Positions 1 to 64,000 of a stretch of 64,000 nucleotides of DNA are shown here, piece after piece; positions within the stretch are counted from its first letter, which is position 1; every line of letters begins with the position of its first letter. A program made the translations under genes and the position numbers. Origin of the DNA: Cytophagaceae bacterium. Lineage in GTDB: Bacteria; Bacteroidota; Bacteroidia; Cytophagales; UBA9547. Where the stretch lies: contig JAIYAU010000025.1 of NCBI GenBank assembly GCA_027488865.1, positions 1 through 64,000 of the forward strand, written 5' to 3'. The notes beneath the pieces are model-generated. The model had not been told where the DNA came from, made no database searches, and was given only the letters and a program-made list of their open reading frames with translations.

Positions 1-37
1 AGGGATTGTGAAAACGTAAGAATTAAAATTTAAACCA

Positions 38-556
38 ATGAAATACAAGGACTTTCCTAAATTACTCCGCCACCCATTGCTTAATTACGGCTTGAGTGGC
101 AAGTTTGGCAACTGGGTTTTTCGCCAGCAAAACGGACGAACTGTTTTTTATGCAAGGTACCAAGGCCCTGTTTCCAACACCCCTGCCCAGCAGAAAAGCC
201 GCAGCAAGTTCCGCGATGCAGTGCATTACGCCAACCAAGCCATGTTAGTGCCTGAGATAAAGACAGCATACGCCGTCATTGCCAAGAAGAAAAAGAAGAA
301 AAATGTCCATCTGTTGGCTACACAATACTACCTCAAGGGCATCCACATCCCCTTGCCAATGCCACCCAGAGTGACCAAATATGCCAGTTGGGAAGAGATT
401 TTGAGGGAAATACACGAGATGCAGCCTTTGGCACCAACCAAGCGCAGAAGAAGGTCGAGAATTGCACTGGGCAGGAAACCAATCGCTTCTTCATTGCCAA
501 GAAAAGTAGTCGTTGGCGATAGGCGGCAAGGGAAAGATAAAATTAATTCCACATAA
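38..556 (+). CDS. Hypothetical basic protein, mobile-element type
   Basis: A 172-residue protein of unknown function. Residues 18-35 (GLSGKFGNWVFRQQNGRT) followed by SNTPAQQKSRSKFRDA resemble small Bacteroidota proteins, often on phages or other mobile elements, that carry a short GxxGxxVFRxxxGxT segment and then a TPAQ..F..A helix (DUF6266-like, from memory). There is a KKKKKK run near residue 85 and an Arg-rich stretch near residue 136, so the protein is strongly basic and might bind nucleic acid; that is inference. No signal peptide or membrane segment is visible. The coding sequence is richer in G+C than the following genes, which suggests transfer. Confidence 0.5.
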   Translation: MKYKDFPKLLRHPLLNYGLSGKFGNWVFRQQNGRTVFYARYQGPVSNTPAQQKSRSKFRDAVHYANQAMLVPEIKTAYAVIAKKKKKKNVHLLATQYYLKGIHIPLPMPPRVTKYASWEEILREIHEMQPLAPTKRRRRSRIALGRKPIASSLPRKVVVGDRRQGKDKINST

Positions 557-778
557 GCATCAAGTGATTTGACCAAATCAATTCTACTAAGGATCAATTG
601 GATTTGAAATAAAATAATACTAAACTTGTTTTATAAATCTAAATATTAAATTAAAGGCCAATTGCGCATATAGCGGATATTTACGCGATTGAGTAAACAC
701 AGTGGTTATGGGGCAATTTTAAAAAACACCAAGCAGACAATCAAGAACTAAATAATAACAAAAAAAATAAACGACAAA

Positions 779-1207
779 ATGGCGAAATTTGTAATTCACA
801 AAAAAGGTTTTTTTTACACAGACGAATCATTTGAATTAGCAGAAGGTACTAAAGGAAGTATAGTTGGTACTTTCAATACCCTTGAAGAAGCTAAAACAGA
901 AAAAGAACAACAAGACATCCTTTCAATGCAAAGATTGAAAGGAATGAATGCTGTTGATTTCTTTTTTCATAATTCAACATATGATCAAATCTTTCAAAAA
1001 TTGGAAGATTATTATAAAACAGCGTTTGCTTTAACAATTTCTGACAAACACTATTTTGATTTGCCAAAAGAAATTAGTTCAGAACAAGCAAAGGTATTCT
1101 TGAATATTTTAGAAATTTCATTTCACGACATTGTAGAGTATTCAGATGATGAAGAGTTAAATCCAGAAGACTTTAATTTGGAAGAACAAGAATTGGGAGA
1201 GTTTTAA
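779..1207 (+). CDS. Conserved acidic hypothetical protein, first of a gene pair
   Basis: A 142-residue protein without signal peptide or membrane segment. The C-terminal 30 residues are very acidic (EYSDDEELNPEDFNLEEQ). I recognise no domain, but the pairing with the next gene, one base downstream of this stop codon, fits a conserved two-gene unit that I recall from other Bacteroidota accessory regions. Composition is AT-rich, unlike the preceding gene. A small toxin-antitoxin or defence role is conceivable from the context but nothing in the sequence shows it. Confidence 0.6.
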   Translation: MAKFVIHKKGFFYTDESFELAEGTKGSIVGTFNTLEEAKTEKEQQDILSMQRLKGMNAVDFFFHNSTYDQIFQKLEDYYKTAFALTISDKHYFDLPKEISSEQAKVFLNILEISFHDIVEYSDDEELNPEDFNLEEQELGEF

Positions 1208-1208
1208 A

Positions 1209-1814
1209 ATGAACTCAATACTTCATTCTCAAATATCCGTAAAAAAAAGAGGGGGAAAAATAGAGGATTATTTACCTATCCATGACTTTATGGACAGTAC
1301 AAAAGAGTTGTGTAGCGACAATCGGCACAGAATCCTACATACTTTATGGGGTATAAGAAGAGTAATTGTACCCATTTTTGGACAAACAATAACAAATAGT
1401 GATGGGAAAAATATAAATGTTAAAGACCTTTGCGAGCAAGACCATATTTTACCTGATTATCAAAACAGATTTATCCCAACATTGGCAGACTTTGTTTCAG
1501 CAATAGACAAAACACAATCTGACAGATTTGACTTTGAGAACTTTGCAAAAACATATCAAACAGACGATGAATTGTTTGACTTGCTTGTTTCGCCACTAAA
1601 CAACACAGGACTAAAATCTTCGCTTCTGATAACTCATAACTCTTGGTTTATAAATGAAATTGTACCCAAAGTATTAAAACGAGAAGTAGAGATTAAAAAT
1701 TTTGAAATTAGACCAAGCGACTTGTTTGACAACATGAGTTTTAAACTATGGATGGACAACGGTATTTCATTTCCAAAAAGCAGTAAAATGACAGTAGGAA
1801 ATATCGTAGGATAA
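1209..1814 (+). CDS. DUF6915-like protein, second of a gene pair
   Basis: A 201-residue protein whose middle part (residues about 23-100) has the pattern of the DUF6915 family: STKELCSDNRHRILHTLWGI, then EQDHILPDYQNRFIPTLADF. His and Asp residues (DNRHR, EQDH) are the obvious conserved polar positions, but no activity is known to me. The start codon lies one base after the stop of the upstream acidic protein, so the two are probably translated together. The family name is given from memory of its motif, not from a search. Confidence 0.55.
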   Translation: MNSILHSQISVKKRGGKIEDYLPIHDFMDSTKELCSDNRHRILHTLWGIRRVIVPIFGQTITNSDGKNINVKDLCEQDHILPDYQNRFIPTLADFVSAIDKTQSDRFDFENFAKTYQTDDELFDLLVSPLNNTGLKSSLLITHNSWFINEIVPKVLKREVEIKNFEIRPSDLFDNMSFKLWMDNGISFPKSSKMTVGNIVG

Positions 1815-2110
1815 GAAAAACTACCGCCAAAAACTAAGGTTTCGTATTGTTAGAAAAACGAGAGTTTTTGAGACGGTTTGTGCGGCTGGTGGTAGCGGTG
1901 CAAGCAGTAATTATGGAGTTGTCGTGAGGAGGGGGTGCAGGATTGAGAAGCATTATTCGCAACTATTTATTAAATTATGGCCATCTATGATAATTATAAG
2001 CCATTTTTGTTCAATTATGGGTAGTTTGTCGGTTTTCTACAGACTGCCTTTGTGTTTAAGGCTACCAAACCACTGCACTAGGACAGAAAACACATTTTTA
2101 AGGTTTTTAC
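1815..2110. repeat. Palindromic spacer after an accessory gene
   Basis: No credible gene lies here. Directly after the upstream stop, CTACCGCCA (1821-1829) is mirrored by TGGTGGTAG (1887-1895), with a nested AAAAAC-GAGA-GTTTTT hairpin at 1854-1869. Spacers of this style follow single accessory genes in many Bacteroidota genomes (from memory); an attC-like folded site is one possible reading. The rest of the stretch, up to the promoter at 2110, shows nothing recognisable. Confidence 0.35.
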
Positions 2111-2140
2111 TTGGATAATAATATTTTGTTTGTAATTTTG
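2110..2140 (+). promoter_or_regulatory. Bacteroidota-type promoter
   Basis: CTTG at 2110-2113, a 19-base spacer, then TAATTTTG at 2133-2140. This matches the Bacteroidota sigma pattern (TTTG, 19-21 bases, TAnnTTTG) and has the same two elements and spacing as the promoter in front of the tRNA-Ala gene near 58.67 kb. Transcription would begin near 2147, upstream of the terminator hairpin and the tRNA array. Confidence 0.5.
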
Positions 2141-2146
2141 CTTCAA

Positions 2147-2287
2147 TAATGGCAAATAGAAAACTATATAGTCTCTCATGGTTAAGTTATTCACTTGTGA
2201 ACGACGGGAGATTTTGTATTGATTAAAATTTAGCCATACAAAGAGCTTTTAAAAGCCTCCTGATTCACTTCAGGAGGCTTTTTTTTT
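2147..2287 (+). ncRNA. Candidate small RNA or attenuated leader of the tRNA array
   Basis: A promoter at 2110-2140 and a strong intrinsic terminator at 2252-2287 frame a transcript of about 140 nt with no convincing reading frame (the longest is 14 codons). Complementary blocks are visible, for instance TCTC near 2172 with GAGA near 2209, and TTCA-CTTG-TGAA near 2190. It matches no RNA family I can recognise (not tmRNA, SRP RNA or RNase P). It could be an independent sRNA, or a leader that controls read-through into the tRNA array starting at 2288. Confidence 0.35.
2252..2287 (+). terminator. Intrinsic terminator
   Basis: A perfect 12-bp stem, AAAGCCTCCTGA (2252-2263) with TCAGGAGGCTTT (2270-2281), has a six-base loop and is followed by a run of T to 2287. 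The first base of the first tRNA of the array is 2288, so the T-tract touches the tRNA. Transcription of the array from the upstream promoter therefore needs read-through. Confidence 0.85.
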
Positions 2288-2361
2288 ACCATCTTAGCCC
2301 AATTGGCAGAGGCATTAGTCTTAGGAACTAATTAGTATCGGTTCGAATCCGATAGCTGGTG
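2288..2361 (+). tRNA. Divergent tRNA, anticodon TAG (nominally Leu)
   Basis: Cloverleaf: acceptor ACCATCT/AGCTGGT with one mismatch; D-stem GCC/GGC; anticodon stem TTAGT/ACTAA around loop CTTAGGA (anticodon TAG at 2322-2324); variable loop of five bases; T-arm ATCGG-TTCGAAT-CCGAT. The anticodon reads the Leu codon CUA, yet bacterial tRNA-Leu normally has a long variable arm, which is missing here. The charging amino acid is therefore uncertain. No CCA is encoded, as for the other tRNAs in the window. First member of the five-gene array. Confidence 0.65.
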
Positions 2362-2365
2362 TAAA

Positions 2366-2439
2366 AATTTAAAAGCCTAACGGCATGTGCAACAGACTTA
2401 TAATCTGTACAAGTGGCAGTTCGTATCTGCTTTAGAGTA
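2366..2439 (+). tRNA. Divergent tRNA, anticodon TAT (nominally Ile)
   Basis: Acceptor AATTTAA/TTAGAGT (one mismatch, one G-T pair), weak D-stem GCCT/GTGC, anticodon stem ACAGA/TCTGT around loop CTTATAA (anticodon TAT at 2399-2401), T-arm GGCAG-TTCGTAT-CTGCT. The T-loop deviates from the usual TTCRANN. In most bacteria AUA is read by a CAT-anticodon tRNA modified with lysidine, so a genuine TAT anticodon is uncommon. The weak pairing leaves open that this copy is decaying. Confidence 0.5.
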
Positions 2440-2445
2440 TAAAAT

Positions 2446-2532
2446 GGAAGGTAGCCAAATATTGGTTTGTTGGGGCATCCTGCTAAGATGTTCCGTGTAA
2501 AAGCGGTGAAGGTTCGATTCCTTTGCCTTCCG
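2446..2532 (+). tRNA. tRNA-Ser (GCT), array copy
   Basis: Acceptor GGAAGGT/GCCTTCC, anticodon stem CATC/GATG with loop CTGCTAA (anticodon GCT), a long class II variable arm, and T-arm GAAGG-TTCGATT-CCTTT. It is a second, clearly different copy of the isoacceptor found at 58076-58164. No CCA is encoded. It lies seven bases after the preceding array member. Confidence 0.85.
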
Positions 2533-2541
2533 CAAAATTTT

Positions 2542-2624
2542 GGAGAGTAGCGTCCATTGGTGGGCAACCTGTCTTGAAAACAGGAGCGGTGATAAAACAC
2601 AGGGTTCGATTCCTATACTCTCCG
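2542..2624 (+). tRNA. tRNA-Ser (TGA), array copy
   Basis: Acceptor GGAGAGT/ACTCTCC, anticodon stem CCTGT/ACAGG around loop CTTGAAA (anticodon TGA), and a class II variable region. The T-arm is imperfect: ACAGG pairs with CCTAT only with a mismatch and an eight-base loop. Function may be reduced, but the acceptor and anticodon arms are intact. Confidence 0.8.
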
Positions 2625-2630
2625 CAAAAT

Positions 2631-2710
2631 TGGAGTGATGGTAAATTGGTAAATCAGCAGACTGTAAATCTGTCGTTTCGACTATGTAGGTTCGATTCCT
2701 ACCACTCCAA
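2631..2710 (+). tRNA. tRNA-Tyr (GTA), array copy
   Basis: Acceptor TGGAGTG/CACTCCA, anticodon stem GCAGA/TCTGT with loop CTGTAAA (anticodon GTA), variable arm of the class II type expected for bacterial tRNA-Tyr, and a good T-arm GTAGG-TTCGATT-CCTAC. Last and best formed member of the array. No terminator is evident right after it. Confidence 0.85.
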
Positions 2711-2952
2711 CTTAGCTTCCATTTCATCCGCAACTAAAGAGATGAAATGTTTTAGAATTTCAGTTCTTTCCTTGGCCTCAGTGGATAAAGAACAAAAATT
2801 CTACTTTATACCTCAATTAAATAATATAATTTTGTAATGTTTAACCAGTTCCTTTTATATCGAATATTGTCGGGATAAATAATATCTTTAAGAGATAAAT
2901 AAGAACTTACATATGGACATTAGAAAATGAAAGCATTACATTATAATAAAAG

Positions 2953-3645
2953 GTGAATTACAAAATTATCATAGACAAAGAAAAACTCCTTAGTTTTATT
3001 GAGTGGCTTCCTGAACTTAGAACGGGAGAAGTTTATTATTGTTGTTTATTTGCTCGTTCAAAATACAGCAAAAACACTGTACCATTAAAGGCCGACAAAC
3101 AACAGCTAAAACGCTTTACTTCTACAAAGGAATTTCTATTTGAAAAAATCAAACAATTAGAATGTGAAGTTGGTAGCTATTACCAAAAACAAGTTCCAAT
3201 ACCACAAGAAGCTCTTGCCATTTACATTAATCCTAACCCAAGAAGTTACGAAAAAGCTGCAAAAGAAGGACTTAAAAAATTGGCAGAATTAATTACAAGG
3301 CCTTACGATGGCTATAATCCACATCAAGAAATTATGTCTGAAATACAAAAATCAGTTAGTAGAAAAGTTTTTTTGGACATTGACTTTGACGGAGTAGAGC
3401 TAGAAATGATAAGAGAAAAAATAAGTGACTTAATAAACCCGGAATGTTTGCGTTTTTTACAGACACGTGGAGGATTTCATTTACTTGTAGAACTTGCAAA
3501 AATTGATAAAAAATATGAAAAGACTTGGTATCAAACAATCACTAAACTTGAAGGAATTGACGTGCGTGGCGACAATTTAATTCCAATAGCAGGTTGTTAT
3601 CAAGGTGGCTTTGTGCCTACTTTTTATGAGCCAAAACAAAAATAA
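2953..3645 (+). CDS. Primase-like (AEP-type) protein
   Basis: A 230-residue cytosolic protein starting at GTG. Residues 138-146 (KVFLDIDFD) give a hydrophobic strand ending in a DxD pair (D142, D144), and residues 172-178 (TRGGFHL, H176) follow a helix, as in the hDhD and sxH motifs of archaeo-eukaryotic-type primase domains. The C-terminal [13 protein letters not shown] also looks conserved. This supports a nucleotidyl-transfer fold, but the third metal ligand cannot be identified with confidence and the protein is small. It lies 242 bases after the tRNA array and 20 bases before the next exported protein. Placement in the primase superfamily is an inference from motifs. Confidence 0.45.
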
Positions 3646-3665
3646 AATTATTAAAAGATCCCACA

Positions 3666-4277
3666 ATGAAAAAGTTATTATTAATTATAGTTGTTTGCTG
3701 TTGCTCAAATTTTTGCTTTGGACAACATAATTTTTTATTTGTTAGAAAGAGGTTATTTGAGGTTAGAAATTATGAAGACTCAATTAAATCAAAACCGTTA
3801 GGTTTTCTTAAGACTAATGTTGCTAAAGGATATTTTCCAAAAGCAAAAGAAAAGAAGGACTATTTTCCTTTAACTTTCATAAGGACAAATGATTCTTTTT
3901 ATCCTGAATTGTATGTTGAATATTTTTACAATGAACGGGATTCAATACTATTATCCACTAGTTATGATTGGAATATAATGAATTATGTAAAAAATCTGAA
4001 GACTGATGGTGACAAATTTGACTTGGAGATAACACGAGAAAAGGATTATTTGGCCAAATATTCAAATATTAAGTCTGGGTTAATTAAAGATTGGGGACAA
4101 CCAAGCTCCCTTGAAGAGAATGAGAGTAAGGAAGGATATTTTTATAAATTAACATGGGATAATGATAAAATCAATATTTTAGTTCTTCTTAAATTTTCGA
4201 AAGAACTAAGACAGCTTCCTGAAAATATGAAGTTTGGTTCATATAATATTAGGGTCAAGATTGATTATAAAAAATAA
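3666..4277 (+). CDS. Exported hypothetical protein
   Basis: A 203-residue protein with an N-terminal signal peptide (MKKLLLIIVVCCCSNFCFGQ, cleavage likely after FG). Two or more cysteines inside the hydrophobic core make a lipoprotein possible, but no clean lipobox is seen. The mature part is rich in Lys, Tyr and Phe without a domain I recognise. The start lies 20 bases after the primase-like gene, so the two may share a transcript, though a functional link is not evident. Confidence 0.6.
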   Translation: MKKLLLIIVVCCCSNFCFGQHNFLFVRKRLFEVRNYEDSIKSKPLGFLKTNVAKGYFPKAKEKKDYFPLTFIRTNDSFYPELYVEYFYNERDSILLSTSYDWNIMNYVKNLKTDGDKFDLEITREKDYLAKYSNIKSGLIKDWGQPSSLEENESKEGYFYKLTWDNDKINILVLLKFSKELRQLPENMKFGSYNIRVKIDYKK

Positions 4278-4279
4278 CT

Positions 4280-4337
4280 GGTGCTAACACCCAAGCTATC
4301 ATCGCTTCCTCATCACAGAAGAGATGATAGGTTTTTG
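4280..4337 (+). terminator. Hairpin spacer, terminator-like
   Basis: Three bases after the stop codon, GGTG-CTAA-CACC (4280-4291) forms a small hairpin. It is followed by CTATCATC (4296-4303) pairing with GATGATAG (4323-4330) and then GTTTTTGC. The second hairpin has a 19-base loop and a short T run, so it is a weak terminator candidate. The arrangement resembles the palindromic spacer at 1821-1895. Confidence 0.4.
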
Positions 4338-4406
4338 CAATTACGAAAGCCTTAATAATAATAATAAACAATTGGAGTAAACGACGTCGACGCCAGCTGG
4401 GTGGCA

Positions 4407-4546
4407 ATGGACTTTATCGATTATCTTCTCCAGAAGTATAAAAAAGAGAAAAAAAGAGTGTTAAGCCCATTTTTGGAAGCTTCAAAGGAAAGACAACTCT
4501 TTCATCGGACTTTGACAGTCCTTTGGATGAGTTCATTCTTCTTTAG
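4407..4546 (+). pseudogene. Frameshifted DUF2281-type antitoxin remnant
   Basis: Frame one from 4407 reads MDFIDYLLQKYKKEKKR. A second frame, joined by a -1 shift at or after the A-rich run at 4441-4456, continues VKPIFGSFKGKTTLSSDFDSP-LDEF and stops at 4544-4546. Together they match the usual DUF2281 layout: a helix ending FIDxLLxKYKxEKK, then KPxFGxxKG, then a DDFDxPLDxF tail. These small Bacteroidota proteins are often antitoxins of VapBC-like pairs. The 5' part is unclear and no toxin gene follows, so this is most likely a degraded copy. A sequencing error in the A run would be the alternative. Confidence 0.5.
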
Positions 4547-4585
4547 AGTTGTGTTTCCGTAGCGTAAACCTATAAAGATACGTTT

Positions 4586-6175
4586 CTACCTTACCGATTT
4601 TTTAAGCTCTAGTAGGGTTTCGTTTTCTGGAGCCAATACCAATGCTTGGTTAAGGAGTTGTTTAGCTCTAGTCAGGTTATTGTTTTTAAAATAAAAAGCA
4701 ACGGCACTCACGTAGGCTTTTTCTATGGTTATTTCATCTATCTTAACTGAATTACCCGAAAGCAACTGGTTGGCTTCGGCAACATAAATGTCCCCCTTTT
4801 TACCTTCTCCTTTATTAAATGAAAAATAGATCATTTCTAATAAAGACGCTGCTTTAATCATGATAAAATCTGGGTTTTCATTGAGAAATGGAAATTTAGC
4901 AGCGTATGTTTTTGTGATGTCATATACTTGTATTGCTTTGGAAGAGCGGCTACAGTATTTGGAGCAAGCAAATAAGATCAGGGAACGAAGATCTGCGTTG
5001 TTGGGTGATTTGTTATAAGATTTTTGCAAACATTCGAGGTCGATAGGTCGTGAAACGCCTGCGTTCAGTATCGTTTTATTGAGTTCAAAACAGTAAAAGC
5101 TGTGTAGGCGATCTTGCAGGTCTGAGGAGTCTAGAAGCTGGGAGAGTTTGTTAAATGTTAGTTTGTATTTGTCAAAGTTACTTTGTTGGATAAGTTGTAC
5201 TTCTGTGATTCGGTTAAATTCACCCAAAATTTCATTCTTGTCGGTTTCGCTAAAGATATTTTGGAAAGATTTGACATAGGTAAACAGGCCTTGAAGTACC
5301 GTTGTGTCGGCATAGTTACCGTCTGAAATTACCCTCGTTAAACTTTCTTTTAACATAAAAGAGTTTTTTGGGGAGGGATGTAGCCAATAGGCTTTTTGCA
5401 TATTAACGTAAGACTCCCTTGGTTTTTTGTCTTCAATCAAGTAAATGCAATTATTCATAAATTGAATACCGATGAGCTGTTTTAATTTCAAGTTTCCAGC
5501 CTGTGAAAAAAAGTGATCATTAAATAAATCTTCTGTTTTTTTACTGTCAAATTCAGATTGTGAGATTTGTTTGCTTTTAAGGAGATACTGCACATATTTT
5601 GCCATTAATGGATCTGAAATTTTAAAATACCCTTTGGAAGGATCCGTCGTTTCGATAAGTAATTTATGATCATCAGGATAGGCGATAAGATTGACGTGCG
5701 TTGGATATTCCTTAATGACATACGGGATGTTCAATTTCTCCAGAACTAAGGCAAACAAGGCCGTTCCTGACACACAATTATACATTCCTGTTTTTGCAAG
5801 ATCATAAAACTGATTTTTTAGTTCATATTTAGTAAGAAACGCTTGATGCACTTTCTTATGGATCAGTTCTATTTTTTTTGAAGGCGTTTTGGAAGATGTC
5901 ACATTAGGAGCAATTTCAGAAACAAATGCAGTCACCTTTTTGTCAAAAGTAGCAATGTTCGTCTCATTTGCATCGGGATGACCTGCAAAAAGCAACTTGA
6001 GATAGACAAGTTGGTTAGGATTTGTTTCACCAGTCTGAATAAATGCTCTTTTTTCCCACTCAAAATTAAAAGACATGTCTTGTAACCGAATCAAACTATC
6101 TGCTGAATCAGCAAAGACTTGAATCGACAAAAAAAACAATAACGATAAATTCAGTTTTATGAAGATGGTTGGCAT
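4586..6175 (-). CDS. Exported transglutaminase-like domain protein
   Basis: A 529-residue protein with signal peptide (hydrophobic 5-20, cleavage near FADS). Residues 101-185 carry a transglutaminase-like (papain-fold) core with an apparent catalytic triad: C134 in YNCVSGTALF, H160 in YPTHVNL, D178 in ETTDPSKGYF. The remainder (about 190-529) is helical and repeat-like, compatible with TPR-type scaffolding. Such domains act as proteases, amidases or crosslinking enzymes; the substrate is unknown, and export suggests periplasm or outer surface. The gene starts two bases after the stop of the MORN-repeat lipoprotein gene, so the two form an operon. Confidence 0.65.
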   Translation of the reverse strand: MPTIFIKLNLSLLFFLSIQVFADSADSLIRLQDMSFNFEWEKRAFIQTGETNPNQLVYLKLLFAGHPDANETNIATFDKKVTAFVSEIAPNVTSSKTPSKKIELIHKKVHQAFLTKYELKNQFYDLAKTGMYNCVSGTALFALVLEKLNIPYVIKEYPTHVNLIAYPDDHKLLIETTDPSKGYFKISDPLMAKYVQYLLKSKQISQSEFDSKKTEDLFNDHFFSQAGNLKLKQLIGIQFMNNCIYLIEDKKPRESYVNMQKAYWLHPSPKNSFMLKESLTRVISDGNYADTTVLQGLFTYVKSFQNIFSETDKNEILGEFNRITEVQLIQQSNFDKYKLTFNKLSQLLDSSDLQDRLHSFYCFELNKTILNAGVSRPIDLECLQKSYNKSPNNADLRSLILFACSKYCSRSSKAIQVYDITKTYAAKFPFLNENPDFIMIKAASLLEMIYFSFNKGEGKKGDIYVAEANQLLSGNSVKIDEITIEKAYVSAVAFYFKNNNLTRAKQLLNQALVLAPENETLLELKKSVR

Positions 6176-6177
6176 AG

Positions 6178-7155
6178 TTAGTAATTAGTGAGGGCGAGGT
6201 TTATTTTTTTGGTTAAAATCAGTTTTTTTGTATCCGAAATGCTTATAACTGCGGTAAATGCAATGGGTTCCATCAAATTGTATTGTGGGGGTATATAGAA
6301 TTTTTTCATGTAACAATCGCAGGATTTGTCATAGAAAAGTTCGTTCAGTTGGTTAGTCAGATATTTACCTTCCTCTAAGTCGCCAAAATAAAGCTTCACA
6401 GGGTGTTCTTTTTTATTAAGCGATACCTTAAAAGTGTAGGTGTCATTAAGCCGAATGGTATTTTCTTCTTTCAAAATCATTCTGTACCCCAAGTCTTCCT
6501 CTTTTCCGTTACTATCATAACTTTTGAGACCTACGCCGGGCATCCCGTTTTTATAATAGCTGATGAGTTTAAGTTTTCCATTTTTGTGAAATACCTTTTG
6601 AACACCACTTTTTTCGCCGTCCACATAATTATATTCTTGAAGAAGCTGCCCATCTTTATTGTAGGCACGATAAGCGCCAGATTCGATTCCGTTTTTGTAA
6701 GACTTTATTTTTTCAACCTGTCCATTTGGATAATAGTAGGTAGATATGCTATCATTTTTTCCATTTTTGAATACTTCTAACTGCTCTATATTTCCATCTT
6801 CATAATACTTCGTATAACGACCATGCTTTTCGTTATCTTTAAAATTGGTTTTTATTCTGATTTTACCACTTTGAAAATATTCTTCATAAACTCCGTTATA
6901 TTTTTTGTTGTTGTCTATAGATGCCCTTAACCGCAACACCTTAGGTTCAGAGTTTTCATAATATTGCTCAATCATATTTTCTGTTCCCGAGACCTTTTTA
7001 ACTGTCTGTTTAACTGTTTTATTGGATTCCTTTGTTTCACAAGCCTGTAGTAACAGGATTGCACCTAACAAAAAAGTGATCGCAAAGTGCTTAGTAAAGC
7101 ATAAAAACGATGGAGCTTTGGCGAAAAAAGAAAACTTCTTGAATAGATCTATCAT
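6178..7155 (-). CDS. MORN-repeat lipoprotein (YwqK-like)
   Basis: A 325-residue protein with a lipoprotein signal (lipobox LLQAC, C39). Residues about 70-225 contain tandem MORN_2-type repeats with the pattern G-x-Y-x2-YY-x-NG-x2 (for example YEEYFQSGK, YTKYYEDGN, STYYYPNGQ, YRAYNKDGQ). This family includes proteins labelled YwqK-type antitoxins, though the toxin link is poorly supported; surface-anchored MORN proteins usually mediate binding. The C-terminal 100 residues are a separate, unrecognised region. First gene of an operon with the transglutaminase-like protein, preceded by a promoter-like element at 7187-7194. Confidence 0.7.
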   Translation of the reverse strand: MIDLFKKFSFFAKAPSFLCFTKHFAITFLLGAILLLQACETKESNKTVKQTVKKVSGTENMIEQYYENSEPKVLRLRASIDNNKKYNGVYEEYFQSGKIRIKTNFKDNEKHGRYTKYYEDGNIEQLEVFKNGKNDSISTYYYPNGQVEKIKSYKNGIESGAYRAYNKDGQLLQEYNYVDGEKSGVQKVFHKNGKLKLISYYKNGMPGVGLKSYDSNGKEEDLGYRMILKEENTIRLNDTYTFKVSLNKKEHPVKLYFGDLEEGKYLTNQLNELFYDKSCDCYMKKFYIPPQYNLMEPIAFTAVISISDTKKLILTKKINLALTNY

Positions 7156-7186
7156 CTGACTGATAAATTGATGAGTACTTAAAGTA

Positions 7187-7194
7187 CAAAACTA
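7187..7194 (-). promoter_or_regulatory. Possible -7 element for the MORN lipoprotein gene
   Basis: CAAAACTA on the plus strand is TAGTTTTG on the minus strand, matching TAnnTTTG. It lies 32 bases upstream of the start codon. A clear -33 TTTG is not visible at the expected distance, so support is partial. Confidence 0.3.
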
Positions 7195-7950
7195 CTTAAA
7201 ATTCGTATACCTACACTTTTTGAAAGAATTTTAAATTTGTAAAAGCTGATATAAGTAATATTCAACTTTAGAAAAACTTGTATAATAAGGGCTTAAATGT
7301 GAACTGCTTGTGTGATGAAAATTTTCGAAAGACCAAATAACATCAAATTTAAAAGTTTAAGAATTATAGTACTTTTAGCTAAAGAAATATACTCCATAAA
7401 TCGCACTTATGCCACCCGCATTTGTAACGCAAATTAGTGAGAACGGCGTTTGAAACGCGCAAATAGATTGCACAGTGGGCACTTAGTATTGCATCATGAA
7501 ACTGCGCAAGAGGGTCTTTCGCTAAAAAACAAAACCATTCATAACATGCCAAAAAATTCAAACAACCAATCTTCTAACAGGTTTTTAGTTATAATGCTTA
7601 AATACATTTTAGGTACTATAGGCATTTGTGGTGATGTCTTCACCCACCAAAACTAGCCGTCTAGACTTTGGTTTGTTCACATAAAACTAAAACAATGACC
7701 TAAAAGTCAGGCCCAATAGCAAACAATTCTTAAATTTGTACAAACCAAAATTGAAATGATAAATCAGTTTATACCTTCAACGAACTTAAGTGATGGTATT
7801 ATAACAATAGTATTAGTCTCCTCGCAAAGGACTTTATTTTTATTTAATACCCTGGCATCTGACCATAATCGCCAAAACTAGTTAGTTATTAAAGCCATAA
7901 ATCTCAGGTAAGGACACGTAACTAATGTCCCTACCCTCGAAAGCTTTTTA
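7195..7950. other. Intergenic stretch without recognisable gene
   Basis: About 750 bases separate the MORN operon from the desaturase gene. Short open frames exist on both strands (for example 7450-7656 plus, 7379-7561 minus) but none has a credible start context or family signature. TAAATTTG elements near 7231 and 7731 on the plus strand resemble -7 boxes with no gene behind them. The stretch may hold decayed sequence or untranslated RNA; I see nothing specific. Confidence 0.4.
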
Positions 7951-8697
7951 CTACATATAATTTAAGTCGTTATTCTTTTTTAACTTAAGGATTCCAAGTT
8001 GGTTAAAAAGTAAAATGATCGGATAGGTTGGGTCAAACTCATGCCATTTTACTCCAAAATTAGCCCTGCCACCCAGTTTATGATGGTTGTTGTGGTAGCT
8101 TTCGCCCATCATCAAAAAGTCGAATGGTAAAAGATTTTTGGCCGTGTCGTTTACTTTAAAATTAATGTACCCGTATTTATGCGCAAACCAGTTGATAATA
8201 ACACCATGCACCGGCCCCATAATATAATGAATAGGCAATAATAAAAACATCCACCAATAGGGTGCAAATTGAATGTAAACCAAAGTATAAGCAGTTCCCC
8301 AAGCAATGCGTGAGATCCAACTCGATCCTAGTTTTTCCACAAAATCCCACCTCGGAACACCCTTTTTAAACTTGTCGTCGATGGCAATGGTGTGTTCTTT
8401 TATTCCATGATAAATTTGTTTGGTTTTCCACATCATGTCAAACAAGTTATGAGAATATTTTGGTGAATGTGGATCTTCTTCTGTGTCTGCATGGGCATGG
8501 TGTAGACGATGCATCACCCCATAACCATAAGGACTTAAAAAAGAAGAGCCTTGAAAAATCCAGGTTAAGACATAAAATACCTTTTCCCAAAACTTAGACA
8601 TCGTAAACATGCCATGTGCTGCATATCGGTGTAAAAAGAAGGTTTGGGCAAATAAAGAAAGATACCAATGAATAACGAAGAAAAGAAGTATAACCAT
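7951..8697 (-). CDS. Acyl-CoA/fatty acid desaturase
   Basis: A 248-residue membrane di-iron desaturase of the delta-9/OLE1 type. The three histidine boxes are intact: HRYAAH (residues about 23-28), HRLHHAHAD (about 63-71) and HNNHHK (about 203-208). Hydrophobic segments lie at the N-terminus and around residues 135-170. It introduces a double bond into acyl chains and so adjusts membrane fluidity; electrons must come from a partner not encoded here. A close paralogue lies at 48319-49074. It follows hemN on the same strand with a 41-base gap, so co-transcription is possible. Confidence 0.85.
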   Translation of the reverse strand: MVILLFFVIHWYLSLFAQTFFLHRYAAHGMFTMSKFWEKVFYVLTWIFQGSSFLSPYGYGVMHRLHHAHADTEEDPHSPKYSHNLFDMMWKTKQIYHGIKEHTIAIDDKFKKGVPRWDFVEKLGSSWISRIAWGTAYTLVYIQFAPYWWMFLLLPIHYIMGPVHGVIINWFAHKYGYINFKVNDTAKNLLPFDFLMMGESYHNNHHKLGGRANFGVKWHEFDPTYPIILLFNQLGILKLKKNNDLNYM

Positions 8698-8738
8698 GTT
8701 AAGAATTATTAAATTGAAAATAAAATTTTAAATAGCCA

Positions 8739-10076
8739 TCATATGGCCTTGCTAAACTGAAGTTGTGAAATGTTATTGTAGGATTGAAAGTGTTTGTCCC
8801 AACAGTTGGCAATATTTCTGATAAATAGCTTACCAGTATTAGTAACTTTTATGCTTTCACCATCTATTGTTACCAGCTTATCGCTTATGAAAGATTGTAA
8901 TCTTGGCAAGATACTTCTGGTATACAAATCGAGGGAAGTTTCAAAATTACACATGAGATTTTGAATATGTTTTTTAATTATAAGTTCTTCACTAGTAAGC
9001 ATATGCCCCGTTTCAATTTGGTAATTTTGGTTTTCAATGGCTATCATATATTCCGCTACATCTTTGGGATTTTGAATATAAGCCGTACCAGAATCGCTAA
9101 TGGCCGAAGCCCCAAGCCCAATTAAAAGTTGCGTATTTTGGGTGGTATATCCCATAAAATTGCGATGCAGCATTTTATTTTCTTGTGCTATGGCAATTTC
9201 ATCTGTAGGCAAGGCAAAATGATCCATTCCTACCCGTACATAGCCAAACTGCGTTATAAGTTCAACCCCTGTTTCAAAAAGTGCTCTTTTAGCCTCGTCT
9301 TGGGGTATATCTTGGTCAGAAAATCCTCGTTGTGACTTGCTTTTCCAAGGCACGTGTGCATAACCATAAAATGCAATGCGGCTGGGCTTTAACTTCATGG
9401 TTTGATGGATGGTGTTTGTGATACTATTCAAAGTTTGAAACGGCAGCCCATATACCAAGTCAATATTAAGGTTTTTAATCCCCACTTTTTGAGCTATTGA
9501 GGCAATTTTTTGTGTTTGTTCAAAGGTTTGCACCCTATGAATAGCTTTTTGAACGACAGGATCAAAATCTTGCACCCCAAGACTTATTCGATCAATACCT
9601 AGGCTAGCCAAAGTGGTTAATTGCGCCTGATTGGTGTAGTTGGGGTGTGCTTCAATGCTATAAGAATAGCTGGAGGTGGTTTCAGAACTATTGGTAATAT
9701 GCGACACCAATTCTTGAAGATGTTCAGCGCTTAAAAAGGTAGGTGTTCCGCCTCCAAAATGGAGCTCTTTGACAACAGGTTTTTTACCAAAAACACCTAG
9801 GTAATAATCCCATTCTTTAATCAATGTTTGTACATAAGGCCCCTCAACGGCGTGATTGGTAGTTATCTTTTTGTTGCAACCACAATACGTACAAAGACTT
9901 TCACAATAAGGTATGTGGATGTAAACACTTACTTGATTGTCAGTATCAATCTGATTTTTTACCTCATTTTCCCATAACAACCTGTTGCAATTGGCGCTGT
10001 CCCAATGTGGTACGGGAGGGTAGCTTGTATATCTTGGTACAGGTACATTGTATTTAGCGACAAGTGACGGATACAT
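8739..10076 (-). CDS. hemN: Oxygen-independent coproporphyrinogen III oxidase
   Basis: A 445-residue radical-SAM enzyme that decarboxylates coproporphyrinogen III to protoporphyrinogen IX in haem synthesis without oxygen. The cluster-binding motif is CxxxCxxCxC (C58, C62, C65, C67), preceded by VYIHIPYC; HFGGGTPTFL is the SAM-binding glycine motif. The N-terminal RYTSYPPVPHW segment is typical of HemN proper rather than the HemW family. Length matches the family. It is divergent from the cbb3 oxidase assembly genes, fitting haem supply at low oxygen; in many bacteria both are FNR-controlled, but no clear FNR box is seen in the 141-bp gap. Confidence 0.92.
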   Translation of the reverse strand: MYPSLVAKYNVPVPRYTSYPPVPHWDSANCNRLLWENEVKNQIDTDNQVSVYIHIPYCESLCTYCGCNKKITTNHAVEGPYVQTLIKEWDYYLGVFGKKPVVKELHFGGGTPTFLSAEHLQELVSHITNSSETTSSYSYSIEAHPNYTNQAQLTTLASLGIDRISLGVQDFDPVVQKAIHRVQTFEQTQKIASIAQKVGIKNLNIDLVYGLPFQTLNSITNTIHQTMKLKPSRIAFYGYAHVPWKSKSQRGFSDQDIPQDEAKRALFETGVELITQFGYVRVGMDHFALPTDEIAIAQENKMLHRNFMGYTTQNTQLLIGLGASAISDSGTAYIQNPKDVAEYMIAIENQNYQIETGHMLTSEELIIKKHIQNLMCNFETSLDLYTRSILPRLQSFISDKLVTIDGESIKVTNTGKLFIRNIANCWDKHFQSYNNISQLQFSKAI

Positions 10077-10097
10077 TTATTTCAATTAAACTGAGCC

Positions 10098-10105
10098 CAA
10101 AATTA
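10098..10105 (-). promoter_or_regulatory. Probable -7 element of the hemN promoter
   Basis: CAAAATTA on the plus strand reads TAATTTTG on the minus strand, a good TAnnTTTG match 22 bases upstream of the hemN start. A CAAA follows at a spacing slightly shorter than usual. The gap to ccoI also holds TTAGCT...AGCTAA (about 10146-10173), a possible inverted operator. Confidence 0.4.
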
Positions 10106-10217
10106 TAGTCCAGCTAATTCACAAAAAATGAATTTTATCACTTTTTAGCTTGTATAATCTCATTTTTAGCTAAACGATTATGCTACAATTTTGCCCTTGT
10201 TAAAAATTGAGGCACTA

Positions 10218-12593
10218 ATGATATCTGAACGTAAATATACTTACCAAACCTGCAAACACTGTGGAAGTGACTGTGGGGAGTCGTTATGTATAGATAATCA
10301 AGATACGTTTTGTTGCAATGGTTGTAAAGTAGCATATAAAATTATTCAGGGTGAGTTGCTAGTTGACACTCAGCGTCAAAATCGCAACCAAGAAAATAAG
10401 CTTTATGACCAACTAGTAGAATTTAAATCTGATAAAATATCCATCATAGCGTTTTACATCCCTAGCATGGTATGCGCTTCTTGCATTTATTCGCTGGAGC
10501 ATCTTTACATGCTGGAATCCAACATAAAAAGTGTTCGGGTAAATTTTTTAAAAAGAAAAGCTAAAATCATATTTTTTAACAACGACTACGGTGTAGCAGA
10601 TTTGGTGGCCTTACTAACAGAATTAGGCTACGCACCTGATTTGAGCCTAGCCAGTAAAGATAAAACAGGAGGCAACAAAACACCAATCGATACATCATTT
10701 ATCATAAAACTAGGTTTGGCAGGTTTTGCGGCAAGCAACATCATGTTGTTTTCCTTGCCGGAGTATTTTGGCCTTTCTGGAGATTTTGCAGCACAATTTA
10801 AAACCGTATTTTCTTACCTTAACTTGGCATTGTCGCTGCCAGTTTTATGTTATTCAGCTTCTGATTACTTTAAATCAGCCTATGGCGCTTTGAGACAACG
10901 CACCATCAATTTTGATGTACCTACCTGTATTGGATTTAGTTCTTTATTGATTTTGAGCTACTATGAGATTTTGACAGGCACAGGGCCAGGCTATTTAGAT
11001 TCATTTGCGGGATTGATATTCTTCTTATTGGTCGCAAGATTTTTTCAAAATAAAACTTTTGAATCAATACAATTTGAACGCAACTACACCTCCTATTTCC
11101 CCTTATTTGTACATAAAACCACCGATAAAGGAACAGAGAAAGTACAAATAAAAGACTTGAAAGAAGGAGATTTGGTGTTGGTAAAGAATTTGGAGATTAT
11201 TCCAGCAGATGCACTTTTGTTAAGCCCAAGCGCTGATCTGGATTATAGTTTTATTACAGGAGAAGCAGAGACAATACACCTGAACCAAGGGGAAGAAATT
11301 AAAGCCGGTGCAAGGTGGTCAGGGAGCCCAGGCATGTTACAGGTGATACGACCATTTGCCCAAAGCAAAATTATTAGCCTCTGGCAAGATGATGCCTTTG
11401 CTACCGACAAAATAAAACACATCAAAACCATTACAGATAGACGAGGGAAGTATTTCACCTACATCATGTTAAGCTTTGCAGCCTTGCTTGGAATGTATTG
11501 GTGGTACATTGATTCTGCACATCAAGCAATTTTTATATTTACTTGTGTGCTTATCACGGCTTGTCCTTGTGTGCTTGCACTTGCTGGACCAGTTACTTAT
11601 GGCACTATTTCACGATATTTTGCCAGACACAAGTTTTACCTAAAAAACGCCCTGTTTATTGAAAACATGGCCAATACAAGCCAAGTGGTGTTTGATAAAA
11701 CAGGAACGCTAACTGACACCCGAAATGCCGAAGTGAAGTATGAAGGTTTACCATTATCTCAAAACCATAAAACTCTCATTAAGTCGGTATTACATGCCGG
11801 AATACATCCCTTAAGCGAAGTAATATACAAATCCATCGTTGCGGAAACCGTAGAAACAACAGATTTTAAAGAGATCATTGGACAGGGTGTACAAGCACAA
11901 GTGGCTGGCAGAACTATTAAAATGGGCAAAAAATCATTTGTGGTAAATAATGCTTTGGCTGCAACACTTCCATTTCAAGGATCTGAAGTATGGGTGAGTA
12001 TAGATGAAACGGTGCTGGGACATTTTGTAGTTAAAAGTAAATTTAGAGATGCTTTGCCTCAAATGATCAGTGGGTTAACTGGCTTACACTTTCCTCTTCA
12101 TATTATCTCAGGTGATAATGACAAAGACCAAGATGAGCTCAGGCAAATATTTGACGGTCAATCAACCATAAAATTTAATCAAAACCCGCAAGATAAACTG
12201 GACTATATCAAAATCCTGCAAAAAACGAATGATACCATCATGATGCTTGGGGATGGATTAAACGACGCTGGGGCATTGAAAAAAAGTAATATAGGCATAA
12301 GCATTACTGACGAGGACGGAAAATTTTTCCCTGCAAGTGATGGTTTAATGCACAGCGATAGCTTTAAACACTTAGCACTATTTATAACCTTAGCGCGCAA
12401 GAGTCACTGGGTTATTAATGCGTGTTTCTCGGCCTCCATTGTATACAATATAATTGGCTTATACCTCGCGGCGCAAGGATATCTAACGCCTTTGATAGCT
12501 GCTATTTTAATGCCATTAAATTCAATGACGGTGGTATTGATTGCCCTGGGAGGTAGTCACTATTGGTCAAAAAAGATACTTAAAAATATATAA
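10218..12593 (+). CDS. ccoI: Cu+-type P-type ATPase for cbb3 assembly (CcoI/FixI)
   Basis: A P1B-type ATPase that moves copper out of the cytosol and is needed for maturation of cbb3 oxidase. It starts with a Cys-rich segment (CKHCGSDCG, FCCNGCK), then a heavy-metal-associated domain with CASC, several membrane helices, the CPC ion-binding motif (TACPCVLAL), the phosphorylation motif DKTGTLTD and the hinge GDGLNDAGAL. The N-terminal Cys-rich domain is characteristic of the CcoI/FixI branch. I chose ATG at 10218 (MISERKYTYQ, 791 residues), because the open frame upstream begins at a TTG inside AT-rich promoter sequence. First gene of the cco operon. Confidence 0.9.
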   Translation: MISERKYTYQTCKHCGSDCGESLCIDNQDTFCCNGCKVAYKIIQGELLVDTQRQNRNQENKLYDQLVEFKSDKISIIAFYIPSMVCASCIYSLEHLYMLESNIKSVRVNFLKRKAKIIFFNNDYGVADLVALLTELGYAPDLSLASKDKTGGNKTPIDTSFIIKLGLAGFAASNIMLFSLPEYFGLSGDFAAQFKTVFSYLNLALSLPVLCYSASDYFKSAYGALRQRTINFDVPTCIGFSSLLILSYYEILTGTGPGYLDSFAGLIFFLLVARFFQNKTFESIQFERNYTSYFPLFVHKTTDKGTEKVQIKDLKEGDLVLVKNLEIIPADALLLSPSADLDYSFITGEAETIHLNQGEEIKAGARWSGSPGMLQVIRPFAQSKIISLWQDDAFATDKIKHIKTITDRRGKYFTYIMLSFAALLGMYWWYIDSAHQAIFIFTCVLITACPCVLALAGPVTYGTISRYFARHKFYLKNALFIENMANTSQVVFDKTGTLTDTRNAEVKYEGLPLSQNHKTLIKSVLHAGIHPLSEVIYKSIVAETVETTDFKEIIGQGVQAQVAGRTIKMGKKSFVVNNALAATLPFQGSEVWVSIDETVLGHFVVKSKFRDALPQMISGLTGLHFPLHIISGDNDKDQDELRQIFDGQSTIKFNQNPQDKLDYIKILQKTNDTIMMLGDGLNDAGALKKSNIGISITDEDGKFFPASDGLMHSDSFKHLALFITLARKSHWVINACFSASIVYNIIGLYLAAQGYLTPLIAAILMPLNSMTVVLIALGGSHYWSKKILKNI

Positions 12594-12599
12594 TAACAC

Positions 12600-12794
12600 A
12601 TGGGAGTGATATTCTTATTAATAGGTTTTAGCTTGGGCATGGCAGGATTATTCATGCTCCTATTTGTTTACGCATTAAAAAACCACCAAATGGACGACAC
12701 TTATACACCCGCAATACGCATGTTACATGACGATGCCCTTACAACTGAAAACAACACGAATTTAAAACCCACAATTAATAACATTAATAAATAA
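12600..12794 (+). CDS. ccoS: cbb3 oxidase assembly protein CcoS
   Basis: A 64-residue protein with one N-terminal membrane helix (VIFLLIGFSLGMAGLFMLLF) followed by a short cytosolic tail beginning YALKNHQMDD, as in CcoS. CcoS is required for inserting cofactors into the cbb3 catalytic subunit. It starts six bases after ccoI and is followed within five bases by ccoNO, the standard gene order. Confidence 0.88.
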   Translation: MGVIFLLIGFSLGMAGLFMLLFVYALKNHQMDDTYTPAIRMLHDDALTTENNTNLKPTINNINK

Positions 12795-12798
12795 CTAT

Positions 12799-14913
12799 AT
12801 GGTAGAGCAGTTTAATTACGACAACAAGATTGTTAAATATTTCATGATAGCCTCCTTAATCTTCGGCATAGTGGGGATGACGGTCGGGCTGTTGGTGGCG
12901 TTTCAGCTGGTATATCCAGCTTTAAATTTTGGTATTCAATATACTTCTTTTGGACGAATTCGTCCTTTGCACACCAATGCTGTAATTTTTGCATTTGTGG
13001 GTAATGCCATTTTTGCAGGTGTGTATTATTCAATGCAGCGTCTTCTCAAAACACGCATGTTTAACGACGCACTCAGTTGGATTCATTTCTGGGGATGGCA
13101 ACTCATCATTCTTTCAGCAGCCATCACGCTACCATTGGGTATCACCACTTCTAAAGAGTATGCAGAATTAGAGTGGCCCATTGACATTGCCATTACCCTA
13201 ATTTGGGTGGTGTTTTGTATCAATATGATCGGTACCATTTTTAAACGTAGAGAAAGACATTTATATGTAGGTATTTGGTTTTATTTGGCAACGTTAGTCA
13301 CCATTGCGGTTTTACACATTGTAAACTCGTTTGAAATGCCAGTGTCACTTTTTAAATCATATTCTTGGTACGCAGGGGTACAAGATGCTTTGGTGCAATG
13401 GTGGTATGGGCATAATGCAGTAGCATTTTTCTTAACTACCCCTTATTTAGGTATGATGTACTATTTCTTACCAAAAGCTGCCAACAGGCCTATCTATTCG
13501 TATCGACTTTCCATTGTTCACTTTTGGTCACTTATTTTCATTTATATCTGGGCTGGGCCGCATCACTTGTTATACACTGCCTTGCCAGATTGGGCACAGG
13601 CCTTGGGTGTTGTTTTCTCTGTAATGCTCATTGCACCATCATGGGGTGGCATGGTCAATGGATTGCTTACTTTAAGAGGCGCATGGGATAAGGTGAAACA
13701 AGATCCCATCCTTAAGTTTTTTGTGGTGGCCATTACTGCCTATGGCATGGCTACTTTAGAAGGGCCTTTATTATCACTTAAAAATGTAAACGGGATTGCC
13801 CATTTTACTGATTGGATTGTGGCACACGTACACGTAGGCGCCTTGGGTTGGAATGGATTTTTTACCTTCGCCATGTTTTATTGGTTGGTACCACAAATGT
13901 GGAAAACATCTTTATTTTCTAAAAAACTCGCCAATTTTCACTTTTGGATAGGCACTTTGGGTATTATATTTTATGCATTGCCGATGTATTGGGCAGGTGT
14001 TACACAAAGCATCATGTGGAAAGAATTTACACCAGATGGATACCTTAAATATATCAACTTTTTAGATACCGTCACCCAAATTATGCCTATGTATATAATG
14101 CGCGCCATCGGTGGCTTGTTATACTTGGTGGGTGTGTTTGTGATGGTATACAACTTAATAATGACCGCAAAAGTAGGACGTTTTGTGGCCAACGAGGCTG
14201 CATCCTCCCCTGCACTTGAAAAAGAAACGGTACATCACGATTACCATTGGCATAATGTGTTGGAGCGCAGACCTATACAATTTATGCTTTTGATGGCCGT
14301 AGCTATAGCCATTGGAGGATTGGTGGAATTGGTGCCTACCTTTTTGGTAAAATCAAATATACCTACTATTACCAGTGTAAAGCCATATACCGCTTTGGAA
14401 TTACAAGGACGTGACATTTACATAAGAGAAGGTTGTGTAGGTTGCCATTCTCAAATGATACGCCCTTTTCGCTCTGAGACAGAAAGATATGGAGAATATA
14501 GTAAAGCAGGAGAATTTGTATATGACCACCCATTTTTGTGGGGTAGCAAACGCACCGGCCCTGACTTGCACCGTATTGGGGGCAAATACTCTGATTCTTG
14601 GCATTATCACCACATGTATGACCCAACGGCGATCTCGCCAGGAAGTATCATGCCTGCTTATCCTTGGTTGTTTGATCAATCACTCGATGTAAAAAGCACC
14701 AAAGACAAGCTTAAGGCCATGCAAACCATAGGTGTTCCGTATGAAGATAGCTATTTGGAATCAGCAGAATTGGATGTACAAAAGCAATCGCTCAAAATAG
14801 CCGAATCGCTCAAAAAGGATAAAATTGAGGTGACGCCTGACAAGGAAATAATCGCCTTAATTGCTTACATCCAAAGATTGGGCACTGACATAAAAGTAAC
14901 GAATCAAAAATAA
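12799..14913 (+). CDS. ccoN: Fused cbb3 oxidase subunits I and II (CcoN-CcoO)
   Basis: A 704-residue fusion. Residues 1-480 are the catalytic subunit CcoN with twelve or more membrane helices and the haem and Cu-B histidines (PLHTNAV, WYGHNAVAF, GPHHLLY, HVHVGALGWNG). Residues about 490-704 are CcoO, anchored by one helix and binding one c-type haem through CVGCHS (C545-H549), with the distal Met probably in GSIMPAYPW. It reduces oxygen to water with high affinity and pumps protons. The N-O fusion is the usual form in Bacteroidota. It lies between ccoS and a short ccoQ. Confidence 0.93.
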   Translation: MVEQFNYDNKIVKYFMIASLIFGIVGMTVGLLVAFQLVYPALNFGIQYTSFGRIRPLHTNAVIFAFVGNAIFAGVYYSMQRLLKTRMFNDALSWIHFWGWQLIILSAAITLPLGITTSKEYAELEWPIDIAITLIWVVFCINMIGTIFKRRERHLYVGIWFYLATLVTIAVLHIVNSFEMPVSLFKSYSWYAGVQDALVQWWYGHNAVAFFLTTPYLGMMYYFLPKAANRPIYSYRLSIVHFWSLIFIYIWAGPHHLLYTALPDWAQALGVVFSVMLIAPSWGGMVNGLLTLRGAWDKVKQDPILKFFVVAITAYGMATLEGPLLSLKNVNGIAHFTDWIVAHVHVGALGWNGFFTFAMFYWLVPQMWKTSLFSKKLANFHFWIGTLGIIFYALPMYWAGVTQSIMWKEFTPDGYLKYINFLDTVTQIMPMYIMRAIGGLLYLVGVFVMVYNLIMTAKVGRFVANEAASSPALEKETVHHDYHWHNVLERRPIQFMLLMAVAIAIGGLVELVPTFLVKSNIPTITSVKPYTALELQGRDIYIREGCVGCHSQMIRPFRSETERYGEYSKAGEFVYDHPFLWGSKRTGPDLHRIGGKYSDSWHYHHMYDPTAISPGSIMPAYPWLFDQSLDVKSTKDKLKAMQTIGVPYEDSYLESAELDVQKQSLKIAESLKKDKIEVTPDKEIIALIAYIQRLGTDIKVTNQK

Positions 14914-14921
14914 TAGCCTTT

Positions 14922-15077
14922 ATGATAAAAAATACATTATCCGCCGTTCAAGATGTCTCCATTTATCCAATAATCTCACTTTGTATTTTTGGCGTCTTTT
15001 TTCTGCTCCTGCTTGTTTGGATGTGGCGATTAGATAAAAAATATATTAAGGAAATGAAGGATATCCCGCTACAATAG
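14922..15077 (+). CDS. ccoQ: Short CcoQ-like subunit
   Basis: A 51-residue single-helix membrane protein starting MIKNTLSAVQDVSIYP, with a hydrophobic segment (ISLCIFGVFFLLLLVWMW) followed by RLDKKYIKEMKDIPL. Size, topology and place between ccoNO and ccoP match CcoQ, which stabilises the cbb3 complex. It begins eight bases after the ccoNO stop. Such short genes are easily missed; sequence conservation of CcoQ is low, so the call rests on context and topology. Confidence 0.75.
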   Translation: MIKNTLSAVQDVSIYPIISLCIFGVFFLLLLVWMWRLDKKYIKEMKDIPLQ

Positions 15078-15108
15078 CGGCCTTAAATAGTCATGTTAAC
15101 TCTAATTA

Positions 15109-16011
15109 ATGCATAAAATGAAAAGATTTATTTATATAATTATGTTGATGTTTAGCTCTAGTGCCATTTTTGCACAGGAGGCGAATGCTCCTTCAAACAA
15201 TTCATGGAGTTTCGAAATGAAGCTGGTGGTTGTGTTGGGTACTACTGTAGTTTTACTCATGATCAGTGTGGTGCTGGTTTTACTCAATGTGTTATCTGGG
15301 GTTATAAAAAGAGAAAATGCCAAAAGGGGAATTGTTACAGTACCTTTGACAACAGCTATTTTTAAAACCATCAATCAAAAGTTCATTACTGGCAACTTGC
15401 TGCCTGTGGATCAGGAAGAAAGCAATCTGTTGCCACATACTTATGATGGTATACAAGAACTAAATAATGGGATGCCTCCTTGGCTCAAGTTCATTTTTTC
15501 GTTTACCATTGTTACTGGCATAGCCTATCTCAGCTATTATTATGTTTTTAACCTTGGTTTTACCCAAGTAGAAGAATATCAAAACGAATTGAAAATTGCT
15601 GCTGCTGAAATTGAGTTGTACAACAAAACCATGGCCAATTCGATTGATGAAACCAATGTAAAACTTGCCTTGAATGACAAAAAGGTAATCAATGAAGGCA
15701 AAATAATATTTGAACAAAACTGTAAGGCTTGTCATGGTGGAGCAGGAGAAGGTGGTGTAGGACCTAACCTTACAGACGAATATTGGATCCATGGAGCTAC
15801 GATTGCCAGTATATTTAAGACTATAAAGGTAGGTGTTCCCGAAAAAGGGATGATCTCTTGGCAACAAAAGCTCCGCCCCTTGGATATTCAAAATGTATCT
15901 AACTACATATTGAGCCTAAAAGGCACCAACCCTATCAACGGAAAAGCGCCACAAGGCGTGAAAACTGGTGAACAAGGGTCGATAAACGATACTACTAAGG
16001 TAAAAATCTAG
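15109..16011 (+). CDS. ccoP: cbb3 oxidase subunit III, monohaem CcoP
   Basis: A 300-residue membrane cytochrome c. An N-terminal signal or anchor (residues 4-22), a second helix (38-60) and a third (125-148) precede a cytochrome c domain with a single haem motif CKACH (C205-H209) and a Met ligand probably in GMISW. The segment GMPPWLKFIF before the third helix is a CcoP signature. Classical CcoP has two haems; Bacteroidota versions usually have one. Start could be ATG 15109 or ATG 15118. Last structural gene of the oxidase. Confidence 0.88.
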   Translation: MHKMKRFIYIIMLMFSSSAIFAQEANAPSNNSWSFEMKLVVVLGTTVVLLMISVVLVLLNVLSGVIKRENAKRGIVTVPLTTAIFKTINQKFITGNLLPVDQEESNLLPHTYDGIQELNNGMPPWLKFIFSFTIVTGIAYLSYYYVFNLGFTQVEEYQNELKIAAAEIELYNKTMANSIDETNVKLALNDKKVINEGKIIFEQNCKACHGGAGEGGVGPNLTDEYWIHGATIASIFKTIKVGVPEKGMISWQQKLRPLDIQNVSNYILSLKGTNPINGKAPQGVKTGEQGSINDTTKVKI

Positions 16012-16408
16012 CGCTGAGGGCAACCGAAGTCTTGAGAATAGGGTTGGTAAAAATTATGGTATTGAAATGGCATCTATTCACCTGAAATATGAATATTTTA
16101 AAAAGGCAAAAATGATGTTTTTGGAAGGATTGGCCTTGAAAAAAATGCGTTAAGAATTTCATGAAGTGGAGCGGTTAAGAAATGTTTGTTGTTTGAGGGC
16201 GAGGAACGAGCCCGAGTTTCAAACATTTCCAGCGTAACGTAATGAAATTTAGCATTTTATTCACAGCCTTGACTTTTTGGTTACTTTTTGTGTCAAGACA
16301 AAAAGTAATAAAACTTCCCAAAAAGTGAAGATTGTTAATATAGAATATTTTCAAGATTTAAGAATTATATATTCTGTTTAATACTTAAACTGGTTTTAAA
16401 ATAAATAC
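16012..16408. repeat. Intergenic repeat with long hairpin
   Basis: Between ccoP and ccoG, AAATGTTTG (16180-16188) pairs with CAAACATTT (16220-16228), with an inner GGGC/GCCC pair. Downstream, TACTTTTTGTGTCAAGACAA (16280-16299) belongs to the same conserved-looking block. I recall near-identical blocks dispersed in many Bacteroidota genomes, so this is probably a repetitive intergenic element. It splits the cco operon and may act as a terminator or processing site. No gene is visible. Confidence 0.5.
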
Positions 16409-17794
16409 ATGAAAGAAACTGATAAAGAATCATTTAGAGACAGTTTGACTACCGTAGGCTCACAAGGTAATCGACTTTGGGTATATGCCAAAGAACCTAA
16501 AGGATTCTTTACCAACAGAAGAACCTTCGTTTCTCTCTTGTTAATTTTAGTATTTTTTATCACCCCTTTTATCAAAATTGGGACTAAACCACTTTTCCTT
16601 TTCAATATTTTTGAAAGAAAATTTATTGTATTTGGCGTTTTGTTTTGGCCTCAAGATTTTCACATTTTCTTGTTCATCACGCTTATATTTTTTGTTTTTA
16701 TTGTGCTCTTTACTGCGGTTTTTGGTAGAATATTCTGTGGATGGATTTGTCCTCAAACTATTTTTATGGAATCCGTTTTTCGCAAAATAGAATATTGGAT
16801 AGAAGGCGATTTTCATACACAACAAAAAAACGATCAACACAAAGATGGTATTGCTTATAAAAAAATACTTAAATATATAGTTTTCGCTATTATTTCCTTT
16901 TTAATCGGCAATCTCGCTATGAGCTACTTGGTCGGAATTGACAAATTGAGCTTTTTAATTACCCATCCAATAGCAGCTAACAAAGGGCTTTTTGTGGGTG
17001 TGGTCATTTTTTCAGCCTTATTCTTTTTTGTTTTTACTTGGCTGCGAGAACAAGCATGTACCATCGTGTGTCCATATGGAAGGTTACAAGGAGTTTTACA
17101 AACCAATGAAACTTTGGGTGTAGTTTATGATTTTATACGAGGAGAACCAAGAGGCAAAATCTCCAAAAATATGCCAACAACGACAACACTTGGCGATTGT
17201 ATTGACTGTAAAATATGCGTGCAAGTTTGCCCCACAGGTATAGACATACGCAATGGCTCACAGCTAGAATGTACCAATTGTACCGCTTGTATCGATGCAT
17301 GCGACACCGTCATGTCCCAAATAAATAGACCCTTAGGGCTTATTAGATACGACTCAGCCAATGGGATATTAACTAAAAAAACCTGGTCGTTAACCCCACG
17401 AGTTGTGGCTTATTCAGCTGTATTAGTTGGTTTATGTATGGTCTTGGCCTATTCACTTGTTTCAAGAAAAGAGATAGAAGCCTACATCAAACGCGTACCT
17501 GGCACCTTGGCTCAAACGAACACTAATGGAAATATCACCAATTTATACAACATCCAGCTCATTAATAAGTCTTCCAGAAATTTAAAACTTGTATTGGTAC
17601 CTAATAAGTCTTATGCAAAAGTAAAAATTGTAGGAGATCTTTTAATGGTTAACCATGAAGAAATCACCGAAGCTGTGTTCTTTTTAGAAATTCCAAGGGA
17701 CAAATTAAAAGAAAATAAACAAGAAATCATGTTCAAACTCATGAGTGATAATGAAGAGATTGCCCAAGTTAAAACCAACTTTTTCTCCTTTTAA
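16409..17794 (+). CDS. ccoG: cbb3 oxidase accessory protein CcoG
   Basis: A 461-residue membrane protein of the CcoG/FixG/RdxA family, a ferredoxin-like copper reductase in cbb3 assembly. Several helices flank the CGWICPQ motif (about residue 110); two [4Fe-4S] sites follow as CIDCKICVQVCP and CTNCTACIDAC (about residues 258-300). The C-terminal 130 residues form the usual Ig-like FixG tail after a further helix. N-terminal RDSLTTVGSQGNR is typical. Length matches the family. Confidence 0.92.
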   Translation: MKETDKESFRDSLTTVGSQGNRLWVYAKEPKGFFTNRRTFVSLLLILVFFITPFIKIGTKPLFLFNIFERKFIVFGVLFWPQDFHIFLFITLIFFVFIVLFTAVFGRIFCGWICPQTIFMESVFRKIEYWIEGDFHTQQKNDQHKDGIAYKKILKYIVFAIISFLIGNLAMSYLVGIDKLSFLITHPIAANKGLFVGVVIFSALFFFVFTWLREQACTIVCPYGRLQGVLQTNETLGVVYDFIRGEPRGKISKNMPTTTTLGDCIDCKICVQVCPTGIDIRNGSQLECTNCTACIDACDTVMSQINRPLGLIRYDSANGILTKKTWSLTPRVVAYSAVLVGLCMVLAYSLVSRKEIEAYIKRVPGTLAQTNTNGNITNLYNIQLINKSSRNLKLVLVPNKSYAKVKIVGDLLMVNHEEITEAVFFLEIPRDKLKENKQEIMFKLMSDNEEIAQVKTNFFSF

Positions 17795-17861
17795 GGGTAA
17801 CCTCGATAAACGTAAGCTGGAGAATTAACAAATTTAACATAAACATAAAATTGATTATCGT

Positions 17862-18278
17862 ATGAACTGGGGATATAGTATTGTAATCGCATTTATATTG
17901 TTTGCTGCATTTTTAGCAGTAATTGTATCAAAGGCTATGAATGAGGATTTAGCCCTTACCTCCGCCGACTACTACCAACAAGAGTTGGAATATGGCAATA
18001 AGATGATACTCACCAAAAATTATCTAAACTTAAAAATCAAACCAACTGTGCAATACGATCAAGGCATAATCAAGATAAAATTTGGGCAAGCTATAGAAAA
18101 TGCGGTGATCTCATTTTACAAACCCAACAACAGTAAAGAAGATTTTAAAATAAGCACTAAAGATACCGTCGTTTTGGTTCCTTTTAGTTCTAAAAGCAAA
18201 GGACTTTGGAAGGTGAGACTGGACTACACCATAAATCAAACGAAAGTGTTTCAGGAGGAAGTTACTTTTATTGATTAG
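17862..18278 (+). CDS. ccoH: FixH/CcoH family protein
   Basis: A 138-residue protein with one N-terminal helix (SIVIAFILFAAFLAVIVSKA) and the ADYYQQELEYGNKM segment typical of FixH, then a beta-rich periplasmic domain. FixH/CcoH binds the cbb3 complex during assembly and is encoded after ccoG as here. Nine bases separate it from the next gene. Confidence 0.85.
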   Translation: MNWGYSIVIAFILFAAFLAVIVSKAMNEDLALTSADYYQQELEYGNKMILTKNYLNLKIKPTVQYDQGIIKIKFGQAIENAVISFYKPNNSKEDFKISTKDTVVLVPFSSKSKGLWKVRLDYTINQTKVFQEEVTFID

Positions 18279-18286
18279 ACGAGTTT

Positions 18287-18994
18287 ATGAATTTATGGCA
18301 ACTACTTTCTGATAATTTTTTACTACAAGGTTTATTCTTAGGCATATTAGGTGGAGTACATTGTGTATATATGTGCACGCCTTTGGTATTATTTATTACA
18401 AAGAAGGCAGGTAAATTATATGTGCTTACCTACCATGTGGGGCGAATATGGGCCTACTCTTTGCTTGGTATGTTAGCAGGTGCAATAGGCTTAATGGGCA
18501 CCCATTGGGCTACCTTTCACTACTTTAGCATAGCCATTGGCGCCGTTTTGATTATACATACACTGGGTATTATTAAAAAAATAGTTTGGTTTAAAGGGCC
18601 TTACAACTACCTTATACGATTAGCTGGAACTACTAAAAACGATTATTTCTTAAGATACTTCTTGGTAGGCACTGCCAACGGCTTTTTACCTTGTGGATTA
18701 TCCGCCACAGCCATAATAACGTCCTCAATTACTGTTAAGCCATTCACTGGCATTTTATTTATGTTGATGTTTGGGATCGGCACCACCTTGGTCTTGTTTG
18801 CCTCGCAGTGGATAACAAAAATAGTTTGGTTTCAAAAAATAAAAGTTAACACCAACTACGTCTCCATTTTAATAGGGCTATTTCTTATTGTAAGAGGTTT
18901 GCAACTAGGTATTCCATTGATAAGCCCCAAAGAACTCGACACCCAAAACCAGCATAGAGTAAAATTATGTACCACAGTGCCAAAATCTAAATAA
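18287..18994 (+). CDS. SafE/DsbD-like membrane protein (sulfite exporter TauE/SafE family)
   Basis: A 235-residue polytopic protein with about six helices. The first contains GILGGVHCVYMCTPLVL and a central one ANGFLPCGL, with paired Cys and Pro as in the UreH/DsbD_2 group of the TauE/SafE family. Members next to cbb3 genes are thought to take part in copper or reductant delivery for oxidase maturation, which fits this last position of the cco locus. Exact substrate is unknown. Confidence 0.8.
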   Translation: MNLWQLLSDNFLLQGLFLGILGGVHCVYMCTPLVLFITKKAGKLYVLTYHVGRIWAYSLLGMLAGAIGLMGTHWATFHYFSIAIGAVLIIHTLGIIKKIVWFKGPYNYLIRLAGTTKNDYFLRYFLVGTANGFLPCGLSATAIITSSITVKPFTGILFMLMFGIGTTLVLFASQWITKIVWFQKIKVNTNYVSILIGLFLIVRGLQLGIPLISPKELDTQNQHRVKLCTTVPKSK

Positions 18995-19203
18995 ACTGAA
19001 ATCTACATTGTTAAAGGTGCTAGAATCCCTACATCCACTTTTCTAACACGAAATATGAATACTACCACTCATTCGTTTCATTGAAATTAACGACCAAAAG
19101 TTTATTTCAACATTATTATTCAGAATAAATCCTTAAAAAAATACAGCTTCAGAGAAATATTACAAATGCCGGTTGTAGTGAATGACCAATTGCCTAAATT
19201 AGA

Positions 19204-19797
19204 TTAATTAAATTTTCTATAAAATGGGAATTGCGCCAAAGATAACAACTCTTTATCGCCACTGCTATCACCATAGGCATAAATAGTGGTATCTTGAGTT
19301 AATGTTACAAATTGTTTTAATCTATTTACCTTTTCTTGCCCATAACAATTGGCCGAACCAAATCGACCTGTTAATGAACCATTTACACTTTCTGCTTGGG
19401 TTGACAAAACTGTTTTTATAGACATTTGTTCTGCCCATGGTTTTATCCAGTTTTCAATGGAAGCACTCACAATGATAACTTCATGACCCTGTGCTTGATG
19501 CCATTTGATTTTTTCTATGGCCTCTTTTCGCAATATTTGATCAATTCGAGTGCTGTATGCTTCACCCAATTGATTAAAATTGGTCAAAGGCATGGAACCA
19601 AAAAAATACTTAAACATGCGCTGTTTGGCTACGTCGTTTTTAATAAGTTTTAACTTAAAAAAAATCAAAATAGGTAACAAAGTAAATATTCCCAAGATGA
19701 ATTTAAACCTTCCTTTACTAAATATTATGAAATCAAATAAGGTATCTTTGGTGGTAATAGTGCCATCAAAGTCGAATGCCGCTATGGTATGATTCAT
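19204..19797 (-). CDS. HAD-IB family phosphatase
   Basis: A 197-residue phosphatase of the HAD superfamily, subclass IB. Motif I is DFDGTIT (D9, D11), motif II lies in IVSASIENWI, and motif III/IV is GDSSGDKELL near the C-terminus. Hydrophobic stretches at residues 30-50 suggest membrane association. Its start codon overlaps the stop of the polytopic membrane protein (ATGA), so it is translationally coupled to it and to the UbiA-type gene. A role in dephosphorylating decaprenyl-phosphoryl-5-phosphoribose is inferred from context. Confidence 0.8.
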   Translation of the reverse strand: MNHTIAAFDFDGTITTKDTLFDFIIFSKGRFKFILGIFTLLPILIFFKLKLIKNDVAKQRMFKYFFGSMPLTNFNQLGEAYSTRIDQILRKEAIEKIKWHQAQGHEVIIVSASIENWIKPWAEQMSIKTVLSTQAESVNGSLTGRFGSANCYGQEKVNRLKQFVTLTQDTTIYAYGDSSGDKELLSLAQFPFYRKFN

Positions 19798-21305
19798 TGT
19801 TTTTGTCGAGCTAAAAGCTTATAAAAGCTTGATTTTGAGGTGATACCCATAAAATTTGCAGTATATTGGTTTCTTATTGTATTCACGGTTTTAATGGAGT
19901 CACAAATCATTTCATCTTTCTTGCTATACTTTAGTGACAATTTATTTAAAGCTTTGCTTTTAGCAGCCACGTTATTCACCATATCCACATTAAAAGTATA
20001 GTACATAGCTGTAACAGCAGCAGATTTTATGATTTTTTGTGCAGGAACTATGGCCCCGACCAGAATACATCCAATTAATATTTTTTTCTTCCAATTATTA
20101 GGCATGGTAAATAAATATTCAATCACAAAACACATAAAAATAAATAAGGAAGGAATAGAAACCCTTTCTACAAAATCACGACCAGTACCTAATTGAACAA
20201 ATGGAATAAGCAATAACATGGCTAAAACCATGTAAAAGAGGCTGTTTCGCTTGAATTTAGTAAATAAAATAGCACTCATAATTCCAAATTCCAATAGGAC
20301 AAATAGCAGGTAATTCCCTAGATCAAAAGGAACCAATTTAAAAATGCTAGCTGCTTGGTTAGAGGAAAAATAAAGATAAGTAACTGCTACAATTGTGATA
20401 CTGGCAACCAAATTCTGAAAAGAAATGAACAACTTGATTTGATTAAGCCAATCTTTAAACGAAAAATCTTTTAAAGTATACCAAATTATATAAGGTAACA
20501 ACCCTAAAAACGAAAACGGACCTTGAATGAAACAAAGAGAATATAAAAAAAATATGTTCTTCTTGGGAATCTGGTTTAGTAACAAACATACAAACAACCA
20601 AGGAGCAATTAATTGATTAAAAACATAAAAGAAATTCCAAGAATTAGATGAATAAACATAGTCACCAGCCCATCGAGGATAATATATCTTAATATTTTGG
20701 TTATCAATATACTGGCCAATTATAGACAACCCTCCAAAAAATATTAACATGAGTACTATTTGATAAGAAAATATTTTAAATTTTCTCCATAAAAAGTACA
20801 ATATAAAGGATAAACCAAGAAACGTCCATAAAAAAAGGAAAATATTAGCAAAGGTATATCCAAATAACTTACCCATAACTGCAGCAGGTAACCAAAATCC
20901 CATATAATAAACCAACATGGTAGATTGCCCTTGCAATGGATCGGTGGCTGGCAGTTCAGTTACTTGATATAAAACAGGCCAATCATAAGTAATTAAATCT
21001 CTAAAAATTGCATTTCTATAGTGATGATCTTCTGTTTGTAATCCAAAACCACCTACTCCTGACAATAAGGTCCACAAAAAAATTAACCCTAAACTGATGA
21101 TTATTATTTTTTTACTTTTTGCAAAATCTAAATGAATAAAGTCTGTTTTGTTAGATTGATAGCTTAAATACAAAGCAACCAATACAATACCTAAAAGTGG
21201 TAATGCGATTAACAAATTTAACCAGCCTAAAATAAAAACTAAGAAAGGACAGGCCAGATAAAAATAAGCGCCAATGTGAGCAATTTTATCTACATTAAAT
21301 TTCAT
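19794..21305 (-). CDS. Polytopic membrane protein, possible GT-C glycosyltransferase
   Basis: About 503 residues with eleven or more membrane helices and an extracytoplasmic loop after the second or third helix that holds TEDHHYRNAIFRDLI and WPVLY. Acidic residues in the first large loop and this topology are typical of GT-C glycosyltransferases, which use polyprenyl-phosphate sugars, but no diagnostic motif is certain. I set the start at ATG 21305, which overlaps the stop of the upstream gene (ATGA); an upstream ATG at 21356 would add 17 residues inside that gene. It sits between the DPPR-synthase-like gene and the HAD phosphatase. Confidence 0.65.
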   Translation of the reverse strand: MKFNVDKIAHIGAYFYLACPFLVFILGWLNLLIALPLLGIVLVALYLSYQSNKTDFIHLDFAKSKKIIIISLGLIFLWTLLSGVGGFGLQTEDHHYRNAIFRDLITYDWPVLYQVTELPATDPLQGQSTMLVYYMGFWLPAAVMGKLFGYTFANIFLFLWTFLGLSFILYFLWRKFKIFSYQIVLMLIFFGGLSIIGQYIDNQNIKIYYPRWAGDYVYSSNSWNFFYVFNQLIAPWLFVCLLLNQIPKKNIFFLYSLCFIQGPFSFLGLLPYIIWYTLKDFSFKDWLNQIKLFISFQNLVASITIVAVTYLYFSSNQAASIFKLVPFDLGNYLLFVLLEFGIMSAILFTKFKRNSLFYMVLAMLLLIPFVQLGTGRDFVERVSIPSLFIFMCFVIEYLFTMPNNWKKKILIGCILVGAIVPAQKIIKSAAVTAMYYTFNVDMVNNVAAKSKALNKLSLKYSKKDEMICDSIKTVNTIRNQYTANFMGITSKSSFYKLLARQKQ

Positions 21306-22198
21306 ATAATTGGTAGTTTTTTGAAGTATAAAATCACAATAAACGACACGATCCAACCAATTATAATCAACTGTAAAAGTCGATCACCCAATAATATTTT
21401 ACTAGGATCGCCACTTTTTTGCTCCACAAATACAATTTGTAAATGACGCATAATACCTAAAATAACAAAAAAAGTTGTGAGATATAAGTAGTTACCAACT
21501 CGAGCCATCACGGGTGGAGAAATGGTGTACATGATATAACTAACAATTACTATAGAAGACATGATAGTCATAGATGCGTTTAAAAATTCTAAATTATACC
21601 CTCCAATATTTTTTCTAGTTAAATCTCCAGTTTTCAAAAATATTAAAACATCGTCTCTCCTTTTGGTAAGTCCCAAGAACAAGGCCAATAAAAAAGTGAT
21701 TAAAATAATCCAATTAGAAAGCTCGGTGCCCGTGACCACACCACCCATCAATATCCTAATAACAAACCCTATGGCTATAATGGTGATATCAACAATGGCT
21801 ATGTTTTTTAATTTAATGGTGTAAAAAATATTTTGAATTATATAAAATGATAATAACAATGTAGCGAAAAAATTATTGATAAAAACAACATAAATTCCCA
21901 CACCTGCAAGTATTAAAACAGAGATTAATACCAATGCCTCAGTTTTTGTTACTACTCCTGATGCCAAAGGCCGGTCTTTTTTCTTTGGGTGAAGCTTATC
22001 CGACTCTATATCAAGCCAATCGTTAAATACATATACAGCACTTGCTACTAAGGAAAAACCAAAAAATGCCCAAATCGCATTAACTAACAAGCCGAACTCA
22101 GTTATGCGTAATCCGAAAAACATCGGTAAAAAAATAAATGAATTTTTAACCCATTGTTGAACACGAATGAGTTTAATAAATGCCTTTAATTTGGTCAT
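21302..22198 (-). CDS. UbiA-type prenyltransferase, decaprenyl-phosphate phosphoribosyltransferase-like
   Basis: A 298-residue UbiA-superfamily membrane enzyme. The prenyl-binding Asp motif NDWLDIESD (N59, D60, D63, D67) followed by HPKKKDRPLASG is the signature of the branch containing decaprenyl-phosphate phosphoribosyltransferase (mycobacterial Rv3806c), which attaches ribose-5-phosphate to decaprenyl phosphate. N-terminal RVQQWVKNSFIFLPMF is also typical. It heads an operon with two ATGA overlaps. The C2 epimerase pair DprE1/DprE2 is not present in the window. Confidence 0.8.
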   Translation of the reverse strand: MTKLKAFIKLIRVQQWVKNSFIFLPMFFGLRITEFGLLVNAIWAFFGFSLVASAVYVFNDWLDIESDKLHPKKKDRPLASGVVTKTEALVLISVLILAGVGIYVVFINNFFATLLLSFYIIQNIFYTIKLKNIAIVDITIIAIGFVIRILMGGVVTGTELSNWIILITFLLALFLGLTKRRDDVLIFLKTGDLTRKNIGGYNLEFLNASMTIMSSIVIVSYIMYTISPPVMARVGNYLYLTTFFVILGIMRHLQIVFVEQKSGDPSKILLGDRLLQLIIIGWIVSFIVILYFKKLPII

Positions 22199-22670
22199 AA
22201 ATAAAAAATATTGTTTTAAAAAAACTTAAAAGATGACAAACACATCATTTTAAGTTACTAAATAAACCTAAACATATAAAATATTATTTGTTTTGTAAAG
22301 ATTATTTAAAAATTGACTGCAAAATTAAGTCAACACATGTAAATGATTGTTGTGAACTTTCACCTTTATAAAATGAGGTCAATATTAGCTTACCTATAAG
22401 TTTTAATGAATTTAACCCTTAATTATTAAATAATTTTTTATTATATTGCCTAATATTAGTAAATGATAGGCATAAATTAAGCATATTCTATTAAAATTAA
22501 TATCTTTGAACTTTATCTAATATAATTATAAAACAAGAATCTACTTCATCTATAATTGTATTTTTTAAGCAGGGTTTATTAAAAAAAATTTAGACGCAAT
22601 CAAATCCTATTTTTCAATGGTTTAAATCATAAATCTAGTAACCATAAGTCTTCAACTATTTAAGACATAA
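22199..22670. other. AT-rich divergent intergenic region
   Basis: A 472-base gap between the divergent UbiA-type operon and the hydrogenase-4-like operon. TATCTTTG at 22501-22508 (plus) and CAAAATTA at 22320-22327 (TAATTTTG on the minus strand) match the -7 consensus, both without a good -33 element, and would give leaders of about 155 and 115 nt. No gene or clear riboswitch fold is visible. Confidence 0.35.
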
Positions 22671-24683
22671 GTGGAATTTACTACGTTTATTAAGTTGTTT
22701 ATAGATTTACTTATGCTTGCAGTTATTTGGGTATTAATTTATTTGGGTATTTTGGCGTTTTTGCCGGGTCGATTTAAAAGATACTTTAGCTTTTTTATCG
22801 TTATCATCTGCTCGATGATGGGCGGATTCATTTCTTATAAAACAATCCACGACGGATACTATTATTTCCCTTTAGGAAATTTTGGTATTCTGGGAGAATT
22901 AGACCTTAAAGTAGATTTTTTATCCGCCATTTTTTTATTGATGATTAACCTCATCACCTTGTGTACTTCTTTGTATGCTGTAGGATTTTTAAAGAAATTT
23001 ACTGGCGACAATGTAGCACTTAATCTTCATCTCTTTGCGTTTAATTGCTTACACATAACCATGTTATTGCTGTGTATGGTCGATAATCTCCTCATTTTTA
23101 TCATCTTATGGGAAGTTATGTCTTTTGCTTCTTTTGTATTAATTATTTTTGATTTTGAGAAGGGTAAAAACCTAAAATCTGCCATAAATTATTTATTACA
23201 GATGCACATAGGCGTAGTTTTTTTAACTGTGGCACTTATAATATTAGAACAAAAAACAGGACACATCACCTTTAGTGGCTTAAAAGAGTATTTCGCTACT
23301 CAACCAAATTTTTGGATGTTTCTGCTATTTTTCTTAGGATTTGGCTTTAAAATGAGTTTTGTGCCATTACATACTTGGGCTGCCGAAAACTATTCTATTG
23401 CTCCACCTCATGCAGCAGCCCTCATGTCGGGTGTAATGAAAAAGCTTGGATTTTATGGACTAATACGCGTTTTGATGTCGATACAATCTGATTTCCAAAT
23501 CATTGGTATATTTTTATTGTTGATTGGCCTTTTGAGTGGACTTTATGGGATCATCAGTTCTATAATGCAAAAAGACCTTAAAAAAACGTTGGCTTACAGC
23601 AGTATTGAAAATGTTGGAATCATTTCTATTGGATTAGGAATGAGCTTTTTAGGATATGCAATTAAAGACTATGCCCTAGCATTTTTAGGTATGAGTGGAG
23701 CATTGTTACACATTTTTAACCATGCTTTGTTTAAATCTTTACTTTTTTTGTCAGCTGGTGATGTAGAATATTCGACTAGTACTACCAATATAAACGAACT
23801 TGGAGGATTGTTTAAAAAAATGCCCTACACCGGTGTTTTATTTTTGATTGGTTCATTATCAATATGCGGTCTTCCACCTTTTAATGGTTTTATTTCCGAA
23901 TTTTTATTGTACAATGGTATTTTTGAGGGCTTGAACGCGACTAACGTAATAGCTGAAGTTTTGCTTTTGGTAAGTTTGATAATTTTATCTCTTTTAGGTG
24001 GATTATCCATTTACAACTATACTAAAGCATTTGGACTTACTTTTTTAGGCACACCAAGAAGCAGCAAAGTAACTGACACTGGTGATGTACCATGGAAAAT
24101 GATTGCAGCACAAGCCATTATCGTAATTGTAATAATTTCAGTAGATTTATTTCCAGGAATATTTATTCAAGCAGTAAATAAAGTAATTACTGATTTTACC
24201 CATCAAGCACCTATTTTCAGTCAAAAGTCTTTTGATGCAGCCCAAAATCTTGGTTTTGTAAGTTTGGTATTTCTCGGTATTATACTCGCAGTATTTGGTT
24301 TGAGAACCTTGTTGACCTATAGAAATAAAAGTAGTTATGATGCCACTTGGGGTTGTGGATACGTGGGCACCGACACTAACATACAATACACTTCCAACTC
24401 TTATTCTGAATATTTTACAAAACTAGCAGAACCGATGGTAAGCATTAAAACTAATTACCATCCAATAGACCCCAATGATATATTTCCTCAAAATCGAAAT
24501 TACGAGGCTACTGCACATGATATAATCCAAAAAAAGTGGATTATCAAACCAGTAATCATTATGTATCAGATTATAAAACGCTTTGCTGTAATACAAACAG
24601 GACAAACTCAATATTATATACTATACGGTTTCTTGTTCATTATCATACTGTTTGTGCTTACTTTCTTAAATGTGATAAAATAA
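22671..24683 (+). CDS. Hydrogenase-4 subunit B-like (NuoL/Mrp-type ion pump subunit)
   Basis: A 670-residue membrane protein of the proton-conducting transporter family with about 16 helices, closest to HyfB/HycC. Residues of the ion channel are retained: E148 in ILWEVMSF, K227 in GFGFKMSF and H234 in PLHTWAAE. The C-terminal 130 residues follow a long loop, as in HyfB. Start is GTG. It is the first of six closely packed genes; the next starts on the base after its stop. The complex as a whole lacks hydrogenase centres, so the subunit probably serves ion translocation driven by something else. Confidence 0.85.
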   Translation: MEFTTFIKLFIDLLMLAVIWVLIYLGILAFLPGRFKRYFSFFIVIICSMMGGFISYKTIHDGYYYFPLGNFGILGELDLKVDFLSAIFLLMINLITLCTSLYAVGFLKKFTGDNVALNLHLFAFNCLHITMLLLCMVDNLLIFIILWEVMSFASFVLIIFDFEKGKNLKSAINYLLQMHIGVVFLTVALIILEQKTGHITFSGLKEYFATQPNFWMFLLFFLGFGFKMSFVPLHTWAAENYSIAPPHAAALMSGVMKKLGFYGLIRVLMSIQSDFQIIGIFLLLIGLLSGLYGIISSIMQKDLKKTLAYSSIENVGIISIGLGMSFLGYAIKDYALAFLGMSGALLHIFNHALFKSLLFLSAGDVEYSTSTTNINELGGLFKKMPYTGVLFLIGSLSICGLPPFNGFISEFLLYNGIFEGLNATNVIAEVLLLVSLIILSLLGGLSIYNYTKAFGLTFLGTPRSSKVTDTGDVPWKMIAAQAIIVIVIISVDLFPGIFIQAVNKVITDFTHQAPIFSQKSFDAAQNLGFVSLVFLGIILAVFGLRTLLTYRNKSSYDATWGCGYVGTDTNIQYTSNSYSEYFTKLAEPMVSIKTNYHPIDPNDIFPQNRNYEATAHDIIQKKWIIKPVIIMYQIIKRFAVIQTGQTQYYILYGFLFIIILFVLTFLNVIK

Positions 24684-25595
24684 ATGCTTAATATACTTTT
24701 AATCATTATTGCAAGTATTTTCTTTTTAGGTATTGTTAACCGAGTGCGAAGCACACTCAGCGGAAGAAAAGGCCCTGGCCTTGTTCAGAGTTGGTTAGAT
24801 ATTTACAGACTTACCAAAAAGCAAGCAATCTATAGCAAGGTGTCTAGTTTTATGTTTCAAATAGCACCTTCAATACAATTTGCATCTATCATTTGTGCCA
24901 TTTTAGTTGTACCTTTTGGCAACCATGAAGCTATTTTAGCTTTTGATGGCGATTTTATCTTTTTTGCATATGTATTGGCAGTTGGCAAATTTTTTATGAT
25001 TTGTGCAGCATTAGATACTGGAAGTCCGTTTGAAGGAATGGGTGCCAACCGCGAAGCTTTGTATAGCATGCTTGCAGAACCAGCATTTTTTGTTTTAATG
25101 GGTTCATTTGCCATGTTAACTGGGCATTTTTCTTTTCATGAGATTTTCAATAATATTCATTTTGGTTCTTTTGAATCATTTTTATTAGGAGGGCTAGCAA
25201 CTTATCTTCTTGTGCAAATTGCAATGGTAGAAAACAGTCGATTGCCAGTAGATGACCCTAAAACACACTTGGAGCTTACTATGGTGCATGAAGTTATGAT
25301 ACTAGATACAAGTGGGATAGATCTTGCCATGATAGCTACCGCCACCACTTTGAAATTTGCAATTTACGGTATGCTCATCACCAACTTCTTTCTAGACCCA
25401 ACTTGGAGCGAATGGCTAAAAATACCTATATTTTTTACCATTCAGGCAGGTTGGGCTATTACGGTAGCTTTGTTAGAATCTTTTAGGGCTAGGGCAAGAA
25501 TGAAAAGGAATCCACTGATAATCTTTTCGTTAACAGCGTTGTCTATACTAATTTTCTTTGGAGTGCTTATAATTATGAACAAGTTTATGTTATAA
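24684..25595 (+). CDS. Hydrogenase-4 subunit C-like (NuoH-type)
   Basis: A 303-residue membrane protein with about eight helices, homologous to HyfC/HycD and NuoH. Family segments include RSTLSGRKGPGLVQSW near the N-terminus, FEGMGANREALYSMLAEPAF and VDDPKTHLELTMVHEVM. NuoH-type subunits join the peripheral arm to the membrane arm and hold the acidic residues that start proton transfer; Glu residues in ALYSMLAEPA and LELTMVHEV are present. It starts directly after the stop of the preceding gene. Confidence 0.87.
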   Translation: MLNILLIIIASIFFLGIVNRVRSTLSGRKGPGLVQSWLDIYRLTKKQAIYSKVSSFMFQIAPSIQFASIICAILVVPFGNHEAILAFDGDFIFFAYVLAVGKFFMICAALDTGSPFEGMGANREALYSMLAEPAFFVLMGSFAMLTGHFSFHEIFNNIHFGSFESFLLGGLATYLLVQIAMVENSRLPVDDPKTHLELTMVHEVMILDTSGIDLAMIATATTLKFAIYGMLITNFFLDPTWSEWLKIPIFFTIQAGWAITVALLESFRARARMKRNPLIIFSLTALSILIFFGVLIIMNKFML

Positions 25596-25646
25596 ACTTG
25601 GTCTGTTGACTTATTAAATTCTGGTTTCTTATTTAGTAACAATAAA

Positions 25647-26276
25647 ATGATAAATTTATTTGCGGTAATCTTTACCATGACATTGATTTATCTTGCCTCA
25701 GGCAATAGATTGGTGACCTATATTCGTATACTTGCCTTACAAGGTTTGTTACTTTTTGGGCTTGCATATCTCGAACTTAAGCATATTAGTATTGGTAGTT
25801 TATTGTTTATTTTGGTTGAAACACTTGTATTTAAGGCATTTATCGTTCCTTATTTTTTATACATGCTCATTAAACGAAATCATTTTCATAACGAACGAGA
25901 CGCGGATAGTCCTAATTTCTTTTCGTTATTCAAGGTTTCACTCATTATCATTTTGTCCTTTATTTTATCTTATACACTCAATAACGAACATCTTAAAATA
26001 ACCTATTTCACTGCTTCTGTTTCTGCTATTCTAACTGGAATATTGCTCATAGTACGAAGAAAAAAAATTATCACGCATATTGTTGGTTATATGGTGTTTG
26101 AAAACGGTATCTTTTTATTGTCGTTGGCTATAGGCGGCGAACTTCCTATGATTGTAAACATTGGTGTACTCTTAGACCTCATCACCTGTCTACTATTGTT
26201 TGGGGTATTTGTGTCAAAAATTGGTGAAATTCACAAAACTGAAGAGCTTGACCAATTGTCAGAGTTAAAAGATTAA
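25647..26276 (+). CDS. Hydrogenase-4 subunit E-like (NuoK/MnhC-type)
   Basis: A 209-residue membrane protein with about six helices and a cytosolic loop at residues 75-90, corresponding to HyfE, whose two halves relate to NuoJ/NuoK. Conserved acidic positions in helices (E in FILVETLVFKAF, E in GYMVFENGIF) match those proposed for proton transfer in NuoK. It lies 51 bases after the NuoH-type gene and 24 before the next. Confidence 0.82.
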   Translation: MINLFAVIFTMTLIYLASGNRLVTYIRILALQGLLLFGLAYLELKHISIGSLLFILVETLVFKAFIVPYFLYMLIKRNHFHNERDADSPNFFSLFKVSLIIILSFILSYTLNNEHLKITYFTASVSAILTGILLIVRRKKIITHIVGYMVFENGIFLLSLAIGGELPMIVNIGVLLDLITCLLLFGVFVSKIGEIHKTEELDQLSELKD

Positions 26277-26300
26277 TCCATAAGTATTTAACAACATAAC

Positions 26301-27830
26301 ATGGACGTTATTTTAATATATTTTTTAGGTGCCGTTTTAATAAGCATAGCCATGTTTATTAACAAAAACACACTTATAGATCATTTGCTTTATATTCCGT
26401 TTGTGGTATTACAAGTCATGCTCAACTTAAATGCTGCCATTAGTTTAAATAAATATGAAGGAGGTAACCTTGTTCCATTCTTAAACCAAGAACCCTTTCA
26501 AACACTATCAAATTGGCTTTTCATAAATGAATTTGAAGGATATTATTTTAGAACTGATGGTATTGGACTCATTTTTCTCACAGTACTCACGCTTATAAGT
26601 ACCATTACAATTATCCACAGCATTATTTACTCTGTTAAAAAAGGAGATGCCATTCCTGAAATGGAAGTGTATAATGGATCATTAGTTTTACTTATTGCAA
26701 CCATGTCCGGAGTGCTGATTAGCAGACATATAGGTTTGATGTGGGCCTTTTTAGAAGCCACCACTTTGTGTTCTTCCATGCTTATTTACCATAACAGAGA
26801 TAAATCGGCACTTGAAGCGGCTTGGAAATATATATTTGTTTGTTCCATATCAGTATCAATGGCTTTTGTAGGAATTTTATTGTTAGGGATCGCCGCACAA
26901 GACACTGCAGAACTTGACCTAACTGTAGATGCTCTTATCAAAAATGCACCTCTCATGAAGCCCAGCTGGCTTATGATTACATTTCTCTTAGTTCTTACGG
27001 GTTATAGTGCCAAAATGGGCGTTTTACCATTATTCACAGTAGATATAGATGCCAAAGACGTTGCCCCGTCTTCCATTGGTGCACTTTTTTCAGGCGGACT
27101 CATGAATGTAGGTTTTGTGGCCATTTACAGATTTTACGAAATTTTTGCCAACACTTCAATTCATCATTGGATGAACTCCATTTTGGTAATCGTAGGGTTT
27201 GGCTCCATTTTTTTTGCTACAGTTTATATTATAAAAGTAAAAAACTACAAAAGAATGTTTGCCTATTCGAGTGTTGAACACGCAGGCCTCGCATTATTGG
27301 CTTTGGCTTCTGGCGGAATTGGTTATTTTGCTATGATACTTCATCTGATCATGCATTCTTTTACAAAAGCAAGTTTATTTTATCAAATGAGCCAAGTTTA
27401 CCGGGTTTTTCATGCTAAAAGTTATGATAAGGTTGGTGGCTATTTTAGGCTAAATCCTGCTGGAGGTATTATTATGATTTTGGGCCTTTTATGCGTAACA
27501 GCCATGCCTCCATCAGGACTTTTTGTAAGTGAATTAATGATTTTTAAGAGCCTATTTTATAATGGCAATCGCCTTTATTTATACGTGGCACTAGGCACTT
27601 TATTTTTACTTTGTTTTATTTTTTATGCCTTAGGGGCAAATATTTTAAAATTACTCTTTACACCTTTAAGTGAAGAAATGCACTCCTATGAAAAAGTAAG
27701 CCCTTGGGAATCAGCTACTCAATTTCTCCTTTTAGGTTTGGTGTTATATTTTGGCATTCATCCACCTCAAGAAATCACCGATTTTATCATGTACAGTGTT
27801 GAAAAACTTCCTCAATTGCCGACAAAATGA
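26301..27830 (+). CDS. Hydrogenase-4 subunit F-like (NuoN/NuoM-type)
   Basis: A 509-residue antiporter-like subunit with about 14 helices, closest to HyfF. Channel residues are kept: E152 in WAFLEATT and K238 in GYSAKMGVLPL. With the first gene of the operon this gives the complex two ion-translocating modules. Its stop overlaps the next start by four bases (ATGA), which couples membrane and peripheral subunits. Confidence 0.86.
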   Translation: MDVILIYFLGAVLISIAMFINKNTLIDHLLYIPFVVLQVMLNLNAAISLNKYEGGNLVPFLNQEPFQTLSNWLFINEFEGYYFRTDGIGLIFLTVLTLISTITIIHSIIYSVKKGDAIPEMEVYNGSLVLLIATMSGVLISRHIGLMWAFLEATTLCSSMLIYHNRDKSALEAAWKYIFVCSISVSMAFVGILLLGIAAQDTAELDLTVDALIKNAPLMKPSWLMITFLLVLTGYSAKMGVLPLFTVDIDAKDVAPSSIGALFSGGLMNVGFVAIYRFYEIFANTSIHHWMNSILVIVGFGSIFFATVYIIKVKNYKRMFAYSSVEHAGLALLALASGGIGYFAMILHLIMHSFTKASLFYQMSQVYRVFHAKSYDKVGGYFRLNPAGGIIMILGLLCVTAMPPSGLFVSELMIFKSLFYNGNRLYLYVALGTLFLLCFIFYALGANILKLLFTPLSEEMHSYEKVSPWESATQFLLLGLVLYFGIHPPQEITDFIMYSVEKLPQLPTK

Positions 27831-29347
27831 ATTGGATAGAACTACATAATAACGCTTCAGCACCCCTGCATGATATCCCTGTGCTTTCATATGAAAAATT
27901 CTGTGCATATGTAGCCGAGTTTCTTAACCAAAATGACAGTTGTCACTGTGTAAGTTATTACGCATTTCCATATAATAACGGCCTTAAGTTTATAGCTTGT
28001 ATTGCAGATGATAGTGATGGCATCATTTATATATTGTCTCACGAGCAGCCCAAATCAGTTACTAAATTGGCTTCGCTTTCTAAGGATATTTTTGAACTAC
28101 ATATTTTTGAGCGTGAAATCCATGAAAATTTCGGAATAGATTTTATTGGTCACCCTTGGTTAAAACCTGTTAGATACGCACACAATAGAGCTAACCTTGA
28201 AAATGAAATAAAAAATTATCCATTTTTTAAAATAACAGGTGAAGCATTACATCAAGTGGGTGTTGGCCCTATTCATGCAGGGGTAATAGAACCGGGTCAT
28301 TTTAGATTTATCTGTAATGGAGAGAATGTATTACACCTGGAAATACAACTCGGGTATCAACACAAAGGAATTGAAAGATTATTTTTAGAAAAATCTAAAT
28401 TAATTCAAAGAGCTATTTTAGCAGAATCCATTGCTGGCGATACTGTGGTAGGTCATTCATTGGCTTTTGCGCACAATATGGAACAACTTTTAGGTCTCTC
28501 AGAATCTAAACAGCTTGCAATAATACGTTCGATAGCTTTAGAATTGGAACGCATAGCGGTGCACATAGGAGATTTAAGTGCAATGTGTCTGGATGTGGCT
28601 TATCAACTAGGTAGTTCTGTTTTTGGCTCCTTGCGTACCCCAGTAATTAACTATTTTCAATGGTGGTGTGGCAATAGATTTGCAAGAACGCTCATTCGAC
28701 CGGGGTATAATCCATATCCACTTGAAAAAGAGTTAATTGAAAGATTAAAAAAAATGCTGGACGAATTTGAAATCAAATTTGATGAAATATCTAAAAAGAC
28801 GTTTACCCTGCCAAGTGTGTTGTCAAGATTTGAAAAAACAGGCCAAGTAACTGCCCAACAAATGAAACTCATTGGAGCCGTGGGCATACCTGCTAGGATA
28901 ACAGGAATAAGGAGAGATATTCGTACCTCGCATCCTTCCATGTACTATACCGAACTCAAATATCAACCAGTTATAATGGATTCTGGTGACGTTTATGCGC
29001 ACGGAAGACTAAAAAGCCATGAAATAAGCCGCTCTATTTCTTATATAAGACGACTTTTGGGTAAACTGGAAGAACTGGGGAAACAACAAGAACCTGACAG
29101 ACCGAACTACCCACAATTAAAACTAAAAAAGAATTATTTCTCAATAGATTTAGTAGAAGGCTGGCGAGGAGAAATTTGCCATACGGCCATTACTGACCAA
29201 GATGGTAATTTGATGCATTACAAGGTCAAAGATCCTTCAATGCACAACTGGCTAGGCTTGGCCCTTGCAGTAAGAAACAATGAAATATCAGATTTCCCCA
29301 TTTGCAATAAAAGTTTCGATTTGAGTTATTGTGGACATGATTTATAA
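27827..29347 (+). CDS. Hydrogenase-4 large-subunit-like (HyfG/NuoCD), no [NiFe] ligands
   Basis: A 506-residue fusion of a NuoC-like domain (1-125, with HIFEREIHENFGIDFIGHP) and a NuoD/HyfG-like domain (140-506, with VGPIHAGVIEPGHFRF). In true HyfG the active site is held by CGxC near the first motif and DPCxxC at the C-terminus. Here the positions read SIAGDTVVGHS (A203 and T206 in place of Cys, H210 kept) and FDLSYCGHDL at the end (S500 and G503 in place of Cys). No [NiFe] site can form. This matches the energy-converting hydrogenase-related (Ehr) class rather than a hydrogenase. Confidence 0.85.
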   Translation: MNWIELHNNASAPLHDIPVLSYEKFCAYVAEFLNQNDSCHCVSYYAFPYNNGLKFIACIADDSDGIIYILSHEQPKSVTKLASLSKDIFELHIFEREIHENFGIDFIGHPWLKPVRYAHNRANLENEIKNYPFFKITGEALHQVGVGPIHAGVIEPGHFRFICNGENVLHLEIQLGYQHKGIERLFLEKSKLIQRAILAESIAGDTVVGHSLAFAHNMEQLLGLSESKQLAIIRSIALELERIAVHIGDLSAMCLDVAYQLGSSVFGSLRTPVINYFQWWCGNRFARTLIRPGYNPYPLEKELIERLKKMLDEFEIKFDEISKKTFTLPSVLSRFEKTGQVTAQQMKLIGAVGIPARITGIRRDIRTSHPSMYYTELKYQPVIMDSGDVYAHGRLKSHEISRSISYIRRLLGKLEELGKQQEPDRPNYPQLKLKKNYFSIDLVEGWRGEICHTAITDQDGNLMHYKVKDPSMHNWLGLALAVRNNEISDFPICNKSFDLSYCGHDL

Positions 29348-29399
29348 ATTGATTATTAAAATTTTTAGGTTGATTTTGGGCCAAATGAAGTAACACCTT

Positions 29400-30173
29400 A
29401 TGTTCGAGACATTTAATATTCTTAAGCGCAACGGAAGTCAATTTATTCCTGACATCTCAAGCCCCACATTACCACCAATTTTTAGAGGAAGACCCATCAT
29501 TGAGGCCAAGCCTTGTGAAGAAAACTGCCGTGCATGTGAGGAAAACTGTCCAACTGATGCTATCACTAGAGAAAATCAAAATGTTTCGCTAGATCTGGGC
29601 AAATGCGTTTTTTGTGGAGATTGCCAATTATTGTGTCCAACTGACAAAATAAAATTTACAAACGATTATAAAATCGCCACCAATAAAAGAGAAAGTCTTA
29701 TTGTGCACGAAGGTGAAAACCATTCTATCGTTTTTGATCCTGATGATGTAAGAAACGAAATTCACTCCTTTTTTGGACAATCACTTAAGCTAAGACAAGT
29801 ATCGGCCGGTGGTGACAATGCTGATGAAAACGAGTTAAATGCCTGTATAAATGTAAATTTTGATATGGGGAGATTTGGCATTGACTGGGTGGCTTCACCT
29901 CGTCATGCCGATGGCATTGTTATAACTGGGCCTATTACCCAAAACATGGCAGAACCACTACAAATATGTTACGATGCTGTGCCCAATCCAAAAATCATCA
30001 TACTGGCAGGTACACACGCTATAAGTGGGGGGATTTTTGCTTCTAGTAGTGCATTAAATCGTTCATTTTTAGATAAATACAAAATAGATCTTTATGTACC
30101 AGGTTTTCCTCTACATCCATTAACTTTTATCAACGGAATACTAAATTTGATAAAAGCCAAAAGTAAAAGTTAA
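29400..30173 (+). CDS. Fused ferredoxin and NuoB-like small subunit (HyfH-HyfI), proximal cluster lost
   Basis: A 257-residue fusion. The N-terminal part carries two [4Fe-4S] motifs: C39-x3-C43-x2-C46-x3-C50-P (first spacing one residue longer than usual) and C69-x2-C72-x2-C75-x3-C79-P. The C-terminal part (about 112-257) is NuoB/HyfI-like (VASPRHADGIVITGPIT, NPKIIILAG), but the four proximal-cluster cysteines are replaced: GGDNAD (D139, D142), GTHAISGG (H206), PGFP (F236). The normal electron exit to the active site is thus absent while the ferredoxin part is intact. Follows the large subunit by 52 bases. Confidence 0.83.
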   Translation: MFETFNILKRNGSQFIPDISSPTLPPIFRGRPIIEAKPCEENCRACEENCPTDAITRENQNVSLDLGKCVFCGDCQLLCPTDKIKFTNDYKIATNKRESLIVHEGENHSIVFDPDDVRNEIHSFFGQSLKLRQVSAGGDNADENELNACINVNFDMGRFGIDWVASPRHADGIVITGPITQNMAEPLQICYDAVPNPKIIILAGTHAISGGIFASSSALNRSFLDKYKIDLYVPGFPLHPLTFINGILNLIKAKSKS

Positions 30174-30214
30174 ATTTTAGTCCAAATAGAATTGTCCTTT
30201 TGACCCATAGTTTT

Positions 30215-32452
30215 ATGAAACAAGAACCAAATTTAATGCAATTTCACACTCCAAAGGATTGGTTTCAAGGCCTTAAAGATCATTGGCGTTCCGATGCCAT
30301 TTCAGGGTTTTTAGTGTTCTTAATTGCTTTGCCACTTTGTTTAGGGATTTCCACCGCCAGTGGCTTCCCTCCTATTGCAGGTATTTACACAGCCATCATT
30401 GGCGGCATACTAGTAAGTTTTTTTAGTGGTTCTTTTCTAACTATTAAAGGGCCTGCCGCTGGGTTAATAGCTATAGCACTTGGTGCGGTTGAAGATCTTG
30501 GAAGAGGCAATAATTTGGTTGGTTATAAACTAGCCTTGGCCACAATTGTAGTGGCAGGTGTGCTACAAATCTTGTTTGGATTGTTTAAAGCAGGCACTTT
30601 AGCGGGCTTTTTTCCAGCTGCTGCTGTACATGGCCTGTTAGCTTCCATTGGCATTATTATTATTTCAAAACAAATTCATGTGCTTTTTGGAGTAAAACCT
30701 TCTGCAAAGGAGCCTTTGGAATTAATGGCTGAAATTCCACATACTATAGCGCATCTCAATCCATATGTGAGTATAATAGGCTTGCTAAGTTTATTCATTT
30801 TATTTTTATTACCACAATTAAAAAACAAATTTGTAAAACTCATTCCCGGGCCACTTGTCGTATTGTTTATAAGTATACCACTTGGATTAGCATTAAGCCT
30901 CAATCTGGACCATGACTATTTTCTTGGCAATAAATACCACATTAACCCCACGGCTCTTTTGGTCAATTTACCAGACAGCTTTTTAGCTGGTATCACTTTC
31001 CCCGATTTTAGTCAGGTTTTTTCATTCACATCCATTAAGTATATCATTATGTTTGCTTTGATTGGAAGCATTGAATCGCTTTTAAGTAGCAAAGCAGTTG
31101 ACGTCCTTGACCCCTTTAAACGTAAGTCTAACATGAATAAAGATTTATTTGCTGTAGGTATAGGCAACACCATAGCAGGTTTAATAGGAGGATTGCCGAT
31201 GATATCAGAAATTGTGCGATCTTCGGCCAATATTAATAATGGCGGCAAGACTAGATGGGCTAATTTTTTTCATGGCTTTTTCTTACTCACGTTCGTTGTG
31301 GCTGCAGCAGCAGTAATTAAGCTTATTCCTAATGCAGCCTTGGCAGCTATGCTGATTTTTACAGGATATAGACTTTCTTCTCCGAAAGAATTTATCAAAA
31401 CTTTTAAAATAGGCCCAGACCAATTTTTAATATTTGTTTCCACCATTGTGGTTACCTTGGCTACCGATCTTCTCATTGGAATTGCATTTGGGATTGGAGT
31501 TAAATTTTTACAGCATATTTTCTTTGGAGCCGATATAAAATCGATGTTCAAAATGAACACAAAAATCATAGAAATTGAACCTAATAACTATGAAATTAAA
31601 ATGCCCGACGAAGCTCTTTTCACTAATTTGTTGCAATTTGAAAAGCTTTTTGATAAAATTAATTCTAATGCCAATGTTATTTTGGACTTTTCCGAAACAG
31701 TAATGGTTGATCATACTTTTATGGAAGCACTACACAGCAGAGAAGATGAATTTCATAGGGCGGGTGGAAGTATCAACTACAAAAATATGGATCGACTTAC
31801 CTCCTATTCGGTTCACCCGCTTTCTTCAAGAAAATTATTAAATGATGGTATTTTTTCACCTACTAAAATTGTACTTACACCTAGGCAACAAGAAATACTC
31901 AAATACGCCAACGAAAATTCCTTTGAATTTGATTACCGAAAAACATCAAGTATTCTTAAATTCAGTTTTGCCCCATTTGTAATAGCCAGAAGAGCTAAAT
32001 TCGGGGAAAACATATTGATAGGCCAAGCTCCTTTTGGTAATTTTTTCTTTGCTGATATTTATGTGCAAGAAGGCGCTATGATGACCAAACAAGAGTATAA
32101 AATGACCATTTTATTTATATCAGATATCGAAGCTGTGAGAATACCCGACTTTACATTAGAAAAAGAGGGTGTTTTAGATGCTATTAAAGAATTTGGCGGC
32201 TATAAAGATATTGACTTTGCACAATACCCTTCTTTCTCAGATTACTATTACCTCACAGGTGCGGAGGAACATAAAATTAGGGAATTTTTCAAACCGAGCA
32301 TTATTGACTTGTTAACGAGCGAAAAGTCATATTTCATTGAAACTAACAATAATAGCATGCTCATACATAGAGAAATTGATATCTTAACTTTAGCTCAAAT
32401 GAAAGAAATGTTAACCTTCGCGAAAAAATTGATTGATACTACCGTCAAGTAG
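30215..32452 (+). CDS. SulP family anion transporter with STAS and extra C-terminal domain
   Basis: About 745 residues. Residues 1-440 are a SulP transporter (SDAISGFLVFLIALPLCLGI, SGFPPIAGIYTAII, TIKGPAAGLIAIALGA), which carries sulfate, bicarbonate or similar anions with H+ or Na+. A STAS-like segment follows (about 475-525, NVILDFSETVMVDHTFMEAL). The last 200 residues resemble a DUF3137-type fold (FSDYYYLTGAEEHKIREFF then IIDLLTSEKSYFIETNNNSM). I chose ATG 30215; an in-frame TTG lies at 30200. It begins 41 bases after the hydrogenase-4-like operon on the same strand, so joint expression is likely. Confidence 0.82.
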   Translation: MKQEPNLMQFHTPKDWFQGLKDHWRSDAISGFLVFLIALPLCLGISTASGFPPIAGIYTAIIGGILVSFFSGSFLTIKGPAAGLIAIALGAVEDLGRGNNLVGYKLALATIVVAGVLQILFGLFKAGTLAGFFPAAAVHGLLASIGIIIISKQIHVLFGVKPSAKEPLELMAEIPHTIAHLNPYVSIIGLLSLFILFLLPQLKNKFVKLIPGPLVVLFISIPLGLALSLNLDHDYFLGNKYHINPTALLVNLPDSFLAGITFPDFSQVFSFTSIKYIIMFALIGSIESLLSSKAVDVLDPFKRKSNMNKDLFAVGIGNTIAGLIGGLPMISEIVRSSANINNGGKTRWANFFHGFFLLTFVVAAAAVIKLIPNAALAAMLIFTGYRLSSPKEFIKTFKIGPDQFLIFVSTIVVTLATDLLIGIAFGIGVKFLQHIFFGADIKSMFKMNTKIIEIEPNNYEIKMPDEALFTNLLQFEKLFDKINSNANVILDFSETVMVDHTFMEALHSREDEFHRAGGSINYKNMDRLTSYSVHPLSSRKLLNDGIFSPTKIVLTPRQQEILKYANENSFEFDYRKTSSILKFSFAPFVIARRAKFGENILIGQAPFGNFFFADIYVQEGAMMTKQEYKMTILFISDIEAVRIPDFTLEKEGVLDAIKEFGGYKDIDFAQYPSFSDYYYLTGAEEHKIREFFKPSIIDLLTSEKSYFIETNNNSMLIHREIDILTLAQMKEMLTFAKKLIDTTVK

Positions 32453-32588
32453 TTAGGAAACTCCAAATGGAAATAGACAAATAATCTAAGATTTAATTTA
32501 AAAAATGCAAATAAATACGTAACAAATTTAATGAATGCCTCGTATTAATTGCATGTAATAGTTTTTAAGTTTAAGGTTATTAGAAATA

Positions 32589-32622
32589 AATAAAGGCGGT
32601 GTTTTTGACATTCGCCTTTATT
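32589..32622. terminator. Bidirectional terminator hairpin
   Basis: AATAAAGGCG (32589-32598) pairs perfectly with CGCCTTTATT (32613-32622) around a 14-base loop, between the converging SulP and GH13 genes. T-rich sequence follows on the plus side and A-rich sequence precedes it, so it can serve both directions. Confidence 0.7.
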
Positions 32623-32632
32623 CTTTTATATA

Positions 32633-34267
32633 CTATTCTAGTTTAAGGATTATGTAGTTTTTTATTTCAAAGTTTATTTTTATGAGTTGATTATCAAAAC
32701 TTATACTAATTACGTTCCCACTTATTTCGATTATCTTTTCAAACTTAAATGGGCATTTTATTACAACTTCTTCAGCATCATGAGCCAAATTATAACAATA
32801 GATAAACGAATCTCCTCCTTCTTGCCTTCTGTAAAAACTAATTATACCTCTATACTTTCTTTTTCTTTTAAAGTTTTGTCCATTGACAGATATTAGATTA
32901 ATACCAAAATTTTTCATTTGAGATGTTAAAAAGCCCCTTCTAATATTTATTAATTTCTGAAAACTTTGATACAAAAATGAACTTTCGTCAAATAAATCTT
33001 GATTGTTTTTCGAATTAAACATAGCTTCTCGAACAAATTTATCTCCAAAGCCATGTCCTGCCAGACCTTGTTCGGTACCATAATATAAACATGGAATACC
33101 AGGATAAAATAATAAAAATGCAAAACAAGCAATTAGCTGTTTATCATCAAGTCTGTGAGCAATTCTTTGTTTATAGCTATCCTCAATCTGATCATGATTG
33201 TCCATAAAAGTAACCAAATAGGTAGCCAACTTGCCCCGTTTAATCAGCTGATCATTAACAGAATCCCAACGATTAAGTATTTTATGCGGAAACTCTTCTC
33301 CCTCGAAAATTTTTGGCAAATAATAATGAAGTTGAAAATCCAATGCTGTATCCGGACCTTCTTCGCCTTTATCAAAATAAAGATTCATGGATTGATCAGA
33401 AATTGGTGCCTCGATAAAAATGGGAAAACTATTTTTTCCTAGCGATGCAGCATATCTTTTAACTTCTGCACAAAACCTTGTGACTGTTTCTGGCGAAATA
33501 TGTTTAGCTGTGTCTAGCCTAAAACCGTCAAAATCACATTCTTTTATCCAATAACAATATATTTTTGTAAGTACACTTTGCACAAACTTACCTTGATCAG
33601 ATTGATCCAACTTAAACTTTTTAAGTGTAAAAAAGTCTCCTTCTTGCGTCTCGGGGTAGTTGTCCCAGTTTTGAATACTTCCTTTCCTTTCATAACAATC
33701 AATACTTCGTAACTCAATGGGCAATGGTCTATTTCTCAATTTCCAACCTCCAAACGGATAGGTATTACTAAGCAAATAGGAATATCCCCTATTTTTTTCG
33801 TAGTACCAATTATTACCACTATGGTTAATAACTACATCCAAATAAACCGACATCCCAAGTAGATGAGCACTATTCACAAGTTGTTTTAAATCATTTTTAG
33901 TACCAAATCTTCGATCTACCTTTAAAAAATTTTGGATTGCATAACCATGATAACTTTCAGGATTATTTTCAAAAACAGGACTTATCCAAATAGCCGTAAA
34001 ACCTAAGTTTTTTATATAGTTTAATTTACTTGTAATTCCCTTAATTGTACCACCAAGCGAATTACTTAACTCATATTCAGTTCCATAACCAACCTTTCTT
34101 TCACTATTAATTAAGGAGTTTGCACATTTGCCATCGTGAAATCTATCTACCATTAAAAAATAGATAATCTCATCTTCAAAATTTCGATTTGAATAATATA
34201 CCTTATTGCTATGTACATCAAGGTTTAGGTCATCAATTGATTTTATTTCTTTGCGTTTCTTGGACAT
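32633..34267 (-). CDS. GH13 alpha-amylase family enzyme
   Basis: A 544-residue glycoside hydrolase of family 13. The (beta/alpha)8 barrel regions are visible: YLDVVINHSGNNW (region I), DGFRLDTAKH with the catalytic nucleophile Asp (region II), PIFIEAP with the acid/base Glu (region III) and TFMDNHDQ with the transition-state Asp (region IV). There is no signal peptide, so it acts in the cytoplasm on alpha-1,4-glucans or maltodextrins, or possibly as a transglycosylase. The C-terminal 80 residues form the usual beta domain. No maltose regulator or transporter adjoins it. Confidence 0.85.
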   Translation of the reverse strand: MSKKRKEIKSIDDLNLDVHSNKVYYSNRNFEDEIIYFLMVDRFHDGKCANSLINSERKVGYGTEYELSNSLGGTIKGITSKLNYIKNLGFTAIWISPVFENNPESYHGYAIQNFLKVDRRFGTKNDLKQLVNSAHLLGMSVYLDVVINHSGNNWYYEKNRGYSYLLSNTYPFGGWKLRNRPLPIELRSIDCYERKGSIQNWDNYPETQEGDFFTLKKFKLDQSDQGKFVQSVLTKIYCYWIKECDFDGFRLDTAKHISPETVTRFCAEVKRYAASLGKNSFPIFIEAPISDQSMNLYFDKGEEGPDTALDFQLHYYLPKIFEGEEFPHKILNRWDSVNDQLIKRGKLATYLVTFMDNHDQIEDSYKQRIAHRLDDKQLIACFAFLLFYPGIPCLYYGTEQGLAGHGFGDKFVREAMFNSKNNQDLFDESSFLYQSFQKLINIRRGFLTSQMKNFGINLISVNGQNFKRKRKYRGIISFYRRQEGGDSFIYCYNLAHDAEEVVIKCPFKFEKIIEISGNVISISFDNQLIKINFEIKNYIILKLE

Positions 34268-34390
34268 GTTAAAATCCGAATTAAACCATTAAACTAAAAC
34301 AAGTTAAATTAGTAATCAAATAGTTTATTTTTAAAGGTTTAACTATTATAATTTATATATTCTATTTATATTTGTTTTATTAATACAGCT

Positions 34391-35413
34391 ATGTTATTCA
34401 ATTCAATTCTCAAATGGTCATCTAGATACAAGGAGAAGTTGATATTTGGCCTGTTTATATCGGCTATTTTATCTACTTCACAATTGTCGTTTGCCCAAGT
34501 TTTGGATGTCAAAATCGTTAATACAGCTGGCATTACAACGGATATTGATTGTTATGAGGTAAGTTGGACTGTTGGCGAACCTGTTATCATTGAAAACAGT
34601 TCTATTATATCAGGGCAGCAAGGTTATCTAGCTAGAAGAATATCACCAACCATTAACTCCTCCTCTCTAGATATTTGTGATGGTAAAGAAGTTGTTTTTA
34701 AATCCAATGATTCATTATTTTTTGATAGTTTACAATGGTTTGTAGATGATTACGAAATTATTGGTGCAAATTCAGGCACATATAAACCGGCTATCAATGG
34801 TAAATACAAAATTGCACTATGGAATGACGACAAAAATTGTAAGTATTTTAGTCCTGAATTAGATTTATCGTTTAACGGTACTTTTCAAACACCAAATATT
34901 GTGGCCAGCAACAGCCCTATCGACAGACTTACTACCACTAGTGCTACTCGTTATCAATGGTTTGTAAATAATAAAATTATTGTGGGTGAAACAAATAAAG
35001 ATTATATTGTGAGGTACAACGGAAATTATCATGTAATGGTGGTTTATGCCAATGACTGCAGAGCCTTCTCTAACATCTTTACTGTAAATAACTCAAGTTA
35101 TGTGGATATTTCTAGGGCAAATGCTGTATTTAGTGACACCTCCATTGTAATACTTGATCAAGTTAAGCATTTTATGAATGTTTACCCAAATCCTGTGGAA
35201 GAACAAATAAATTTGTATATTTCATCAGATTTGAAACAATTTACGTTAGAATTGTACAATTTAGAAGGTAAAATAATTAAAGAGGTTTTTTACAAAGAAG
35301 TATATAATGAAAAAGTTATATTAGATGTAAATGACTTGAGCGCAGGACTTTATTATTTAAAAGTTACAAATTCAGGAAAATCAGAATCTATAAAAATATT
35401 TAAAACTAAATAG
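34391..35413 (+). CDS. Secreted protein with T9SS type A sorting domain
   Basis: A 340-residue protein with a signal peptide (hydrophobic 18-36, cleavage near SFAQV). The C-terminal 75 residues are a type A sorting domain of the type IX secretion system: MNVYPNPVEEQINLYIS, then LYNLEGKII and LSAGLYYLKV, ending in a Lys. The middle has two Ig-like beta segments containing paired Trp (WFVDD, WFVNN). It should be exported across the outer membrane and may be surface attached. Three bases after its stop begins a lipoprotein gene. Confidence 0.85.
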   Translation: MLFNSILKWSSRYKEKLIFGLFISAILSTSQLSFAQVLDVKIVNTAGITTDIDCYEVSWTVGEPVIIENSSIISGQQGYLARRISPTINSSSLDICDGKEVVFKSNDSLFFDSLQWFVDDYEIIGANSGTYKPAINGKYKIALWNDDKNCKYFSPELDLSFNGTFQTPNIVASNSPIDRLTTTSATRYQWFVNNKIIVGETNKDYIVRYNGNYHVMVVYANDCRAFSNIFTVNNSSYVDISRANAVFSDTSIVILDQVKHFMNVYPNPVEEQINLYISSDLKQFTLELYNLEGKIIKEVFYKEVYNEKVILDVNDLSAGLYYLKVTNSGKSESIKIFKTK

Positions 35414-35415
35414 AC

Positions 35416-36396
35416 GTGGTCTCAACAAATAAAATATTCAACGTTACAATACTTACTTGTATAAGCTTTATTGTGCTATTTATTAGTTGTCGTAAAAATA
35501 AAAATGAGCAACTACCTAGTTTTACTTCCTTTGATATGAAAATTAAGGACGACAAAAATAACTTGGTTGATGGTGCCGAACTACTGATATTTGACAATTA
35601 TAACGATTATCTCAACTGTTTAAACAGCCCAAACTATTCATTTATTACGGGTGCTTTGGCGTCTGGTGTCACAGTTAACGGCAAAGTTTTGTTAGACAGC
35701 CTACCATCAAAGAGAAGTTACTACATGCTGGCATACATAGCTAACACACAGCTACTTCCAGGATTTACTATTTATTACGACAATTCAGAAGGTACGAATA
35801 CTGTTCCATTTAAACCTGAAAACAGCAGCGCAATACAAGGTACCATAATTTTGCGACCAATTGAAGGAGTTTTAACCTTTTGGACAACATACACACAAGT
35901 GGCTAGTAATTCAATAAAAGTTGTCGTGGGCGATAACCAACCTAATAATTTATCTATTAATCAGTCATTTCCTGGTAGACCAGCTCCCTCCGAACCTTAT
36001 TCTGTAAAAATGAGGAGAGGCACTTATAAATATTATGGCTTATCATCTAAATATTGTACTTGGACAGGCGAAGCGAGTGTAGTTCCAGGTACTAGTTCAT
36101 TTGTAGAACTACCAACTTGCGTGGCTGGGGCAGTTTCATTTTATTCTTCAGACAATAGCCAAAGTTTGTTCCCTGTCGAAATTACCCTTGGTTTAGGAAT
36201 TAAAACAGATACAATTTTTGGCACATCACAGGTAGGTGGCTGCAATATTAATAGTGCAAACGTTAAAAATATGAGTTTACCAGTGGGAAAATATTCGTAT
36301 TTTGCCAAATCTCTTAAGACTAATTGTGCATGGTCGGGAGAAATTAACATCGTTGATAACAGTTGCCTTGAAATAGACCTTAAAAAATGTCGATAA
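35416..36396 (+). CDS. Surface lipoprotein of unknown function
   Basis: A 326-residue lipoprotein starting at GTG, with lipobox LFISC (C25) followed by RKNKNEQ. The mature part is beta-rich with two related segments, KYYGLSSKYCTWTGEASV and KYSYFAKSLKTNCAWSGEIN, which suggest a duplicated domain with one Cys-Trp pair each. No family is recognised. It follows the T9SS-sorted protein by three bases and precedes the OmpA-family gene, so the three may build one surface structure. Confidence 0.7.
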   Translation: MVSTNKIFNVTILTCISFIVLFISCRKNKNEQLPSFTSFDMKIKDDKNNLVDGAELLIFDNYNDYLNCLNSPNYSFITGALASGVTVNGKVLLDSLPSKRSYYMLAYIANTQLLPGFTIYYDNSEGTNTVPFKPENSSAIQGTIILRPIEGVLTFWTTYTQVASNSIKVVVGDNQPNNLSINQSFPGRPAPSEPYSVKMRRGTYKYYGLSSKYCTWTGEASVVPGTSSFVELPTCVAGAVSFYSSDNSQSLFPVEITLGLGIKTDTIFGTSQVGGCNINSANVKNMSLPVGKYSYFAKSLKTNCAWSGEINIVDNSCLEIDLKKCR

Positions 36397-36476
36397 TTTC
36401 AATTAAACGTTAAACACATTTTTATAAACACCTTATTTTTATTACCTTCGCTAGATAAAGCGAATTTACAATTAAC

Positions 36477-39400
36477 ATGTTTTTGTTCAATTCAAAAAGT
36501 CTAAATACTGTGTTGATAATTTCTTGGTTAATAGTGCCAAGTTATCAACTTGCTTTTGGACAGCATCAAAATAAACATGCAAGTAATACTACTAAAAAAG
36601 CAAATACACGAAGAAATACCGATAAAACTTTTTCAGCCCATTTAGGTCCTGGTGTTGTTTTACTGCCTTTTAAAGAAAAAACGGACGGCTCTGGAAATTT
36701 AACAAATGTATTTTCTGGTTTTAAACTAGGTCTAGCAGCCAATGCTGGATTTTATTATAACCTCTCAAATCGATTTTCTATTGGTGCATCTTATAGCAAT
36801 TACATTTCAAGAAAACCCAATTATTCTTTAGCTTTTGCTGGCCCTAGTTTAGATTTTAAATATAACTTTGCTCCTCGAACTAGCCCATTTTCACCATATG
36901 TAGTAATGGGATTTAATTATGCCAATTTATTTTTAAAAAGATCTAGCTATAATAATAGTTTTCAAAATCAGGACACCACGGGTAGTGGTCCAGATATAAT
37001 TGTAAATAGAGTAACTACTAGTTTTGGTTCGTTATCAGCAGCCTTACCTTCATTTGGCCTCGCACCTGGTTTTGGACTTGAACTTAGGTTTAATAAACGC
37101 TGGGGAGGTTACGTACAATATACCTACAATTATAATTTTGTAAAAAATGACCCCATAATCGTTGAAAACTTTATAGCCAATGAGTCAAATTTAAGAGCCT
37201 CAGTAGTAACTGCTGGCGTTATTCTACATATTGGAGTTAATAAAGCGCAACAAAAACTTTATGTTGCGAAAAAATCTAGTAAATATAGTCACAAAAAAAC
37301 AGCATTCAAGTCAGCGAACAAACCACATAAGTCAGCTAAGATAAATAAACCTAATGAAGCTCGTAAAGGTACTTATACCAATACTGGATATTCCAATAAT
37401 AGTAAAAATAAGACTCCATCTTCACCGGTAGAAATGGTTCATGGTAAACAAAAGCTGACAACTCTGGAAAGTAACAAAATGATAAATAATCCGGTGGTAA
37501 CCGGAAAAATAGTTTCTGCTAACGGATCCTCAGCCAAAGACGTAGACGTATTGATATTAGACGACAATGGAAAAGTAGTTGGAACAAGCAAAACAGATAA
37601 AAATGGTTTTTTCGCTTTTAATAAATTAGATAAGAAAAACTATACTGTTGCCTTGGCCAATCCCAATCCTCAGCTTAAAGCCAATGTAGGTTATAGGGAA
37701 CAAGACCCGGATATGGCAATCTCCGCAGACCAAATGAAAAAGTTTGAGTATGCCAAACTTTCAAAATCGCAAAATAATACAATTGTAACAGGTAATATAA
37801 GCGTAAATGGATCCACAGGTACAGCTGATGACGTACCAATACTTATGCTAAACGACAAGGGAGAGGTAGTGGCTAGCTCTAGTACCAAAAATGGTAAATT
37901 TGCTTTTCAGAAGCTGCCTGCAGGAAACTATCAAGCAGTTATTGATAGCGATAATCCTAATCTTAAAGCAAATTTAAATCTTGCAGAACAAGATCCAGGA
38001 TTATTTATAACTACGGGAGATTTTAAAAAACACACATTAACAAAATTAGATTCTGACAAAAATACAAAAATAATTATTGGAAATGTGAGTCCTAAATCAG
38101 GTATAGACAATGTAGCAGATGTGGATATTTTGGCATTGAACGACAAAGGTGATGTTATAGGAACTACAAAAACTAATTCAAAAGGTGGATTTGCTTTTAA
38201 AAATTTACCTTCCAGTGATTACCAAATTGTTGTAGATTCTAAAAATCCTAATCTTAAAGCCAAAGTTGGAGTTGCCGAATTAGATCCAACACTAAAAATA
38301 GGTTCTGGCAAGTTTAATTATGGCAAATTGGCCGGTAATAATAATACTGTGGTAGGACAAGTAAGTCAACACATAAAAGCAGGCACAGTGGAAGGGGTAG
38401 ACGTTTTATTGCTCAATGACGAAGGAGAAGTTGTAAATTCCGTTAAACCTGATAAAACTGGTAAATTTGCTTTTACCAAACTGGATGGTGCTGATTATCA
38501 AATTGCATTGTCTGGAAACAATCCAAATCTAACAGCGACCCTTGAAGGCGCAAGTGATCCTTCTTTGGCATTTGGTCCAAATGATTTTAATAAATACAAC
38601 TATCAAAAACTATCTACTGACAACAAAAATAATGTTATCATTGGTACATTAACTTCGCCAACAGCAAGTGCTGAAAGTCTCAAAGATGTGGAGGTAATGT
38701 TATTAGACGAAAATGGTAATATTGTCAACACCACCAAATCAGATTCAAAAGGAAGGTTTTCATTCAAAGGGATGGCAAAATCCTCTTATCAAGTGGTAGT
38801 TGGCGACAATCATCCAGATTTAAAAGCAAACGCCTTCGTAGGAAACGCCGATCCAAAAAGTGCTGTAAGTGCTGCTGATTTTAAAAAATATGACTATCAA
38901 AAATTAAATCCTAATGCCAACAACAATATTATTTTAGGTAAAATTGACATGAGTGCAAATATTGGAAATCCTGAAGATATTGGATTTTTAATATTAGATG
39001 ACCAAGGCACTGTGGTGGAAGAAGTTTTTGCCTCAAAAACAGGATCATTTACTGTCAAAAATCTTAAACAAGGCAATTATCAGGTGGTGCCAAATTCTGA
39101 CAACCCAAATATAAAAACGACAGCATTTGTTGCAAATGGTGATCCTAATAACAAAATAACTGCTAAAGATTTTCATAAACACATGGCTGGTCTTAACAAA
39201 CTTGACAGAAATGAGTCGGCGAGTAATCTACTTACAGGTAAACTTTCAGTTAGTGATGGAAGTGAAAAAGTAGAAGATGTTGGTATTCTTTTACTAGATG
39301 AAAACGGAAAAGTTATAGCTGAAACCAAAACAAATGCCAATGGGAGATTTAATTTTAAAAGCTTGTCAAAAAGTAACTATCAAGTACTTGTGGATAATCC

Positions 39401-40658
39401 CAATCCAAAATTGTCTGCGAAACTAACGGCCGTAGAGGATGATTCCAGAATGAAACTGGTAACAGATGACTTCAAAAAATACGATTATCAAAAACTTGAC
39501 AACGCTAGCAACAACAATATAGTGCTAGGTCGGATAGAACCTACTGCTTACATGAATAATGTAGGAGACGTACCTGTGATGTTATTAGATGATGCTGGTA
39601 ATGTTACAGAAGTAAAAACAGACAAAAAGGGATATTTTGCCTTTACTAAATTGGCAAGCAAAAATTACCAAGTAATTATTGATAGCAAACATCCTGACGT
39701 TAAACCAAACTTTTCGGTAGCCAATGCCGACCCTGAAATGTACATTACTTCAGAAGAAATGGCAGCTCATAATAGTTCATCTATTTTAGGAACCTTAGAA
39801 AGTAAGAATTCAGAATCACTTTCTAATTATCAAGTACTTTTATTGAATGATAAAGGAGAAATAAAGGGAGAAACTACTACAAACAAAGATGGCCATTTTA
39901 CATTTAAAAAACTTAACAAAAGTGGATATCAAGTAATTCTTAATTCTAAAAATCCTGAGATTTCATCGACAGTAACACCAATCGACGAAGACCCTGATCT
40001 TAAAATAAAAAAAGGAGATGTGGTAAAATACAATCCTGCAACCAAACAATATCAACCTCTTACTGGAACTGATAAAATACGTGTAACAGGTATTGTAAAT
40101 AATACAGATGGTAAAAATAGTGGTGTTGTTTTTCTATTGAATGGACAAGGAGAAATACTGGCTAAAACAACGACTAATGAAAACGGAAGTTTCTCATTCG
40201 GCAAAATACATGGAGATGCCAATGTACAAGTAGTATTTCAAAACTCAGAACAGAAGGTGAATGCAAAATTTCAACTTTTTGAAGATAAAGAAAGCTTTGA
40301 TGCTCCTAAAAACAAGCCTAGCAAAATATATAACTCTGTGTATTTTGAACAAAACCAAATAGATGTAAGCGATAATGATAAACTTGATTTGGATAAATTT
40401 GTTGATTATTTAAAAGCCAATCCTAAAGCAAAAATTAATGTTAATGGTTATGGAGATAATACAGGTAACAATGACTCTAATATAAATGCTACCGAAAAGC
40501 GAGCTGAAGCGGTGGTGAAGTATTTGCAATCCAGAGGAATACATAAAGAACGTCTTAAAACTAACGCAATGGGTAAGGCTTTACAATTCAAAAACAAGTA
40601 TAATCAACAAGATCCTAAACTAAATAGAAAGGTGGATCTTGAAATAATTGAAGAATAA
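36477..40658 (+). CDS. Large OmpA-family protein with about ten internal repeats
   Basis: A 1393-residue exported protein. After a signal peptide (cleavage near AFGQ), residues about 50-255 look like an outer-membrane beta-barrel (LGPGVVLLPF, SIGASYSNYI, GFGLELRFNKRWGGYVQYTY). A basic linker leads to about ten repeats of 80-95 residues (about 345-1265), each with a core like DVDVLILDDNGKVVGTSKT, F.FKKL, YQV and NPNLKA, resembling carboxypeptidase-regulatory-like domains. The C-terminal 120 residues are OmpA-like (VYFEQNQIDVS, NGYGDNTGNNDSN, TEKRAEAVVKYL) and should bind peptidoglycan. Probably a long periplasm-spanning or cell-envelope linker. Confidence 0.85.
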   Translation: MFLFNSKSLNTVLIISWLIVPSYQLAFGQHQNKHASNTTKKANTRRNTDKTFSAHLGPGVVLLPFKEKTDGSGNLTNVFSGFKLGLAANAGFYYNLSNRFSIGASYSNYISRKPNYSLAFAGPSLDFKYNFAPRTSPFSPYVVMGFNYANLFLKRSSYNNSFQNQDTTGSGPDIIVNRVTTSFGSLSAALPSFGLAPGFGLELRFNKRWGGYVQYTYNYNFVKNDPIIVENFIANESNLRASVVTAGVILHIGVNKAQQKLYVAKKSSKYSHKKTAFKSANKPHKSAKINKPNEARKGTYTNTGYSNNSKNKTPSSPVEMVHGKQKLTTLESNKMINNPVVTGKIVSANGSSAKDVDVLILDDNGKVVGTSKTDKNGFFAFNKLDKKNYTVALANPNPQLKANVGYREQDPDMAISADQMKKFEYAKLSKSQNNTIVTGNISVNGSTGTADDVPILMLNDKGEVVASSSTKNGKFAFQKLPAGNYQAVIDSDNPNLKANLNLAEQDPGLFITTGDFKKHTLTKLDSDKNTKIIIGNVSPKSGIDNVADVDILALNDKGDVIGTTKTNSKGGFAFKNLPSSDYQIVVDSKNPNLKAKVGVAELDPTLKIGSGKFNYGKLAGNNNTVVGQVSQHIKAGTVEGVDVLLLNDEGEVVNSVKPDKTGKFAFTKLDGADYQIALSGNNPNLTATLEGASDPSLAFGPNDFNKYNYQKLSTDNKNNVIIGTLTSPTASAESLKDVEVMLLDENGNIVNTTKSDSKGRFSFKGMAKSSYQVVVGDNHPDLKANAFVGNADPKSAVSAADFKKYDYQKLNPNANNNIILGKIDMSANIGNPEDIGFLILDDQGTVVEEVFASKTGSFTVKNLKQGNYQVVPNSDNPNIKTTAFVANGDPNNKITAKDFHKHMAGLNKLDRNESASNLLTGKLSVSDGSEKVEDVGILLLDENGKVIAETKTNANGRFNFKSLSKSNYQVLVDNPNPKLSAKLTAVEDDSRMKLVTDDFKKYDYQKLDNASNNNIVLGRIEPTAYMNNVGDVPVMLLDDAGNVTEVKTDKKGYFAFTKLASKNYQVIIDSKHPDVKPNFSVANADPEMYITSEEMAAHNSSSILGTLESKNSESLSNYQVLLLNDKGEIKGETTTNKDGHFTFKKLNKSGYQVILNSKNPEISSTVTPIDEDPDLKIKKGDVVKYNPATKQYQPLTGTDKIRVTGIVNNTDGKNSGVVFLLNGQGEILAKTTTNENGSFSFGKIHGDANVQVVFQNSEQKVNAKFQLFEDKESFDAPKNKPSKIYNSVYFEQNQIDVSDNDKLDLDKFVDYLKANPKAKINVNGYGDNTGNNDSNINATEKRAEAVVKYLQSRGIHKERLKTNAMGKALQFKNKYNQQDPKLNRKVDLEIIEE

Positions 40659-40869
40659 ATATTACTTTTTTAAAATTTTTTCTTGATTTAATCTATTTTT
40701 AGTTTTTTTAATACAAGAAAGCTATTATTGAACAAACGTCTAAGATTTTATTCTAACACCATACTTAACTAGATAAAATTAGGCAAATACAATATTTATA
40801 ATTAAATTGCATTAATGAATATCTTTGTAAATTCATATTCATTATAATAAGCTATATTCCTTTTAAGCT

Positions 40870-41253
40870 ATGAAAAAGACTATGTTATTGGTAGACGATG
40901 CGAATCCACTATTAACCATTCTCAACAAATACTTTGAGAATGAGTATGATGTGGTTAAAAAAATGAATGGCAAGGAGGCGTTGGATTTTATCTTGGATAC
41001 AAAAACTATTCCTGACGTAGTGGTTACCGATATTAAAATGCCTGTAATGGATGGTGGTGAGCTTTTATCAGCATTAAAATCTAACCCTGAAACCAACGGT
41101 ATTCCGGTGATTATGCTTTCGAGTATAGATGAAAGCGCAGAAAAAGTAAAATACTTAAAACTTGGAGCACAAGACTTTATATGCAAACCCTTTAACCCAG
41201 AAGAATTAGGCTTGAGAATAAAGAATATTCTTAAAAATTCAATAAAGGCATAA
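40870..41253 (+). CDS. Single-domain response regulator (receiver only)
   Basis: A 127-residue CheY-like receiver with D9 and D10 (LLVDDAN), phospho-acceptor D54 (VVTDIKMPVMDG) and K106 (ICKPFNP). There is no output domain and no histidine kinase nearby. It starts a run of same-strand genes for polysaccharide synthesis with a five-base gap to the sugar transferase, suggesting that phosphorylation tunes this pathway through protein contacts; that is inference. Confidence 0.88.
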   Translation: MKKTMLLVDDANPLLTILNKYFENEYDVVKKMNGKEALDFILDTKTIPDVVVTDIKMPVMDGGELLSALKSNPETNGIPVIMLSSIDESAEKVKYLKLGAQDFICKPFNPEELGLRIKNILKNSIKA

Positions 41254-41258
41254 TCCTG

Positions 41259-42068
41259 ATGACTAAAATGTTACTTTTAAATGGTAGCGAAAACGCACCA
41301 ACCTACGACATGCCCTTGTTAAAAAGGGTCTTCGACATTTTTGTATCATTCTCAGCTTTACTATTTTTAAGTCCAGTTTTTATTTTTGTAGCAGTAGGAA
41401 TTTATTTTTCGTCTAAAGGCCCGATCTTTTATAAATCAAAACGGGTAGGTACAAATTATAAGATATTTGATTTTTATAAATTTAGAAGCATGAGGATTAA
41501 TGCAGATGAACAATTAAAACAGCTATCACATCTGAATCAATATACTAATAATTCTTTACCTATAGAAGCCGATAATTACAATGATTTTTTATGTGACGAC
41601 TGTCGAATACAAAACTTAAGTTGTCAAAATCAATTAATTTTTGATGATACACTTATTTGCGAGAAACTTTACAAGGAGATTAAAGACAACAAAAAATCTA
41701 GTACATTTATTAAAATACAAAACGACCCTAGGGTATTTAAGTTTGGTTCATTTTTAAGAAATAGTAGCTTAGATGAGCTTCCACAGCTGATTAATGTATT
41801 AAAAGGCGATATGTCAATTGTTGGTAATAGACCTCTTCCACTTTATGAAGCCGAAAAACTAACTACTGATAGTTACACCAGAAGGTTTCTTGCTCCAGCA
41901 GGAATCACAGGATTATGGCAAGTTACTAAACGAGGCAAAGCCGGGCCTATGTCGGAAGAAGAGCGCATTGCATTAGACAACTTTTATGCCAAAAAATATT
42001 CATTAAAACAAGATATAAGCATTTTACTAAGAACTATCCCTGCGCTTTTGCAAAAAGAAAACGTTTAA
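41259..42068 (+). CDS. Initiating sugar transferase (WcaJ/polyprenyl-phosphate glycosylphosphotransferase type)
   Basis: A 269-residue bacterial sugar transferase that transfers a sugar-1-phosphate to undecaprenyl phosphate, starting repeat-unit synthesis. One N-terminal membrane segment (residues 30-52), then KRVGTNYKIFDFYKFRSM, an unusual insert with Cys-rich CDDCRIQNLSC (about residues 110-130), then RNSSLDELPQLINVLKGDMS, GNRPLP and GITGLWQV. The Cys-containing insert is not in the standard family and may bind a metal. An alternative ATG lies at 41268. One base separates its stop from the next gene. Confidence 0.88.
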   Translation: MTKMLLLNGSENAPTYDMPLLKRVFDIFVSFSALLFLSPVFIFVAVGIYFSSKGPIFYKSKRVGTNYKIFDFYKFRSMRINADEQLKQLSHLNQYTNNSLPIEADNYNDFLCDDCRIQNLSCQNQLIFDDTLICEKLYKEIKDNKKSSTFIKIQNDPRVFKFGSFLRNSSLDELPQLINVLKGDMSIVGNRPLPLYEAEKLTTDSYTRRFLAPAGITGLWQVTKRGKAGPMSEEERIALDNFYAKKYSLKQDISILLRTIPALLQKENV

Positions 42069-42069
42069 A

Positions 42070-42987
42070 ATGACGAGCCCTTTAATTTCAATTATAGCCG
42101 TTAATTATAAGCAAACGGAAGTCACATGTCAGTTCATAAGATCAATCTTATCCATTACCTATAAAAATTACGAAGTATTTATAGTCGATAATGGGTCAAA
42201 AGATTCACTCCAAGAAAAAATAACCCAAGAATTTGCTACTGACAAACTAAAACTGATTATTTCTGAAGAAAATTTAGGTTTCGCTGGTGGCAACAACCTT
42301 GCTATTCAAAAAGCAAGTGGCAAATTTCTATTGTTTATTAATAATGATACTGAAGTAGCTCCCAATTTTTTAGAACCACTCATTGAGGTACTAGAAACCA
42401 AAAAAGATGTGGGAATGGTTTCTCCTAAAATTATTTTTTATGGCACCGACAATTTAGTTCAGTATGCTGGTTCTCAGGGCATTAATACACTCACTGGTCG
42501 TGCAAAGAAAAAATTTATTCCTACAAAAGATGTTGGACAATTTAATACCTCTAAGTATACAGAATTGGGACATGGTGCTGCCATGATGGTGCCTATGGAG
42601 GTTATTAAAAAGGTAGGGATGATGCCCGATATTTACTTTTTGTATTATGAGGAACATGATTGGTGTGAGTTGATAAAAAGAGCTGGCTACAAAGCATATT
42701 ATGAAGCTAATTCAACTGTTTTTCATAAAGAATCAATGTCTGTGGGCAAGAGCAGCACCCTTAAAACCTTTTACCTCACCCGAAATAGACTTTTATTTAT
42801 GCGGAGAAATGTAAAGGGAGTGTCGCTAATATTCAATTTGTTATTCTTTTTTGGTATAGCTTTTCCCATAAATATTTTCAAATACTTAAAAAATCGCAGT
42901 TTTGATCATTTAAAGGTCTTTCTAGAAGGAATCTTTTGGAATCTCACTCATTTTAAAAACATCAAAGACACTCCAAAACTTTCTTAA
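42070..42987 (+). CDS. Family 2 glycosyltransferase (rhamnosyltransferase-like)
   Basis: A 305-residue GT-A enzyme of family GT2. It starts PLISIIAVNYKQTEVTCQF and shows VDNGSKDS, ENLGFAGGNN, the DxD-like NNDTEV and YEEHDWCELIKRAGY, the typical features of WsbD/rhamnosyl-type transferases. A hydrophobic C-terminal stretch at about 255-275 (SLIFNLLFFFGIAFPINIF) suggests membrane attachment. It lies one base after the sugar transferase. Confidence 0.87.
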   Translation: MTSPLISIIAVNYKQTEVTCQFIRSILSITYKNYEVFIVDNGSKDSLQEKITQEFATDKLKLIISEENLGFAGGNNLAIQKASGKFLLFINNDTEVAPNFLEPLIEVLETKKDVGMVSPKIIFYGTDNLVQYAGSQGINTLTGRAKKKFIPTKDVGQFNTSKYTELGHGAAMMVPMEVIKKVGMMPDIYFLYYEEHDWCELIKRAGYKAYYEANSTVFHKESMSVGKSSTLKTFYLTRNRLLFMRRNVKGVSLIFNLLFFFGIAFPINIFKYLKNRSFDHLKVFLEGIFWNLTHFKNIKDTPKLS

Positions 42988-42988
42988 C

Positions 42989-43597
42989 ATGTCACTGATA
43001 AAAAAAATAAAACATCAATTAGCAGAATTTAAGAAAAAAAATAAACAAAGTACATTTATCGAAATCCTCATTAAGTTAATTAATAGTAGCTGGAGATTAA
43101 TAAGTGCTAAATGGTACTTACGTAAATGTAACGAAGTGGGAGCTTTAGTTACAACAAATGGCAAACCAAAAATAGTTAATAATGGCTATATTAAAATTGC
43201 CGATGGAGCAAGGATATGGAGTAGTATTAATTTAACAAAAATATTTGTAGAAAAGGGAGGGCGACTTTTAATTGGTAAAAACTCCAGAATAAACGGTGCC
43301 CACATTTCAGTAAGTAGTGAAGTTAATATTGGTGATAATGTAAGAATTGCTCCTTATGTACTTATTATGGACGATGATTATCACGATGTTGAAGATATAT
43401 TTGGCAAACAAGGGAAAAAAGCTCCGATAATCATTGAAAACAATGTGTGGGTAGCAACTCATGCCAAAATATTAAAAGGAGTAACTCTCGGTCAAGGTAG
43501 TGTTGTAGCCACAGGTGCGGTGGTTACTAAAAATGTACCTCCATTTACTGTTGTCGCAGGTGTGCCTGCCAAGGTTATTAAAATTCTTAATAAATGA
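42989..43597 (+). CDS. Left-handed beta-helix acyltransferase
   Basis: A 202-residue hexapeptide-repeat acyltransferase. Repeats of the form [LIV]-G-x4 run from about residue 75 to 190 (IGKNSRINGAHISVSSEVNI, IGDNVRIAPYVLI), with the conserved MDDDYHD loop and GQGSVVATGAVVTKNVPP near the end, as in WbbJ/CapG-type O-acetyltransferases. It probably acetylates the polysaccharide. Its stop overlaps the start of the next gene by four bases. Confidence 0.85.
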   Translation: MSLIKKIKHQLAEFKKKNKQSTFIEILIKLINSSWRLISAKWYLRKCNEVGALVTTNGKPKIVNNGYIKIADGARIWSSINLTKIFVEKGGRLLIGKNSRINGAHISVSSEVNIGDNVRIAPYVLIMDDDYHDVEDIFGKQGKKAPIIIENNVWVATHAKILKGVTLGQGSVVATGAVVTKNVPPFTVVAGVPAKVIKILNK

Positions 43598-44532
43598 AAA
43601 GACTATTAAAATTTATTAGCATTAGTTTTCTAACATTTATAATACTTGTGCCATTAATTTTTCTTGTGGTAGATTATTTACAAGAACCATTGGTATTAAA
43701 TGATGAAGAAAGGGCTAAAATTGGCGGTTCATTTATAAAATTAAAGAAAGGTTATACCTATTTTGAAGATAAAGGATCGGATAGTTTAAAAACCGTAATT
43801 TTTATACATGGTGCAGGATCTGGCAGTTATGCTTGGAACAAGAATTTTGATTCAATACACAAAGGTGGTTTTAGAACCATTCGATATGATCTTTATGGTA
43901 GGGGTTTTTCTGATAGACCTTTTGAAACGTATGAACTCAGTTCGTTTACCAATCAATTAACAGAATTAATAGATAGCCTTAAATGTAAAAAGCCTCTATA
44001 CATTATTGCATTATCTATGGGTGCTATGGTGGCCATCGATTATAGCTTAAAACATGCAGACAAAGTTGAAAAACTAATTTTTGTAGATCCTGCTGCTATA
44101 TTTTATGGTAAACCACCATTTTATGTCACCAGCCCAATTATTTCAGATGTTTTATTCACCTTTTATTGGCGGCCTAATGCAATACAAAAACAAATGAACG
44201 AATTTTATGATCCCAATAAGGTTTCAGAATATCGAGATTTATCAGAAAAACAAATGCAATACCAGGGTTTCAAGCGAGCAGTTAAAAAAACGTGGTCGAA
44301 TACCATGTCGAGAAGTATGGAAACTCAACTAATACAATTAGGAGAAGAAAATATTGATAAGGTGTTAATTTTTGGAGAAAATGATCCATTAGTACCACCA
44401 GCAATGGCAGAAAAATACGCAACCTTCCTAAAAACAAACGAAACTCACATTATTAAAAAAGCTGGCCATTTAAGTTGTTATGAACAACCTATCCTTGTAA
44501 ACAAAATTATACTTACATCTCTTCGGCGATAA
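43594..44532 (+). CDS. Alpha/beta hydrolase with N-terminal membrane anchor
   Basis: A 312-residue alpha/beta-hydrolase with a membrane helix at residues 9-28. The oxyanion region is FIHGAGSGSYAW, the nucleophile elbow ALSMGAMVA, the acid in GENDPLVPP and the base in KKAGHLSCYE. Substrate is unknown; as the last gene of the polysaccharide run it could be an esterase acting on polymer or lipid. It overlaps the acyltransferase gene by four bases. Confidence 0.82.
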   Translation: MKRLLKFISISFLTFIILVPLIFLVVDYLQEPLVLNDEERAKIGGSFIKLKKGYTYFEDKGSDSLKTVIFIHGAGSGSYAWNKNFDSIHKGGFRTIRYDLYGRGFSDRPFETYELSSFTNQLTELIDSLKCKKPLYIIALSMGAMVAIDYSLKHADKVEKLIFVDPAAIFYGKPPFYVTSPIISDVLFTFYWRPNAIQKQMNEFYDPNKVSEYRDLSEKQMQYQGFKRAVKKTWSNTMSRSMETQLIQLGEENIDKVLIFGENDPLVPPAMAEKYATFLKTNETHIIKKAGHLSCYEQPILVNKIILTSLRR

Positions 44533-44654
44533 CATTATTAAAATTCATTAATTTTTTAGAATATTAAATACAAAAAATCTAATTAGTGGCATTGTTTTCT
44601 ATAAAAAATTAGATCTTTAAAAGTGCTATCGTACATATTAAGCTATAAAACAAT

Positions 44655-44685
44655 AATGGTCTAAATATTATATATCTAGACCATT
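44655..44685. terminator. Terminator-like hairpin between converging genes
   Basis: AATGGTCTA (44655-44663) pairs with TAGACCATT (44677-44685). It lies between the plus-strand hydrolase gene and the minus-strand small lipoprotein gene. There is no strong T run, so efficiency is uncertain. Confidence 0.45.
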
Positions 44686-44696
44686 CTGTTAGTAAA

Positions 44697-44816
44697 TTAC
44701 CAATTTTGTAAATGCAGCTTTTTTATATTTTTATGCGCTTTTTTGCATTTGGGGTTGGCCTGAACACAAGCGTTTAATATCAACGCTCCCATTAATAATA
44801 ATAGCAACTTCTTCAT
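44697..44816 (-). CDS. Very small lipoprotein
   Basis: A 39-residue lipoprotein: MKKLLLLLMGALILNACVQA has lipobox LNAC (C17), and the mature peptide is only 23 residues, Lys-rich with one more Cys. I chose the ATG at 44816, directly after the upstream stop at 44818-44820; the frame is open further upstream but that part overlaps the preceding gene. Such entericidin-sized lipoproteins are often overlooked. Function unknown. Confidence 0.6.
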   Translation of the reverse strand: MKKLLLLLMGALILNACVQANPKCKKAHKNIKKLHLQNW

Positions 44817-44817
44817 A

Positions 44818-45321
44818 TTACTTTGATGTATTAGCCTCTTCAAGAGTGAGTTTATGCTTATCAGCAAAAGTTTTTTGTGCGCTTGCAAATTCTGTATCTA
44901 TAACCTCTTCCTCTTTAATAAGTTTTTCGTGCATTTCATTCAGTTTGGTCTTTTCTTCATTAGTCTTATCCTTTTTGCTAATGATTGGCAACATCTCTTT
45001 ATATTCGTTTTCAAACGACTCCTTATAAAGATTAAACCATTTAAGTGCCGCATCACGCAAGGAACCGTCATTTTCAAAAACTGGCATAGCAGCTACCTTT
45101 TTACTTGACTTATCCAACATTGCGACGATATTGTTGTGTTGCTCCTTAAGGGATTCAATAGATGCCGAATTAAAATCCTTAAAAAATTTAATTAAAAAAG
45201 GCTCGAGCTTTATTTGCTCGTTAATAATTTTATCGTTGTACTTAGCCGCTTTTTTGTTTTGCGCTTGTCCTGAGATTGCAAAAAAAGTAATGCAACAGAA
45301 AATAAAGAATAAATGTTTCAT
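44818..45321 (-). CDS. Exported helical protein (LIC11966-like)
   Basis: A 167-residue protein with signal peptide (cleavage near SGQAQ) and an all-helical, charged mature part. The pattern YNDKIINEQ..., LRDAALKWFNLYKESFENEYKEML resembles the LIC11966 family of surface proteins (from memory). Function unknown. It is co-oriented with and directly upstream of the small lipoprotein gene. Confidence 0.6.
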   Translation of the reverse strand: MKHLFFIFCCITFFAISGQAQNKKAAKYNDKIINEQIKLEPFLIKFFKDFNSASIESLKEQHNNIVAMLDKSSKKVAAMPVFENDGSLRDAALKWFNLYKESFENEYKEMLPIISKKDKTNEEKTKLNEMHEKLIKEEEVIDTEFASAQKTFADKHKLTLEEANTSK

Positions 45322-45393
45322 TTTTAAAAACTTAAATTATTGACAAAATATATTTGAAATTTAATAAAATATTTAATAAGTACGTAATATTTC

Positions 45394-46365
45394 TTAAAGA
45401 GTTTTGTCTATCTGTGATGCAATTAAATAATCATTTTTCTTATGAGAATCTGAATTCATCAACTCAGCCAAGTATCCTGCTAAAAACATTTGTACCCCAA
45501 CTATTAAAACTACCAATGCAATATAAAATAAAGGTTGATCAGTAACATCGCGCACGGGAATATTCATTTTTGCCTTATAAAATTTCTCTCCTACCATCCA
45601 CAACGTAATAAAAAAGCCTAGTAAAAATGATGAGAAACCCCACGCACCAAAAAAGTGCATTGGTCGTTTTTTGAATTTAGTAACAAAAGTAATTGACAAT
45701 AAATCTAAAAAGCCATATAAAAATCTCTCCAGACCAAATTTGGTTACACCATATTTTCTTGGTCTATGTTCTACTACCTTCTCCCCTATCTTAACAAAGC
45801 CATTCCACTTTGCCAGAACGGGGATATATCGGTGCATTTCGCCATAAAGCTCAACTGCTTTTATTACCTTATTTTTGTAGGCCTTAAGCCCACAGTTAAA
45901 ATCGTTTAGTTGAATACCAGAGAAACGCCGAGTAACCGCATTAAATAATTTAGTCGGAATCGTTTTACTCAATGGATCATATCTTTTCTTTTTCCAACCT
46001 GACACCATATCATAACCTTCCATGGTAATCATTTTATACAAATCAGGTATTTCATCTGGGCTATCTTGAAGATCCGCATCCATGGTAATTACGACTTCCC
46101 CTTTGGCCAATTTAAACCCAATACTTAGGCCGGCAGATTTTCCATAATTTCTATTAAACCTACTTGCCAATATATCTGATTGACCCACAGATAATTGATT
46201 AATCACATCCCAGGATTTATCAGAACTACCGTCGTCTATGAGTATAATTTCGTAGGTAAAACTATTTTCAGCCATTACTTTCCTTATCCATGCTACCAGC
46301 TCTGGCAAAGACTCATCTTCGTTATAAAGGGGAATAACAATACTTATTTGAAAAGGATAATTCAT
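45394..46365 (-). CDS. Family 2 glycosyltransferase with C-terminal membrane helices (DPMS/ArnC-like)
   Basis: A 323-residue polyprenyl-phosphate glycosyltransferase. The GT-A domain (1-235) shows SIVIPLYNEDESLPEL, IDDGSSDKSWD, TMDADLQDSPDEIP (DxD), SGWKKKRYDP and FNCGLKAYKN. Two helices (about 235-258 and 275-300) anchor it. This type makes polyprenyl-phosphate sugars (glucose, mannose or aminoarabinose-like). It lies three bases after the first DUF4199 gene on the same strand. Confidence 0.86.
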   Translation of the reverse strand: MNYPFQISIVIPLYNEDESLPELVAWIRKVMAENSFTYEIILIDDGSSDKSWDVINQLSVGQSDILASRFNRNYGKSAGLSIGFKLAKGEVVITMDADLQDSPDEIPDLYKMITMEGYDMVSGWKKKRYDPLSKTIPTKLFNAVTRRFSGIQLNDFNCGLKAYKNKVIKAVELYGEMHRYIPVLAKWNGFVKIGEKVVEHRPRKYGVTKFGLERFLYGFLDLLSITFVTKFKKRPMHFFGAWGFSSFLLGFFITLWMVGEKFYKAKMNIPVRDVTDQPLFYIALVVLIVGVQMFLAGYLAELMNSDSHKKNDYLIASQIDKTL

Positions 46366-46368
46366 TCT

Positions 46369-46887
46369 TTAATTTCTGTGGGGAGAAAGATCTGATATAT
46401 TTTTTTTCAAAAATAAACCTAAGGTAATAGAAATAAAAATACCTGCAATACAACAACTTAAAATTCCAGAAAATATTAAAAATTCAGGTGTTACCATTTC
46501 TTTCAGCAATAACATTGTTCTATCAATATTAGCTTTATCTGAATTTTGTTTAATCAATATTTCTTGCATATTTTTTAATAATATCTCCAAAACCTTTGGA
46601 TTAAAATATTTTACATAAACCCAAGAATAAATACCTAAAAACAACCCCCCAATACAAGATGCACCCATCCCAAGTTGAAGTGCCTTTTTAAAACTTAGAA
46701 GTCCCTGATTATTTTTTTTAAACTCGGCCAAAGAATAATATATACCTAGTCCTAAAACAAAAATTTGATAGCTTTCTGTAATTTGGGTGTTGCTAAAATA
46801 TTGGAATAATTCAATTAAAAGCAAATAACAAATAAGCAACCCTCCAGTAACTAACCCACCTTTTAGGGTTAACAATTTAAAACTCAT
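46369..46887 (-). CDS. DUF4199 family membrane protein
   Basis: A 172-residue protein with four predicted helices, with the DUF4199 pattern: G(I/L)YYSLAEFKKNNQGLLSFKKALQLGMG in loop and helix two, and a central helical hairpin before the last helix. The family is almost restricted to Bacteroidota and of unknown function, usually encoded beside GT2 polyprenyl-phosphate glycosyltransferases as here. Its start overlaps the stop of a second DUF4199-like gene. Confidence 0.75.
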   Translation of the reverse strand: MSFKLLTLKGGLVTGGLLICYLLLIELFQYFSNTQITESYQIFVLGLGIYYSLAEFKKNNQGLLSFKKALQLGMGASCIGGLFLGIYSWVYVKYFNPKVLEILLKNMQEILIKQNSDKANIDRTMLLLKEMVTPEFLIFSGILSCCIAGIFISITLGLFLKKNISDLSPHRN

Positions 46888-47423
46888 TTGTTGATTTTTC
46901 TAAGAAATAATGAAGATATAAAAATAACCAAAATATTAAAAAATGGTATGGGAATCAATAATTTTCTAACCATTTCATTTATGGCAATATCCTTAGGTTT
47001 AGAGGTATTCAGTGCCAGTACCCTATTTTTCATAAATTCATCTTCAGTTATATCTAGTTGTTTAATTATGTCTAATTTATATTTAATCTGCTCCGCCTGC
47101 AAGGCTTTAATGTAAGGTTGAAGCAATGAAGGGTCAACGTATTCTAAAAAACAAAAAATAAATAATCCGTAAAGGTTGACAATAAAAATATAAACCAAAA
47201 ATCCTACTGCTATACCTTGCCAAAGATGTAATTCATTAAAATTGACAAAATATTTATAAAATAAAATGGCACCAACTATAGAAACCACCAAAATTGGCAC
47301 ATCTACCAAATGAAACTCTATGAATGGATTTAGTCCTATAGCTCTAGTAATCATGAAATTAGCTATACAAGCAGCCAATCCTACAGCTCCAAAAACCAAC
47401 GATACCCTAAGAATTTTGTTCAA
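46884..47423 (-). CDS. Second DUF4199-like membrane protein
   Basis: A 179-residue protein with four helices and the same layout as the next gene: two N-terminal helices, a loop with FVNFNELHLWQGIAVGF, a third helix, a charged helical hairpin (about 105-150) and a last helix. Sequence similarity to the neighbour is low but topology and loop position agree, so this is probably a diverged duplicate. It overlaps the following gene by four bases (ATGA) and lies 21 bases after a polyprenol mannosyltransferase-like gene. Confidence 0.68.
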   Translation of the reverse strand: MNKILRVSLVFGAVGLAACIANFMITRAIGLNPFIEFHLVDVPILVVSIVGAILFYKYFVNFNELHLWQGIAVGFLVYIFIVNLYGLFIFCFLEYVDPSLLQPYIKALQAEQIKYKLDIIKQLDITEDEFMKNRVLALNTSKPKDIAINEMVRKLLIPIPFFNILVIFISSLFLRKINK

Positions 47424-47444
47424 TATAATAATTTTTATAAATGA

Positions 47445-48176
47445 CTATCGGTTATAATGCTGAAACCAACTTCCGATTTTCATACTCATAACACCAAAAA
47501 AGGCTTCCTTAAATATTTTTGGAGACATTTTAGATTGTCCTTTTTGTCTGTCGGTAAAAATAATTGGGACTTCTTTCATTTTAAAACCATATTTCCAAGT
47601 AAGAAACTTAAGTTCTATTTGAAATGCATATCCAACAAACCGAATTTTATCCAATTTAATGGTTTCCAACACGATTCTTTTGTATGCCTTAAAGCCTGCA
47701 GTGGCGTCGTTTACTGGCATTCCAGTAATAAATTGCACATATTTACTTGCAAAATATGACATCAATACTCTACCCATAGGCCAATTAACTACATTAACCC
47801 CATTACTATATCTAGAACCTATGGCTAAATCATAATTATCGTCGCTACAAGCATGATAAAGTTTTACTAAATCATCAGGATTGTGCGAAAAATCGGCATC
47901 CATTTCAAAAATATATGAATATCCTTTATTTAAAGCATATTTAAACCCATGTATATAGGCTGTTCCTAATCCCAATTTACCAGATCTCTCCTCTAAGTAT
48001 AATTGTTCGGAGTATATCTCTTGTAACTTTTTTACTATTGCAGCGGTTCCGTCTGGCGAACCATCATCTATAATAAGAATATCAAAAGGCGTAGATAATG
48101 AAAATACCTTATGTATAATCGCTTCAATGTTCTCTACTTCGTTGTAAGTAGGTATAATCACTAACTTATCAGTCAT
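47445..48176 (-). CDS. Polyprenol monophosphomannose synthase-like GT2
   Basis: A 243-residue GT2 enzyme of the DPM1 type without membrane helices. Motifs: VIIPTYNEVENIEAI, IDDGSPDGTA, EMDADFSHNPDDL (DxD), IGSRYSNGVNVVNWP, DATAGFKAYKR and FTDRQKGQSKMS. It transfers a hexose from a nucleotide sugar to polyprenyl phosphate, used for protein or lipid glycosylation outside the cytoplasm. First gene of an operon with the two DUF4199 proteins and the second GT2. Confidence 0.88.
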   Translation of the reverse strand: MTDKLVIIPTYNEVENIEAIIHKVFSLSTPFDILIIDDGSPDGTAAIVKKLQEIYSEQLYLEERSGKLGLGTAYIHGFKYALNKGYSYIFEMDADFSHNPDDLVKLYHACSDDNYDLAIGSRYSNGVNVVNWPMGRVLMSYFASKYVQFITGMPVNDATAGFKAYKRIVLETIKLDKIRFVGYAFQIELKFLTWKYGFKMKEVPIIFTDRQKGQSKMSPKIFKEAFFGVMSMKIGSWFQHYNR

Positions 48177-48263
48177 GAGGCAAAGTTATAAAAAGAAAAG
48201 TTTAAAATAGTAATATACCATGACATAAAAAGTTGGTGTACCAATTGAAACATAAAATTTAGT

Positions 48264-48301
48264 TAAAAAAAAAGCCTTTCGATTTAACACGAAAGGCTTT
48301 A
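48264..48301 (-). terminator. Intrinsic terminator after desaturase gene
   Basis: AAAGCCTTTCG (48270-48280) pairs with CGAAAGGCTTT (48290-48300). On the minus strand it is followed by a run of T (A run at 48265-48272 on the plus strand). It lies 18 bases downstream of the second desaturase stop. Confidence 0.8.
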
Positions 48302-48318
48302 CTTACAAGTTTAAAATT

Positions 48319-49074
48319 TTAGGCATTAATAGATGCTGCCGCAGGATTCATTTTAATAATTTTAATTGCACTCAAGAATCTAACAACTGGATAAGTTGGA
48401 TCAAACTCATACCACTTAGCAGCAAATTTTACGCTATTCGGATACTTGTGGTGATTATTTTGAAAAAGCTCGCCACCCATAACCAGGTCAAATACCAATG
48501 AATTTTTTGATTTATCATTATTATCAAAATTAGAATAGCCATATTTATGACCACACCAGTTTACAATAGCTCCATGTACTGGGCCCATAAGAAAATGAAT
48601 CGGCAACAATAAATATAAATACCACATTCCATCAGGCACAAAATACATATAAAATAATACATATAATGTACCCCATCCTACTCGTGAAGGCCAGCTTTCG
48701 GCAAATCTATCAAAACTATGCCAATTGGGTATATCTCTGGTAAATCTTTCTTCTGTTACCATTTTGTAATCAGCCAAATCACCATAAATCATTTTAGTCT
48801 TCCACATCATAGTAAATAAGTTTTCTGTGTGATGTGGAGAGTGAGGATCTTTTTCTGTATCACTAAAAGCGTGATGCATACGATGCAAAATACCATAAGC
48901 ACGTGGCACTAAATAGGAAGAACCCTGAGTAACCCATGTAAATATATAAAAGAATTTTTCCCAAAATGGAGACATAAGAAATAACTTATGTGCTGAATAA
49001 CGATGCAAAAAGAACGTTTGTGAGAATAATGAAAGGTACCAATGAAGTACGAAGAAAATAATGATTGCTAACAT
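48319..49074 (-). CDS. Acyl-CoA/fatty acid desaturase, second copy
   Basis: A 251-residue di-iron desaturase, clearly paralogous to the one at 7951-8697. Histidine boxes: HRYSAH, HRMHHAFSD and FQNNHHK (the first His of the usual HNNHH is Gln here, ELFQNNHH). Compared with the first copy, N-terminal and box-two regions are almost identical. The Gln in the third box is seen in part of the family and need not abolish activity. It is monocistronic with its own terminator. Two copies allow different acyl substrates or temperature response. Confidence 0.85.
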   Translation of the reverse strand: MLAIIIFFVLHWYLSLFSQTFFLHRYSAHKLFLMSPFWEKFFYIFTWVTQGSSYLVPRAYGILHRMHHAFSDTEKDPHSPHHTENLFTMMWKTKMIYGDLADYKMVTEERFTRDIPNWHSFDRFAESWPSRVGWGTLYVLFYMYFVPDGMWYLYLLLPIHFLMGPVHGAIVNWCGHKYGYSNFDNNDKSKNSLVFDLVMGGELFQNNHHKYPNSVKFAAKWYEFDPTYPVVRFLSAIKIIKMNPAAASINA

Positions 49075-49294
49075 TTTGCTAATTTACTCTTCTAGAATTT
49101 AGAATCTTGGATTCTCCAAGACATAGCTTAAATCTAGTGTTAAAACTTATTGTTTTGAAATAATTAAAATAGATCTTAATTATTCATTACAAATGTAATC
49201 AAGAATATCACTTTTACCTAATAAAATTTCAAATAACATTCACAACTAACATTATATCAAGTATTTGAGTTAATAAAATAACCTTTAAGTAATA

Positions 49295-49777
49295 TTAACT
49301 AGTTGCTTTAATAAGATTTTTACGTTTAAACAAAGATTCTAAAAAACGCATATCATTGTCACTATTAAAGCATTTAAAGGGAAGATAAATAAACTGCGCT
49401 TTTGAAATAAATAATAAATACGCATCTTTTGTCTGCTCTACTTCTTTGATTTGCTCCCATGTGAGTTGCATCCCTTGTTTCGTATTAAGTTTAATTAAAA
49501 TTTGTCGACTATCTATTTCATACATCAATTTATCGAACAGTATTTTGTTCTGTTCCACGATGGTAACTCCATAAAATTGAATAGCCCAAAATGCTAAGTA
49601 TAAAACTGCTACCAACACCCCAGATATTATCCACCACCAACTAAAAATTATAAATGTACATGCGCATATGGCCAATGGTAATGCTCCATACCACCATTGT
49701 TTTTTAAGTAGCTTTAAAATAGCAATTTTGATGTATTCTTTTTTTTCTAATTGTGTTTTCTTAGTTTTAATTATCAT
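49295..49777 (-). CDS. YcxB-like membrane protein
   Basis: About 160 residues with two helices (about 34-70), followed by a YcxB-like C-terminal domain (YEIDSRQILIKLNTKQGM, LTWEQIKEVEQTKDAYLLFI, FIYLPFKCF). I chose ATG 49777 (MIIKTKKTQ), which gives the usual N-terminus; an upstream ATG at 49825 would add 16 basic residues. Function unknown; the domain is often in sporadic membrane proteins. Confidence 0.7.
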   Translation of the reverse strand: MIIKTKKTQLEKKEYIKIAILKLLKKQWWYGALPLAICACTFIIFSWWWIISGVLVAVLYLAFWAIQFYGVTIVEQNKILFDKLMYEIDSRQILIKLNTKQGMQLTWEQIKEVEQTKDAYLLFISKAQFIYLPFKCFNSDNDMRFLESLFKRKNLIKATS

Positions 49778-49825
49778 GATTAATTTTTTTATAGAGCGTA
49801 AAAATACCCTTAGTTGCTTAAACAC

Positions 49826-50209
49826 GAAAACTTTTAAGCAAAATTTTTATAAACCTTAAGCTCTTAATTTGCACAAAAGAAGTGAGAAGTTATTTCAAAA
49901 TCAAATTAAATGTTCTATTCATTGAATACAAACAATAGGTTTTAACAAAGAATTGGTAGGTTAAAATGAGTAAGTTAAAAGTAGTCTGGAGAAATGAAAT
50001 TTATAGAATAACACTATTAAAACTTTCCCCCAACAATTATGCTCAAATTCCAATAACCCCATTTGATAATACAAGGCTAGTTATTGAGTTTTGAATTATT
50101 AGTTTAATCTATTTTTTTAGATAAAATGCAAGAATAAAGATCTTAATTCCATTTTCGTCTTCATGACAATACCGTACCTCTCATCAAGCATGTACTTAAC
50201 ATACCCCAA
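49826..50209. other. Intergenic stretch, one short open frame
   Basis: Between the YcxB-like gene and the 3' end of mutS2. A 42-codon frame on the plus strand (49966-50094, MSKLKVVWRNEIYRI...) has no Shine-Dalgarno-like or promoter support and matches nothing I know. I treat it as unsupported. No RNA or repeat is visible. Confidence 0.4.
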
Positions 50210-52606
50210 TTATTTTAATTTTACAATTGTAGCGCCATCTCCTCCTCTATCGGCATGTTCGTCATTTACAGATTCTACCTCTTTAAAATTTTTAAGCTTT
50301 GTTCTAATTACTGTTCTTAAAATACCATCTCCTTTACCGTGCACAATTTTAAACTCTCTTACACTGAGCAAAATGGCATCATCCATAATGTAGGTAAGTT
50401 CATTTAAGGCATCTTCGGCACGCATACCTCTAAAATCATGCTCTACCCTAAAGTTGATCATCTTTTCGGCAATGTCCACCCCTTTGGTTTTAATATTAGT
50501 TTTATCCTCCTTACCTAGTACTTTCTCAGCGTCTTTTTTACTAATTTTTTCTACTTTATTAGGTTTTACATTGAGTTTCATTTCCCCAATCATTATTTCT
50601 AAATCGTTAGCTTTTAAACTATTCACTTGACCAATGGTATCTTGGCCAATTATACGCACATAGTCTCCAGGTTCAATTGCACCTTTTATGGGTTGTACCT
50701 CCTGCTGCTTTTTAGGTATGTCTACCACAAGTTTTTCTACATGTTTCTCTACCTCTTTTCGTATTTGTTGGGTAACGGCTTTATCAGCCTTGTTTTCTTT
50801 TATATCTCTTATAGTTTTTTCTATCAGCTGGTTAGCTTCTCTTATAATTTCCTTAGCTTCTATTTTTGCCTCCGTCATTAATTTTGACTTGTTGGTCTCT
50901 AAATAGGTTTTTAGAGAATCGTACTGGTCTATAGCCTCTTTTAAGGCTTTTTCTTTGGCTTGCATTTCAAAGGTTTTTACCATGAGACTATTTTTTTCTT
51001 TTTCTAACTCCACCAGTAAACGATCCATTTTTACTTTATCTACTCCAAGTTTTTGTTTCGCACTTTCTATAATATCAGCACTAAGTCCTATCTTAGTTGC
51101 AATTTCGAGTGCAAAACTACTTCCAGGCTTGCCAATTTCTAGTTCATAGAGTGGCTCCATCTTATCGGTTTCAAACCTCATGGCACCATTAACAAGACCT
51201 TCTGAATTTTCAGCCATGGCTTTGAGGTTGGAGTAATGGGTATTTAGCACCGCAAAAACAGATTTTTGATTCAATTTTTCTAAAATGGCCTCTGCTATTG
51301 CGCCACCATATTGTGGGTCGGTACCCGTACCAAATTCGTCAATGAGTACCAAAGTTTTGTTGTCACCTTTTTCTATAAAATACTGAAGATTAGTCAAATG
51401 TGAACTATAGGTGCTTAAATCATTTTCAATTGACTGCTCATCTCCAATATCTACAAATATATCGTTGAAGAGTCCAAATTCAGAATCTGGAGAAGTAGGT
51501 ACAGGCATGCCACATTGGTACATATACTGCAACAATCCTACTGTTTTTAAGCACACCGATTTACCACCAGCATTGGGTCCAGAAATAACCAAAATATGGT
51601 CCTTTGCAGTAAGTTGCATTTTAAGAGGAATCGTTTTACGATTACTTTTTTTATTGGCAAGAAATAATAATGGATGTTTTGAGTTCGACCAATTAATCAC
51701 CTGCTTTTTCGACTTTAGTGGGTTTATGGATTGCATTTGCAGACCTAATCGTGCTTTTGCCCTTATAAAATCTACCAACCCCAAAAAAGTATTTGCCTTT
51801 TTAAGTTCTGGAATATGTTTCTTAAAATTATCTGTGAGATTAGATAAAATTTTAATCACCTCCCTTTTTTCAGCATATTCAAGTTCTTTGATATAGTTAT
51901 TGGTTTCTAAAACCTCCTCTGGTTCTATAAATACAGTTTGCCCCGTTGCAGATTCATCATGCACAAAACCTTTAAATTTACGTTTGTATTCGGCAAAAAG
52001 TGGAATAACCAAACGTCCATTTCTAATAGTAATTCCTAATTCTTCATCAGCCATCCCGTCCTTTTGTGCTGTTTGAAGAATTTGTGTGAGCTTTTTTCTG
52101 AGTTTACCCTGCTCAGCAATCATGGTATTTCTCAGCTCAAGCAAAGTAGGTGAAGCATTGTCTTTTACACGACCAGTATCATCTATTACCGCTTCAATGC
52201 TTCTAGGAAGAGATTTGTCAATACTAATTTCAAACGAAAGGTCTCGCAAATGAAAATATGGAGCAGAATCAGCATGATCGAGGTAATGCAGACAACTTAT
52301 GAGTGTTTTTAACGCGAGCTTTAGCTGAGCCCAGTCTTCTTCAATTAAAAAATTGCCCAAAATGGCTATTTTTTTAATGGCACCATCCATATCTAGGAAA
52401 TTCTGATCGGGAAATTCCCTTCCAGAAAGCAAAATTTGTTTAAACTCATCTGCTTGGTTTTGTAGCTTACAAATAAGGTCATAATCGGAGGAGAACCTCA
52501 TTTTATTTACAAAACTAATTCCCAAAATTCCGTTGCATTCGGCTCTTAATAATTCTCTGATTTGGTCAAAGCCCAATTTTTGTTCAATGTTTTCTGGATA
52601 AAGCAT
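50210..52606 (-). CDS. mutS2: MutS2 endonuclease/ATPase with Smr domain
   Basis: A 798-residue MutS2. N-terminal MutS core without the mismatch-recognition domain, then the ATPase: Walker A GPNAGGKSVCLKTV (about residue 340), FVDIGDEQSIENDLSTYSSH and Walker B TLVLIDEFGTGTDP. A coiled-coil stretch (about 515-640) leads to a KOW-like segment and a C-terminal Smr nuclease domain (HDFRGMRAEDALNEL, IVHGKGDGILR). MutS2 acts in recombination control and, in some bacteria, on collided ribosomes rather than in mismatch repair. Length is typical. Confidence 0.93.
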   Translation of the reverse strand: MLYPENIEQKLGFDQIRELLRAECNGILGISFVNKMRFSSDYDLICKLQNQADEFKQILLSGREFPDQNFLDMDGAIKKIAILGNFLIEEDWAQLKLALKTLISCLHYLDHADSAPYFHLRDLSFEISIDKSLPRSIEAVIDDTGRVKDNASPTLLELRNTMIAEQGKLRKKLTQILQTAQKDGMADEELGITIRNGRLVIPLFAEYKRKFKGFVHDESATGQTVFIEPEEVLETNNYIKELEYAEKREVIKILSNLTDNFKKHIPELKKANTFLGLVDFIRAKARLGLQMQSINPLKSKKQVINWSNSKHPLLFLANKKSNRKTIPLKMQLTAKDHILVISGPNAGGKSVCLKTVGLLQYMYQCGMPVPTSPDSEFGLFNDIFVDIGDEQSIENDLSTYSSHLTNLQYFIEKGDNKTLVLIDEFGTGTDPQYGGAIAEAILEKLNQKSVFAVLNTHYSNLKAMAENSEGLVNGAMRFETDKMEPLYELEIGKPGSSFALEIATKIGLSADIIESAKQKLGVDKVKMDRLLVELEKEKNSLMVKTFEMQAKEKALKEAIDQYDSLKTYLETNKSKLMTEAKIEAKEIIREANQLIEKTIRDIKENKADKAVTQQIRKEVEKHVEKLVVDIPKKQQEVQPIKGAIEPGDYVRIIGQDTIGQVNSLKANDLEIMIGEMKLNVKPNKVEKISKKDAEKVLGKEDKTNIKTKGVDIAEKMINFRVEHDFRGMRAEDALNELTYIMDDAILLSVREFKIVHGKGDGILRTVIRTKLKNFKEVESVNDEHADRGGDGATIVKLK

Positions 52607-52638
52607 TCGTCTATTATTTGCGAAAAAAGTGTTTTAAA

Positions 52639-53394
52639 TTATATTAAGTTTATACCGTAGGTCTCAAGCGGACTTTGTTGAAAGCCCATTTTTAACAACA
52701 AATTTTTAAAAGATAATTGCAATGGAGCTTTTATTGTAATTTCTTGAGAAAGTACAGGGTGAATAAAATGAGTTTCTAAGGCATGTAACATCATGGTATA
52801 ATGATTAAAGTGTTGTTCAAACATTTTGTTTTGTTTACACTCACCATGCGTTTTGTCTTGTATTATATAATGTCTGATGTGTGCCATGTGCCGCCTAATT
52901 TGGTGCATCCGTCCTGTCTTAGGCTCAACTAATGCAATCGAATATCTGCTTGTGGGATATCTACTTACAGCTATTGGTAATTCTATTTTATCCAAACACT
53001 GGTAATGTGTAAGCGCATCTTGAAGTTGTCCATTTTCTTTAGCCAATGGTTTGTCTACCACTCCATAATCTGGTAAATACCCGCGCACCAAGGCAATATA
53101 TTTTTTTTCTACCTTTTGATGCTCAAATAGTCGTTTCATGGCTACATCGGTACTTTCATCTTTAGAAAATATCAAAACACCTGCAGTTTTTCGATCCAAG
53201 CGGTGGCTTGGATATACCTTTGCACCTATTTGATCACGAAGAATTTGAAGTGCAAAATCTTCCTTTTCTTCAGCTATTTTGGTGCGGTGTACTAGTAGCC
53301 CGTGTGGTTTGTTAATTGCGACCAGCCAGTTATCTTGATATATTATTTCTAAAGTTTGCAATTTTTGAGCAAATTTATGTTTTAAAACCAACAA
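52639..53394 (-). CDS. RluA/TruC-type pseudouridine synthase
   Basis: A 251-residue RNA pseudouridine synthase. The catalytic Asp lies in YPSHRLDRKTAGVLIF; other family motifs are NKPHGLLVHR at the N-terminus and EPKTGRMHQIRRHMAHI. No S4 domain is present, so it is closer to TruC (tRNA-Ile/Asp U65) than to RluC/RluD. The target RNA cannot be read from sequence. It lies 32 bases upstream of mutS2 on the same strand. Confidence 0.85.
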   Translation of the reverse strand: MLVLKHKFAQKLQTLEIIYQDNWLVAINKPHGLLVHRTKIAEEKEDFALQILRDQIGAKVYPSHRLDRKTAGVLIFSKDESTDVAMKRLFEHQKVEKKYIALVRGYLPDYGVVDKPLAKENGQLQDALTHYQCLDKIELPIAVSRYPTSRYSIALVEPKTGRMHQIRRHMAHIRHYIIQDKTHGECKQNKMFEQHFNHYTMMLHALETHFIHPVLSQEITIKAPLQLSFKNLLLKMGFQQSPLETYGINLI

Positions 53395-53426
53395 ATTGAA
53401 CTAAACATCCCATTCTTAAAAGTATT

Positions 53427-53657
53427 TTGAATAATCCTGACAACCAAGTTTTAATAGATGCCGTAACGTTGAGAATGCCATTTGGCAAACACAAAGGATT
53501 GTTGCTTTGCGACTTACCTATAAGTTATTTGGAATGGTTTGTTAGAAATGGTGGTTTCCCACCAGGTAAATTAGGGATGGCTTTATCTACTGTGTACGAA
53601 ATTAAGTTAAATGGGCTCACAGACATCTTGACCAAACTCCGAAGTAAATATCGATAA
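53427..53657 (+). CDS. DUF3820 family protein
   Basis: A 76-residue protein with the DUF3820 signature MPFGKHKGLLLCDLPISYLEWF and a basic C-terminus. The start appears to be TTG at 53427, as no ATG is in frame before it. Function is unknown; a homologue is described as a quorum-regulated virulence factor, but the fold suggests nucleic acid binding. It is divergent from the pseudouridine synthase gene with a 32-base gap. Confidence 0.8.
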   Translation: MNNPDNQVLIDAVTLRMPFGKHKGLLLCDLPISYLEWFVRNGGFPPGKLGMALSTVYEIKLNGLTDILTKLRSKYR

Positions 53658-53969
53658 CTAGCTGGAAAAAGGCATTTTAAGCCTTGCTACAGGTACGTCA
53701 TTTAAAATATGGCTTTGGATAATTTCTGCAACATCTTCTAGCTGCACTTTACCATAAAACACGCCTTCAGGATACACAACCACCGCAGGCCCAAAACCAC
53801 AGGTATCAAAACAACCTGCTTTTTGAGCACGCACCTCGGTATTAAGGTTATTTTCAGTGATTAGTTTTTTAAACTCATCTACCAATTCCATTCCAGTCTT
53901 TTCTCCACAAGAAGCCCTACCGTCAAGTCGTTCATTGATACACACAAAAATGTGTTTCTTATATTTCAT
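53658..53969 (-). CDS. Thioredoxin-like [2Fe-2S] ferredoxin
   Basis: A 103-residue protein of the thioredoxin-like ferredoxin family (NuoE C-terminal type). Cluster cysteines: C10 in HIFVCINE, C21 in RASCGEK, and the pair in KAGCFDTCGFGPAV. Family members carry one [2Fe-2S] cluster; the electron partner is unknown. The stop codon directly abuts that of the converging DUF3820 gene. Confidence 0.82.
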   Translation of the reverse strand: MKYKKHIFVCINERLDGRASCGEKTGMELVDEFKKLITENNLNTEVRAQKAGCFDTCGFGPAVVVYPEGVFYGKVQLEDVAEIIQSHILNDVPVARLKMPFSS

Positions 53970-54017
53970 AATTCAACATTTACATATTAACATTCCCAAA
54001 ACCTTATTCACTTATCA

Positions 54018-54824
54018 TTACTTGCCACTTTCTGCGTCAATAACGTTTCTTACCGAACCATGTTGTTTTAATAATGCAGACGCAGTTTCATAATCAACTG
54101 GCAACAGATCCATTACCATTTTTACTGCTCTATCTACTAGTTTGTGATTACTTAACTGCATATCTACCATTTTGTTACCCTTTACCCGGCCAAGTTTAAT
54201 CATCACACTAGTCGATATCATATTTAAGGTAAGCTTTTGTGCTGTTCCTGCTTTCATTCGTGTGCTCCCTGTCACAAACTCTGGACCCACAACTACTTCA
54301 ATCGGATAGTCCACAGCATTGGCAATGGCTGAATTCGGATTACAAACGATACAACCTGTAGTGATCCCATGTAATTTACAATCATTCATACCGCCTAGCA
54401 CATAAGGAGTTCTACCAGATGCGGCCACTCCTACCACAACATCATTAGCATTGATATTAAATTGGTTTAAATCACTCCAAGCTTGGGTTATATCGTCTTC
54501 TGCAAATTCTACTGCTTTTCTTATGGCTGTGTCTCCTCCAGCTATAATGCCCACCACCCAATCGTGAGGAACACCAAAAGTGGGCGGACATTCTGACGCA
54601 TCTACCACTCCAAGACGTCCACTAGTACCCGCACCTATATAAAACAACCTGCCACCTGCTATCATTTTTTGCACAACCACTTTTACCAAATTTTCAATTT
54701 GAGGGATAGCTTTTTCTACTGCAATAGGTACTGTTTTATCTTCATTATTAATATTAAAAAGAATTTCTTGTGTTGAAAGGCTTTCCAATTGTTGATAGTG
54801 AGAAGATGATTCAGTGATATTCAT
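54018..54824 (-). CDS. murQ: N-acetylmuramic acid 6-phosphate etherase
   Basis: A 268-residue SIS-domain enzyme that cleaves the lactyl ether of MurNAc-6-phosphate during recycling of cell wall sugars. The signature FYIGAGTSGRLGVVDASECPPTFG (split over residues about 61-84) and VNPNS-type VCNPNSAIA, then GSTRMKAGTAQKL, are all present. Slightly shorter than the 300-residue Escherichia coli protein, as is usual in Bacteroidota. No AnmK or MurK partner adjoins. Confidence 0.93.
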   Translation of the reverse strand: MNITESSSHYQQLESLSTQEILFNINNEDKTVPIAVEKAIPQIENLVKVVVQKMIAGGRLFYIGAGTSGRLGVVDASECPPTFGVPHDWVVGIIAGGDTAIRKAVEFAEDDITQAWSDLNQFNINANDVVVGVAASGRTPYVLGGMNDCKLHGITTGCIVCNPNSAIANAVDYPIEVVVGPEFVTGSTRMKAGTAQKLTLNMISTSVMIKLGRVKGNKMVDMQLSNHKLVDRAVKMVMDLLPVDYETASALLKQHGSVRNVIDAESGK

Positions 54825-55037
54825 ATTAGTAAAGTATAGTACAAAGTTAATGAAGAGAATTATAGTTTTTACAAAAAGAATTTTAGTTGAAAATTATTGT
54901 GAAGGCAATCAGACGAGGTTGGTACATCGAAAATTCATTTTTAAAAACTGTCGGTTTTAAATAAAAAACAAAGAAGTTTTATTTCTTTAATAAAAACCCC
55001 GACAAGTTTTCGCATGCGTAATTTCAGTTTTAAATGA

Positions 55038-55045
55038 TAAATTTG
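55038..55045 (+). promoter_or_regulatory. Probable -7 element
   Basis: TAAATTTG matches TAnnTTTG and lies 39 bases before the start of the GT2 gene, placing the transcript start near 55052. A -33 TTTG is not clear. Confidence 0.3.
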
Positions 55046-55083
55046 AAGCAAATTATTAAATAAGTATTTGGGACTAATTTTAA

Positions 55084-55971
55084 ATGAACAAAGTAACTTT
55101 TAGCTTAATTATTCCAACCTACAATAGGTCAAAATCACTTAAGGAGGCCATTTTATCAGCACTTGACCAACAATATCCACCTTTGGAAATCATTGTGGTG
55201 GATGATGGTAGTACGGATGATACAAAAGCAATAGTAAATGCATTAAACCATGGAAAAATAAGATATTTCTATAAAGAAAACGAAGAAAGGGCTGTTGCGC
55301 GCAATTTTGGTGTTGCTCAAGCACAAGGTGACTATTGTACTTTTTTAGATTCTGATGATATCTTATACAAAAATCACTTTTCTGAGGCCAAAAAGATGGT
55401 AATCCTGTATGAAAACATAGAAATATTTCATTTAGCTTACGAGATTACCACGCCAACTGGTGAGGTACTAAAACAATATATAAAAAAGGAAGGTAGTTTA
55501 AACAATGATTTGTACTATGGCAATAGAATGAGTTGTGCAGGAGTTTTTATTCGAAAGGATGTAGCAAAGGCCAACCTGTTTTGTACTAACCCTAATCTTA
55601 TTTGTACAGAAGACTGGGAATTATGGTTAAGACTGGGAGCACAATATACTTGGAAATATAATTCAGTGATAACCTCTGCCCTTATTAATCATTCTCACAG
55701 AAGTGTATCAAGGGTAGACAAGACTAAATTGGTGAATAGGTTAAATGCACTTATAATCAATTTAAAAAAGGATTATTATTTTAATAAAAACTGTATTGAG
55801 TACCTACCAATCATTAAAACCAATATGATGTTATACGTGGCATTACATTTAGCTATTGCCAACCAAAAACCAAGTGCCATTAAATATCTATACTTGGCAT
55901 TGAAAACAAAATTTATATTGTGCTGGCAACAACGAATATTTTATGGTACAATTAAGAAAATAATTTTTTAA
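55084..55971 (+). CDS. Family 2 glycosyltransferase
   Basis: A 295-residue GT2 enzyme: FSLIIPTYNRSKSLKEAI, VVDDGSTDDTKAI, ENEERAVARNFG, TFLDSDD (DxD) and TEDWELWLRLG. The C-terminal 60 residues are hydrophobic-amphipathic and may contact the membrane. Acceptor unknown. Its stop overlaps by one base the start of the oxidoreductase gene, so they are co-expressed. Confidence 0.86.
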   Translation: MNKVTFSLIIPTYNRSKSLKEAILSALDQQYPPLEIIVVDDGSTDDTKAIVNALNHGKIRYFYKENEERAVARNFGVAQAQGDYCTFLDSDDILYKNHFSEAKKMVILYENIEIFHLAYEITTPTGEVLKQYIKKEGSLNNDLYYGNRMSCAGVFIRKDVAKANLFCTNPNLICTEDWELWLRLGAQYTWKYNSVITSALINHSHRSVSRVDKTKLVNRLNALIINLKKDYYFNKNCIEYLPIIKTNMMLYVALHLAIANQKPSAIKYLYLALKTKFILCWQQRIFYGTIKKIIF

Positions 55972-57008
55972 TGATGAAGCCGATTATAACCGCATTGTGT
56001 TCGTTTGGAATGTCTGGAGAGGTATTTCATGCACCATTTATAGCCAATAACGACAAGTTTGAACTAAAATATATCCTCGAAAGAACAAAGGATAATTCAA
56101 AAGTAAAATATCCACTTGCTACTATTGAGAGAGACTATAATACGATTATTTCCAATCCTGAAATAGATCTGGTGATAGTAAATACACCTTCTCAGCTACA
56201 TTATGATATGACCAAAACGGCACTTGAAGCGGGCAAACATGTAGTGGTAGAGAAGCCATTTACGGTTAAAAAAAAGGAAGGAATGGAGTTAATCAATCTT
56301 GCACAAGACCAAAATTTAATACTGGCAGTTTTTCATAATAAAAGATTGGAAGGTGAGTTTAAGACTGTGCAAAAAATACTAAATGAAAATCTTCTTGGCG
56401 ACATTTTGTCTTTTCAATCGCAATTTGATAGATACAGGCCTGAAATTGGTCCTAAAAAATGGAAAGAATATGATACGCTAGGTGCAGGAATTTTGTATGA
56501 TTTGGGTTCACATCTTATTGATCAAATTTTAATTTTATTCGGCAAACCTCTTGCCGTTTATGCAGACTTGCAAATACAACGCGAATACGGGCAGGTGATA
56601 GATTATTTTAAGGTTGATTTTTATTATAACAGGTTTGTTGCTACAGCCAAAGCCGGTATGTTAGTTAAAGATATTGGACCCAAATATGAAATAAAAGGAA
56701 CTAAAGGTAACTATATTAAATATGGTGTAGACCCGCAAGAAGAATTGCTAAAACAAGGCAAACTTCCTAATCAAGAAAAATGGGGTGAAGAAATGGAATC
56801 ATCTTATGGATATATAGTAAATAACATACATGAGAAAAGAATTATACCAACTTTACATGGAACTTATATGGATTTTTATGACGGGGTATATGAATCAATT
56901 CGTAACAACAAGCCTTTTATAATAAAACCATTGGAGGCACTCAACGTAATAGAAATGATTGAAATAGCTGAAGAAAGTAATAGAAAAAATGAAAAAATAA
57001 TTCTATAA
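55971..57008 (+). CDS. Gfo/Idh/MocA family oxidoreductase
   Basis: A 345-residue NAD(P)-dependent sugar or inositol dehydrogenase-like enzyme. N-terminal Rossmann fold (ALCSFGMSGEVFHAPFI), nucleotide-contact VNTPSQLHYD and the EKP motif (VVVEKPFTVKK, K near residue 97). The GAGILYDLGSHLIDQ segment, corresponding to the catalytic D-x3-H, and the C-terminal domain are typical of the YhhX/YvaA-like branch. Substrate unknown. The start codon is doubled (ATGATG). Confidence 0.88.
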   Translation: MMKPIITALCSFGMSGEVFHAPFIANNDKFELKYILERTKDNSKVKYPLATIERDYNTIISNPEIDLVIVNTPSQLHYDMTKTALEAGKHVVVEKPFTVKKKEGMELINLAQDQNLILAVFHNKRLEGEFKTVQKILNENLLGDILSFQSQFDRYRPEIGPKKWKEYDTLGAGILYDLGSHLIDQILILFGKPLAVYADLQIQREYGQVIDYFKVDFYYNRFVATAKAGMLVKDIGPKYEIKGTKGNYIKYGVDPQEELLKQGKLPNQEKWGEEMESSYGYIVNNIHEKRIIPTLHGTYMDFYDGVYESIRNNKPFIIKPLEALNVIEMIEIAEESNRKNEKIIL

Positions 57009-57104
57009 AGTCATTCAATACTAAATTACTTTCACATATTTAAGTGTTAATTATAATCAAAATCTCGTATTTTTAGGTTGTTGAATAAATAAATTATTTT
57101 TGAA

Positions 57105-57989
57105 ATGGACAAAATATATCTAAGTGATTCAGGACCAAAAGTTTCACCGGTAATTTATGGTTTTTGGAGATGGGGTGATGAAGGTGAAAATACTGTAGCC
57201 AACATTGAACGTATTATTAACTTATGCTTAGAACTAGGGATTAACACATTTGACCATGCCGATATGTATGGAAAATACCTTAGTGAAGAATTATTTGGAC
57301 AGGTATTAAAACAAAAATCATTTAAAAGGGAAGATGTAGTATTGTTTACAAAATGTGGTGTAATCATAACTAATCAAAATAATCCTACAGCAAGGGTTAG
57401 GCAGTTTGATTCTTCTGCGGTACATATATATAATTCAGTAAAAAATTCTCTTAAAAAATTAAACACCGATTATATTGATATTTTTTTGTTAGATCACTTA
57501 GATCCGCTTGCAAATATTGAAGAAACCGCCTCTGCACTCATGTCTTTGGTAGAAACCAAAATTGTAAAAAATATTGGGGTTGCTAATCTTACTGTATTTC
57601 AGCATCAATTATTGGCCAGTTATCTTCGTATACCGATAGTTACCAGCCATTTAGAACTTAATTTATTAAATAATAACGCCATAACCGACGGAAGACTGGA
57701 TTTTATCAAACAGAAATACAGCAAACCTCTTGCTTGGGCTCCGTTGGCGGGTGGACGAATCCAAACTGACAATGAACCGAAAGCAATTAGAATTAGGCAA
57801 AAACTAGAAGAATTGGCCGTAAAATATAATACTGATACAGAGACAATTGCTGTTGCATGGGTTATTAAATTAGGTGCACTACCAATTATAGGCACCTTGG
57901 ATGAACAAAGATTAAAAAATGCTGCAAAATCTTATCAAATTGATTTAAACCATCAAGATTGGTACGAGTTATATTATGCTTCTCTTTAA
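57105..57989 (+). CDS. Aldo/keto reductase (YdhF-like)
   Basis: A 294-residue NADPH-dependent (beta/alpha)8 reductase. Catalytic set: D in FDHADMYG, Y of the same motif, K in LFTKCG and H in LLDHLDP. C-terminal WAPLAGGRI and AVAWVIKLGALPIIGT are the cofactor-binding parts and mark the YdhF branch. It reduces aldehydes or ketones; the physiological substrate is unknown. Confidence 0.87.
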   Translation: MDKIYLSDSGPKVSPVIYGFWRWGDEGENTVANIERIINLCLELGINTFDHADMYGKYLSEELFGQVLKQKSFKREDVVLFTKCGVIITNQNNPTARVRQFDSSAVHIYNSVKNSLKKLNTDYIDIFLLDHLDPLANIEETASALMSLVETKIVKNIGVANLTVFQHQLLASYLRIPIVTSHLELNLLNNNAITDGRLDFIKQKYSKPLAWAPLAGGRIQTDNEPKAIRIRQKLEELAVKYNTDTETIAVAWVIKLGALPIIGTLDEQRLKNAAKSYQIDLNHQDWYELYYASL

Positions 57990-58026
57990 TTATCATAAAG
58001 ATGATTTAGAAAAAAAATCTAAATTA

Positions 58027-58059
58027 TTTGGGTAAAATTCCAGTAAACCACTATATTTG
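58027..58059 (+). promoter_or_regulatory. tRNA-Ser promoter
   Basis: TTTG (58027-58030), 21-base spacer, TATATTTG (58052-58059): a full match to the Bacteroidota promoter consensus, 17 bases before the tRNA. Confidence 0.75.
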
Positions 58060-58075
58060 CAATCCTTTTAGGAAA

Positions 58076-58164
58076 GGAGAGGTGACTGAGAGGCCGAAAG
58101 TAGCCGTTTGCTAAACTGCCGTACGGGTTATACCGTACCGAGGGTTCGAATCCCTCCCTCTCCG
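58076..58164 (+). tRNA. tRNA-Ser (GCT)
   Basis: Acceptor GGAGAGG/CCTCTCC, anticodon loop TTGCTAA (anticodon GCT), long variable arm GTACGGGTTATACCGTAC, T-arm GAGGG-TTCGAAT-CCCTC. Well-formed class II tRNA without encoded CCA. This is the ordinary chromosomal copy; a different GCT tRNA is in the array at 2446-2532. Confidence 0.95.
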
Positions 58165-58176
58165 CAAAAAAATAAA

Positions 58177-58207
58177 TTTGGTAGTTAAAAAAGTTTATCT
58201 ACCTTTG
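58177..58207 (+). promoter_or_regulatory. tRNA-Pro promoter
   Basis: TTTG (58177-58180), 19-base spacer, TACCTTTG (58200-58207), 16 bases before the tRNA. Confidence 0.75.
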
Positions 58208-58222
58208 CAGTCCTTTAAAGTT

Positions 58223-58296
58223 CGGGGTGTAGCGTAGCCCGGTATCGCGCCACATTTGGGATGTGGAGGTCGTAGGTTCGAATCCTGCCACCCCGA
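58223..58296 (+). tRNA. tRNA-Pro (TGG)
   Basis: Acceptor CGGGGTG/CACCCCG, anticodon stem CCACA/TGTGG with loop TTTGGGA (anticodon TGG), and a standard GTTCGAATC T-loop. No CCA encoded. Confidence 0.95.
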
Positions 58297-58303
58297 CTAA
58301 AGT

Positions 58304-58344
58304 AAAGCCTTAAAATCATATAAACATGACTTTAAGGCTTTTTT
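58304..58344 (+). terminator. Intrinsic terminator after tRNA-Pro
   Basis: AAAGCCTTAAA (58304-58314) pairs with TTTAAGGCTTT (58331-58341), followed by T residues. It ends the Ser-Pro tRNA unit. Confidence 0.8.
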
Positions 58345-58641
58345 GTTTGTAATAAATCATCGAATTTAACAAAGACCGTTTGTATATACAACCAAAAGCC
58401 TCTACTAAAATAACAAGAATTAAGATTTGCAACTCTACCACTTCTCAAGTTTACAAATCGTTTTACATGATTTTATCATTTTTATGGATTAAGTCCAAAT
58501 TATTCCATAAGATGTATGCATAACAAACTACCTGTCAATTTTGAATAACACCCAATCAAAATGAAATTTAGCCAAATAAAAACCAAACAGATTTTCTAAA
58601 TCTTAATTTAATTAAATAAATTGTTTTTAAAACATAATATG
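58345..58641. other. Intergenic stretch without feature
   Basis: About 300 AT-rich bases between the Pro terminator and the tRNA-Ala promoter. I see no gene, repeat or RNA fold here. Confidence 0.5.
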
Positions 58642-58672
58642 CTTGTGAATAGAATATAAATAACTAATTTTG
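58642..58672 (+). promoter_or_regulatory. tRNA-Ala promoter
   Basis: CTTG (58642-58645), 19-base spacer, TAATTTTG (58665-58672). The same two elements and spacing occur before the candidate sRNA at 2110-2140. Confidence 0.7.
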
Positions 58673-58689
58673 CACTCCAATATCAAAAA

Positions 58690-58763
<74 letters not shown>

Positions 58764-58766
58764 CTC

Positions 58767-58792
58767 AGACACCCTCTTCGGGTGTCTTTTTT
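58767..58792 (+). terminator. Intrinsic terminator after tRNA-Ala
   Basis: AGACACCC (58767-58774) pairs with GGGTGTCT (58780-58787), followed by a T-rich tract. Confidence 0.85.
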
Positions 58793-58932
58793 ATTTTGTC
58801 TAAACTTTGCGGTATTTAATTTACAAAAGTCACCAAAGTGCTGTAACAAATTATAAAATTTCGAGTTTTAATTGTTTAATTCAAGTATTTTTGGTTTCTT
58901 AGTAATCCTTACGCTAACAGTGATTCTCGAAC

Positions 58933-60369
58933 ATGTCCAAATTAAAAAATATCATCAAACAACTTTCAAACGAAGACTATATAGCTATTCACGATAACCT
59001 TATTTTTGGTGGAGCTGAAAAGTCGGCACAGTTGTTGAAATTTATGCGTGAAAAGCAGCTTTCAGATACCAAAATAATGGAAGCTCTTGATGTAAATACC
59101 AACGCCTACTATACATTAAGATCGAGATTAAATCAAAAAATTGAGGAACATCTCTTGCAGCAAATGGAAAATCCTAGGACAGATTTGCTCAAAAAAGTAT
59201 CCAATATTTCTGAAATCGTTTACACCAAAAAAAGAGCCATTGCTGTAGCCACACTTAAAAAACTAGAAAAGGAGCTTATCGATTATGATTTATCTAATGA
59301 GCTTACCATGATTTATAAATTATTAAAACGGCTCAATATAAATCACGAAGACCATTTTTATTACAAACAATTATACAACAGGCATATCGCCTATATGCTT
59401 GCCCTTGATAAAGCTGAGGATTTGTTAGCAGACTATTTTAGAAAATACGGCAACTTCTTTTTAACTAGCGATGAAAGCATCAAGTTCGAATTAATGCTTT
59501 TGTTTAAAGAAATTATTAATGTTGGAAAGCTCTATCAATCACATCGATTATACGTTTACCAAAGTGCAATATATGTGTTTCATAGATTGTTTGTTGACGA
59601 AAATGAAGACCTTGGTGAAGAAGAGGAGCCTATTGAGGATGTATTATTAAATGTTGAGAAAATTTTTGAAACATATTATCTTGACAGCAATTATTATCAT
59701 TTAAAAATCGTTTTTGAATATCTAAAATTAGAATATTATACTCATTATAAGGTTTATAAAAAGGCAGAGAAATATTTTGAAGATGTAAATAACAATATCG
59801 GTATACTTATTTCTAATTATAGCTTATTTACATTTCCACCGCAAGCACTTCTTACAAAACTGAGTAGAAGCCTAAGGTTAGATATAGAAAGAGAACTTTA
59901 CGATGAAAATAAAAAACTTTTTGATGACCTAGAACTTGATGTAAACGACCTGCCTAAAACAATCATATATCAGGTATACAGGGCCTTATGTTGTTTTTAT
60001 GTAGACAAATATGACGAAGCATCGAAGTGGCTTAATAAACTACTAAATGAAGTTAGTTTTAAAAAATATCCTTTAGCACTAGTGGAAGTAAAATTGCTTC
60101 TGTTGTTACAATATTGTATAATGGACGATTTTGATTTGTTCAACCAATTACTTAGCAGCATTCAACGTCAATTAAGAGCGCTAGAGAAGGAAAATTTAGA
60201 ACAAACCAATAATTTCATTAAATTACTTAAAGTATCGCTAAATGAATCAGGGAAGGTAAAAGCTAGTAAATTAAAAAGCATCTCGACTAGAATATATGGA
60301 GATGACGCTAATTTCTCTTTACTTAATTATATCAAAATCGATGATAAATTTTTACAAAAGTTATTGTAA
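58933..60369 (+). CDS. Helical (TPR-like) hypothetical protein
   Basis: A 478-residue soluble protein, helical throughout. The N-terminal 70 residues (EKSAQLLKFMREKQLSDTKI, NAYYTLRSRLNQKIEE) look like a small helix-turn-helix-type bundle; the rest has TPR-like helical pairs with many Tyr and Leu (for example YYHLKIVFEYLKLEYYTHYK, YDEASKWLNKLL). No signal peptide or membrane segment. I recognise no family beyond this; a regulatory scaffold is one guess. It faces the TonB-like gene with a three-base gap between stops. Confidence 0.65.
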   Translation: MSKLKNIIKQLSNEDYIAIHDNLIFGGAEKSAQLLKFMREKQLSDTKIMEALDVNTNAYYTLRSRLNQKIEEHLLQQMENPRTDLLKKVSNISEIVYTKKRAIAVATLKKLEKELIDYDLSNELTMIYKLLKRLNINHEDHFYYKQLYNRHIAYMLALDKAEDLLADYFRKYGNFFLTSDESIKFELMLLFKEIINVGKLYQSHRLYVYQSAIYVFHRLFVDENEDLGEEEEPIEDVLLNVEKIFETYYLDSNYYHLKIVFEYLKLEYYTHYKVYKKAEKYFEDVNNNIGILISNYSLFTFPPQALLTKLSRSLRLDIERELYDENKKLFDDLELDVNDLPKTIIYQVYRALCCFYVDKYDEASKWLNKLLNEVSFKKYPLALVEVKLLLLLQYCIMDDFDLFNQLLSSIQRQLRALEKENLEQTNNFIKLLKVSLNESGKVKASKLKSISTRIYGDDANFSLLNYIKIDDKFLQKLL

Positions 60370-60372
60370 GGT

Positions 60373-61158
60373 TTATTTAGGCAAATTAAGTCTAATTGGA
60401 GCATGTACCGGTTGCTTTTGGGCGATACCATTCACTCTATAGGGTTTCCAACTTGGAGCTGATTTTATTACACTCAAAACTTCCTCATCAATTCCAAAAC
60501 CTAAAGGTTTTGTAACTCTTAAATCCATTATTTTACCCTCCTCGTTTATGTTAAAAAAAACATATATGGTTCCAGAAATATTGTAACGCTTAGCCTCTTC
60601 AGGATATTTTATATTTTTTTGAACATATAATATAAACTCTGCAATTCCACCTATAGGCTCTACCTCAATACTAGTTCTAGAGGTATCTCCAGTATTGCTT
60701 AATCCTTTGGAGGTAGTGCTATCTGTGCCGTTCTTGTCATTACCTATCCTAGAACTGGTGTCTTGAATTATTTTATTTTCTGTCTTGACTGTATTATCCA
60801 TTAATTTGGTCTCTTTTACCAATTCATCTTTAACTACTTTAGGTATTTTATCTTCTACAGGAACAGGGTTGCCAGCCTTGGTAAGTCTCGGCGTAAGTTT
60901 ATCTAAGGGTAATGGAGGTAAAGAATAATCAAATTCTGTAAAAATCAGGTCTTGCTCCACTTCAACTTCTTGGATTGGTCGACTGATTTGTTCTACATAA
61001 TACCAAAAACAGAAAAGCAACAGAAAAACAGAAAATGTAATTCCTCCACCGATGGTTACATATCTACTATAGTTTTTTCTTAGATAATACGCACCGTAGT
61101 TCTTTTCTTTATTTTCAAAAAGAATATCATCGAAATTATCTTCTATTATTTTAAACAT
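60373..61158 (-). CDS. TonB family energy transducer
   Basis: A 261-residue protein with a short cytosolic N-terminus, one helix (about 36-54), a Pro/Lys/Asp-rich periplasmic linker and a C-terminal TonB domain (about 170-261: YVQKNIKYPEEAKRYNISGT, VFFNINEEGKIMDLRVTK, GFGIDEEVLSVIKSAPSWKP). TonB delivers proton-motive energy to outer-membrane receptors; Bacteroidota have many copies. ExbB/ExbD are not adjacent, so it may use distant partners. Confidence 0.88.
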   Translation of the reverse strand: MFKIIEDNFDDILFENKEKNYGAYYLRKNYSRYVTIGGGITFSVFLLLFCFWYYVEQISRPIQEVEVEQDLIFTEFDYSLPPLPLDKLTPRLTKAGNPVPVEDKIPKVVKDELVKETKLMDNTVKTENKIIQDTSSRIGNDKNGTDSTTSKGLSNTGDTSRTSIEVEPIGGIAEFILYVQKNIKYPEEAKRYNISGTIYVFFNINEEGKIMDLRVTKPLGFGIDEEVLSVIKSAPSWKPYRVNGIAQKQPVHAPIRLNLPK

Positions 61159-61314
61159 TAAATATCGTTCGCTTCAAACCAACTATATGCAATACTATTT
61201 GGTTTAGGTGATTATTATTATACAATTTTAATTTTAAAACTATATTTGTGCTTTTAGTACTACCCAATTACAAAAATAATTATTTAAACGTTTATACCAT
61301 CTTATTATTTTAAA

Positions 61315-61803
61315 ATGCACTTGGTTTATTTATTATTGGGAAGTAATAAAGGCAACAAACTTGCGTTTTTATCTCAAGCATGTGGAAATATTGTTGATAA
61401 AGCAGGATGCATTGTACAATATTCTCATATTTATCTCTCGGAGGCTTGGGGAGAGGAAAATCAAGAAGAATTTGTAAATCAAGTGGTGGCTATAGAAACC
61501 ACGCTTAGCCCTCAAGCGTTAATTACATGTTTGCTATCCATTGAAGAAGAAATGGGCAGAATAAGAGTAAAAAAATGGATGGAAAGAATCATTGATATTG
61601 ATATACTATATTATGACAATGAAGAAATTAACCTCCCATTTCTAATTATACCACATCCACAAATTGCTAATCGGAGATTTACCCTAGTTCCTTTGGTCGA
61701 ACTTGCTCCTCATTTCGTTCATCCTGTGCTTAAGCTTACTAACGAACAATTGTTAACCCAATGTTCAGATCCGCTTCGGGTGAAACAATTACATATCGAC
61801 TGA
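61315..61803 (+). CDS. folK: 2-amino-4-hydroxy-6-hydroxymethyldihydropteridine diphosphokinase
   Basis: A 162-residue HPPK of folate synthesis, transferring pyrophosphate from ATP to the pterin. Motifs: YLLLGSNKGNKLAFL at the N-terminus, FVNQVVAIET, EEEMGRIRVKKWMERIIDIDILYYD (the metal-binding DIDI in its second half) and IPHPQIANRRFTLVPLVELAP. Length is typical. Its last 15 bases overlap the 3' end of the converging epimerase/dehydratase gene. Confidence 0.92.
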   Translation: MHLVYLLLGSNKGNKLAFLSQACGNIVDKAGCIVQYSHIYLSEAWGEENQEEFVNQVVAIETTLSPQALITCLLSIEEEMGRIRVKKWMERIIDIDILYYDNEEINLPFLIIPHPQIANRRFTLVPLVELAPHFVHPVLKLTNEQLLTQCSDPLRVKQLHID

Positions 61804-63711
61804 TTTTTCTTCAAATACAATTTTATCGAGTTTTTCGTAAATTGAATTGTTACTAATAAACTCTGGCACTATTTGTTTCATTTTCACAATAACCTGGTCA
61901 TTATCCTGAGCATCAAATAGTTTTATTAACTCTATTACATCCTTGGTAACTTCTGAAAATTCATACTCTCGCACTTTGGCCTTCATTATTTTAGGATGAT
62001 GGGTGGCTATAGTATTTTCGTTATCATTTAACAATTCTTCATAAAGCTTTTCTCCGGGGCGTAATCCTGTGAATACAAGTTGTATATCTTTTCCCAAAGT
62101 TAACCCGGACAACATAATCATTTTTTTGGCAAGGTCTACTATTTTAACAGATTCACCCATGTCGAACAAAAATATCTCACCACCATTTCCCATGGTTCCA
62201 GCTTCTAGCACAAGCTGAACAGCTTCAGGAATGGTCATAAAATATCGTGTTATTTCAGGATGTGTTACAGTAATAGGCCCACCTTCCGCAATTTGTTTTT
62301 TAAATCGAGGTATAACTGAACCATTGGAGCCCAACACATTGCCAAATCGTGTTGTTACGAATCTGGAATTCTTTTTTTCAGCTTCCATCCATCTATTCAG
62401 CGATTGAATGTAAATTTCAGCTATTCTTTTAGAAGCACCCATTACATTGGTAGGATTAACCGCCTTGTCTGTGGAAATCATAACAAATTTATCTACTCCA
62501 TGTTTTACAGATAAATCGGCTAATATTTTTGTTCCTTTTATATTGGTCAAGATTGCTTCTGTTGGATTCTCTTCAATCATTGGCACGTGTTTATATGCAG
62601 CTGCATGAAACACAAATTGAGGTTTAAACCTTTCAAACACTCTTTTCATCCTATCTGTATTGCGAATATCACCTAGAATAACCTCAAAATTAACTTTAAC
62701 AGTCATTTCCGAAATATCGAGACTTAATTCATGTAAAGCAGACTCACTTTGGTCAAGCAACAAGAGAAGACCGGGATTTAGTGCGATTAATTGACGAGCT
62801 ATTTCACTACCAATAGACCCAGCAGCACCAGTTACTAGCACAACTTTGTGTTCTATCTGTTTCTTTATTAATATATTATCTAGTTTAATAGAAGGTCTAC
62901 CTAAAATATCTTCAATCCTAAGTTCTTTAATCTGCGAAAGACTAAATTCCCCATTTATCCATTTTTCAACTGGAGGTATTGTACGAACCTTTACCCCTCT
63001 TGAAAGACAAATATCCACTATTTCTTGTTTACGCTTGGGTGTAATATATGCTGCTGCTATAATGACCTCCTCTACCGCTTTTTCTTGAATAAATTCCCCC
63101 AAATTGCCGTTGGCATAATGAATTTGAACTCCTTCAATCATGTTTTTGCTTTTTTTCGGATCATCATCTACGAAGGCTACCACGTTGTAACTTGAACCAG
63201 AATATTGAGTAAGGGTGCGCTTTGTCATCATCCCCACTTCACCAGCACCAAAAATGATTACGTTAATGCGTTTAGAATTTTGAAGACGGTATTCAAAATA
63301 AGCGATTTTGGCCACAATTCTAAAGGCGGCCATTAATAACATGGTAATGAAATAATCCATTACCAAAACAGAAAAATGTGATAATAATATGCCTGTAATG
63401 GTGTAAATAAGCAAATTAAAAACTACCAAAAAAGCAAAGCTGATAGTAAGTGCGGTAAATATTTTTTTAGCATCTTCTATACTGGTATACCTAATGATCC
63501 CAGCGTAAGGTTTGTATCTGTAAAAAAGAATTAGCTTGATTGATAAGGTTGAGGAAATGGTAAATGGAAGTAAGTCCCAAGCTTCTAATGGAACATTAAA
63601 ATTAAATCTTAGAAAAAATGATAATAAAACCGAAATTATACACAGGTATATATCAATTTGTAGTACGGTCCATCGAGAAATTTTTGCAGTAAATATCCTG
63701 TGAATATCCAT
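61789..63711 (-). CDS. CapD/FlaA1-type nucleoside-diphosphate sugar epimerase/dehydratase
   Basis: A 640-residue membrane-bound short-chain dehydrogenase. Four N-terminal helices (about 15-130), a first Rossmann domain (IFGAGEVGMMTKRTL), then the catalytic extended-SDR domain (VLVTGAAGSIGSEIARQLI, HAAAYKHVPMIEENP, STDKAVNPTNVMGASKRIAE, TRFGNVLGSNGSVIPRFKKQ). This is the WbpM/PglF class, acting as a UDP-GlcNAc 4,6-dehydratase for exopolysaccharide or glycan sugars. In this class the usual SDR Tyr is replaced by Met, here in NVMGASK. It supplies precursors to polysaccharide clusters such as that at 41-44 kb. Confidence 0.88.
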   Translation of the reverse strand: MDIHRIFTAKISRWTVLQIDIYLCIISVLLSFFLRFNFNVPLEAWDLLPFTISSTLSIKLILFYRYKPYAGIIRYTSIEDAKKIFTALTISFAFLVVFNLLIYTITGILLSHFSVLVMDYFITMLLMAAFRIVAKIAYFEYRLQNSKRINVIIFGAGEVGMMTKRTLTQYSGSSYNVVAFVDDDPKKSKNMIEGVQIHYANGNLGEFIQEKAVEEVIIAAAYITPKRKQEIVDICLSRGVKVRTIPPVEKWINGEFSLSQIKELRIEDILGRPSIKLDNILIKKQIEHKVVLVTGAAGSIGSEIARQLIALNPGLLLLLDQSESALHELSLDISEMTVKVNFEVILGDIRNTDRMKRVFERFKPQFVFHAAAYKHVPMIEENPTEAILTNIKGTKILADLSVKHGVDKFVMISTDKAVNPTNVMGASKRIAEIYIQSLNRWMEAEKKNSRFVTTRFGNVLGSNGSVIPRFKKQIAEGGPITVTHPEITRYFMTIPEAVQLVLEAGTMGNGGEIFLFDMGESVKIVDLAKKMIMLSGLTLGKDIQLVFTGLRPGEKLYEELLNDNENTIATHHPKIMKAKVREYEFSEVTKDVIELIKLFDAQDNDQVIVKMKQIVPEFISNNSIYEKLDKIVFEEKSVDM

Positions 63712-63795
63712 TAGCTTTCAGTTTACTTGTTCCCATAAAAAAAATGAAAAGCAGCAAACTAGGGCTAATTTGCTGCGGTTGGTAAATATACAAAT

Positions 63796-64000
63796 TTATA
63801 TACTAAAAACTTCTGCCTCAGGAGATATTTTTTTTACTAACCCCTGAAGTACTTTGCCGGGGCCACATTCTACAAAGATACTTCCACCATCTTGTGTTAT
63901 ATTTTTTACAGTCTGTGTCCACCTTACAGGCGCAGTGAGTTGTGAAACCAAATTTAATTTTATTTCATCTACATTTATAGAAGGAAGCGCATTTACATTT
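63796..64000 (-). CDS. fabD: Malonyl-CoA-ACP transacylase, C-terminal part
   Basis: The frame entering from the right edge reads QLTAPVRWTQTVKNI then FVECGPGKVLQGLVKKI and stops at 63796-63798. This is the C-terminal part of FabD, which loads malonyl groups on acyl carrier protein for fatty acid synthesis; the catalytic Ser and His parts lie outside the window. Only about 67 residues are visible. Confidence 0.88.
   Translation of the reverse strand, partial: NVNALPSINVDEIKLNLVSQLTAPVRWTQTVKNITQDGGSIFVECGPGKVLQGLVKKISPEAEVFSI

Follow-up and report, generated by a model that had tools for sequence, protein, structure and literature searches.

In several Bacteroidota lineages, a hydrogenase-4-like (Hyf-like) complex is reasonably likely to serve a SulP anion carrier as its energy-coupled partner, in the slot of DabAB. 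We describe this system from the window, a 64,000-nucleotide stretch of a Cytophagaceae genome, together with related loci. A whole clade of these complexes has lost the ligands for electron delivery to the active-site region, yet its proton paths are frozen. Energy-converting hydrogenase-related (Ehr) complexes have for years been listed without a known function and mostly been assumed still to be redox machines. If our reading is correct, the architecture of complex I and hydrogenases would have been turned to a new use, as an uptake machine driven by ions and not by redox chemistry. This would bear on how complex I membrane arms are coupled to distant chemistry and would add a candidate system for inorganic carbon in bacteria that are not known to be autotrophic.

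An intact membrane arm beside vacated redox sites

The operon comprises six hyf-like genes followed by SulP (Table 1). Open reading frames and Pfam/NCBIfam families agree on the HyfB-C-E-F-G-(H/I) set and SulP on one strand, as in the original prediction, and the predicted spacing of 41 bases holds with the SulP start at ATG 30215. No terminator-like site was found in this gap. In the mechanical ORF list, SulP begins at TTG 30200 instead. Matches to the NCBIfam hydrogenase 4 models for subunit B (HyfB, 455 bits), subunit F (HyfF, 216 bits) and the membrane subunit (HyfE, 60 bits) fall under the curated cut-offs, and HyfC has a Pfam match to NADHdh (1.1e-30).

Table 1. Features of the hyf-SulP locus, given in window positions
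Feature	Positions	Strand	Details or basis
HyfB-like antiporter subunit	22671..24683	+	670 aa, GTG start; Pfam/NCBIfam
HyfC-like (NuoH-like) membrane subunit	24684..25595	+	303 aa; acidic chain kept
HyfE-like (NuoK-like) membrane subunit	25647..26276	+	209 aa
HyfF-like antiporter subunit	26301..27830	+	509 aa
HyfG-like large subunit, 30-kDa and 49-kDa domains	27827..29347	+	506 aa, without [NiFe] ligands
First NiFe cysteine pair site, now A203 and T206	28433..28444	+	alignment to HycE 7z0s
Second NiFe cysteine pair site, now S500 and G503	29324..29335	+	alignment to HycE 7z0s
HyfH/HyfI fusion, ferredoxin domain and NuoB-like small subunit	29400..30173	+	257 aa
Eight ferredoxin-domain cysteines (39, 43, 46, 50, 69, 72, 75, 79)	29514..29636	+	HyfHI sequence
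Proximal-cluster ligands 1 and 2 replaced, D139 and D142	29814..29825	+	alignment to HycG, MbhJ
Proximal-cluster ligand 3 replaced, H206	30015..30017	+	alignment to HycG, MbhJ
Proximal-cluster ligand 4 replaced, F236	30105..30107	+	alignment to HycG, MbhJ
Gap between HyfHI and SulP, 41 bases	30174..30214	+	ORF positions
SulP carrier	30215..32452	+	745 aa from ATG 30215

HyfB and HyfF are NuoL/M-like (PF00361) with the key Lys and Glu residues present: E148, K227, K258 and K355 are kept along the proton path of HyfB, and E152, K238 and K356 along that of HyfF, at whose TM8 position 38 of the 39 members of the window's group have N269. Among relatives without the proximal cluster, the charged residues of HyfB, HyfF and HyfC are essentially invariant, which is consistent with the functional membrane arm that had been predicted.

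The redox side of the complex presents the opposite picture, and both predicted losses were recovered by alignment to solved structures. The solved chain closest to HyfG is HycE of the Escherichia coli FHL (7z0s), and each of its four [NiFe] cysteines is replaced in the window. None of the HyfG relatives scored has all four, each carrying Cys at one position at most. The predicted fold of HyfHI (pLDDT 77) matches HycG, MbhJ and NuoB, with MbhJ first and HycG second among its solved relatives. Judged by alignment to HycG (7z0s) and MbhJ (6cfw), all four cysteines of the proximal cluster are likewise replaced in the window. Scoring of 89 HyfHI sequences showed the loss to be fixed in 45 of them, with the state of the proximal site changing twice on the tree, and a Bacteroidota-dominated clade shows D/C/D/N as a recurring replacement at the cysteine positions. 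Ligand losses common to dozens of relatives are therefore neither sequencing errors nor chance, and in the clade the loss is, on the sequences compared, ancient.

Because all eight cysteines of its N-terminal ferredoxin domain are present, forming two intact ligand sets, HyfHI of the window probably still binds two [4Fe-4S] clusters. As read from the ligands, the complex lacks the last cluster and the active site but not every redox cofactor, and the electron path to the catalytic site looks broken. A residual redox enzyme, in which the ferredoxin-domain clusters would serve an unknown HyfG/HyfHI site and drive Mbx/MBS-like ion pumping with SulP in a linked pathway, would fit the two sets retained in the window and the ligand set 50/69/72/75, which is kept in 45/45 relatives lacking the proximal cluster; other Ehr complexes have also been proposed to be redox-driven (PMC6349859). 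However, most of these 45 members have lost the other ferredoxin-domain cluster and are left with a single isolated one, the proximal cluster is absent from all of them and no NiFe site remains anywhere, and we regard such an enzyme as very improbable.

The Ehr label of the original prediction suits the complex, as its Hyf/Mbh-type subunits are homologous to group 4 hydrogenases and lack NiFe ligands, in line with the definition in use (PMC6349859, PMC4378227). Lacking both the NiFe cysteines and the proximal cluster, it falls outside the group 4 [NiFe] hydrogenases (Hyd-4/FHL). The Ehr complexes of Sulfobacillus (PMC4378227) and Margulisbacteria (PMC6349859), whose function is listed as unknown, share the Hyf/FHL-like subunit set and a large subunit without [NiFe] ligands, whereas the window's clade lacks the proximal cluster, usually has one ferredoxin cluster fewer, carries the D/C/D/N replacement and, in some members, bears a SulP-porin extension of the operon. 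Compared with hydrogenase-4/FHL of E. coli, the homology and order of HyfB/C/E/F/G/H/I are the same, but the window is without the NiFe site, the proximal cluster and a formate dehydrogenase gene, and H and I are fused.

SulP linkage and its alternation between hyf and DabAB

Across the approximately 107 loci fetched, 14, drawn from several Bacteroidota lineages, have SulP next to or within the hyf operon, and three more have it close to HyfHI; the linkage changes state seven times on the HyfG tree. The genes can be tightly packed, with gaps of −4 (locus L166), 0 (L168) and 3 bp (L153) and overlaps in some loci. Since four linked relatives (L035 and L166 to L168) retain the proximal cluster, SulP linkage is not tied to redox death. 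A SulP gene after the Hyf operon was rejected for locus L034 (genome G009), where the contig stops 387 bp downstream with no more plus-strand ORF.

Most relatives of the complex among the fetched loci, including sister genera and a 22-row, largely Bacteroidales clade, have no adjacent SulP, and the Bacteroidales half of the clade is without one as well. This SulP is missing altogether from five genomes of the family to which the window belongs, and adjacency as a trait of that family was rejected, with none in loci L150, L151, L152, L154 and L161. The adjacency is thus not confined to this genome, the outcome that would have counted against the original prediction, but it is not strictly conserved. 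Since sister genera and the Bacteroidales half have no adjacent copy and some family genomes have none at all, SulP is no obligatory subunit of the Hyf complex, and with most relatives lacking an adjacent SulP, the complex must therefore have a role without it.

These members without SulP, together with the at least two HyfB copies seen in 16 loci, would suit an Mrp-like exchanger of Na+ or K+ for H+ that serves pH or ion homeostasis, as would intact antiporter-like subunits next to lost redox sites; SulP would then be co-regulated because bicarbonate or sulfate balances charge and pH, with no direct coupling. We consider an exchanger of this kind rather unlikely, as it would leave the conserved HyfG and HyfHI without a role and would not explain why the same SulP, with or without its porin, alternates between the Hyf complex and DabAB. 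A second HyfB copy and SulP did not behave as alternatives to each other (1/11 versus 15/57; Fisher p 0.44).

The alternation is seen from both sides. The SulP subfamily of the hyf operons flanks DabAB in 9/11 close DabA loci, often with the same porin; three cases with SulP and the porin beside DabAB are L046, L221 and L222, contig 28 of the present genome included. In 296 genomes, 12 subfamily members reach 500 bits or more; eight of these adjoin DabAB, two hyf and two neither. On one tree, SulPs linked to DabAB intermingle with those linked to hyf, in clades that mix both partners, and a single clade of the DabAB-linked ones is rejected (AU p 3.5e-65). The window's operon is without DabA (PF10070), and the one close DabA of the genome is encoded on contig 28. 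Mutual exclusion of DabA and Hyf within genomes was also considered and proved uninformative (overlap 1, approximately 0.6 expected). A literature search found no prior description of Hyf/Ehr-SulP or DabA-SulP linkage; a DUF2309 gene in Leptospirillum has been read as related to chromate or oxidative stress (PMC9080137).

Seven hyf-SulP operons also encode the porin, a protein of approximately 445 aa that is encoded after SulP in six of them and within the operon in the seventh, and whose predicted structure matches OprP/OprO and other porins of the outer membrane. The window's operon has no porin gene; the porin is encoded elsewhere in this genome.

The transported anion and the proposed coupling

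As the SulP and porin of hyf operons also sit with DabAB, a role in the uptake of an anion, probably bicarbonate, is suggested. By this analogy, the complex most probably takes the place of DabAB and supports bicarbonate/anion uptake as a partner driven by the proton-motive force. An Ehr-type complex derived from hydrogenase-4 would have given up electron transfer to a catalytic site and retained its proton-translocating arm. The OprP-like porin would let the anion, most likely bicarbonate, pass the outer membrane and SulP would carry it across the inner one, with the Hyf-like complex drawing on the proton-motive force via HyfB, HyfF and HyfC to drive or trap the uptake. Bicarbonate as the substrate, use of the proton-motive force, the direction of coupling and direct SulP-Hyf contact are steps that we infer. 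The ion-coupled anion uptake originally put forward is partly supported, and the DabAB analogy offered with it gains independent support from the interchange of partners; strict or universal SulP-hyf linkage is not supported.

The carrier itself is a clear member of Sulfate_transp (PF00916; 212.6 bits against a curated cut-off of 23.2). BicA (6ki1) is its best solved relative, and E287 occupies the position of the BicA Asp and the SLC26Dg Glu. Against the BicA equivalog NF050096 it scores 154 bits with a cut-off of 880, which makes it a homolog and not a member, and the DauA and generic sulP models of NCBIfam outscore BicA, all under their cut-offs. These scores, the diverse substrates of the SulP family and a porin with matches to both phosphate-type OprP/OprO and general porins would agree with boosted uptake of sulfate or another anion (molybdate or dicarboxylate), driven by the proton-motive force and unrelated to inorganic carbon. 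We judge this unlikely, given that BicA is the best solved homolog and that the neighbors of the subfamily are inorganic-carbon genes, namely, DabAB as above and, in 5/5 cases of the nearest other SulP clade, a beta-carbonic anhydrase. In comparison with BicA and the SulP-beta-carbonic anhydrase pairs, the partner here is a large complex I-like assembly and not a soluble enzyme, and Glu takes the place of Asp at position 287.

Neither beta- nor alpha-carbonic anhydrase has a match in this genome, a lack that needs no Hyf explanation since DabAB is also present. Replacement of a missing beta-carbonic anhydrase by Hyf showed no clear association across the phylum, the enzyme being encoded in 7/12 Hyf genomes and 168/296 overall. 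In Acidithiobacillus caldus, the portion of the report considered here places a hyf cluster (hyfBCEFG) beside a beta-carbonic anhydrase gene, interprets it as an H2-evolving hydrogenase and suggests a role in CO2/pH homeostasis (PMC3826726); the position next to an inorganic-carbon gene is alike, and that portion includes no SulP or porin link.

DabAB/MpsAB resembles the window's system in its NuoL/M-type antiporter-like proton subunits and in its SulP-subfamily and porin neighbors, but the complex described here has no DabA, six Hyf-type subunits instead of two and no known carbonic-anhydrase-like site. We can propose with considerable reserve that it represents a third, complex I-like kind of energy-coupled inorganic-carbon pump, in the strongest form of which the vacated HyfG cavity would have become a CO2-hydration site in place of DabA. 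Conserved HyfG residues that lie near the vacated active site in sequence are H150, H158, C163, D205, H210 and C281.

A hydrogenase-4-derived operon without NiFe ligands

Seven genes on a single strand make up the operon, assigned by Pfam and NCBIfam to HyfB, HyfC, HyfE, HyfF, HyfG (30-kDa and 49-kDa domains), a fused HyfH/HyfI (HyfHI) and a SulP carrier. With the preferred SulP start, 41 bases separate HyfHI from SulP, and no terminator-like site was found in this gap. The operon is preceded by ~470 bases of AT-rich DNA and then a UbiA gene, and followed by an alpha-amylase-type gene, both on the opposite strand.

Positions of the features discussed (window, unless a contig is named)
Feature	Position	Remark
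hyf-SulP operon	22671-32452	
SulP start	30215	ATG
Conserved HyfG residues	28274-28669	H150, H158, C163, D205, H210, C281; possible new metal site
Repeat protein	36477-40658	1393 aa
ORFs resembling FixH and a TauE/SafE-type protein	17862-18994	judged by eye
SulP - porin - DabA - DabB	contig 28, 209-8243	locus L046; the genome's one porin copy

The NiFe cysteine positions of HyfG are occupied by A203, T206, S500, and G503 (aligned to E. coli formate hydrogenlyase HycE, 7z0s), and the proximal-cluster cysteine positions of HyfHI by D139, D142, H206, and F236 (aligned to HycG and MbhJ). The original prediction of a redox-dead Hyf-like complex with SulP 41 bases on is thus confirmed in gene content, gap, and ligand losses. 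Since the ferredoxin domain of HyfHI retains eight cysteines, the complex should still contain clusters; judging from the residues present, the path from these clusters to any active site appears cut. HyfHI as a decayed gene was ruled out, as its predicted model is reasonably well folded (pLDDT 77), with HycG, MbhJ, and NuoB still found as matches to the small-subunit part. In HyfG, six conserved Cys, His, and Asp residues lie beside the vacated NiFe motifs and form a candidate metal site; two of them, C163 and C281, have no Cys at the matching HycE positions.

By membership the complex belongs to the energy-converting hydrogenase-related (Ehr) complexes, which lack NiFe ligands and are usually thought to be redox driven, with an unproven role (PMC6349859, PMC4378227), and it is not a hydrogenase. 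Nor is it a DAB complex by membership, though its action may resemble that of one component of such a system.

Conservation of ion path and loss of electron path

Relatives were gathered by whole-genome searches and one scan of genome contigs, and ligand sites were scored in ~107 loci. None keeps all four NiFe cysteines, with Cys at one position at most. The proximal cysteines are kept in 44 of 89 HyfHI sequences and not kept in 45; among the latter, Cys139 is replaced by Asp in 43, Cys206 by Asp in 40, and Cys236 by Asn in 40. All 45 have the ferredoxin ligand set 50/69/72/75 and most lack the set 39/43/46/79, for both of which we infer the cluster assignment from the usual 2[4Fe-4S] pattern. 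The charged proton-path residues (HyfB E148, K227, K258, and K355; HyfF E152, K238, and K356; seven HyfC acids) vary little or not at all in either proximal-state group. On the HyfG tree the proximal-cluster state changes twice, and proximal-lost rows fall within one 57-row clade, almost entirely Bacteroidota, that includes four proximal-kept rows of one family. By sequence, the redox-site loss is old and patterned, selection having kept the ion machinery and discarded the electron path.

In clades keeping the proximal cluster, a helix-turn-helix and PTS EIIA-like regulator lies directly 5' of hyfB (L036-L042, L089, L097, L099, L108, L113, and other loci). At least two HyfB-type genes occur in L040-L042, L052, L055, L056, L060, L061, L064-L066, L068, L071, L077, L081, and L127, usually as adjacent copies within the operon, which brings the antiporter-like subunits to three; the second such gene of L127 is part of another copy of the operon.

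A carrier-porin module shared with DabAB

SulP lies directly 3' of HyfHI in the window and nine other loci (L035, L054, L058, L077, L153, L158, L166-L168), and it comes after HyfHI on a short contig of genome G408; it lies 5' of the operon in L164, L038, and L039, and between HyfG and HyfHI in L044. In G367 and G407, where hyf genes are scattered, it is ~1 and 4.7 kb from HyfHI, respectively. The HyfHI and SulP genes share 4 bp in L166, abut in L168, and leave a 3-bp gap in L153. About 0.2 SulP neighbors would be expected in 66 loci, using rough SulP-per-genome figures and with kinship of the loci making an exact p-value meaningless. L038 and L044 have SulPs of a different kind, with STAS (and, in L044, a PTS EIIA domain), which group with that of L039 apart from other hyf-linked SulPs; the association therefore has more than one origin. 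Linkage changes seven times on the HyfG tree by parsimony. SulP adjacency recurs but is not universal: it is absent from the Bacteroidales half of the clade and from the window's sister genera (L150, L151, L152, L154, L161), and SulP of the window's kind is absent from five genomes of its family.

Seven SulP-carrying operons (L035, L054, L077, L158, L166-L168) encode, after SulP or internally, a ~445-aa protein without a Pfam match. Its all-beta model (pLDDT only 68) matches outer-membrane porins (Foldseek probability 1.00), among them OprP and OprO, which are phosphate porins, and malate-bound Omp32. Distant relatives adjoin MFS or SSF transporters, as expected for pairs of porin and inner-membrane carrier, which suggests a general family of such pairings in Bacteroidota; in L182, L184, L190, and L196 the partners are MFS sugar porters or an SSF symporter.

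The same module stands beside DabAB, in the window's own genome and as DabA - DabB - SulP - porin in G289 and G076. A third SulP of the window's genome stands alone on contig 41 (L047). Close DabA occurs in 11 of 296 Bacteroidota genomes, with SulP within a few genes in nine (fragments only in L254). At >=500 bits, the SulP subfamily has 12 members in the 296 genomes: 8 by DabAB, 2 by hyf, and 2 by neither. Hyf-linked and DabAB-linked members interleave on the SulP tree; one starred clade holds three DabAB-linked and four hyf-linked members (L035, L166-L168), another L054 and L164 (hyf) with L249 and L250 (DabAB), and a single DabAB-linked clade is rejected (AU p 3.5e-65). Members of a neighboring clade adjoin beta-carbonic anhydrase in 5/5 cases, by gene coordinates. 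In the open literature, which excludes most subscription papers, we found no description of Hyf-SulP or SulP-porin-DabAB modules.

A possible role in anion uptake

DabAB, an established inorganic-carbon system linked to the PMF, has a membrane subunit similar to the antiporter subunits of complex I (PMC13144422); MpsAB is another inorganic-carbon uptake complex (PMC6689103). The Hyf-like complex repeatedly takes the place of DabAB beside the carrier-porin module, which suggests comparable jobs for the two. The predicted DabAB-like coupling to anion uptake is partly supported and is strengthened by this interchange, with its mechanism inferred. The complex probably aids the import of bicarbonate or a similar anion by means of proton flow via HyfB, HyfF, and HyfC; it may do so by contact with SulP, by its own CO2 conversion, or just by keeping up the ion gradient or pH required by SulP. 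Among solved structures, the window SulP is closest to BicA (6ki1; entry name, low affinity sulfate transporter). Position 287 is an invariant Glu in the subfamily, as in SLC26Dg, and Asp in BicA. A published account gives SLC26Dg as a symporter of fumarate and protons (PMC6656431), and our guess from this likeness is that SulP may be proton rather than sodium coupled.

Searches for the beta and alpha classes of carbonic anhydrase gave no match in the window's genome (99.98% complete). DabA is present in all three same-order sample genomes that lack the beta class (G000, the window's own, G076, and G146; Fisher p 0.045 in a small sample). The absence of both classes agrees with a demand for imported bicarbonate, although the genome's own DabAB alone could meet it. 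An earlier paper took a hyfBCEFG cluster beside beta-carbonic anhydrase in Acidithiobacillus caldus to be an enzyme that evolves H2 and helps in CO2/pH homeostasis (PMC3826726).

Elsewhere in the window, the repeat protein carries many similar repeats and, by eye, an apparent C-terminal OmpA-type domain, and the FixH-like and TauE/SafE-type ORFs suggest that a cbb3 oxidase assembly cluster ends there.
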